From Glandiceps talaboti (taxonomy: Eukaryota > Hemichordata > Enteropneusta > Spengelidae), in the NCBI RefSeq assembly GCF_964340395.1, contig NC_135550.1, positions 11,694,408 through 11,758,407 of the forward strand: 64,000 nt of DNA, in the 5' to 3' direction. Positions 1 to 64,000 of the stretch are shown here, in pieces (position 1 is the first letter of the stretch; every line of letters begins with the position of its first letter). Position numbers and translations under genes: made by a program. The notes under the pieces are model-generated. The model saw only the letters and a list, made by a program, of their open reading frames with translations, did no database searches and was not told where the DNA came from.

Positions 1-1054
1 CTCTAATGACATTATGGTCATACAAATGATCTAAACAGTATATTACAAAGTGTTGAATACCACTATATTGGTGTTGGCAAATCTAATCAACTTTTGAAAA
101 ATCCTTTCTATTTTCTAACTTTAATCTCATCACATTCACTGTATACTAGAGAGAACATCATCTGTAATGTATAACATTTACAGCTAGCCCTGGCATAGTC
201 TAGCCCTGTGTTCTTAGTATGTCCTTTCTCAACTATTTTACAGTCTGCAGCACATGCATATTTGAAGACACTTTGGATGACATAATATTTATGTTCCCTG
301 TCAAAAGACAGTGTAAAATTTCATTGACTACAAAATAACAGATTGTTTTTTAAAAACTACATGTGCTGATACAGTTTAGTCAATGACAAAATCATAGTAA
401 ATATCAGTTGCTAACCTATTAAAAAAATGTAAAGTTTAAGACTGACCATAATAAGTATCATGTAAAATATGTTTACACAAAGAAAGTGTCCTTCCATAAA
501 ATATGAAATGACAATTACTTTTTATAGCTTACCTACTTCTACACAATATCATAAACGACAGCTGTATGGACTGGGATCAGCATTATAAACCAACATTTTA
601 TTGTGGCTGACGTTTATTGGTTGTGTGTAAACAAGAACTTTAGAATTTGGACAGGTCATTTTTTTGAATCTGTCGGATTTTCACACAAGATATTTATTCG
701 TGGATGAGTTATATCGTCCAATACAGATGCACCAGCTGATTTATATAGAACAAATTTGACAGTGGATCAAAAATAAATAACATACAAATTGCAAATATAG
801 GGCATATGGCATTCCTTTTTACAGTAACATTTAGTGCTACAAAAGCTGAATAGTATGGATTTAAGTGAAAACATATTTTTGTAATCAGAGATACTTAGAA
901 AACAATGGGTTGCCACTAATACGCCTTTATAGTTTACAAAAATTTAACTATAAAATCAACAAAAGTGTTTAAGCATTTTGTAATTCTACTTCACATGCTT
1001 GATTTTAAACACATACAATCTAAGGTAATATAAAAAAAAAAATTTAAAACTCAC

Positions 1055-1153
1055 CTTCAGCTTGGCATTTATCATGATACTCATCTCGGCCATCAGTACA
1101 ATCATTTATACCATTGCAATGATATTCTTTCTCCAACAACTCTACACAAGAAT
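1055..1153 (-). CDS. LDL-receptor class A exon (partial repeat)
   Basis: The minus strand gives a 99-nt exon bounded by an AG acceptor just above 1153 and a GTGAG donor just below 1055, phase 1 on both sides. It encodes the C-terminal part of an LDLa repeat, with the diagnostic CNGINDCTDGRDE core (the Asp/Glu calcium cage) and a closing Cys. Four of the six usual cysteines are present, so the first two must come from an upstream exon or be absent. LDLa repeats are extracellular ligand-binding modules of lipoprotein receptors and many secreted proteins. Phase 1-1 exons are typical for them. The rest of the gene lies outside the window or is not recognisable. Confidence 0.75.
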
Positions 1154-2809
1154 CTGTACACATGTACACAAAATAAATGAAAGCTTTAACATTTCAAATG
1201 AATCTGCATTTTTACAGCTACAACCCAAAGGTAAATGGGTCACATGATTTATTCAGTATGTGCACAACAAATAAATAAATGTTGATGTTATAAGATTCTA
1301 CTCGTTCTATTTTGTTCATGTTATTGTGTTAAACCTTTAGCTCCCATGTAGGGTCAAAACACTGATAATAAAGTTACAATATACACTTAAGGACTTGTCA
1401 ACTTTTAAAAATCAAATCCAGTACTGTTTGCCATATAACACTGTCTCACAGTGTACAAAATATTGTAATGCCTTGCGTCAATCCCGTGTGTACACAAAAA
1501 CTAGTGCAAGTAAACTCTACACGCATATTCCGCATATTCCGAAAGCAATATCTGAAATGTACACAACAATCTGTATTTGGACAGAAGCATATGTCTACAC
1601 ATGACTGTGGAGTTGACACTTTAAAACCCATGTGAGTAAATATAATGTAGACAAAACACACAAAATTTGGCATTTCAGTATATTTCTCTTGATAAGTAGA
1701 TAATTAAAATTCTAGCGATATTAGCTATTCTCCTAAAATAGTAACAACGTTTTAAGATATTGAAGACTGAGTATCAAATGAACTTTAATCTGTCACATAT
1801 GTATATGAAATAACATCTGGATATTACTAACAACCCTTACACACAAGTGCTAATTAATATTACACACAAGTGCTAATTACAACTCAAATTGATTTACTGC
1901 ACTTTTCTTTGCATCTAATGATAAATGTATCTATTGCTTCCACTGTTAATTACGATAGGTAATAATTACAGTAACGCAAGCGTGTAAACACTGGGGGCAC
2001 TTAGCTGGGGAAAGGATACTAGGTGTACACTGGCAGAATCAAATCATAAGCACAAACAATACAAAATTCTCAAAACTAAAACCTAGGGGTCAAAAGTCTA
2101 CATTTCTGCCAGAAGCCAGGGGTCTTATATCTATATAAAGCCAGAAATCATAATATCACATCAAAATAGCCTGACAGTTAAAGAACATTCATTGCAGGAT
2201 TAAGAATGACAGACAAATTAAATCTAGTCTTCAATCATTATAATGACCCAATATCCGATGTTGAGATAAAATTAAAGATATCTTTCACAATCCGACCTAA
2301 TTTCTAAACCTGTTGTAGAAGTCTGTATGAAGCAGATTGGTTTAATACATTTAGGACTGATTGGCACTACAACACAAAATTCCTCTCTGGTAGAAAGATA
2401 ATTCCTCCCTGGTAGAAAGATCATATGCCAACTACCGGTAATATCATTTGAAGTCGATATATGCTTAGCAGCCTGTCATCTCTCTCCTGTGGTGGTTGTG
2501 ACACTTTGCTATAATTACATTCATCAGAAATGCCATTTAACCTCCAAGTCAGTATTTAATCTTTATATCCATCTTACTATAATTCTAACGTATTAGTTTT
2601 ATCTTTAATCAAAATATGATAAATATAGACATTGATAGAAATACTTCTGAAAAAAGTATAGTCAATAGATCAGGTGTGACATTACAAAATAACTCTAACT
2701 AGATTAGCAAATTCATATTTGTTTTCAAAGAATTTGTCTTACACTATTCCAGCAGTTTGATTTAACATTTTCTCGTGCTGTAGTAATTATTTGTATATAA
2801 AGAAATCTT

Positions 2810-3133
2810 TTATAATGCAATTTTCACAGTCAACACACTTTTAAACTTTACTGTCTCTAAAGAATTATCAATTATTGTTTTTATAGTGCAATTTTCACAA
2901 TCAAGAGACTTTACAATTTACTTTATCAACAGAATGATGCAATATATACCTTATCAAATTATCCCCATTCCTTAAAGACAAGAATCAAATGTGAAGCTAT
3001 TGTTTTTATAGTGTAGTGAAGCAATTTTCTCAATCAACAAACTTTACAATTTACTTTATCAACAGAATGATTCAATATATACCTTATCAAATTACCCCCC
3101 CCCCCCCCAGTCCTTACAGATTAGAATCAAATG
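2810..3133. repeat. Direct repeat, about 126-bp unit, 2.5 copies
   Basis: Two successive blocks (about 2874-2999 and 3000-3133) share long stretches such as ACTTTACAATTTACTTTATC and CAATATATACCTTATCAAAT. A degenerate half copy precedes them. Confidence 0.8.
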
Positions 3134-4140
3134 TCCTTAATTTACACATTGATACATAATATCAAGGACTTGGAAGTTATCTTTCACTCCATCAAGCAGA
3201 AAGGTTACACTTTCATTAGTTAATAATGCTTGATTGGCAAAACAAACATTTTGTTAAGGAAAAACTGAGTTATTAATTTCATTGATACTTGTCATCACAT
3301 TTCTATATACCGATTTATAGTCACTGCCTGATGAAAGAAAGTGAACAAATAAGATATAATGTTTACATCTGATAGCTGTGAGGTGAAGATTTAGAACATT
3401 AAAATATTGAAACAATGAACACATAAATAACTAAAATGAAATGAACTTGTTTTATTATCAACTATGAACTCTGATAGTTAAGTATTTTTTGGCATCAAAT
3501 TACATTTTAAAACCAAATTTTCATATCACTCATCCTATCACATATGGATTGCCTTCAACTATTTCCCAGCTATAATCATGGTAGTGGTAGCATAATGGGT
3601 CTAGCCATTTTTAGCTTGTGGCCATCAAAGCACAACCATCAAAGCATTATCTTCCAGACTAAGCCATTTTTGCCTGTAGCATTTTTTTTGCATACATCTT
3701 TAGACACAAACACAGCTCAAGCAGTTAGACACACAGAGACATGCACATTCGCAAACACTGCAGTTATCCAAGTTATTTTATTTGTCGACAAGCCTTAAGG
3801 CAAATGCCCTACATCCATATGCACACAACAATGTTTTTAAATTGAACTAAATGACGAGAAAATCAAACTGAAACAAGGCCTGAGAAGTTTGAATAAAGAC
3901 TGTAACTGATCACGTACGACAAGACTGAATGAAATGTGAAAACTTAATGGAGGTCAAGTAAATTTTCCTCAAAAGCACAATCACTCATATAATGGGAAGT
4001 CAATGTGTCCAACAAAGCAACCACGAATAAAGGGATATGCAATCCATAAATATACAGTTAGCCTGGGTAACAGTATGTTTACCATTAACAGGTTTCACGT
4101 GATGATGAGTTATATGTGTATTTGTACAGCTAGCTCAATT

Positions 4141-4258
4141 CAAATTATACACAACATACATACATACATACATACATACATACATGCATACATACATACA
4201 TACATACACACACACACATACAGACAGACAGACAGACACATATACACACACAGAGTAC
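4141..4258. repeat. Compound microsatellite (CATA)n (CA)n (CAGA)n
   Basis: Uninterrupted tetranucleotide CATA units are followed by CA and CAGA units. Confidence 0.95.
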
Positions 4259-4723
4259 AGTAAACATATTTATTTTGGCTACATGTCAAGCACTCTTTAA
4301 TTTGGCGGACAATGCAAGGGGAAAGTTGACAAACACTTATAGATATCCCATCTGTTCAACCTGCAATATTCAGTGCAACTCAGTTGCTGACACCTTCCGC
4401 AACACCTGAGTTTACAAATATGACAATTTATAATAAAAGTATGTTAGCAGGGACTTACTTGGGCAGAAAAACCTTTTGTGTGTAAAATAAATGCAGAACA
4501 AAAAAATATGACTACATTAGTTTAATCTGCATTCATTTTTCAACCTTACGTAAATCTACATCAAGCTGCATGACCATCAATTAGGTGAAGGTATTGTTCT
4601 GACAAGACTCAATAAATAATTCAATGACAAAAACGTTTTATAGTCCAGTCTTAGAAGTCTTGAAAGCTTTTTTTTCTAGCTTTTTATCGCTCGTTTTGAA
4701 AATAATGAAAGATCTTAAATTAC

Positions 4724-4855
4724 CTCCATAACATCTTTCATATGTTTCATCTTCACCTAGGTCACAATCATTTTTCCCATCACATCTTAATGACCAAGCG
4801 ATGCAAAACTCTTTACCATTCTGTGTACATGTGAAACACGATGCCTGTCCAAAAA
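4724..4855 (-). CDS. LDL-receptor class A exon (complete repeat)
   Basis: A 132-nt minus-strand exon, phase 1-1, between an acceptor ending TTTTCCAG and a GTAAT donor. It encodes one complete six-cysteine LDLa repeat, containing FCIAWSLRCDGKNDCDLGED. An alternative AG 11 nt further in would shorten the exon at its 5' end. The same strand, phase and domain as the exon at 1055-1153 make it likely that both belong to one gene, with this exon the more 5' of the two. The parent protein cannot be named. Upstream on this strand the intron runs into a 220-bp GT/AT tract only about 45 bp from the acceptor. Confidence 0.8.
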
Positions 4856-4895
4856 CTGGAAAACAAAAAGAGTGAGATGACTGTCTGATGGATTT

Positions 4896-5130
<235 letters not shown>

Positions 5131-5189
5131 AATGCAAATGTACATACTGCACTGGCTCTGCATGATTTACTTGGACAACAATTAAATCA

Positions 5190-8100
5190 AAACAGCATGC
5201 AATGTTGGTTCTAAAATTTATGACTTGATTGGCCTATATGCCCAGTGATTATTCATATCATTCCTTTTAGACCTGTGTCACCTTGATATCATTTTTTTAA
5301 AAAGCTGCTCTAACACTAAGCCTAATAGCCTGGTGACATACTGTAAAATTGTGTCATGTTATTTTTAAGGGAATTATAAATCTAATGGGTCTTTATTCAA
5401 ACACGTTTTAGCATTTCAGTCACTTTTATTAATGTTTTTTTTAATAGAATCACTACAGGATATGAGATAATTATAATGGTACTTTTCTGTGTCAATGACA
5501 TGTTCTCATTTTTACACTTTGAACATTAAAGAAAAATGTTTATTTATTGTCAATTTTGATGAAAACTTCCCCCTTGCAAAATTCTGATCCATGTAAAGGG
5601 AGACAGAATCTACTGTGTGTGTGTCACTGTCTGAGCATGTTATATTGATATATTTGTCTGGCTATGTATTTACTCATAGACCCTTTCATGTAGGCGGGTC
5701 TATGATTTATTATACCATGTTTTCAATATTGCATGTTGAAAGATATTTATATAATAATCAAATTATTATAATTACTATTATTAAATTTCCAAAAATAAAG
5801 TCACGCACAATGAAAAGCTTAATTTTAGTTAGTTTTATACAAAAAATTAATAATGGTGACAAACAAAATGAAATGTATGACCTTGAAGTATTCGCATAGT
5901 ATAGACATATAATTTTAATGTCATTCCTCTCTTTCTGTGTATACATCTACTTATTAACGAAATTAAATATTTTATCCTTTTAGACATAATTATTTGAGTG
6001 TTATGTCATTTTACATAATTACAAAACATATAATCAAAATATCTGCTAATAAAATTTTGAACACTAAGTACAAACTTAAGGTATCAAATAAAAATTTCTA
6101 CTTAATCAAAAAATTTCTTTGAAGTAAATCCCAAAACCAATTTTTTTTTACTCTGTGCATAGAAATGTTCATTTGACTATGAACGAGACAGTCAATACCA
6201 TTCATTCTTGTATTTTTAAAGTACATTCATAATTACACTTTTCCCATCTTCATTTTCTGATACATGTAGATTTAGATTAGATTATACTACATGTATTTTT
6301 TCTTAATTGTCTGGTGAAAACGATATGCCGCATTGAGTTCAAATCACTATTTCATGCCCAAATGTGTGATCATATCGCGTTCAAATAACTTTCACTCCAA
6401 AATGCAAACTGATTATATCAACACGTACTTCGACATAATTTCATTTAATCCCTGCATTTTCGAAAATACACTGAAATGCCATCCATTTCTTTCAACCTAG
6501 CAACAGGCAATGAACCACAATACTGCTCTAGTTTATTGAACTGCAAGGTATTAATACCTCCCTAGTCAATCTGTCTCTGTCAGTAAGCTCCTACACAGCT
6601 TCATTTCTCACAGTTTGTGCTGAGCAAAAGCCTTAGTAGCCACTTCTATTGCTTATAAGCTTACATGTCAACAGTGGACAAATCATTAATTCAACATGTT
6701 TACTTCTCCTTGAATTCCAAACGTTTTTCATTCCGCTTTTTTCTACCTCTATCTCTTAATTCTCTACCCATACAGACTTCCATTTCAAAGACAACAAAAA
6801 CACTTTTGCTGTTTTGTCTATTTGTTTTAAAAACACATTTATTTGCTGTTTTACCCTTACCTTTTTTAAAGAATAATTCAGCTGTTACTTCTTTCCGGCC
6901 TCTCGTTTTCATCCTTATTTACTAAATTTAAAAATGCACATGGAATTTTTCAATTACCAACTTGTATTTTATGCAGATGGCAATAAATGTTTTATTAATA
7001 CTATTATTAATGTTATGTCTATATTTTTTTCTTATTGTCCAAATGTTCTATGCGTGTAAAGAACGATTTGAAACACAACAGCTGGATAAATTTTTTGATA
7101 TTTGATATTTTTATTTTACATAAAAAAAATTTATTCAGCTTTTAATTAATTCTTTCAAGTCTGTGTAGTTTTCACCTTTATCTGTCAATTAGCAATATTA
7201 TTTCCATGCAGATGGCAATAAAGTATATAATTATATTTTTATTATTATTATTATTATTATCCGAGTATTCTTATTTTTTGTATACAGCCATCACAAACAC
7301 AACAACTGAACTCATAATTTTGTATATTCTGTTCAATATTAATATTAATAAGCTATAGAATATCATCTTGTTATTATGTTGTATCTCTATCCATTATCCA
7401 TCCTCAGGGGTATACACCCACACACTGTGAACCATCAGTTCTGTTGTTTGGATAAAGCATAGACACAGTGGAGAAGAAATAATTTCTTTTCCACTGTCTA
7501 TGGATAAAGTAAGGAAACACCAAACGTTTACGACTGTAGACAGATGGTGGTTAGACTATTTCATTTCAAATTAGCTATTATTATACATAACACTTTTATC
7601 TACTTGACATAAAATCTCCCAGGAAAATGAGTCAGTTTTGCTGGAATGATAAGAATGCTCCTCAAGAGAATTAATTCTTACAAGCAATTTAACTTCATAT
7701 CCTGTGACATCTAAGTTGCTATTGCAGCTATTTCAAATAGTTAGTACTGGGTCGGCTGTAGGTAGGGTTACATTTACAAACAAATGTAATGCAGCCGGCA
7801 GATAATAATCATAGTGTTTTTTATATCATGGCAATACATTACTCTTGACCTTTCATGACTTAACTCTCATGAAGCAATACCATGTTGACCTGACAAATGT
7901 ATATTATAAACCCACACAGTGAATTCAAGGATCATAAATTTTCAACTTTGGAACGCAGCGTGAATATATTCACCATTAATCTTACTTTGATAGTGCATGT
8001 TTACAGTTTATACTGCTAGCCTAATTCTCAAACTCACATCCTGTCACACACACCTGGATTGTTCATGCATTGCCTCAAAAGCAACTTGTGGACCCTACAG

Positions 8101-9055
8101 CTATAACATAATATTTTCCTGAAAATCCATTCAACTGTAAAACATGTCAATTTTGTTAAATCTCCAAGATCTCAAAATTGAGGATGTCTACTGTACAGAA
8201 TTTACAGAGAATTATGTGTTTCCTGCCACTTTCACATTTCACATTTCCATCACTGAAGTATGTCAACACTTATACTTGTACTATGCTAGATAGTAATAGA
8301 TTGAGAAAATAACACTGCCATAATTTTCCAACAATTTGGACTTTTGCTGATGGAATATATACTGAATTCAAATAATATGTAAATTAGTTTGCTGCAAAAT
8401 TGAACATGGTGGATCCCTTATTTTTTCTATGTACTTTAATAGTTACATTAGGACTCAGTTATGGAGCATATGATATTCTATTAAGACAATATATAATATC
8501 ACTTTTATGGAGTCTACTACAGAGAAATTTATGAGAAAAGTAAGAAAATTTGCATTTAACTTTAGAATTATATTTTCAAATTGTTAATCTTTATAAAGAC
8601 ATAAAGATTTTATTTTTTTGGATTTTAGATTTTATTGAACAAGTCAAATTGCAAAAAATGTAGATTTTTCAAAATAATATCTATATTTCTTTAAAAAAAA
8701 TTAGATATAATTACATTTTTATTATCTTTTGGAAGCACCATGTGGAAGTACATATTCAAATCACAGATTGCACATACCGTAAACCACTCGAGAAACAACA
8801 ACAACAACAAAACCAAAACTTTTTCTGGAGAGTCCACATCAGACCTTTTACCTTTACTTGTGTAAAGCTATGTGCAAATCACAGACTGCATTACAACTCC
8901 CCCCCCCCCAAAAAAAAAAAAAAAAAAATCTGGAAAGTCCATATATTACAAATGTAAAGACATCATTCTTTTCACTTGCACGCTGGTAATTTAGGAGGAG
9001 TAAGATATATCCCAATAATTAAACTGTCAATCATTTGTATTTATACTACTGTGTC
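5190..9055. other. Non-coding AT-rich region
   Basis: I see no exon with domain content. The visible structure is a hairpin at 7459-7503 (22-bp near-perfect arms around CAGTGGA), an (ATT)n run near 7240, and homopolymer C/A runs near 8900. Confidence 0.5.
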
Positions 9056-9061
9056 TCCTTG

Positions 9062-9760
9062 ATCTATAGATTATCCATTCCGTTGAAACATATCAATAGA
9101 AGCCGTTGATCTATCATTTCGTTGAAACATATCAATAGAAGCCGTTGATCTATAATTCTGTTGAAACGTATCAATAGAAGCCGTTGATATATCATTCTTT
9201 TGAAACATATCAATAGAAGCCATTGATCTCTCATTCCGTTGAAACGTATCAATAGAAGCCGTTGATCTATCATTCCGTTGAAACGTATCAATAGAAGCCG
9301 TTGATCTATCATTTCGTTGAAACGTATCAATAGAAGCCGTTGATCTATCATTCCGTTGAAACATATCAATAGAAGCCGTTGATCTATTATTCTTTTGAAA
9401 CGTATCAATAGAAGCCATTGATCTCTCATTCCGTTGAAACGTATCAATAGAAGCCGTTGATCTATCATTCCGTTGAAACGTATCAATAGAAGCCGTTGAG
9501 CTATCATTTCGTTGAAACGTATCAATAGAAGCCGTTGATCTATCATTTCATTGAAACGTATCAATAGAAGCTGTTGATCTATCATTTCGTTGAAATGTAT
9601 CAATAGAAGCCGTTGATCTATCATTCCGTTGAAACGTATCAATAGAAGCCGTTGATCTATTATTCTTTTGAAACGTATCAATAGAAGCTGTTGATCTCTC
9701 ATTTCGTTGAAACATATCAATAGAAGCCGTTAATCTATCATTCTGTTGAAATGTATTGAT
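9062..9760. repeat. 39-bp minisatellite, about 18 copies
   Basis: A 39-bp unit carrying GTATCAATAGAAGCCGTTGA is repeated without length change. Since 39 is a multiple of three, two minus-strand frames stay open for 79 to 218 codons (13-residue periods such as RNDRSTASIDTFQ). Copies differ by scattered substitutions, many of them C/T at CG sites. I see no start context, splice sites or domain, so I annotate it as a minisatellite and not a gene. Confidence 0.95.
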
Positions 9761-10454
9761 ACAAGTAATAAAATCAAGTATACACATCTAATTGGACCAT
9801 TCAATGAAATCAGTGAACTTAATTCTCAACTTGTTCCTTTTCCAGATTACAATAATTGACAGCAGTATGTAGCTTTTCAAAATTGACCACTGTAACACAA
9901 CCCAATGTGGCAGCACCTCATGACGCCTCAGTGTCTGTATGGCATATACTCTGGGGTATTTCAATGGGTGGTTGCAATATGTTTTCTGTAGCTGTATTTT
10001 CATGAGAGAATTAATCCCCAAGTGCAACCATGACTAAATATATTATGCTCGTCCAAATAAGTAAAATCCCATTCTAAAAAACATATATATTCTGAGCAAT
10101 CAAGCAATCATACTTATTTGCATACTAATTTGCAAACTGGTAGTGGTATGCAATTACGTATTCAGTATTCCACAGCAGTGCAAATTAGTGCACTCACTGA
10201 ATCACCTAATCACTGGTGCTATGCAATTATATTTGTTAATTCAAATCTGTTTTCTGCATGTCTCATCCAGATTAACAATTATAGGAAAGAGCTGATCCCC
10301 TAATCAGTTTGCAGGAATTGCAGTACAAATATGACAATCAAATGTTGCTGTTGCGATGTCAACAGGTATCACAATGTCAAAGTATAATAACTGCCCCTAA
10401 AAATATCCCAATTCTGTATACTGTCAGTATAACAGCATATCTGCTTATGTTGTA

Positions 10455-10581
10455 TGGTCAATTAATAATAATAATAATAATGTTTATTTTCGCCAGAAAA
10501 AAAAAAGACACAATATCTCGTACAAAGAGCTCGACATTACAAATAAATTTACAGAGCTTAATGTTATAAATTATTCAGATT

Positions 10582-10626
<45 letters not shown>

Positions 10627-11410
10627 GGTGAACATTTCTGGCGGGGATCACAAATAGTTCATTCGAACTAGTCTGAATGTGACCCTCAGACACAATGCGA
10701 AAAATACTTTTAAAGGTGAACGTCTGTGAAAGATGGTCGAACGGTATAAGAAGTATAACAGCTGTATATGCCGATGGGTAGATTAATTAACAGTAAATGA
10801 TATCTACATAACATAACAGTGGAATAGCACTGAAAAGAGAAGTTTAGCTGGTAAGTAGCCAGTTCTTCAAGTGATACTTAAATTCATGGCGTTTATTGAG
10901 ATTCTTGATAAAGTCTGGTATTGAGTTCCAGTGTTTGGTTGCAGCGTACTTGAAGCTATGATGGTTCAAAGAAAGATTAAATTTTGGAGTATAAAAATTG
11001 TCACTTGTTGCCTGTCGTGTTGAGTAACTATGAGGTAAAATGTCGAGGTAATTATCAACGCTGTGCGCAAAGCGACTACTCTTTAAATCAAAAATAAACA
11101 TACAGGTACTAAATTTGCTCTGTTTATGAATATCTAAAATATTAAGTTTACGAAAAATAGGAGCAGTGTGAGCACGAAAGTCTGCGAAAGTAATAAGGCG
11201 AACTATTTGCTTCTGTAACTTCAAGATAGGATTTAACAAGCTCATATAGGTATTGCCCCAAATTTCAATACAATACGATATGTGTGGTAAGATCATGGAG
11301 TTGTACAGTAGGATAAGTGTTGATTGGGGAACGATATGACGGAGTTTTGAAATAATCCCTACAATTGGTGCAATTGAATTCACTATCAGCTTGGAACTAA
11401 GATCATTGCT
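10455..11410 (-). mobile_element. 5'-truncated non-LTR retrotransposon (CR1/L2-like) 3' end
   Basis: The minus strand encodes about 188 residues typical of the C-terminal end of a LINE reverse transcriptase: an LYNSMILPHISYCIEIWG stretch, then an FRAHTAPIFRKLNIL block, then WNSIP near the end, and a stop at 10844. The frame stays open through this part. Downstream is a roughly 390-nt 3' UTR, ending in an ATT-rich tandem tail near 10460-10480, as in CR1/L2-type LINEs. The catalytic part of the reverse transcriptase and the endonuclease are missing. The 5' break falls at a (CA)n run at about 11411. Confidence 0.85.
10587..10621. repeat. (CA)n microsatellite
   Basis: A CA dinucleotide run within the 3' UTR of the LINE fragment. 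Confidence 0.95.
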
Positions 11411-11433
11411 AAACACACACACACACACACACA
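11411..11433. repeat. (CA)n microsatellite at the LINE breakpoint
   Basis: A short CA run exactly where similarity to LINE protein stops. Confidence 0.9.
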
Positions 11434-14400
11434 ATGACAATAAAAGTTTAATTCATTTTTCAAGCTAATATGAATTATGGCTTTAGAATCCGAGTTATAT
11501 GAGATGAATTAAATTCCCCTCAGAACTTCACAGATAAAATACCTGACCTATGAAATTACTGCAGCAATTATTATTAGTTTAATTTCTAGTCAATTAACTT
11601 AACAGTGTTTGACATTTTGATTGCCTTTGGAATAAGGTGTTTGGTCTCTCCAGGCAACGATATATAATTCAAAAGACACAATTTATCACAAACGAATAGG
11701 TGTTTTTAAAATCTAAGTGCTATTGAGAGAAAACTGAAGGCTTTAATGAATATTGTTCACGTCTTTTTTTTTTTTTTTGGAAAAAATACAATTATTCAAA
11801 GTATTATAGTGAGCATGCAATCACCAAAAGTGACAATAATAATTTGCAGGTTAATTTTGCCATGAACTGGAACAAGGAAACTTAATATAAGTTGAACCTC
11901 AATTTAGAGCATGTTTTTATTATTAAGGCATATAGCTTTCCTTGAAAAGTTTACACACAGAAAAATGGAGAACGCTAGAAAATAAATGACAATAAAAATG
12001 TCTAGGATAAGAAAAAAGGGTATACCTTTCTATAAGATACATCAATGAAAAACAAAAAAGACAACAACTGCAGTTGGAGATCAAAAGACTATTTATCAAA
12101 GTGTTTCTGGAATTTTCCATGATGTAGTTCTCTTTATTATATGCCTCATATATTCAGACACTGCACGTTACATTGTTTTCTATGGAGAAAATTATTATGT
12201 TGTAGCAGCTATATTACAGTACTGACCAAATCAAACCAGAACTGTTTTTGATAGATAATACAAACACACACATGCAGTTCCATTTACATCAAAATCAAAC
12301 TTTATTACTGGAAAAGGACTGCTTGTGGATGGAAATTCTCTCGTAAACGTTCAGAATATTGAATTTGAATACAGCAAATATATCGCAACAGTATCAATGT
12401 AACTTTGTCCTATTGTCGTAATACACGTTTAATATCAAAAGTGAGGTATATTTCACAAACGATATTCCAGGACATATTAACACTGGCAACCGATAGTTAC
12501 ATGTGAAACAAAAATATTTGACACATACATAATAATAGTGAAACATCATTCAGAATCGTTGTCATTGCTGGAATATCAGACTCACTTTCAGAAATCCGAC
12601 ATACTTCTGTTTGAGTTTTCAGTGCGTCAGTACGGTTAATGCTGGGAACATGTAGCGCATGCTTTTGGAACAGCTAGCAGCTAACTTTTCAAAGTGCTCC
12701 CATGGTGAATAGCTGATTTAGAAATACTAGATGAACTATCGCCTTTGATATTGGGGAATATCACTGACATTTTTTTGACATGTCAGATGTGGAATATGAT
12801 GAACTCAACACTCTGAGGGTTTGCCCTACACCAGATCTACAAGGTCATCGTGTATGATGTCGACTGCATCATGATTGACACACAAATTCTTTTCTTCAAA
12901 ATTATGCAAATGAGTTGACCGTGTAAGAGCATATTAATCCATTGTTTTTTTCTATGTAGCAATGAGTGTCAAATTAAGCAGGACATTCAGGGCGCAAAGT
13001 CAAGTTTTATTTGTTTTCAAATTTTTTGACATGAAATTTCTTGTAAGAAAATAATATCTATGGAGGCTATAAATAATATTAAATTATTATAGACTTGATA
13101 TTGCGTTATATGACTTCAGAGCAAGGATACATATTCAGCACTCCATTATGTGTCGTGCTAGTACTATCCTTGCCCTTGAGCACATAACCCAATATCAAGG
13201 CAATGATATATAATTTTATATTTTTCTTTCACCACCACAATCAAGAAGTTATTCAAGGAACTGGTTCTGCTTTTTTTAAACTTTACAATGTAAAGATGAA
13301 GACTACTTCACATGTAAACATGTAGATGTAACAAATTAGTTCACTTGGTAAAAAGATATAATAGGAGATGAAATTCACTTATTTTCATTTTGTGACTTTA
13401 ATAGAGTAATTTAATACCTGGATATTCAACTCATTTCAAGACAACTACATTTGCAGACAAAAAAAATATACATTAAGCAGCTACCTGTGTTTGTCCAATG
13501 GACACACTATTATGCATTAAAATATACAGCATGTCTCTGTTTGAGATCCAAACATGCAGAAACCAATAAATAACACACTGTATATTCTACACTGGGATAC
13601 CAAAATATTTGCAATTATTTCTTTGCTACAATTAGGCTGATTGAAATAAATCATTTAAAACATATTACAACCACGTGGGGGGGGGGGCTATGCCAATTAT
13701 TCAACACATATATGTGTCGCCCTTTGGGGTGCATTTTCTAGCACTTTGATCTAAAATGGGGTCTGTTTTTCTGAGCTGAGGAGTTTAAAACGGGGTCCAG
13801 TTTGCATTATTTTCTATTTTGCTTGGTTTAAAATGTGGTCCACTGTCCTTTACGAAATCATAACTGCCATTAACATGATTAATTGCCACCAAAATGTTGC
13901 CTCATAAGGAAAATATATTTTATGTATAAACTTTCAACTTTTAAAAACCTCAGTGCAATGGTCTAGAATGGAGTATTGAGTTTTGGTCAAAGTGGGTCTA
14001 AAATGGGGCCTTAGGTTTGCACCACTGGCCACACACCCCCTACCAGAGCTGGCCACTGGTGCCGCCACCGGGAACACAACTAGATGCAGACACACAGGTG
14101 GCAATGTTTTGATGTCTGCATTTTATGTGTGCATGGCATGTGTGTCATATGTTACTTGTTAGTTCATTTCATGCAGATAAAATGTCAGCAAGAAACTCTA
14201 CTCAGATCATGAAGTGTAGCATATGTATAGTTTCTTATTGGTTTCAGTGTGTTTGTATCAAACAGTATGAGTGAACAATAACCTGCAGTGCACTGTAAGC
14301 TGATCAAAGTACCGGTCATTCAATTTAATGCACTTTTTAAGTACACAATCTGAATTTACTATGAATGTAATTCAGTAACTTCCTTTGACGTTCACTATAT

Positions 14401-15435
14401 ATCTAAAAGCAGTCACATTTATGGCATATTAATTGTGTATTATTATTAATATTCAATTTATTACCATAAAACGATTTATAGATACATACATTGTAGGTAT
14501 AAATTCACTTAATTCTGAGTTTTGTATCAGACCAACAATCCATGTAATAAACGTATTCAAAACTATTGTTGGTCGAAATTGACAAAAAACAGTAGCGATC
14601 ACAATTGGATATAGGCTACATTGGCAATTAGGTCTTATAGTGATGTAATGGTTACCATGGAAACTGTATCAGCTTTCTACATGATGCATTGGTTCTATAT
14701 TCTAGAAAGCCTGGGGAGATGGGGAGAGTACATACTTAGAAAGAAAGACTCGGTCTTAATAAATATGGGGTCCATGTATAATATGGCATAATGGCCAGTC
14801 ACGTGACTTTCCCCATTATCCGTACTGATACATATTAGATTCCCTTATTTCCATGGCAACCACACGCCTGAGTAATAAGTTTTTCTATTGATAGTAACAA
14901 CATACTGTACCACATGTGAAGAGTGTTGTTCTCTCTCTGTGTACATTGCATCTTAGCCTATCCATCATATCATTTTGATGATAAACTCAAGTAGACATTT
15001 ATCAGTGGAATGTCTTGGATGTAGCTATTAATTGACCATGAAATATATCACTAAGTGAAATGAAATTGAGGAAAGCAAAAATGCGACTCATGCACATGTT
15101 ATTTCTCTTTCTCAATTTTATATTTCATAAAAGATCGAGCAAAGTGATTTTCAAACTGGCATTTCTAGATGTAATGCTATCATCAAGCGAGTTGCAACAG
15201 GAAAACATACTAATCAAGTGATTTATAAGTAGAGGCAGCAGATGTCACCACGAAATGTTCTCCATTACGATTTATTTACATATTCGTCATCATTTTGTTG
15301 TCATTTTCAATTCGTGGAGATTTGTTCTAATTTTCACCTCACTACACATCACTGATTGTATCTTGAGTCAATTCAATATCTGGCTCTCTCTGTAGTTTGT
15401 GTAAACATCACAGAACCAGCACCTACTGGGTATTA
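11434..15435. other. Non-coding region
   Basis: No exon is recognisable. The stretch around 13670-14060 has repeated TAAAATGGGGTC-like phrases between a G run and C-rich sequence and looks like an old interspersed repeat, but I cannot set its ends. Confidence 0.45.
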
Positions 15436-15440
15436 TTACA

Positions 15441-15920
15441 ATGGCCACATGGATCACAAATGGGTATTTCTTTTGGATTTTTTTTAATTCCTAAGACACT
15501 ACTCTGTGTTTTCCTACTTGTAACAATGTAAAATAGCATTGATCAAGTCTGTGTTTGTAACTCAATAATAAATTACAAAAAACTAAAAACTGTAAAAAGT
15601 TTTTGTTATTGTACGTACAGTTTATTGAGTTACAAAGAAGGGATTTAGTATAAGTTGCTTCACATTGTTTTTCAAACTCTACAACATAGTTGAGTTGTTT
15701 AATATGAATTGATGTTACTCATATGGACACTTTAATCAAAGCCACATCAATTAATTGGCACATTTTTTAAATTCATTTTTTATTGTCAATATTGTCTTTT
15801 GCCATGATTGTATGTGTATGTTCTTTTTCATTGTTTTTGTCAGCTATAAAACATACTAGTGTTGTTTTATTAATTGAAAATAAATCCAAAATAAATACCC
15901 ATTTGTCATCTATATAGCCA
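15441..15920. mobile_element. Inverted-repeat (foldback/MITE-like) element
   Basis: Arms at about 15441-15492 and 15875-15920 are inverted copies sharing ACAAATGGGTATTT and TTTTGGATTT. The interior has no coding potential. A 70-bp segment containing ACTTTAATCAAAG occurs both inside (about 15725) and just outside the right arm (about 15913), so boundaries are uncertain. It would be non-autonomous. Confidence 0.6.
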
Positions 15921-16148
15921 CTTTAATCAAAGTCACAGCAATTAACTGGCACATTTTTTAATTCATTTTTTATTGCCAATATCTCTTTTGTCATGTTCTG
16001 CTTTTGGCTTTCTTACAATCCATAATGACATCTTTAGTTTGCATCCTCACAAATCATTATGTATCTTTAGCTAGGTATTCTGAATGAAATCCACAACAGT
16101 TGAAAGATTTGTTTCCGATTTAATCATCTTTTTTACCTAAATTGTCTG

Positions 16149-16399
16149 AATGACTTTGCATAGATTTTTCTCCATATTTAGTAATGTTTCAAGCACACTT
16201 TTGTACAACATCTTTGCATAGATTTTCCCCATATTTAGTCATCTGTTTTAAGCAAACTTTTGTACAATGACTTTACATAGATTTTCCCCATATTTAGTCA
16301 TCTGTTTTAAGCACACTTTTGTGCAATGACTTTACAAATTACATAGATTTTCCCCATATTTAGTCATCTGTTTTAAGCATACTTTTGTACAATGACTTT
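16149..16399. repeat. Tandem repeat, 60-70 bp unit, about 4 copies
   Basis: Units share CATAGATTTTCCCCATATTT, then a TAGTCATCTGTTTTAAGC phrase and TTTTGTACAATGAC. The unit length varies through small indels. Confidence 0.9.
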
Positions 16400-17274
16400 G
16401 TATCTAATTTATCATTCTTATTGATGAGGCCTAAAAGCTGATGACCTGAAGACCCACTGGTTATTTTTTTCAAACGTTTCTCTTTTTTACACACAGAGTA
16501 TAAGTATAAGGCTAATAATGCTAAAACTCATCACCCATTCATTCCGCTTGTTTCAGTACAAAATTGTAAAACATGAAAAGTATTAAAGCTGCCATACAAA
16601 TTAAATCTTGATAAAAATGACTTACAATGAACCACAGCTAATAGAGAAAATTTGAAAAAAACCACCTAATCTTTTAACCCAAGGTTTTGTAAAAGATGCA
16701 CTATAAATTCAATACATGATGAATTTCAATTCATTTCTTATTTTTTTTAATCCATAATGTTGAATAAGAATTGAAGCAGTATTCCCTGTAGACGAAGCAG
16801 TGTTCCCTCTAGGGCCTATCAAATATGCACTTGTAGTGCAGTCACTATGTCTACTATAGCAAAGAAAATTGGATTTTTGCACAGCCTATTACAATTTACA
16901 TATATTGGTATTAATGAGAAATAAAGCTACACAGTCAGTAAAATAATTGACTTTGACAGTTAGATAGGTGTATGATCTATCTTTTTTACCCGTGGCTAAA
17001 AGTATTTAAATAGTGTTGGAAATTACCTTGGAAAAGGTGCTTATAAATACCTCTTATACCTCATGCCTCTTGAACTATCTTGCTCAAAGTAGATTTTTTG
17101 AAATATTGTATTATAGCTTTGTTGTTTTTTGAAGAATGCTAATAGTCTTTCAGTGGTTAATTACAGTTTATCCTTTACTGTACCCAAAGATGGTAAAAGG
17201 TGTTCACATGAGAGTTTTTATTATTTTATTCCACTCTCACTTAAAGTATGATGCATGATCTTCCTTCACTCTTA

Positions 17275-17545
17275 CCAACCAATAAACTAACCAAAAACCA
17301 ACCAACCAACAAACAAACAAACAAACAAACAAACAAAACAAACAAACAAACAACCAACCAACCAACCAACCACACCATTCAACAATTGACCAATCAACAA
17401 CCACCTTACTTTAACTTATCTACAAACCTACCTACCTATCAACAAAAACCAACCATCAAACCCACTTTTAATCAACCAACCAACAAATAAACCAACCAAC
17501 AGAAAGAACAACCAACAATGACAACCAACCAACCAACCATCAATT
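17275..17545. repeat. AACC/AAAC simple-sequence region
   Basis: Degenerate AACC and AAAC tetranucleotides. The 80-codon ORF across it is a low-complexity artefact. Confidence 0.9.
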
Positions 17546-17559
17546 CATATCACCTATTT

Positions 17560-18760
17560 TGAGCAAAATTTACTTAATATCTATAAATTATTTGAAATAG
17601 ACATTTTATCGATTTCCCTTCCGTGTAATTTATTCTATCATCCCTACACATTTTCATATATCTACATCACATTTCTTGGTTTCAAATTTTACAAAATAAT
17701 CTTACACTAGCAATTCCCTTTGTGTGTTGAATTGCCACCTTAAGACTTTTCTTTTCAATTTGATTGCCTCAGACTGGCTAAAATATTACAATGGCATATA
17801 ATGTTTACAGTCAACATATTTACTTGTTGTGTACATCTGATAATATATCCAATAATCTGATTTCAATTTTATCCCAAATATTTTCAAATCATTTAAAAGT
17901 TATTTTCTCAATTCTCAGTTCTGCAATTGGAATTTGGAATTTCCATTTAACCAGTTTAAAGCTGCACTGGCTGCTGGAACATATTTTTTAAAATATCAGA
18001 TATAAAGACTTACTCATATTATCATACACCCTGAACAGTATTGAATCATCTGTGTGTAAATGTATTAGTACAGCTGTAAACATAATGATTTATCCAATCA
18101 AATTGATTTTGGGGTCGGCACCTAAAAATCAGCGCCCCCAACATGTTACTGTACTACTTATGGATAAAGTCGACCTCTAATTAACATGTACACTGTCTAA
18201 TTATTGGTATTTTAACAATTTTCAGAAAATACATTGTTGGTTTTCTGACCAAAAAAAAATACTATTCCAATCCAGTTGCAGCTAAAAGTGCAGTTTTAAG
18301 CTTTACAGCACATATTGTTTGCAGTGGCACGTAAATGAGTAGAGTATACATGTCTTGTATATGCAAAGTGGTATTCCATTATGCTGCAGACACCTTCACC
18401 AGAGGGCCATAGGCAATATTCAACTACTTATTGTTGAACAGTCTCAACATATGTCAACCCCTTAATTGTAATTGAGAGAACAAGTATTCATAGAAGTGAC
18501 AAACCCCAATGGGGTGTTTGAGTAGAACACAGTCCCAATCTGATTAAAATCTAATAGACAGGTCACATAGGTATTCAGTCGAATCTTTTTACCATATTAT
18601 TTTTTTATACGCAGTGAGATCTGAATGGCCAGTCAGATGAAGAAAGTGGTGATCACGATGAATATGAAAACCCGTAATATAAAAGGACGACTCAAGCACA
18701 AATAACAGTCATGCGATGGAATCAAACAACTGGACAACTTCTACATCAGATTTTAATGAA
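17560..18760. other. Non-coding region
   Basis: No exon, RNA gene or clear repeat seen. Confidence 0.4.
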
Positions 18761-18764
18761 ATTT

Positions 18765-18945
18765 GAATTCAGACCTGAATACTTACTTTGTAAACTCATT
18801 TTCCTTTTTGTATCAATCTTTACTTATTTCAGTCCTAAATACTTACTTTGTGAACTTATTTTCAGTTATCAAAGTAAGTATTCAGAACTGAATTCATACA
18901 ACATTTCTTTTAAAACACTGTACAAAAATGTTTTAAAAGAAATAA
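18765..18945. repeat. Cluster of two hairpins
   Basis: GAATTCAGACCTGAATACTT near 18767 pairs with its near-perfect inverse ending near 18893. Immediately after, TTTCTTTTAAAACA pairs with TGTTTTAAAAGAAA across a short loop. Confidence 0.75.
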
Positions 18946-19867
18946 GCTGTATGCATGAGTTTAATACATGTTGTCATCTGGTTTTAGTATGTTTATAGCA
19001 AGTTTGATAGAATTGGCCAGTAAATGTCTCATATTAAAACAACAATTGTAACTCTGGTATGGCACAAAATGAAACAAATATTTTTGTATAAAAATTTCCT
19101 GTACAAAAATTGCAAGTTTGATATATTGTTTTAAAATATTTATAACCAAAAATTGCAAGTTTGTTATCTTATAAGATATTTTTTAAATAAAAATTTCACG
19201 TTTACTCAGTTTGTTTACAATGTTATTTGCATTTTTTCTCATGTTGCAATCTATTGAATTATAAAAATGTACTTGGGTATTTGTTGTTTCACATTCATTT
19301 TCCAACTAGTGAAGCTGTTTTTATTTAATTAAAATTCCAAAACATATATCAATTTTTCATCCATATGACCACTTTAAAACAATGTGTCTACTATAAAAAG
19401 CAAGTTTTGGGCAATGATACTTCTAGTGTTTTAGCCATTTCCAACTGTATTTTCATCATGCTTGAATTGCACACAAATCAATCTTAATTGAACAGTTCTC
19501 AAAATATGATATTTCATATACATATATATTATATTATCATTTTTATGGTGTCTTAATACATTAGCTATAAAATATTTAATGACATGAAACCCTCCAGTGC
19601 ATTCAATTTTGAATAATTCAATGAACCGAATGATTGATTTACAAAATAAATAAATGTGTATATTATATAGGACAGTCTTCTTCCCTGTCTTTTCTTATCA
19701 ACTCTATAATATCATCCATTTTAATATCAAAACCTTCATTTTGATCAGGTATTGAAGGGGCACAAGCTGAGTTGATATAGTTTGGGGTTTAAATTTTGTT
19801 GTATATTTAAAAAAAAGTGCTAACAGCATTCTACTTACTGAAGCATACATAACCATCACATACAACT

Positions 19868-20224
19868 AAAATGATGTAGGCTTGGTGTTTCACTCCTGGG
19901 ACATTATGTGTTTGGCACAGAGCTAGACAGACATATTTCAACTCTAGACTAACAATAACAGAGACACGATAAACACAGCAGGATCCTCACATTGAACAGT
20001 GATAAGCAGTTCTATTCTTTCACAGTGCAGTAAAAACTGGATTCTTATTGTGTATTTTCTAACTGATAATTAACATTTCAACTTGACTACTTCTACATCC
20101 CCACTGTGCATGATGGCCATGACACTTTGTATGTAATTGTTTCTTTTACATTAGAAGTTGTCTGAGGGTGTGTATTAAATGTCATGTCACATGAGTGAAA
20201 CACCAAGCTTACATCACTTTAGCT
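19868..20224. mobile_element. MITE-like element with about 35-bp inverted ends
   Basis: The left end reads ATGATGTAGGCTTGGTGTTT and the right end carries its inverse with few mismatches (GCTTGGTGTTTCACTC shared). About 360 bp, no ORF, so a non-autonomous DNA transposon. No clear target-site duplication was found. Confidence 0.65.
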
Positions 20225-21164
20225 GTAGGTAATGACCGCACTCAAACTTAAAACAAGAAAATGACATAATTTTTTTATAGGGATAAAACATGTTGAGGAA
20301 ATCCTTACTATGCAATCAACTATGCTCACAAAAGACAACTGTAGTGTCATCAAATACATACACCAACATTAACTCTAGAATAGTTTAATCAAGGTCTTGT
20401 CTCAGTATTTTAATTTGTGTGAAATTTTCAATACATGAGGTGATTTTCAAGGGAAACAGTGATGTAACAGAATAAGGTCATAATGGGAGTACTGTCATCT
20501 ATATATCTATATAGTGAGCTGAAATAAAAATTGCATGTACACGGGTTAACCTTATTAAACTTTGGTAATGTAAACTGATAAAATGCTAGCAATTGCCATG
20601 ATACTTTATATACCTGTATAATCTGGGATTTTATGAATGGCTTTAAGCAGTGAAAAGCTGTTGGTAGCATTTGTTCAATGGATGTCGGCAACTTTCATTT
20701 GTTCATAAACAAAAGAAACCACATTTGATTCAATGACTGTCACTAATTGTAGAAAACAGTCTACCGATTCTGTCTTTGATGGTAACCTCTCTACATTAGG
20801 GCCTACATCATTAGGCAGCAACACAATCGAAGTATTTGGTGGCTGAAACTGCATCGTTCTTGTTTTATAATTAACGTACACGATACAATGTACAACTGGG
20901 ATATATTGAGTGATGTATTTACAACGATTGAGGTGAAAGTCTTCACACGAAATTCACGCATCCATCGATATTTCTCAATCGAATTGCCTGCTGTGTAGTT
21001 CAGCGTGTAACAGTATTAACGTTAAACTAAGAACTAGGTGTCACCTTATAATATATAAAGCACACAGAAGTGTTACAAATTATGTAGTCACACGACTGAC
21101 TGCTGGAGGGGGGGGGGCAGGTGTCAGCTTTCTCCTTTACCTTCAGAAGAACTCATGCTTCACT

Positions 21165-21275
<111 letters not shown>

Positions 21276-21342
21276 TGTTTGTCTTTCAACTGGAATGATA
21301 AGTGCTGACACTCTCTTGAGGCAGAGCTACAAATGAATGAAT

Positions 21343-21475
21343 AAAAAACCTCTCTCTCTCTCTCTCTCTTGACTTTTTACATTCAATTATGAGGCAGGCA
21401 ATAGCTAATTGAGGCAGAGCTACAAATAAAGAACTAAAAAAAAACTCTCTCTATCTCTCTCTCGATCTCTCTCTC

Positions 21476-21541
<66 letters not shown>
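21343..21541. repeat. (CT)n microsatellites
   Basis: Two CT runs (about 21343-21370 and 21447-21541) separated by a short unique segment. A GAGGCAGAGCTACAAAT phrase occurs before each run, so the unit was locally duplicated. Confidence 0.9.
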
Positions 21542-21542
<1 letters not shown>

Positions 21543-21544
21543 AG

Positions 21545-24500
21545 CGGGAGAAATGACTGACAAAAACACTGAGATCGCTCAGTTTTGGAAATACATACCT
21601 GAATGAGATTCTAATTTCAGTGTTGTTAATTCCTGTGTAACTCCCACATATATGTTAGTGGCAAACACAAGTAAAAGCGCTCTCAGGCTAGAGTTGCCAA
21701 AGATCCCGGGAAACATCGAGTCCGTACCCAACGTGTTGCGTTTAAAACGCCGATAAATCTCTTGATATTATTTTTCTTAATACGATGTTATTTCGTTCTT
21801 GTCACATCATCACGCTGGTTCTGCCAAGAATATACCGACAATCGAGCCAAGCCGCGAAAGGGGTATACCGTGTACAACTTCAAGACAAGACCTTCGGATA
21901 GTCACTGCTTTGTCATAGGAAGTAACATAAATGATATCGATGTCATGGTCATGGAGCCCGCATGAGTTTGATGTTCTTGCGTATCCACGAGCGTTAGAAT
22001 GTTATCAAATAATATTATCATCGGCAGTCACTTACGGAGCTCGAAGGCGTTTCTTGCAATTCAAAGAAAGTCTCGGCCGATATCTTTGCATAACATAATA
22101 CATGTAGTATTTGAAACCATGTCGTGTGTTCGGTACGATGGAAAATAACATTAACGATATCTGGCTTGTTGGTTTGACCTGCAACCTACACGTCCCTATA
22201 CGTCATAACGATACATATGGATAGCATTCCACACTTCAACATGATTAACAGCAACGCTTCCCGTGTCGAAGCGGTCCCCCTAGGTCTACTAGTTTATGTT
22301 CGTGTTTAACGAGAAGGCATATGTTCCGCCTCGTCTCAAACCACAGCCTGTTTTACGGCAACGTTCTTAACGAGCCTCCCATGGCCACAGGACTTATTTC
22401 GAAATGTAGTGGTAGAAATAATAACTCTCGATGTTCCGTTCTCAATAGCAAAAAAATTAATTCCTTGAAATATAAATATTGCACGTGTTGGCTCCACCTT
22501 TTTTTATATTTGCGTTCATACATTATGAATTGGAATAATATTTTTCTTGGCGCAGAGTTGTTATATATTATAATATTAAACTCTATTTGGACAGACTTCG
22601 TCTTAAAGATATTTTTATAATACATATATGTACACTAAAATAACATTTAGCGATAGATCATTTTTAATTGAAAGCAACCACTTTGAGTTGAGCGTCTCAG
22701 GCCCCTTTGCAAGCTTTTAAAACTCAAGGTCGTGGTCTTGACTACTATTACATGTAATGCTGAAATTCACCCCTGTACATGTACGTGTTCTTTTTGTGGC
22801 TTTTATTTCTCAATATCTTCATGATCTTTAAGAATTGTAAAATTATATAGGAATGAATATTTTGTATTGATGTATTTCGTATTTTCTCTATTTTAATCCT
22901 GGGATTTTTATACTCTGAGCCTTATTGATTTTAAAAAGTTACATACTCGTTAGCTTGGTAGAATTCTATACTTCGGGATCGACTTGTAGTTTTAGAGTAT
23001 TTGTAAAATCCTGGGATTTAAAACAGTCTGAAACTTTCTTGACATTATTACAGTTGAGAGTCTTCAGTCGGAGAGAGTCGTGATGTTTGTTTAATGCGGA
23101 TTTTTTTTCCTTTGTAGTTGTCAGCGCCGTTGTCATCAGTATACTGCAGTATGGGTCACTAGACTAGGCTGTCAGTTAATATCGGACTATCCCAATACCA
23201 ACACACATGTCTTTTGTGTAGGCCATCACATCTGAAACACACACACACAGCTGTTGGTATAGTATATCTCAATGTAGACTACTCGTGTCAAAGGATTACC
23301 GAGAAATATGACAAATTGCCTAAGTGTATACACACGCGAAAATAGTTTAATACCATATATCGTTACAGTCTGCCTCGCCCTATATTAAAGACGTCACTTG
23401 GGAGTCGGAAAACGCATCTGTTGAAATTCAAAATGTTATAACGAAAGATATCTATGACCAGAAAAGCTTGTCGAAGAGTGAAAGGTTTCAATCCAATATT
23501 TAGACAACTTTATTTGGCGAACACACATCTATCTTTCTTAAAAGGTTAAGTTTAGGGTGAGCTGACAATACAAATATATCGTGATTTATTATTGTATTTT
23601 CCTGAACAACGCATGCCGAAATCAGTGACTTTTAACCGCTGTAAGTGAAAGAGCATTGAGAATGGAGAGGTGGGGGCTTACTTTGAATACCATCCTCGAA
23701 GGTATTTTTTTATTTTTAAACGAGAACAGTATGTTGATGTCATGAAATAATAAATGGCAGCAGTTACATGACACAGAATAAAGTTTCCTACCACCGGAGG
23801 TGGGTGTAGCTGCCCTGTACAATCACACACAATGCATACATACACAGGCTCACACACAATGCATTGTTTCTCAAATAGGAATTGAAATAAAACATTGCAT
23901 CTGGTGTCTAGTGTTACAGCTATAAATAGCTATACTATTGATAAAGTATCCACGAATAGCGACGATTATGTCAGAAGGTAAGTAAGCCATAATATTTTCT
24001 TTTTGAGTTCACTGAATTCATTCAATCTGTAACCAATTACAATGCACAAGTGGTGCTTGTAATTTAAGAGGCAAAGAATCGTTAGAGCCCATGTAAGCTG
24101 AAATAAGATTTTATTGACTTTGTCCTTTTACAGACTCAATCCCGTACCAAAACGCCGGACACCATTTTCTTAGAAATTGATCGGCCTGAGGGAATGTCTC
24201 AATATGTCGCATGGACCCAGAAAAGCGAAATTCGTTCATTTGGTGTGGGGTGGGTTTCGTTCGTTTCTATGACTAAACTTTGTTTTTCCCGCAATTAGCT
24301 ATTTAATTGTGATCGTTTCACATGTACACGTTCATCATGCAAATAAACACAAACAATCAGGAATATCCCCGCCCCATATGGATAAATGTTTATCCCGCTC
24401 AGGATAATTATCCCGAAAAAATAACCGGATATGAGTGGGTGATGAAAAAAAAGATGGACCACTGCTGCTAGAAAAAAATATATCTTGGCAGGGAAGTGAT

Positions 24501-24600
24501 GCACAGGTTCGAGTATACTGTTCAACCTGCTCGTACCTCTCCAACCAGGACACTTGTCAAATCATGACAAACAGTTTCAAACACATGTCAGGGACCAGTC
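21545..24600. other. Non-coding region, CpG-richer at 21545-22330
   Basis: The first 800 bp are visibly richer in CG dinucleotides than the surroundings, as a promoter region could be, but no exon can be assigned. The remainder shows no gene I recognise. Confidence 0.35.
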
Positions 24601-24617
24601 ACTTTCGTTAGCCTGTG

Positions 24618-24708
<91 letters not shown>
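24618..24708. repeat. (TA)n microsatellite
   Basis: About 45 TA units directly abutting the palindrome at 24708. Confidence 0.97.
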
Positions 24709-24711
<3 letters not shown>

Positions 24712-24913
24712 TTGGTAGTACTGGAACTCTTTCTTGGGTGTAACTCGGAGTTTCACGCATATTGCGATCATCAGACAGAGTGTCATCAGAGTGTCTGATG
24801 ATCGCAATATGCGTGAAACTCCGAGTTACACCCAAGAAAGAGTTCCAGTACTACCAAAACTATTACGCTCTGCCACTGCGGTATAGAGCACTGTCTTAGC
24901 AGATTGATACTCA
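24708..24913. mobile_element. Palindromic foldback repeat, locus 1
   Basis: Two 70-bp arms (24708-24777 and about 24793-24862) are perfect inverse copies, beginning AGTTTTGGTAGTACTGGAAC. They are followed by a unique tail containing CACTGCGGTATAGAGCACTG. The same arm and tail recur at 58787-58985. No coding potential. Confidence 0.9.
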
Positions 24914-25572
24914 CCGAGTTATATATATATATATATATTTGTTCTTTTCTCTGTTTCTTTCATAAATTGTTTAAATATTACTTCATGTAAGGGTTCAAAC
25001 CTGACTATAAATAAAATAAAATACCATGGCATAAAAACCTCAATGATGTTTATTTAATTGAAAATGTATGAAATATGTAGTTTTCTAAATAAAATATGTG
25101 TGTGATAGAACAGCATCTTTTTACTCTCTGTATTACCCAGTGCGAAAACCAAACAGAAAATTGTGGCAACAAAAGTAGGTGTTCAACATTGACGTAAAAA
25201 AAATCCGGATATCTCAAAGAAGCAAAGGAAAAAAAGTTGCCAGCATAGGCGAAGGAGAAAAAAATAATTCTCAGGCAAGCAGGTGGGAAAAAAATAATGA
25301 CTCTCCACAAATCTTCCAAGGCCCCCCCCCAGGATATCGTATGGTCTACCCCTAACTGTTTATATCGCGTAATTACCATTGAATGTTCAGTGGCACGTAA
25401 CTACGAAATAGCGCATGTGGAAGCATATATGTACGCTTTCTACTCTAAGAGACCTTCAAAAAGAGACACGTGTCTGACTTCGGTTGTGAAAGGCAATTTT
25501 TCAGTACACATCTTTAAAGAATATTTTATCTGAAATCATTTTACATGTTTATGCCAATCAGGATAAAATCAT

Positions 25573-26256
<684 letters not shown>

Positions 26257-26259
26257 CCA

Positions 26260-27090
26260 TCTAATGTACTTTCCGTATATAACCCAATCAAGATAGATCA
26301 TGGTAACTGTCAACAAAAGTATTTATCAGAATCGGGATAAATACGGAAAGTATATTGCACGTTTTATCCCGAATTAGAGATATCGCTGAATACAATTCTT
26401 TAGGAGTAACCACAACATGAAACGGTGCATTCTTGTAGTTCACTGAATTCATTCAATCTGTAACCAATTACATTGCACAAACGATAGATCATTCGGGTTT
26501 ATGTGCGTTTTCCCACTTGAAAGCCATTCCTGAAACATTCCTGAAGTCGCACTGAAGCACAAGTTATCAAGATAAAACTTGCCGAAGCCTTCATTGAAGA
26601 CAAATCGCCCAATTGGTGTGTTATATGGCAAGTTATAGTGCAAATTTGAATGGTGTCTCTAGGTACAGAACTGCATAATTTATTGACCAATTTGTCATTT
26701 GACCTTGAACATGGCAGTCAAAGTCAAAGGTCAAAGTATAAAAAGAAAGCTTACCTTTCATTCCTTTGGTGTATAGGCATTTAAATATATGGAGTCATTG
26801 TTTATTCAACTTCTTGAGTTAACTTAGAAAGAAAGAAAAATTGGTCATTTAATTGAAAATGTTTGTCATGGTAAATGGTCAATGTCTCATTGGAAGGCTA
26901 ACCATTGATAATGGGAGGGTAGACACTTCAATGGTGTCCATATGTATTAAACTTTTGGAGGTAACAGGCAAATTTGCTTTTCTTATCACAAATATGCTCG
27001 CCAGTTTGCCAAGGGCAAGAAATTAAGTGATGTGAACCTTAGATTATTTTGTCTAAATGGAAGATAAACATGATTCGGATATTAACACAG
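26260..27090. other. Non-coding region
   Basis: No exon or RNA gene recognised. Confidence 0.4.
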
Positions 27091-27145
27091 CATGGTGATT
27101 TATAATAAACGTTTCTCTGTGATTTCCAGTCAGTGTCAAATCAAT

Positions 27146-27352
<207 letters not shown>

Positions 27353-27359
27353 ACAAAGA

Positions 27360-30300
27360 GAGAGAATGAAAATCTTGATCTAAACGAAAGAATTTCGCTT
27401 CCGATCTCATGAGATATTATGAGATACTCCCTAAATAATACGCTGTACCATTGAACAAGGAGAATGTCAAACAGCATTTCTAACCATGTGATGCGGACTC
27501 GATTTAATGACTTCGTTTAAACGAAGAACACAACTGTATTTCATAAATATTAGTAGAACACGTACTCTTAGTGTTTTCTCTACAACTACACTACGTCCGA
27601 CGCCAGATCCGACACATATGAAAATACACTTGTCTGATATCAAAATCAGTGAAGCAAATATTTCATGCGGGACGTGCACTAAATAAATTGCGATGTTTTA
27701 TGTTGATATGTCATTTATTTTTCACATTTACCATTGGTAAATTATAGGATGTATGTCGTTTGTATCAATGTTTTTCCTATCTGTTTTCAAGTCACAATAA
27801 ATAACGTTATATTAGGCTTAAAGTAATTGGCTGTTTATTTCAAAAGATTTTATCCGATCTTGCCGAGGGAAATCCACATTTTGTCCCTGTAAACATAAAT
27901 CTTAGAGCGGTCTATATTACGGACATGTTACTTTAAAGAGGGGTTACCGTGCGTGAGGGAAAGGGGGGGGTAGTTTGATGTTTTGAGATTGAACGTCGGA
28001 TTTCTTACGATTGAATGCATGTGTAAACGTAGTCTCATGCAGTTACCCAGCCTCAGCGCTGATGGCTCACTTGCTCTGCTGGGGGTTGAGAGTCTGGGTA
28101 ACGGAGAGTAATGTAAACGCTGCTATAAACCGGAATTGGAATTGAGAGGTAGGTAGGGAAATAGTATATTTACGATCCAAAATAATTGACAAAATCTGAC
28201 GTTTCAGTCCTAAACCGCTTTATCTTTAGGACTTAATTTATTCTTGACGAAACTGAAATAAAAAGTTACTATTTTATGTACCCATTTGAACGAATTAGTT
28301 CAAAATGAAGAAAGGTTTTAAAGGTGCAATACCGCAGCTTTTCTAAATTATTTTGAGCTTCAAACACACCACTTTACTACATCTCAGAATTATATCTTGA
28401 TGATTACTAGTATAATTCATCAAGAACCACGTGAATTCACCTACATATGACTCAATCTCTGAGTATCTCGTAATTTTCTCGAAAGTTGTAAAACTTCAAA
28501 GATACAAATCGTAAAACTGCAATCGATAAGTCCCCTTAAACTGTACAGTACAGAGCTACAAAGGTACGTTTATTTTTATGTCACTGGCGCATGGCATTTT
28601 GCGAGTCCACACTGACCCAAAAAATATATACTATTGAAAAGAGCTTACACTTCTTCAGTCTGCTTAAAGCTTTGGACGTAACAACAGAATTGTACATGTA
28701 TAGCACACAGATTTCCTTTCATTTTTCTATACTCTTAAGTCATTGAAAAAAAAATATTTCAATTTAATCATTCATATTCTGAATTTTGATGTAACAATAA
28801 TAATAGTAATAATAATAATAACAATAATAATAAAGAAGATTTATAGCGAGAATAATCTCTGCAAGCAGAGCTCGATGCGCAGAAGTAAATGACTGTATGG
28901 TAAGAGGAAAAGTGGATTCACAGGCACTGGATACTCGGTGATTGAATGTATGAGGGTGGGGGTGGGGGGGGGGCTCCGAACATAGACAAAGTTCATCCAG
29001 GTTGTATGGTAGTTGGGTTAGAGATAACCGGCCGTGTGGTTGTTACGTACAGGTTGGTTTGAGTAGGGAAACTATTGGCGATACGTAATTCCCGGATCGG
29101 TAATTGTTGATCCTTCTAGCTGAACGTTTCGAAACCAGCTATAGGGTATCTTCATCAGTCGCATTTGTTGTGATAAATTCACCTTCCCGTATTTGTTTGC
29201 CCAGAGTTTACTTGTATTGTTCATCAAGAAGAGATGCCAGTATTTCAACATTCCTATCATCTAGTTCTTTTTCCGCTAGATTTTTAAATTCGGAATGCTT
29301 CAATTTAGTGTTAACCGTAATTTGTCTTTTAATTATAAGTTCTTGTTTCGCTTTTGTGCTATGATTAGTCTTTTTTGGGATATAAATTATAATTGATTCA
29401 ATATCTCATTGTTTGCTATTACGTCCCTGTGTTTAGTTATTGCATCACGTACATGAGATATGTTAATGTAGGGACTGTATGTTGTTTTGAAGACCAATGG
29501 GATCTCCTGAGTGGGTGTCCGGATTTTTTAAGATGGCTGAGACTAATATTTAAAGAGATATGCCTTGAGATCACAAATATGGTCACCACTCATTCCTATC
29601 ACAAAGATGAAACAAAAATCAAAAGTGACATGCATATTTCTACAATGCTTACTACACTGACCACGCTTGATTTAAATCAGCTCAAGCATTTCAGAACTAA
29701 AGGACTTGGTGTGCATGAATGGATGTATGGACTGATGGATGGACACACTTAATAGGGCCCAATTTAGGGACGATCACACAATGTCACCCCAGCTCAAGAA
29801 GCGATGATCTCTTAGCAGATGACTAAGAATGTTCTGTCTCTTGCCAGATTATTTTTTAATAGCCACGAATGTAGTAATTCATGCATTTACCCTTTTTAGC
29901 CTTGTATACTTTTATTTAGTTTTCGTTTCTGCTTTCTTCCGGACATCACCATCCACTACAATACCCCTATTTTATCTTTTTTAACCACTTGCAGGTCTTC
30001 CATTTCTATAGTTGTCACATAGCTGTATAAGGCTTTGTCATGCATTCTTCACAGGAGATTTTGTAGAAGTGGTCAACGCATTTTGTTTGTGAACAGTGTA
30101 CCAGGCTCTGATAGCATGCAAAAAAAAATAGTCTTTGGCAACTGATTGAACACCCTAAAATCACATTTCTCATTTAAATTATGTGATAACTGGATTTTAC
30201 AAGTTATAACTAAGGACTACATATTTGAACATCAAGGTTATAATCAACTTTATTTACTGAAATTACACTCATTTCGTATTTTTGTACATTTGAAACTAAA

Positions 30301-31800
30301 CAAGTTCTGGAATCATAAAGTAGCAGACAATCAGATGGCCGTCTGTCTTGTCTACTCATTCTCACAAACCAGGGCTGTTATTTCTTCCACAACACATCTG
30401 GTGGCGCATCTTGGACGGAGCCATAAAAGAGGCTGTAGTTTACAACAATGTTTCCACTAGATATGGCCAATATAACACTTGCAACATGTCAACAGTTGTC
30501 TACAAATTTAGATGATCAGAATGTCGTTTTATTAGTGGTGGACTATTAAAACTGGCTTTGAAGGTGCTGTAAAGTAATTCTCCTTATTACAATCGCACTA
30601 TATATCAAACTGGCATTGCTACAAAAATAATAGCAGGTGTCTCAGATGTAGATTTCATCAGTTTGCTTATGTCTGTTAACGTTAGTAATATGGCAATATG
30701 ACCAACTTTCACAGACATAAACATACTGATAAGAACATGGGGTGAACCTATATCAGTGTTATTTTTGTATCAGTATATCAGTTTTGATGGTCTGGTAAGG
30801 AGAAGACTTTGTGGCCCCTTCAAAGCCATTTTTTATTGTCCACTAGTGACAAAATGCAGTTCTGATCGGCAGCATTTCTAGACAACTATTGCAAGGTTTG
30901 TAAAGTGCACACACAGTGCCACCTGTCAAAACTCAGTCCATTAAAATTCTGAACTTCAAAGTTGTTGATTTTAATTCTTAACAATAATTTGTTAACTTGC
31001 CTTCACAAATCTTTGAAACACAAAGGTGGCCAAAATTAAAAGTTTATCTGTAACTTTTGCAGGGTTTTTTCATCAAAAATTTACCTAAAAAGTATAAAGA
31101 CTCTAAAGTAAATATCCATCAATATTTAACTTGATAATATAATTCACATATATAATTTCTTTCTCAAGATAAAATAAAACAATAACACTATGTAGATTTT
31201 TGCTATTCCAGTATTAGACTGCAAGATACACCGTGTTGTTAGGGTGCCCCATCAGTGTACTGTACCTTACAGACTATTGGAGTTTCTAACATGGTTTTAT
31301 ATTGGTTTGTGCCCATATCTTGTGATAAAAATATGCTAACGTTTATGCAGATTTCCATAAAGTTTCACATAATGTTGAATTTTGCCAGTAAAATTTAATG
31401 CATGAACTTGTAAATGGGGTATTATTATTTTTTTTATCAGATTACAATATATTCACTGACAATTGTTAAATTGTCAATAATTAGACATTTATATACATGT
31501 CTATTTCAGGTCTATTTCATCTACAAGTAATATAGTAGTAAGTTAAAATCGTGATTGCATTTCAAGTACTGAGTTTTAGGTGCCGGACCGGAAAATCAAT
31601 ACGACTGAATACATTGCACCATACAACCTGTACACAAATATGTTTATCCACAGGTAATGCAATACTGTTCAGGCCGGTGTACGATATTACGATTAAATCA
31701 TCACATCTTACAAAAGAGCTACAAAAAATGTTGCAGCTGGTGCAGCTTTACAAAAACAACAACATTACTTTACCAAATTGGGTGGTCTGAAATGTTATTA
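27360..31800. other. Intergenic region downstream of SRD5A
   Basis: No recognisable host exon. It contains an (AAT)n run (28793-28832) and short hairpins. Around 29100-29400 the minus strand has an open 40-residue tail ending LLDEQYK, followed by a GATGAAG...CGAAACGTT phrase like those near the 3' ends of some retroelements. This last assignment is weak. Confidence 0.4.
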
Positions 31801-31822
31801 AAATTGTGACATTTTTGCACCT

Positions 31823-31889
31823 CTATAACAAGAATGGTATGAAGGCTTTCCTGTTCTTTGGATAGTCATCAAACTTCTGTACGTACCAT
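31823..31889 (-). CDS. SRD5A1: SRD5A exon 5 with stop
   Basis: 67 nt after a TTTTTCAG acceptor. It encodes WYVQKFDDYPKNRKAFIPFL and one further Leu, then TAG, the canonical family C-terminus. Confidence 0.95.
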
Positions 31890-32177
31890 CTGAAAAATCA
31901 GAAAAATCAAGAAATATGAAAGAGACATCAAAGATATATTTTGGTGACTTCATGATAGGGTCTCATTTTCCCAATTACGCGCCTTAAAAACACTAACTAC
32001 ATCCAAGATCTGGCTTCTTGCTCTGGTTCAATAGTTTGATGTACATGTGCATCTTATCTGAAGAATGGACAGCAGATAAGAACTCTTTCAGAGATGATTA
32101 TTAGCACAAGTGAACTGATAAGGTTCAGTAGTGCTATAGGCATCGCTAAGTGTCTGTCTGTCTGTCTGTCTGTGTGG

Positions 32178-32210
<33 letters not shown>

Positions 32211-32289
32211 AACAACTTAAAGTCAAAAACCGCTGGACTGATAAGGTTCAGTAGTGCTATAGGCATGGCAAAGTGTCTGTCTGTCTGTC

Positions 32290-32323
<34 letters not shown>

Positions 32324-32426
32324 GATGTGTGTGTATGTGTATAAACAACTTAAAGTAAAAAACCACTGGACTGATAAGGTTCAGTAGCGCTATAAGCATG
32401 GCAAAGTGTCTGTCTGTCTTTCTGTC

Positions 32427-32490
<64 letters not shown>

Positions 32491-32590
32491 GATGTGTGTG
32501 TATGTGTATAAACAGTAAAAAACCACTGGACTGATAAGGTTCAGTAGCGCTATAGGCATGGCAAAGTGTCCGTCTGTCTTTCTTTCTGTC

Positions 32591-32643
<53 letters not shown>

Positions 32644-35600
32644 AAACAACTTAAAGTCAAAAACCGCTGGACTGATTGGGACGATATTTACTGTTGTTCT
32701 GATGAGCGAGTGTTTTACATCAAAAGGACGGGAGTTTCAGCTCAAATGCCATTCCCCTATGATGCCATAATTTATCTAAACCTAAAATTAGACTACAATT
32801 TCCCATAGCAACATTCCACCCTCAAATGAATATGGTAATCATGTTTACATCATACAGCTCAACCCTCTGAGTTGATTCTAATCATGTGGTGATGCTACTG
32901 ATGTCATCTCACGGCAGGAAAAATTAAAAACCCAGTAAGAATTTGTGTTTGCTTTCTGGCTGAACATTCATTAAAATAAATGGGTGCTCGCAAAAAAGGA
33001 AGGGCATGGTATGTAATGTATTTGGTAGAGATGTACAGAAAAGTATATACATGATAAATCATTCTGACATGTATGTGATCAGACTCGTAAACATATGGCT
33101 AGATGAAATAGACCTGGTATGATTAATTGTTGTTTTCTGAAAATATATGGCTAGATGGAACAGACCTGGTATGATTAATTGTTGTTTACGAAAATATATG
33201 GCTAGATGGAACAGACCTTGTATGATTAATTGTTGTTTACGAAAATATATGGCTAGATGGAACAGACCTTGTATGATTAATTGTTGTTTACGAAAATATA
33301 TGGCTAGATGAAATAGACCTGGTATGATTAATTGTTGTTTACGAAAATATATGGCTAGATGGAACAGACCTTGTATGGTTAATTGTTGTTTACGAAAATA
33401 TATGGCTAGAAGGAACAGACCTTGTATGATTAATTGTTGTTTACGAAAATATTGGCTAGAAGGAACAGACCTTGTATGATTAATTGTTGTTTACGAAAAT
33501 ATATGGCTAGAAGGAACAGACCTTGTATGATTAATTGTTGTTTACGAAAATATATGGCTAGATGGAACAGACCTTGTATGATTAATTGTTGTTTACGAAA
33601 ATATATGGCTAGAAGGAACAGACCTTGTATGATTAATTGTTGTTTACGAAAATATTGGCTAGATGGAACAGACCTTCTATGATTAATGGTGTCAGGCATG
33701 TATGTGTATATATATGTCAAACTGGAATAGTATTGTCAATAAAAGTTAACACTTAAATTTGGCAAATGTTTGTCTTTTTCTTTTTAAAAATGATTGCAAA
33801 ATTGATAATGACTATGATTGCAATACATTCAAAAACCATTATTTTTGAACACTTAATCAATCTAAAGACCAACATAAAGAACTCATACATTTGGCAGCAA
33901 CAGAATGCAGTCTCCATACAATGAGTGACACTGAAGTAAAGCACTTTCTCTAAGTGCTACACTCGTTTATAGCATTCGTATCAAGTGTAAAAGTATACTG
34001 TTTCGATTGGTTTATTTCCAAGCCTAGCATGTGGCCCTTCTAATGTGGTCAATCAGCAAATGAAACAGTATACTTCTACGTTGATATGGATGCTATAAAC
34101 GATTGTGGTACATACAGAAAACGTTTTACTTTGGTGTTATGGGTTGTAGTTGATATGGATGCTATAAATGATTGTGGTACATACAGAAAACGTTTTACTT
34201 CGGTGTTATGGGTTGTATTATTATCCCTGGTGTCATTTTGCGGTATCCCACAGACTTGGCTATCTGGCTAAAAATGTTGTTCACAGGCCAGTATCTCAAG
34301 TCAGATTGCTGATAGTCTCTAGACTGATTTTGTAAAAAAGTAGAATTTAAAGATTTATCTGATTTGCATAGAAGCTGTGTCTTGCTCGTTAACAAACCGA
34401 TTTCACGAAGTGTCACCATTTTGTAGATGGACTCGGTGAATGTTACTAAGCTTCATCACAAAACAAATTTTGTACATGTGCATACCACGAAGCATGTCAA
34501 TATACATTGTTGCATGAATATCATTCATTGAGACAGTCCAGTTTTCACCTGCGTTCATGTAAATATATACCATACATGCACAAATGCATATATACATGTA
34601 TTTGCATTTAGTTGATTTTACATGTCACACTGGTAGAACAGTGGGTTCAATAAACATGTTTATACATACATACATACATACATACATACATACATACATT
34701 ATACATACATACATACATACATACATACATACATACATACATACATACATACATACATACATGTATACATGTATACACAAACATATACATCCAAACATTT
34801 ACTCATTATAAAATCATCTTTCTTTTTACTAAGGTTGGGGAATATACTGGTGAGAGAAATAAGGAAATCCAGTAAATGATGGAAGGCTTGCTTTCCCATG
34901 CAATGTATCTTTCTTTTCTTTTTTTCTTTTTTTTTCTTTTTTTTTTTTTGGGGGGGGGGGAACCCAAGTAAAGTGACTGAGAAACTCAGGTAGCTTTTAT
35001 TGCCTTGCCATCCTTAGCAAAAACACTGGTAGGGAACCCTGGTAAAGTGACTGGGGCACTCAGAACTTGCATAATTACCTCCTTGAGTCCTTGGGAAAAA
35101 GGGCCATTATATCGTGTTTATAACAAGTCATGACATAGCTATACACACCAATGGTACACTTACAAGGTGCCAAACATAATAGCATAATGGGTACAAATAA
35201 ACAATACTAGATACCAACCCCATCCTCATGTACTAATTAAAGGCATCTGCCAAAAAACAAACTGAAATTCCTCTTCTCTATTTTAGAAATGATGCACATT
35301 TCACAAACTCAAAATAACATTTTCCTGGTCTTTACACAGCATCAATGCTGTTAGGGCAGTGTAAGATCAATTCTCCTTTGGGTGATCATTAAAACTGGAT
35401 ACAATGAATTAAATGGTTTCTTCTGAGAGACACACACATAAGTATATGTAAGTGCGCACACACGCATGCATGCATGTACACATACAGATGGTGTCATCTG
35501 AAACACACACACGTACATAAGCAGGCAAGCATGCACACACACATACATACATACATACATACATACATACATACATACATACATACATACATACATACAG

Positions 35601-38600
35601 ATGCACACACACACACACTGAACTTTAAAAAATACAATTTTAATGATCAACTGAATGCACCTCCTTCAAATCTTACCTGTGGTGATGATAAGCTCTTGGT
35701 CCTATATTGCAGGCTGTAAACACTACAAAAGCATATCCTGGTAAAGTATTACACGCAATCGCCCAACCAAACCATTCCAAACTTTCTCCAAAAAAATTGG
35801 CTCCAGATACATACTCAAAAAGTCCACCTAGGAAAGATTTGGGAGAAATGGGATGAGGTGAAGGAACACTGTAAATAGCCAGGTACTACAGGTTGGATAA
35901 CTTTTTATACACACATTTATATATTTATTTATTATTTATTTATCTAACTAACAAGTTACCCAAATTACAGGCTTGTAAAAAGATGGATTTAACAAGTACA
36001 TGTATTTACAATAAATAAATAAATAAATAAATAAATAGTAAAGAACATTGCTAATATTATGTACTAATATAAAATGTTCCTAAAACATTAAAATTACCAA
36101 ACAGTTCCTCATTCTGAAAATTGCACATGAAGTTAAAACAATGGCTCAGAGACCTGGATAAAAAAGAATAAATTAGGATATTAAATTTATTTGATTGGTT
36201 GTAAGAGTTGACTACGGCGGAGAGATTACTACATTAGAAGTGCCAAAATTGAGACATGAAAGTATGTCAGGTACTACCGGAGTTTTCCGAAAACTAGCCC
36301 TGGGCCACTATTCGGAAAATCAGCAAATTCGGAACCACAACAGAGGAACTAAATAGAAGCTCAGGGCGATTATTTGGCAGTCAACACTCAACAGCCATGT
36401 GATAAACTTGACATTAGCCTTGTACTGATCGTTAAATCTCCATGAACTCATTTATACATGACATTACACATTACTTCAACTCTCAGTCGATGTAATTCAC
36501 TTTGTGTGCACACTCACCGTGCAAATTACCCTGACCTATTTTTAGACCCAGTGTGTCGCATTGACAGTGACGTCTGCGGGTCTCCATGAGTCATCTACCG
36601 ACTTGTTGATCGATCTCAGCACAAAGGTGTATGTACCTACCTTCACGATCACATTCTCCTCGTGTAAAAAACAACCATTTTTTATTGGCACTATAAGTTA
36701 ATGGTTTTTTTCAATGGAACATCCGAACTAAATAAAAACTAACGTTACCAATATAACAAGGCAAAATTCTTGCCGTAGTGAATCTGAAAAACCCATTAGA
36801 CGCCCACCCGCCAAATGATCGCCCATGGGCAACTTTTCGGATGAGCTTGTTTTCGGAAAACTCCGGAAGGTGCATTGCAATGTGAATTCAGAATTTTCAA
36901 AAACACAAAGTGCCATTATAATAGGCCATTGGTAACAATGGAGGTTGCTAGGGTGTGATAATTGCTTCATTCAATCATACTCCATGTATTAAGGGATACA
37001 GCAAATGTCAACACTGTGTAATTATATAATTTATTTCAGCGATAGCACATATATTGACCAAGTATCTGACCCAGTAGATGAAGATATTTCTCATCTATAC
37101 CTGTCTACTGTCTACACAAAGAAACAATTTCACTAAATATTACTGGTCTGGCCAATGGATCCTTAATCAAAAATTAATGTTAGAAAGGTTGGGGCCATGA
37201 ATGTCAAAATGCATATGCTGGAGGGTTACTCTCAAATAGCTCCTGGGAATTTATATTGACCATGCACGACAAGGTATTGCCTGATCACATTATTTCAAGT
37301 ACTGAGCATCATTTCTGCTCTTACTTTTATCCAAAGTGCCACACATTTTAATAGCCAAGGCCACTGCAATGAAGCATGTTGCTTGAACTCAGAAAAACAC
37401 ATGATATTCTAATTATACATTAATCCCCAGGACTCAATCATCATCAAACTGATTTTTTGCTAGCACTTCACCTTGGGCTGGCAAAAAATTTGTGTCATTT
37501 TCAATACGTTCTTCTGTAAATCAGCATAATATGCCACTGTTGAAGTGAAACATGCATATTTATGTAAATATTCAAACACACATTTTGTGACATATTATGA
37601 AATTGTACTTGTTCTTTGTAAGTATTTAGAAAAGCAGAAACACAAACCTTTTGGTATTTTGTATCCTGTCTCTCCTGGTTTCCTTAGATTTCTTAAGACG
37701 TGATCACTGTGTATATTGATGGTCATACCAAGGAAAAATAGTATACAACCTAACAAACCAAGAAAACAAGGCGTATGAGTATTGACGGGGTAACTATTCA
37801 ATCCGGTAGTGGCAGTCCCTGTACGGGTGGGTACCCATGCTTGTTAGCAAAATTTCAAATGTACCCCTTTTCCCAGAATATTTCAATGAAAAACACCCAC
37901 TTTTTTGTAGTGAATCTGGGAAAAAATCACTGCAAAAAACACCTCCTTATTTCCGAAATCCGGGAGGTTTTACCTTCAAGGACACCTAATCCATACACTG
38001 CACGTACAGTGTAGGTATCCTTTTTACGATTCCATGGACCTAGATGGCCGACAAAAAACTTTTCCGTGAAATTTCTAACAAGCATGCGTACCCCCTTCAT
38101 CTAGGACTGCCACCACCAGGCCATTCAACCAACATTACTCCACATTTCATTGTATCTTCTCATCTAAATGACCCTATTTAAAACATTTTTGTATTTCTTA
38201 AATTTTACTGTATTTTTTGTTTTTAAAAAATATGCCCTCTATGGCAGATCAGAAAAAAGTCCACGATCTCATTGATCATGGTGATCTGGACAAACAATTC
38301 CTCATCATATTTAAAGTATATGATGAGGAACGTGATATTAAAAGGTTTCACCCTTTGAAGCTTACCAAGAATAAAAGCAGGACTGTACAACCACTCCTTC
38401 TGATATACAGCATACTGGGTGAGAGTCCTCCCCTGCATATAACCATTGTAGAGACAGAACATGAAGGCTAAAATCATTGGTGTGACCGGAGTCTTCTTAC
38501 CCCCTCGTATTAGAAAGGGAAATATAAATGTTCTGTAATGTAATGAAATTATTAAAACTAAACTGTAATATATATAATAAAAGTATGATTTTGTAAGATT

Positions 38601-41600
38601 CTTATCTAGATAAGTTTATAACTTAGGTAGGTGGTCTGGGTATGGTGTTATCCAAGAACACATTAAATCCATATTGATTGACACATAATTTCAGTTAATC
38701 TTACTAGTAAGACACAGGAAATCTTTTATGGACAATGTTTTGATTATATGCGTCACTTCACTGCAAACAACATCAAAAACAGCCTGCTTGCACAGATTCA
38801 GAAACTTGATCTAGGATCCTGACATTGGCCCTGTCTAAAGTCAGGCATCTGTCAGTGGGGCTAGGTCAAAGATATTCATAATGTTCTTGAATACAGTACT
38901 AGCACCTACTGTGCTAATCCTGCTTGCAAAAGGTGTACAGGTCTTGAATTCTGACATTGTCCATAAACAAAGAAGGGTGGAGGGACATTGTCAGAATCTA
39001 GTCCCGACGTACATTACTCTGTCTGCAAGGAGGACTTGTACTGTGCCTATAAGGGGAGAACCATTTGATTTCGAGGGGGGATGGAGGAAGTGGGTATGGC
39101 AGCAAAAAAATTTCCCCATCGCTGTGACAGCAAATTTTTTTTGCTATTGTCAGTCCTGTATCAAATTATTTTTTCCATATGCTGAAACAAGGCAAATTGT
39201 TTTTCCTTGTTTAACATAACTATACCTACATGTCACTGGAAAAAACATAGGGCTTGCTCACAAATATTGAAAATATTAGCACCACCATGAGGAGATATGG
39301 GAGAATTGGATTCCAAATTTTGCTGATTTCAGCACATCGCAACAAATTTTTTTTTACTTCTGTCTGTTGGAACAAATTTTTCTTCTTAAGCCATTACGGG
39401 ATCAAATTCACCTGCCGACAATCCCCCCCCCCCGAAATCAAATGGTTCTCCCCTAAAGAAGACTATTATACATGTAAGGGTGAGGTTTTTTTTTTTTTTG
39501 TTTCTCATCTCCAATGGAATAGTCAGGCGGGTCGGGCGGGCGAAATAAAAAAAAAAGGGGGGCAAGAAAAAAAAAATGTATTTTTTCAGTTCTATTCTCT
39601 GTCCTTTCTGTCCTGTTAGTCTCTATACAACTTCATTTCTCTTCTCTTTATTGATTTCCTTGTTACAAGTCTCTTTCCTTCATTTTAGCAAGGTTGACAA
39701 GTCTGTAGAACAACTTTGTAAGAAGATGATTAAATACTTATCATCCTGATGGGTGTATATCTGTAGCCATGAACTATTGTGTGATTTTATCAGGAGTACT
39801 AATACATTCGTCCTATTAATCAAAGTGGCATTGCCATCGCTAACAATGTTTTCAAGTTATCCAATTTGAACTTTAGTGTGTAACTTTTTGAAACACGTAC
39901 GTGATTGTCACTGATCAGTGTGCTAGATGAATTTTCATTTATATATATCATTACTTCTATGAAACATTTTTCTTCAGTGTGAACTTGTCAAAATAATCCA
40001 CCAGATAACATGTCAAGCATTTCTAGAACTCAGAACCCCTTTGGGATTTACTGTTTATAAGTAATTAAAAGTAATAATGTAAACATTGGAATGTCTTCAA
40101 AGGTCATGCATGTCATGGGTCATGAAACGGCTATGGAGTCGGTCATTTCCCAGATAATACAACTGATTTAAAGCTAAAAACTGGTCAAGAAATTTGGAAT
40201 GCAGTATGACTTTTACCAATTTTAAGCATAATTTTGAAAATGATGGAAATATTCTGAGCTATTATTGCATTGCAACAAAATGTACCGCGTGACAGTATTA
40301 ATTTTGAGCCCTGTCCCTCATCAAACCTCAACGGCTTCTGCCATGATGAAAGACACATGCTGCTCTGACGTAACAAAGGGGTTGGGTGGGTGGGTGGGTG
40401 AGAGGGGGGGGGGGGTAGACGGCGGTGTTCTGCCAAGGTTTCCAACAAGTGGGGACACAGGCCCCTTAGTTCCAAAAAGTGGTGTCATTTGACAGGGAGT
40501 GGGGTCAATTATTATTGTTTATGAAATATTCATATAAATTATCTCAGACCACTATAGAGATACTGTGGTCTGAGATATTCCATTACGTATAGACCATTAA
40601 CTAACAACATAAAAAAATTCCATTCATAATAACAGTTCCCAGTGCTAAAATTTATAATTCCTTTTTTTCAGACAAGGACAATGACCAACTTCAAAATAAG
40701 TCACAGTGAACATATGATTGAATAAAAACTTTGAGAATTCCTAAACTTGTAACCACTTGTTTCATTTTTAAAATTGTTAGTACACTGCTGTGTTTATCAT
40801 TCCCTCTTCAAATTCATGACATTTTGAAGAAAAAAAATCCCTGACTTTAAAAAGTACCAAATGTGAACGAAAAACTTACAAATAATAGTCAAACAAACTT
40901 TAAAATAATTTATTTTTTATTAATTAACCGTTACTGGCTGTGTATCATGATTTGGTCCTGCTATATCAAATGACAGCATAGTTACGTACCGTAAACTTGC
41001 AATGATACGGAAAGCTGACATGAGGTGTCCTTGAAACTCAGAACTTGAATCTTTAACTAAAACTATCAACAAAGTCAAAGTTGGGATGCTCTGTAAATAT
41101 TACATTAATTTTTTTCTGATTTGCACAACAAGTTCGTTCTTCATGTCTGACCGGGCGCACATGCATCGGCCGTCTATAGTGGCCATGCCAGTGATTACTC
41201 ATTGATTCAGTGCCCAACATTCACATGTGTCACTAGCACTGTCAACATCATGCAACACGATCCCCTAACACAGCTTTTTCGGAATCAAAATACACATGTA
41301 CTCATCTAATTTAACCCATCAACAAATGAAAATCACAACCTGTCCCATAAATTTGGTTCACGAAGGCTTCTGAGCTGTGGCATGGCAGATGTTCCGGTAG
41401 CAAGTTCAGTGTTTCGCACACGTCAGTGATTAGGTCAGAGGTCACGACAGTGACAGTAGACAAAACATGTGACGAGAGACGTCCATTTCGACGTCTCATC
41501 TAATCCCTCTAATGTTTTAATTTGTAGATTAAGTTTATCAAAGTTGATCTTTTTGTGGCATTTTTTATGTTAACAATAGAACTGCGCGTTGTCACTGTAT

Positions 41601-42310
41601 CTTATATGATGTTTCACAGTCAGTATACTTCTTGTGGGATTCACGTCGAGTCAGAGCCTGGCCTGGTCCGGCCGTGGACTTAGATAATTTTGATGTCTGC
41701 CGTAAAATGAATGCGCCAAAGCGACGCAAGGTTGGAAAATTATTGCTTCATTTGTAATTTTAGGGGGCCAATGTCGCAAGGTCGTGGCCTCGGCAGAACT
41801 GGCCTAAGACGCCATGGGGAACCTTACAATTTTGCTGTGCTCAGGGGTCGGTCGGAAATAAAAAAACTTTTTTTTTTCTAATGTCGGAGCTGCAAATTAG
41901 GGTCGGTCGGGAGATGAGAAACAGAAAAATAAAAAGGGCCGCCCTAATGATGTATGTATGGACAGACAACGTTACCTTTGAAAATAGTGTAGTAAGAACA
42001 TACCAAGGAGGAGTCGGTTCGTTGTGGACTGTACATTATTACTTGTTGAGTACATTATGAGTGTTACAGGTACGGCGAAAGACGGTAATTCTTGGAGAAA
42101 CCATGCCACCTTCGGATGAATCCCGAAGCCCCATGATGAACTTCCATACCTCCCATACGGACTTTTCAGGAATTGTAATAACACACAGACAATGATCGCT
42201 GTCCCAGCCATAATCAAAGCTAAATAGTACAACAGATCGATTTCTGCCTGTGAACTGTTGGGAAATGTTCCCATGATTTCAAACACTGTTGACAGCCAAG
42301 CGGACGACAT
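31823..42310 (-). CDS. SRD5A1: Steroid 5-alpha-reductase, complete, 5 exons
   Basis: Exons at 42310-41976, 38532-38366, 37749-37648, 35827-35677 and 31889-31823 join in frame into 273 residues. That is close to the 254-259 aa of vertebrate SRD5A1/2, with the same five-exon layout. It is a membrane enzyme of the endoplasmic reticulum that reduces the delta-4 bond of 3-oxosteroids with NADPH. Visible hallmarks are the FLQELPSFAVP segment (its Glu corresponds to the steroid-contacting Glu57 of SRD5A2), LIRGG, NIHSDHVLRNLRKPGETGYK (NADPH-binding loop) and the C-terminal DDYPKNRKAFIPFLL. The protein is strongly hydrophobic with several membrane helices. The chosen start has A at -3. Exon 3 resembles SRD5A1 and the C-terminus SRD5A2, so it probably represents the pre-duplication type. 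A DNA transposon lies 153 bp upstream of the ATG. Confidence 0.95.
32115..32690 (-). repeat. Tandem array built from an interspersed-repeat tail
   Basis: Four to five units of about 120-160 bp each contain GATAAGGTTCAGTAGTGCTA, a (TGTC)n run, a (GT)n run and an AACTTAAAGTCAAAAACC phrase. In inverse orientation the same order of motifs ends the repeats at 50400-51330 and 52220-52995. Unit length varies with the dinucleotide tract. The array lies in SRD5A intron 4. Confidence 0.85.
33086..33690. repeat. 51-bp minisatellite, about 12 copies
   Basis: The unit contains ATATGGCTAGATGGAACAGA and ATGATTAATTGTTGTTTACG. Copies are very similar, with a few 2-bp gaps (ATATAT/ATAT) and substitutions. It is located in SRD5A intron 4. 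ORFs across it (17-residue period) are by-products of a unit divisible by three. Confidence 0.95.
34081..34218. repeat. Tandem duplication, 2 x 69 bp
   Basis: Two near-identical copies beginning TTGATATGGATGCTATAAA, differing at two or three positions. Confidence 0.9.
34658..34790. repeat. (CATA)n microsatellite
   Basis: Long CATA run with one short interruption, in SRD5A intron 4. Confidence 0.97.
35500..35620. repeat. (CA)n/(CATA)n microsatellite
   Basis: CATA units flanked by CA runs, about 60 bp from the exon 4 donor. Confidence 0.95.
35677..35827 (-). CDS. SRD5A1: SRD5A exon 4
   Basis: 151 nt between CCTAG and GTAAGA. It encodes GLFEYVSGANFFGESLEWFG and ends RAYHHHR across the splice, as in SRD5A2. 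Confidence 0.96.
36277..36866. mobile_element. MITE-like element, CCGGAGTTTTCCGAAAAC inverted ends
   Basis: The left end has CCGGAGTTTTCCGAAAAC and the right end has its exact inverse. About 590 bp, no coding potential, in SRD5A intron 3. No target-site duplication is clear. Confidence 0.75.
37648..37749 (-). CDS. SRD5A1: SRD5A exon 3
   Basis: 102 nt between TTGTTAG and GTTTGTG. It encodes GMTINIHSDHVLRNLRKPGE, the conserved cofactor-binding stretch of the family. Confidence 0.96.
37803..38121. mobile_element. MITE-like element with about 55-bp inverted ends
   Basis: The left end has GGTAGTGGCAGTCC and GCATGCTTGTTAG-like sequence. The right end carries the inverse (GGACTGCCACCACC, CTAACAAGCATGCG). 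About 320 bp in SRD5A intron 2, 54 bp from exon 3. Confidence 0.75.
38366..38532 (-). CDS. SRD5A1: SRD5A exon 2
   Basis: 167 nt between TTACAG and GTAAGC. It encodes TFIFPFLIRGGKKTP and CLYNGYMQGR, matching the exon 2 region of vertebrate SRD5A proteins. Confidence 0.95.
39052..39454. mobile_element. MITE-like element, GGGGAGAACCATTTGATTTC inverted ends
   Basis: About 30-bp inverted ends (left begins GGGGAGAACCATTTGATTTC, right ends with its inverse followed by CCCCT). The interior holds phrases of the type ACAAATTTTTTTT. About 400 bp, non-coding, in SRD5A intron 1. Confidence 0.8.
40378..40415 (+). other. G-rich run with G-quadruplex potential
   Basis: Several GGGT repeats are followed by a run of twelve or so G on the plus strand, satisfying the usual four-G-tract pattern. 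It lies in SRD5A intron 1. Confidence 0.6.
40541..40576. repeat. Perfect 12-bp hairpin
   Basis: ATCTCAGACCAC and GTGGTCTGAGAT separated by 12 nt. Confidence 0.85.
41976..42310 (-). CDS. SRD5A1: SRD5A exon 1
   Basis: 335 nt from the ATG (MSSAWLSTVF) to a GTAACG donor, phase 2. It carries the N-terminal membrane helices and the FLQELPSF substrate-pocket segment. A more upstream in-frame ATG (42337) would add nine residues. Confidence 0.93.
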
Positions 42311-42464
42311 GATTGAGCATACACATGCATACGTCACGTCTGACCCATGTTTGTGTGCGGTTCAAAGGTCAAAGGTCTACAATCGTGGGCGTTGCGTTGG
42401 GTGCATGATGGGTTGAGCGATGTGTGAGGGCGCCCCGTCATGGCATACTTTAAAATGTATATTA

Positions 42465-42660
42465 CTGCTTAAATTACCGAAGTGTTCAAAGTGAAAAATA
42501 AAAGATGCCGCCGCCAGCGCGTATGCCCACTACTTATCAGGACATGTCACTGAACTTCTCAAATGAAAACATCCACCCGCCAAGCCAAAACATTGACGCG
42601 CGAAATAGAAAAGTTTGACGCGCGAAACAGAAAAGTTGAAGTCGGCATATCAAAAAGATA
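42465..42660 (+). repeat. Left terminal inverted repeat
   Basis: It pairs with about 48220-48417. The outer 60 bp are nearly identical, then there are scattered substitutions with few indels. It contains the ATGCCGCCGCCAGCGCG phrase seen in both ends and a tandem pair of 22-bp subterminal repeats. Confidence 0.92.
42595..42638 (+). promoter_or_regulatory. Subterminal 22-bp tandem repeats (left end)
   Basis: Two adjacent copies of GACGCGCGAAACAGAAAAGT plus two bases, 130 bp from the left tip (one copy has two changes). By analogy with IR/DR-type Tc1/mariner ends these are candidate transposase-binding sites. That function is inferred. Confidence 0.6.
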
Positions 42661-42733
42661 AAACCACGCCCAGTGTCTAAAGCTAAAATGATCAATCTAC
42701 TGTCATCATCTGAGTCAGGTTGAGGTTCTAAAC

Positions 42734-45178
42734 ATGGCGGCGATACGTAGGGGTTACCAGGCTAGAACGCCAACAAGGGAAAAACAATTGGAAACGTGGC
42801 TTGAAAACATCGATTCGGAACTTCTGAATTATGTCGAGGCCCTAAAAAAGGCTGGATACACGAGTTTGAGAGCTATTGCACGATTAACGTGTGAAGACAT
42901 CCAAGACTTTCTACCTGAAATACCCCCGGGTCATAAACGATTACTTTTACATGAGGCATCCAAGTTGCGTACCCCCATAAAGCAGGATGCAATCAAGTCA
43001 TCAAGTGAGTCTGACAATGGAGCAGTAAGTAACTCGAAGGTGAAATCTTCTTATAATGTTGAGCAACTGCATGTTGGAACTAATCCCCACTTTGTCAATC
43101 AACCCACTACGACCATGACAACAATAAATGTTTCCGCCAAGGGGAAGCGGTCACGTTCGCCAACGAACGAAGATGCTACTAGTATGTCACATACAGGTAA
43201 ACAACAACGCAGTGATTTCGGGGGTTCATCGCAAAAATCCACCCAGTCACACACAAGTGATACACAAAAATACGTCAAATCACAGAGTGATACGTACATG
43301 ACCCCAGTTGAGAAAATGAAATTTGACATGGATATGGAAATTGGAAATATTTCCGAAAATTTGCAAAGACTAGAAAAAGACCTATGTTGTATGCAGGAAT
43401 CCTTTCGGCCGACTACAACAACCACGAAACACGGCCCTTCGTGCAGTAATTGTCACCAAAAATTAGGCCATAATGTGTTGAACTGTAAATTTCCGAAGTG
43501 TGAAAGTGCGTCATTCTGCAAAGACATCGGTCGAAGTGAACACAGAAAAGAAAAAAGAAAGATGATAAATCTTGGGAATGAAATCAAAGCAACTAAGGAG
43601 AAAATTAAAGAAAAAAAGCTGCAATTAGTGCAATTTTGTAAATCTATAACAGCAAGTCGTAGCACCTACGCTTCTAAAATTAGAGGCAAATTAATCAACA
43701 GCAATACGGACAAATATCTGTCAGTTGACGGCACAGTAAATTGGCTGGAAGTCAATACTGATGCACGAAAACTGGAGACTGTTCTGGGTGGTAATACGCC
43801 AGTAGAAACCTCAGATATCCAAGAGCTTATCGCAAATTTTGATGAAAAGTCTACTCCCAAAAATATTAAAACAAGGAAAAGCGAAAGTAAAGTAATTGAT
43901 TTGTGGAAAATGAAAGGAGTGAATTGGCCTGGGAAAAAGACAGCTTTAGATACCCGTGAGCAAGATGAAAAAACTCTGAACCCGGAAGCTCCAAAAAGCG
44001 ATGTTGTTTTTGTGACAAAACAGCAAGATGAACTACTTCTGAAACTTGGTATAGAAGAGAGTATAAAGACGTATGAAGAAGAACGTGAAAGTAGAGCGAC
44101 CGATCGTATTGACTCGGGGACAGATCGTGATAACCTTTTAGACGACGTTTTCGTTGCATTGTCAAATATGCAACAACAAATATCCATCTTAACTGAACAA
44201 CAACGGAAATCTGACAGCAGCGTCGATCAAGAAAAAACAAACCCGTCTTGGAAAAATGTGACCTTGGAACAGAGGGCTGCATGTCAACAACAAAGTAAGC
44301 TTATGTCTAAGACTGTTCATTCTGATGATTTGGCATTTGGTACGGATACGTTTGAGGATGGAAACGAAAATGACAATACCCATAGACCACGTAGAAGTCT
44401 GTTCACTATGGAGTCCATATTGTCACAGTCAACGCCAAAACAACATGGCCACAACAAAACCTTGGACCACAATCGAGTAAAAGTCAAAATGGATAAGATG
44501 TGTGAACAGCTACCAATTGCACCCTACTCACTTCCTATGCGTATGCCTAACATATACAGCCAAAACAATAGTCAGCAATATGGTGGCGTTACCCAGGACC
44601 AAATACCAGGGAACAGGCAAATTGAAATAGTGAATACACAACTAGATTATTTGCCATCACATCCTAGGATGTATCAAGATACATTTACGCAAGGCCATAC
44701 TGAATTTTTTCCAACAGGTACTTGGCCAGTACACTTGCAGCCTGTCACTGATTGCCATCCTACCCTGCCAACTACTAGTCTATGCACACCTGTAGGATCT
44801 GCCACCCTGCCAGCTACTAGTCTATGCACACCTGTAGGATCTGCCACCCTGCCAGCTACTAGTCTATGCACACCTGTAGGATCTACCACCCTGCCAGCTA
44901 CTAGTCTATGTACCGCACCTGTAGGATCTACTACCCTGCCAGCTACTAGTCTATGTACCGCACCTGTAGGATCTACTACCCTGCCAGCTACTAGTCTATG
45001 CACACCTGTAGGATCTACAAATATGATAAACCATGTAACTGTCAATTCACAATGTCTATCTGAAAACACTCAGTCAGTCGAAACATTACCCTTACTACAG
45101 ACACAAAATGTAGAAGATGGAAATACAACAAATCTGTTAGCATTATATGAATCAGCTCGTCTACTTGGGGATTTGTAA
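42734..45178 (+). CDS. Transposon-borne SAM-domain / zinc-module protein, 814 aa
   Basis: A single intronless frame starting in a strong context (AAACATGGCG) 270 bp inside the left end. Residues about 20-80 form a SAM-like domain (WLENIDSELLNYVEALKKAG, then a DIQDFLPEIPPGHKRLLLHE helix), a fold used for self- or hetero-association. Residues 237-270 form a Cys/His module, C-x2-C-x5-H-x4-C-x4-C-x5-C-x7-H, which begins like a zinc knuckle. It is followed by a Lys/Glu-rich probable coiled coil (about 273-300). Residues about 677-763 hold six 14-15-residue repeats (LPATSLCTPVGSTT). The rest is polar and probably disordered. No nuclease or transposase motif is seen. I do not recognise a named family. 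Position inside the inverted repeats, convergent with the transposase, suggests a cofactor or DNA/chromatin-binding partner of transposition. Domestication as a host gene is less likely but possible. Confidence 0.9.
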   Translation: MAAIRRGYQARTPTREKQLETWLENIDSELLNYVEALKKAGYTSLRAIARLTCEDIQDFLPEIPPGHKRLLLHEASKLRTPIKQDAIKSSSESDNGAVSNSKVKSSYNVEQLHVGTNPHFVNQPTTTMTTINVSAKGKRSRSPTNEDATSMSHTGKQQRSDFGGSSQKSTQSHTSDTQKYVKSQSDTYMTPVEKMKFDMDMEIGNISENLQRLEKDLCCMQESFRPTTTTTKHGPSCSNCHQKLGHNVLNCKFPKCESASFCKDIGRSEHRKEKRKMINLGNEIKATKEKIKEKKLQLVQFCKSITASRSTYASKIRGKLINSNTDKYLSVDGTVNWLEVNTDARKLETVLGGNTPVETSDIQELIANFDEKSTPKNIKTRKSESKVIDLWKMKGVNWPGKKTALDTREQDEKTLNPEAPKSDVVFVTKQQDELLLKLGIEESIKTYEEERESRATDRIDSGTDRDNLLDDVFVALSNMQQQISILTEQQRKSDSSVDQEKTNPSWKNVTLEQRAACQQQSKLMSKTVHSDDLAFGTDTFEDGNENDNTHRPRRSLFTMESILSQSTPKQHGHNKTLDHNRVKVKMDKMCEQLPIAPYSLPMRMPNIYSQNNSQQYGGVTQDQIPGNRQIEIVNTQLDYLPSHPRMYQDTFTQGHTEFFPTGTWPVHLQPVTDCHPTLPTTSLCTPVGSATLPATSLCTPVGSATLPATSLCTPVGSTTLPATSLCTAPVGSTTLPATSLCTAPVGSTTLPATSLCTPVGSTNMINHVTVNSQCLSENTQSVETLPLLQTQNVEDGNTTNLLALYESARLLGDL
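44761..45022 (+). repeat. Coding minisatellite in the SAM-domain gene
   Basis: Six copies of a 42-45 bp unit containing CTGCCAGCTACTAGTCTATG. The 3-bp difference (an extra Ala codon in two copies) preserves the frame. Confidence 0.95.
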
Positions 45179-45179
45179 A

Positions 45180-47044
45180 CATTTGAATGTGAAAGGGTGA
45201 CTTCTACTAAGATACTAAAGTGATATCTGGAATGAAGGATAACTTGATTTATTTGAAGTGAGAATTAGATTGTCAGTTGAATTAATAGTATTTCTATAAC
45301 ACAAAACACTTTGCATTCATGTCATTACCAAAGACTATAGACCAAATTATACATAAACTTGCTAGTATGTGTCAAATAACAATATTACCAAGGGAACGTC
45401 AAACCCTGTAAGATGACCCATGTGTTAGGGTAAAGTGAAATTTGGACTGGAGACTCAGTTGTCGACATGTCTCATGTTGTGTTTGTATACATGTCACATA
45501 TATGCCACATACTTTATTACTATTCAGTGACATTGATAATACACTGTAATTCACACAAATTATTTGCTACAATGTGGGGTTTTTTTTCAACTGGTAATTA
45601 TTTTGTTGCCAATAATCAATAAAAGTGTTAAAATTAAAACTAGTTATCTTTGTTGAACCATGTTTCCATACAAAGCTTAGTGGTGAACACAAACCATTTA
45701 AAATAATCAAAATGGAAAATTATCAGTAAGTTATTGCATTCATCCACACAATCTTTCTGAAAACCCAAGAAATAATTGATAAGTGTACTCCTTATGCCTA
45801 GATATCACATATATGAAAATTATCAAATTTGGGATTGAATGATTTTAAGATCATAAAAATTAACATCATTTTATTTTGTAAAGTCAATTATTCAGACACT
45901 GTCCCTTATATCCATCATGTGATCAGAAGTGACTGATTTTACTGAAGTAAATGTAATCATGGCATACTTTGAGTTTCAAAAAATAGATTTGTTATAATAT
46001 TGACTGAATTTTATTGTGTTGTGTGATGGTTCTCAAAAGGCACATTTTCAAACATGAATCAGAAGTGCTTGTTTTTGATGTTCACATGTTAATGTTAATG
46101 TTCATTCTTATCAAAGAATTTCAAACTATATATATGTTCAGTTCACATTATGATAATCATGGTTTACACATTAAAATATTGCAGTCTACAATTTTATGTA
46201 TTTTTGAATTACAGTAAGTTTACATGAATACTCAGAATAGATCTCATAATGGTATAACATCTTGCATGTCAAATATGCCAGTTTGGTGAAATTTAATGCA
46301 TCAAGGTTTTGAACACATTCAATGTTTATATTTAATATGGTGATAATAAGGTCAAAGGTCGAACGTAGTGCTAACTCTAGTAATGACATCACTCATTCCG
46401 ATCGCTCGCGTACATGAAGCAGAATACCATACCATTCATCAAAATAAAATAACAGCCACTTCCAAATTTGACAGACAAATTTTGTTTATTGATAAGTGTT
46501 TCATGATCCAATATTTTGTAACCGTTCCAGTACAGTAATATTCATTGAATAGTGTTTGTACAACAACTGTGATGTACATTATAATGTTCAACAGCTTGAA
46601 GTTGTCACATTGTGTTGTGGACGGTGATGTTTTCTATTATTACAGTTATGACTGGATGGCACCAAGTTTGTACTGGATCTACCTTATACTGAAATGTAAC
46701 ACCACACGTCGAATGGTTTGTTTTTTCAGAAGTTGAAATAAATCTTATTACTTCATAAAAATTCAATTCATCTTTTAGAGTGCCATCGATGCATGTATTT
46801 TTACAACTGTAGTGTGTACGTGTGTACATGAAGGTATACTTCCATGGTGTGTGGGCCAAAGTCATGCATGCAAGAATCAATTACCGAAATCCGTACCAAC
46901 GAGGGCGAGTTAAAAATATTCAGGCCCATGTTTGTGCAAATGCTGTGCAAATGAACTAAAAAGTAAATCAAACGTAGCCCATGAAAAAGTGGCAATAAGA
47001 AAACCTGTATTGTAGAAATTTACACAAATAGTCTGTTCGCTTCA
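45180..47044. other. Convergent 3' region of the transposon
   Basis: AT-rich sequence between the two stop codons. Plus and minus ORFs of 60-90 codons around 46545-46880 overlap each other and have no recognisable motif. It probably serves as both 3' untranslated regions. A minus-strand AATAAA at about 46487-46492 could serve the transposase transcript. Confidence 0.5.
45618..45623 (+). promoter_or_regulatory. Probable polyadenylation signal of the SAM-domain gene
   Basis: AATAAA, 440 nt after the stop codon, with TG-rich sequence downstream. Confidence 0.45.
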
Positions 47045-48148
47045 TTATTCCGCTGGAAGGTAGTCTTGCAGATTAATATCTAAAAACCCAACACTACGAT
47101 AATAACCCAATACATCTGACGGTTTGATTTCTCGTAGAGCTTGGAGAACAGCAAGATGAAGGTCTGTTCTTGCTAAAGCGTTGTATTCTGGTCTTGAGAG
47201 TGTCTTCTTCAGTTTTCCGAAAACAAATTCGGCTGGGTTCAATTCAGGGGAGTAATACGGAGTGTATACTAAAAAAATGCCCATTGCATCAAGCCAAGCT
47301 CCCAAATATCGACCGCCTTCGTAATGATGAGTTGGGTGGTTGTCGACGACGATAAAATCACCATATTCTAATACTGGTCTATGGGTCATTGGTCTGACAT
47401 TCTCGCTAGCATCTTCAAAAAACTGGATGAACTGCACCGTATCAGTGTTGTGATGGATGACTTTCGCATAACTTAGACCCTCCAGACCAACCATTAAATG
47501 CAATGTTACAGCAGGTGATCGCATGTAACGTTGTATTTCCACTGCCCGTTCACCGCGTAAGGCATGACCATAGCGTGGATTTATGTCTTGACTCAATTTG
47601 ATGCCTGCTTCATCAAAGAACTGGATTTTGTTGGGGTCTTCTGCATGCAAGAAATTCACAAATTCATTGCAATATGCTATGTTTTCATCTGTGAATTTCT
47701 CGTATGCTACAGTTGTCAGTTTTTTGAAAGTCCATCTACCACCTGATAATCGAGTTCTCACCGCTCGTCCGAAAGTACTGATGGAAACATCTTCGGTAAC
47801 ATCACCATACTCCGCTATTTTTTCCTTCAGTGCTCGGTACGTCATGGAAGGCTGAGACCTTTTCAAAGTTTCTATTAGTTCAATATCACCATCTTTCAGC
47901 TTAGGATATGAACCCCTGTTGCCTTTCACTGGTTTGCATGATACAAATCGTTCCCATATTTTTCGAATACCACGGTCACTGAAACGGAACTTTTCTGCTA
48001 CCTCTCGGTAAAACGAAAAATCCCCGGTGACTGGATCACCACCGCGTAGTAGAATTTCCTGCACAATTAAATCCTGTAATTCTGTCGATGTTGTTGTCCC
48101 TCTCCTCAATCTCCGTCCATATGCGTTAATCATGTTATAACCAGCCAT
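47045..48148 (-). CDS. DD37E transposase (IS630/Tc1/mariner, DDE_3 type)
   Basis: The frame is open for 424 codons from 48319. I prefer the ATG at 48148 (AGCATGG, strong context), giving 367 aa, the usual size of Tc1/mariner transposases, because the extra 57 codons lie mostly inside the inverted repeat. Numbered from the preferred start, residues about 10-100 contain two helix-turn-helix units of the paired type (REVAEKFRFSDRGIRKIWER, then ISTFGRAVRTRL). The catalytic triad is visible: Asp179 in FFDEAG, Asp269 in VVDNHPTHH and Glu307 in YTPYYSPELNPAEFVFGKLK, with 37 residues between the last two. It would bind the inverted ends and cut and join at TA. No disabling change is seen. Confidence 0.95.
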   Translation of the reverse strand: MAGYNMINAYGRRLRRGTTTSTELQDLIVQEILLRGGDPVTGDFSFYREVAEKFRFSDRGIRKIWERFVSCKPVKGNRGSYPKLKDGDIELIETLKRSQPSMTYRALKEKIAEYGDVTEDVSISTFGRAVRTRLSGGRWTFKKLTTVAYEKFTDENIAYCNEFVNFLHAEDPNKIQFFDEAGIKLSQDINPRYGHALRGERAVEIQRYMRSPAVTLHLMVGLEGLSYAKVIHHNTDTVQFIQFFEDASENVRPMTHRPVLEYGDFIVVDNHPTHHYEGGRYLGAWLDAMGIFLVYTPYYSPELNPAEFVFGKLKKTLSRPEYNALARTDLHLAVLQALREIKPSDVLGYYRSVGFLDINLQDYLPAE

Positions 48149-48219
48149 GCTTAGACAGTCTCGTGCTGAAGTGTCATGAAATTCAAATTCAGAAAAGCAG
48201 GCGTTGACGCCGTTGTGTA

Positions 48220-48417
48220 TCTTTTTTGTTAGATAGCCGTGTCCAACTTTTCTGTTTCGCGCGTCCAACTTTTCTGTTTCGCGCGTCGATGTTTTGGCTA
48301 GGGGAGTTGATGTTTTCATTTGAAAAGTTGCCTGTCAGCTGCTGATAAGTATTGGTAGTACGCGCTGGCGGCGGCATCTTTTATTTTGCCCTTTGAACAC
48401 TTCGGTAATTTAAGCAG
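48220..48417 (-). repeat. Right terminal inverted repeat
   Basis: Inverse counterpart of the left end. It contains two exact 22-bp direct repeats and the probable promoter and 5' leader of the transposase gene. Confidence 0.92.
48244..48287 (-). promoter_or_regulatory. Subterminal 22-bp tandem repeats (right end)
   Basis: Two identical adjacent copies of the same 22-mer, at the same distance from the right tip as the pair in the left end. Candidate transposase-binding sites. Confidence 0.6.
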
Positions 48418-48533
48418 TATAACAATTATGATAAGATTAATGAAGAGGAAAAATATGCGGATTGAAAAAAATGTGGTTTAAAGACGAGATACTGTAAATG
48501 ATGAGATATTGTAATGAAAAACATAAAATGGAA

Positions 48534-48653
48534 ATGCCTACGGCACGTGGTATTCCCAGGCGGTCTCCCATCCAAGTACTAACCACGCCCGACGCAGCTT
48601 AACTTCGGTGATCGGACGAGAACCGGTGTTTTCTACGTAGTATGGCCGTAGAC
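48534..48653 (-). rRNA. 5S rRNA: 5S ribosomal RNA
   Basis: The minus strand reads GTCTACGGCCATACTACG, then CCGATCACCGAAGTTAAGC, CTTGGATGGGAGACCGCCTG and GGAATACCACGTGCCGTAGG, the full-length metazoan 5S sequence of about 120 nt. The 5' and 3' ends pair (helix I). Internal promoter boxes A (AGTTAAGC), IE and C (GGATGGGAGACC) are all present, and T runs follow the 3' end as a pol III terminator. It is a single copy here, not a tandem array, 115 bp beyond the right end of the transposon. A few departures from the usual animal consensus in loop A leave open that it is a dispersed, possibly inactive copy. Confidence 0.93.
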
Positions 48654-48659
48654 AAACAA

Positions 48660-49350
48660 GATTGGTGAAAGTTCGGTGTTTATACTAAAAGTCGTATACA
48701 CTGTCATAGTCTAGTTCCCGACGAAGTAGTGACGTTGACTTCATTTGGCTCACAGTCGCTTGTAAACTGTTATTCCTTTCCTAAATGGTTTTATTCTTGT
48801 CTATGACGGTCCTAATACAGAACAATGACGTTATTATAGGGATTGGCGATATTTCTTATAAAATCGGTAGCGATGTCATACCCCCTACATATGCATGACA
48901 TTGCTAGATCGGAGTGACACCTGGTGAGCAATCGAAACGAACCAAAGTATAATTGCTACCTGAACTACTTGGTTAAAGTTAAGGACGCTACATATGGCAC
49001 ACACATTACCATGAAACCACATTACAAATTGTGTTTTATTTAATATTTCCTAGTTGACTTTAAAATATTTGACTTTGTCATTGTGATTGATCTCATGTCT
49101 TTGAAAAATATTTTAATAATGCTTTTATACTAAACTACATAAGACTTTCAAGATTACACTAAAGTACAGTCATCAGCTTTTTACATTCCAATTATTATGA
49201 ATAAGATAAAAAAAAAAAACTATCCATATGGAACTTGCATTCACTTTAAATCTGGTTACTTTTCATTCACACAAACTTTAAGATGAAAAGCAAATTTGTA
49301 TGTAGTCCTCCATTTCATCTACGGTTGATGCAGGTTGCAACAGCAATGGA
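48660..49350. other. Intergenic, no feature seen
   Basis: No exon, RNA gene or repeat could be supported between the 5S gene and the solo-LTR-like repeat. Confidence 0.4.
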
Positions 49351-49353
49351 TAG

Positions 49354-49963
49354 TGTAACAAATTGGGGGGGGGGGGGGGGTTAACCTCTACTGTTAACGT
49401 CACCCTCCTTCAATGTTACTCTCTCTCTCTCCACTCTGTACACGGGATCGACTTGGACTTTTAGGGAATTAGCTCAAACTACACACAATGTTCATGGTTA
49501 ACCTGGATCATTTAGAAGTTGCCACGGAGCAGATCGAAGCTCCTTGTCTAGGCCTAGCTGTTGCCTTCAGCTCTAGCTTCCAAAGAATGAATCCATCATT
49601 AAATTCTTATTAAACATAAAATATACAATACTCAAATGATTGGGTGATAAAATAATCAGCACCATAAATGACTAAAACGGAAGTATTGCTGTCGTCTTAA
49701 TTCAATGCAAATGATTTTGACAAATATGAAAACTAGCCAAACAATGTGATCACGTCATTGTTCTTCCAACTGTCTGTAATCAGTCATTATTTGACACTGT
49801 TGATCTTATAATAACTTAATGTTGTCATCTTAGAAGAATACTATTCGCGATATGCAAACATTTGTTCTAAGTATTAATTCATGACAGCTGAGAGTTCACG
49901 GTGACCTAGCAAAACATCAAAACTTAGCGAATATTAAAAAGTTGTATTCTGTCATCCGTAACA
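49354..49963. mobile_element. Solo-LTR-like interspersed repeat, copy 2
   Basis: It aligns along its whole length with 25573-26256, begins TGTAACAAAT and ends GTAACA. It is flanked by ATAG on both sides (49350-49353 and 49964-49967), a 4-bp target duplication. TG...CA ends and a 4-bp duplication fit a solo LTR. No internal coding part is present. Confidence 0.6.
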
Positions 49964-50277
49964 ATAGCATCATGGCAGGATATGTCTCCATATATTTTTA
50001 TATCCATCACCATCATCATTGAAGATTATTAATATCAAAATATAAACCATAAATCTTATTCATTGATTCAATTTATATTCCAGACTATTTCTTGTCATGC
50101 TATCGATGACTTCTATTCATACTTCTTGCATAGTTCCTCTCTTCTTGTCTGTCAGACTACCACATCGAAGACCAGAGTTTTCTTCTTTCGCATTTTCTCC
50201 TTCCTCTGCTTCTCACATTATTGTTTTTGTGATTTGATAACTTGAATCTGACTTTGTGGGTATCATGGCATGTCACA

Positions 50278-63856
<13,579 letters not shown>

Positions 63857-64000
63857 CTAGGAAGAAAATCAGTCATGGCAATTCAATGATGAATTATTTC
63901 ATTTCAACCACAGTTGTATTCAGCACAAAGTGTGGCTTAAGGCAAATTGCCATCTGGTTGATCTTGCATCCCAGTGAGTTTCAATTTTTGTATTCATAAT

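Follow-up and report, generated by a model that had tools for sequence, protein, structure and literature searches.

A mariner-like transposon of Glandiceps talaboti with a conserved second gene suggests a branch relying on a probably self-assembling, zinc-binding partner protein

IS630-Tc1-mariner (ITm) elements serve in textbooks as the example of DNA transposons that move with a transposase alone, and hence they became gene-delivery tools. Known members usually contain a single ORF, which the first-pass annotation had assumed and with which PMC8533490 agrees. Why, then, does a 5,953-bp element of Glandiceps talaboti, located at positions 42465-48417 of the window (the whole 64,000-nucleotide stretch analyzed), contain two convergent genes between ends that have TA outside both? 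The TA flanks, the intact transposase, and the convergent intact 814-codon gene were all located as first described, and the second gene was found to belong to the element. The features are collected in the table below.

Table. Features of the two-gene element, in window coordinates
Feature	Position	Strand	Remarks
Left TA, target-site duplication	42463..42464		
Left terminal inverted repeat (TIR)	42465..42646	+	182 bp ungapped; begins CTGCTTAAATTACCG
Two 22-bp direct repeats in left TIR	42593..42636	+	each with GCGCGAAA, presumably an E2F-like core
Accessory gene	42734..45178	+	814 codons, one open frame
SAM domain, accessory aa 15-80	42776..42973	+	versus copy C19: 13 synonymous, 2 nonsynonymous changes
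Conserved accessory core, aa 190-370	43301..43843	+	C/H motif with helical stretches on either side, followed by LINS..KYL
Putative zinc motif C-x2-C-H-x4-H-x4-C-x4-C-x5-C-x7-H	43442..43543	+	within core
In-frame 42/45-bp tandem repeats in accessory gene	44762..45018	+	
AATAAA past accessory gene	45618..45623	+	possible polyadenylation signal
DD37E transposase, 367 aa	47045..48148	-	open frame with earlier ATG extends to 48319
DDE_3 catalytic domain	47192..47626	-	with D, D, E triad
Right TIR	48236..48417	-	
Two 22-bp direct repeats in right TIR	48246..48287	-	with TTTCGCGC
Right TA, target-site duplication	48418..48419		

The inverted ends, first given as about 195 bp, were present, with an ungapped length of 182 bp at 87% identity (184 bp counting the TA). 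Their terminal 18 bases, with up to three mismatches allowed, occurred in the whole window only at the two ends of the element, against 0.05 matches expected. Weaker end-to-end similarity ran on to about 282 bp, covering both start codons; the score of this inner similarity was equaled in 21 of 2,000 shuffles, and it is thus modest. Each ATG of the window copy lies 269 bp from its own end, and a conserved equal spacing was considered and dropped, the distances being about 260 and 278 bp in C19 and differing more in other families. The ends were likewise ruled out as a measure of age and give no insertion date: those of the window copy differ from each other by 13%, while its accessory-side end differs by only 2 to 4% from those of C6, C19, and C16. 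Together with dS values of 0.06 to 0.09 between the window copy and C19 and C16, this left the initial description of the element as young without support. Just outside the left end, an ORF at 41972-42337, which we take to be SRD5A-like, gave no match in a Pfam scan.

In 300 shuffles of the element the longest stop-free frame had 193 codons, and therefore the frame of 814 codons and the unbroken transposase frame of 424 codons, which includes the earlier ATG, are not due to chance. Translation of the transposase probably starts at Met58 (position 48148) of the 424-aa ORF, because the first ATG of the C19 frame sits there and other families begin nearby. DDE_3 matched the window transposase at 1.1e-18 and was also found in families b, d, and e; 37 residues separate the second D from the E in all four families checked. 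The N terminus is paired-like, with a Pax match over the cut-off in family d (1.4e-5) and a profile match to Pax5 (2e-4); HTH_32 in the window transposase stayed below its cut-off. The PF01359 profile matched none of the sequences scanned, the controls included, and so carries no information here. The DDE_3-type transposase with its D-D-E spacing in the ITm range, the TA duplication, and the paired-like/HTH N terminus place the element among the ITm transposons; it departs from their usual, not strictly defining, single-ORF organization, since the window copy and its relatives hold two genes between their ends.

The second gene was introduced as a SAM-domain gene, and the domain is indeed present: SAM_2 was over the Pfam cut-off (8.1e-5), residues 1-89 alone scored 27.8 bits against a cut-off of 20.5, and the N terminus matched a SHIP2-EphA2 SAM chain at 5e-5. 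The conserved part of the protein, however, is the C/H-rich core, and several relatives carry PB1 in place of SAM. PB1 was over the cut-off in family b (3.3e-6), family d (5.4e-7), and C14m (3.2e-8), weak and under it in family e (0.0095), and not detected by Pfam in the divergent families C8j, C2k, and C17l. No other family scanned had SAM, and this segment was therefore probably gained within the window family. In the core, the eight C/H positions were invariant across four aligned families, and two of the eight were mismatched in C17l, where the gene is broken; these residues make the core a putative zinc-binding region. A single-sequence model of the core, of low confidence (mean pLDDT, 53), had two long helices flanking the C/H loop. 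No Pfam family fitted the core well, the matches (EAD9 at 2.3e-4, TSGP1 at 0.006, and similar) each appearing in one of four members.

Both genes were searched for in the 590-Mb genome (47 contigs). Two further full copies, C19 and C16, have both genes, although a single stop interrupts the transposase of C16; the three full window-family copies each have TA on both sides and different flanks. The first-pass annotation had named as counterevidence a majority of copies without the second gene, with the SAM-domain gene lying mostly elsewhere as a host gene captured once; what was found was the gene in all five window-family copies in which the transposase match spanned 700 bp or more (C2, C19, C16, C12, and C17), and its recurrence beside distant transposases. 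Families whose transposases are 34 to 60% identical to one another have an accessory homolog adjoining the transposase, the pair lying tail to tail in one group of families and head to head in another. Convergent pairs with both frames open were found in family b (three copies), family d (C5d), and family e (two copies). Head-to-head pairs with both genes open were found in C8j, which has TA-flanked, repeat-rich long ends, and in C2k, which has TA-flanked ends, and another in C17l has one stop in each gene. An earlier reading that C8j and C2k lack the accessory gene, none lying downstream, was wrong; the gene is upstream, head to head. The two genes are enclosed by a single pair of ends in the window copy, C19, C16, the b and e copies, C5d, C8j, and C2k. 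A search for inverted ends at C5c and C7g gave none. As exceptions to the TA flanks, C7b, C5b, and C16f each lacked several bases at one end, and C5d had TA on one side only.

These data bear on the idea that two single-gene elements adjoin by chance or that the pair is domesticated. Among 61 accessory loci, a count that includes short SAM-piece loci and omits rows consisting mostly of the 42-bp array or giving again a locus already counted, a second frame of it, or a piece of it, 26 had no transposase match within 5 kb, in line with that idea, and 21 of these 26 had <600 bp matched. The other 35 did have a transposase match at this distance, whereas 0.10 such loci would be expected. These counts and the single pair of ends around both genes speak against the idea; the TA found on either side of three separate insertions refutes it for the window family, and we regard it as hardly credible. 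From the transposase side, 35 of 82 loci, many of them short pieces, had an accessory match within 5 kb. Such a match was absent from 9 of the 29 loci with at least 700 bp matched; four of the nine were at 29 to 30% identity, and one, C22:16948690, retains a 62-aa accessory remnant. At another of the nine, C14:24064739, with a transposase at 37% identity, no accessory gene was found in about 3.5 kb downstream.

Both genes evolve under constraint. Between the window copy and C19, dN/dS was 0.11 for the transposase (15 synonymous and 6 nonsynonymous changes; Fisher P = 1.9e-6) and 0.17 for the accessory gene (48 and 30; P = 3.7e-14), with 5 synonymous and no nonsynonymous changes in the accessory core. 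Purifying selection on the accessory gene was also seen against C16, bearing out the original proposal that a frame kept open over this length is under selection. Constraint was not significant over accessory residues 371-655. High nonsynonymous proportions in the accessory gene, resting on few changes, were seen in the close pairs C7b/C11b (2 synonymous, 7 nonsynonymous), C19/C16 (3 and 7), and C5c/C5d (27 and 70, the N termini being unlike). In trees of seven families, the transposases and the accessory proteins both separated convergent from divergent pairs (supports, 96/94 and 100/99), and transposase and accessory distances were correlated (Mantel r = 0.81, a value reached in 2 of 5,040 permutations, one of them the true pairing). 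The pair has thus been co-inherited while the families diverged deeply and gene orientation changed, with both genes under selection and between the same TA-flanked ends. A host SAM gene captured once and now carried as a passenger would account for the lack of SAM in the other families scanned; for the gene as a whole this was refuted by the constraint between copies and by the rest of the protein, which is common to families with transposases only 34 to 40% identical to that of the window copy and has diverged in correlation with them, leaving the passenger explanation very improbable.

What the second protein does is best explained, in our estimate with a probability of about 0.55, by a two-gene ITm lineage whose accessory protein would be a self-assembling, nucleic-acid-binding transposition cofactor. 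The N-terminal SAM domain, or PB1 in several relatives, may link molecules of the protein in head-to-tail fashion or contact a partner, and the helical stretches may pair. The C/H core would coordinate zinc and attach to nucleic acid, most likely the repeats near the ends; the accessory protein could thereby bring both ends together for the transposase or bridge them, or else regulate the enzyme. By analogy, it would serve as ORF1/Myb does for Harbinger and RAG2L for RAG1L. In the window family, both genes begin just inside ends with two E2F-like sites each, which could favor expression in S phase.

The core also invites another reading. Its best PDB match was CDCA7, a reader of hemimethylated DNA, at weak E values of 0.014, 0.061, and 0.2 in three distinct sequences; the two have the spacing C-x2-C-x10-C-x4-C in common, and the core has H where CDCA7 has more C. 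This match and the CpG-rich ends (observed/expected ratio, 1.39, versus 0.51 for the window) are consistent with an anti-silencing protein acting on the element's own ends, like VANC of Arabidopsis VANDAL, and giving no catalytic help; such second genes are known in other DNA transposons (PMC5735166 and PMC10398659). The CDCA7 match, however, is not significant, reflects cysteine spacing, and has no Pfam counterpart, and no Pfam zinc family fits the core well. We regard this reading as possible and give it limited weight. A fuller version of the cofactor proposal, which as a whole seems unlikely, is an assembly-dependent mariner-like class: the accessory protein would polymerize, via an exchangeable head-to-tail domain (PB1 in several families, SAM in its place in the window family), on repeats near the ends, a filament or condensate would pair the ends and license the transposase, the CDCA7-like zinc motif would possibly read methylated DNA, and the E2F sites would tie the burst to S phase.

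With 40 of the 65 candidates scored, the family seems low-copy: at least 18 of the 41 matches listed were end-like over >100 bp, the two ends of an element being counted separately. Such numbers would suit a protein that holds its own element in check, repressing either transposition or the transposase gene, and that is retained because the host then suffers less harm; nevertheless, element-level selection for a large separate repressor gene over such divergence is harder to explain, and transposition repressors often derive from transposase fragments, which makes this role improbable.

The cofactor reading thus suggests a mariner-like branch relying on a partner protein that binds zinc and probably self-assembles. 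That an ITm branch kept a second protein over deep divergence suggests that some ITm elements need a partner or benefit from one. Adding one gene would be a simple way to learn the partner's role, and the natural SAM-for-PB1 swap offers a handle on whether polymer-forming domains do the essential work.

Among the open-licence papers searched, no description of a two-gene ITm lineage of this kind was found. Known DD37E ITm families (PMC10379824) resemble the element in the DD37E triad and the TA duplication, and likewise have inverted ends and a transposase of about 360 aa with a paired-like N terminus. All five transposases scanned, including a near-identical pair, matched the NCBIfam model of bacterial IS630, at best with 4.2e-35; that of the window copy scored 93.3 bits, under the cut-off of 100. 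Plasmid IS630s reached 31% identity to the transposase among the 20 listed of 659 records; eight Glandiceps talaboti transposases nevertheless formed their own clade against three of them (100/100). The named annotated proteins of four plasmid IS630 stretches with 1.5-kb flanks included no accessory counterpart. IMG/VR (both window proteins and a transposase alignment) and GTDB genomes (transposase) yielded no relative, and phage records gave four weak transposase matches.

PIF/Harbinger elements have a target site that differs from TA, another transposase, and a Myb-like partner in place of SAM/PB1 with a C/H core; Pfam scans of the transposases (DDE_3) and partners (SAM or PB1) gave no Harbinger or Myb match. 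Their movement needs two element-encoded proteins (PMC2836001). Kolobok elements, with a TTAA target and another transposase, have accessory genes (KolX, nuclease, and helicase) that vary by lineage within one superfamily (PMC9587614). RAGL (RAG1L-RAG2L) likewise has a transposase and a convergent accessory gene between inverted ends (PMC7204232), with another transposase, a 5-bp duplication, and heptamer-like ends; no sequence link was seen, and the window element has a DDE_3 transposase, a partner with SAM/PB1 and a C/H core, and a 2-bp TA. The element would offer a further case of transposase-plus-partner evolution, comparable with RAG1/RAG2.

The two genes of the window's DD37E IS630-Tc1-mariner element lie within one pair of ends inserted at a TA, both are under selection, and they have been inherited together. 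The first-pass annotation had described a TA-flanked element whose inverted ends enclosed a transposase gene and a convergent 814-codon gene with a SAM domain, and each of these points was borne out: TA was present on both sides, the ends were 87% identical over 182 bp without gaps, the transposase matched DDE_3, and the 814-aa frame lay on the opposite strand, its SAM domain (aa 1-89) scoring 27.8 bits against a cut-off of 20.5. The longest stop-free frame in 300 shuffled versions of the element was 193 codons. Inward of the 182-bp ends, a weaker similarity reached about 282 bp and included both start codons; it is only suggestive, since 21 of 2,000 shuffles equalled its score. The ATG of each gene lay 269 bp from its end in the window copy; on contig C19, the corresponding distances were about 260 and 278 bp, and in other families they were unequal.

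Four exact TTTCGCGC/GCGCGAAA sites were found in the 64-kb window, every one inside the element's ends, in 22-bp repeats. The copies on C19 and C16 keep all four, so that the sites are conserved in three copies. We take this core to be an E2F consensus and the repeats to contain putative E2F sites; in the inspected copies of families b, d, and e, the 620 bp preceding each gene contained no match to this core. The observed/expected CpG ratio was 1.39 in the ends versus 0.51 in the window. An open reading frame (ORF) lies about 130 bp from the left end, and the element may therefore occupy the promoter of a steroid 5-alpha-reductase-like gene. The 5S rRNA gene beyond the right end was the sole Rfam match in the window above the gathering score.

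Features of the window and related loci in the genome (C, contig)
Feature	Location	Strand	Details
Element	42465-48417		5,953 bp; TA flanking both sides
Transposase (gene 1)	48148-47045	minus	367 aa; DDE_3 1.1e-18; DD37E spacing
Accessory (gene 2)	42734-45178	plus	814 aa; N-terminal SAM
22-bp repeats	42593-42636, 48246-48287		two per end; core GCGCGAAA/TTTCGCGC
5S rRNA gene	48535-48653	minus	full-length match, 114.3 bits; 116 bp beyond right end
ORF	41972-42337	minus	presumably resembles first exon of steroid 5-alpha-reductase; no Pfam match
ORF, 202 codons	10844-11452	minus	presumably similar to C-terminal end of LINE reverse transcriptases; no Pfam match
Tandem array, 39-bp unit	9076-9756		17.5 copies; 221-codon open frame
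Tandem array, 51-bp unit	33089-33687		11.8 copies
SAM piece plus transposase piece	C10:2156854, C22:14812784, C7:6486502, C11:19748078, C4:27881638
Expanded 42-bp arrays	C6:17925787-17928315, C9:9222741-9225008, C12:21626399-21627205
Transposase loci (at least 700 bp), no accessory match within 5 kb	C15:23621198, C19:307931, C4:597057, C2:7382362		29-30% identity
Other such loci	C14:24064739, C18:9445435, C22:16948690 (remnant), C4:835971, C4:15788715

In the genome (590 Mb, 47 contigs; window, C2:11694408-11758407), the accessory gene was present in all five window-family copies with a transposase match of at least 700 bp. Complete copies on C19 and C16 were each bordered by TA at both ends, and their flanking sequences differed; the C16 transposase had one stop. 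One copy, on C6, retained an accessory gene interrupted by stops and showed no match to the transposase, and C7:24108110 retained a transposase piece and no accessory match. Shorter repeats, mostly with stops, combined a SAM piece with a piece of transposase nt 361-580, separated by 0.6 to 0.9 kb in five pairs; these might be internally deleted derivatives of the two-gene element, and no inverted ends were detected at four loci inspected. In degraded elements, the accessory gene's in-frame 42-bp array has grown to many more copies.

Selection on the second gene, also proposed earlier, was evident between the window and C19 copies: synonymous/nonsynonymous changes numbered 48/30 in the accessory gene (dN/dS 0.17, P = 3.7e-14) and 15/6 in the transposase (dN/dS 0.11, P = 1.9e-6). 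By region, the accessory counts were 13/2 in the SAM domain, 8/6 in the linker, 5/0 in the conserved C/H-rich core (aa 190-370), 12/7 in the repeat array, and 3/0 in the C-terminus; aa 371-655 gave 7/15, with no significant constraint. Counts against C16 were much alike. Very close pairs were little informative, and constraint was not apparent in all of them (accessory, C19/C16 3/7, C7b/C11b 2/7, C7b/C5b 6/6, C11b/C5b 6/9, and C16e/C16f 1/0; transposase, C7b/C11b 1/2, C7b/C5b 4/2, and C11b/C5b 3/2). C5c and C5d, whose accessory N-termini are non-homologous, gave 27/70 for the accessory gene and 0/0 for the transposase.

Searches with each window protein and a family-b accessory protein recovered families whose transposases were mutually 34-60% identical. 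Tail-to-tail pairs occurred in families b (C7b, C11b, C5b), d (C5d, C5c, C7g), and e (C16e, C16f). C5c has lost the PB1 end of its accessory protein and C7g has a broken accessory frame; inverted ends were sought in both and not found. At C22h (C22:16948690), a remnant of the accessory C-terminus persists. In C7b, C5b, and C16f, otherwise intact, the outermost 5-10 bases were missing at one end, the other end being complete. Head-to-head pairs comprised C8j and C2k, with both genes open, and C17l, with one stop in each gene; the C8j ends were repeat-rich and >1 kb with TA on both sides, and those of C2k were 103 bp at 76%, with TA. From coordinates alone, a repeated degraded family on C20, C21, and C4 carried both pieces on the same strand. 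The same TGA and the same TAG recurred in seven of its accessory rows, which may reflect introns or a defective master copy.

When matches selected from the searches, which give lower bounds, were clustered into loci, 61 accessory loci resulted, 35 of them no more than 5 kb from a transposase match; uniform placement would predict 0.10. Of the 82 transposase loci, 35 had an accessory match within this distance, as did 20 of the 29 whose matched length reached 700 bp. Five of the 26 accessory loci lacking such a transposase match had at least 600 bp matched, and one of these, on C9, belonged to a copy with transposase pieces about 10 kb away.

Trees of the transposase and the accessory core for seven families both separated the convergent (window, b, d, e) from the divergent (C8j, C2k, C17l) arrangement, with support of 96/94 and 100/99, respectively, and both paired C8j with C2k. 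Pairwise identities of the two proteins were correlated (r = 0.81), a value equalled in 2 of 5,040 permutations, true pairing counted. The window family's exact place is unsure because of its long branch in both trees. An 11-row transposase tree grouped the eight sequences of this genome to the exclusion of three IS630s (100/100); relationships within that clade were poorly resolved.

After a SAM or PB1-type N-terminus, accessory proteins of four families shared C-x2-C-H-x4-H-x4-C-x4-C-x5-C-x(5-7)-H, a putative zinc motif with eight invariant positions, followed by LINS..KYL. C8j and C2k had one more residue ahead of the second H, and the broken C17l gene mismatched at two of the eight positions. 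By Pfam, the PB1 domain was evident in families b and d and in C14m and weak in e, and it was not detected in C8j, C2k, or C17l; tails in b, d, and e appeared by eye to be Y/P/Q-rich. The core had no convincing Pfam match, and its best PDB match, CDCA7 (E = 0.014), offers a lead only. A low-confidence single-sequence model (mean pLDDT 53) predicted two long helices flanking the C/H motif in the window core.

The most likely mode of action is that the accessory protein self-assembles through SAM or PB1, contacts nucleic acid with its C/H core, and aids the transposase in pairing the ends, or regulates it. The main rival is that it could be an anti-silencing factor, by analogy with VANC. The titles and abstract openings listed from searches of the open-licence literature showed no comparable PB1- or SAM-bearing mariner or other transposon; an earlier record as an unnamed two-protein "Mariner" entry in Repbase or the subscription literature is possible. 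For a role of the accessory protein alongside the transposase, models of function, and not of kinship, are provided by Harbinger, which requires two element proteins according to PMC2836001, and by RAGL elements, in which RAG1L and RAG2L are paired tail to tail according to PMC7204232.
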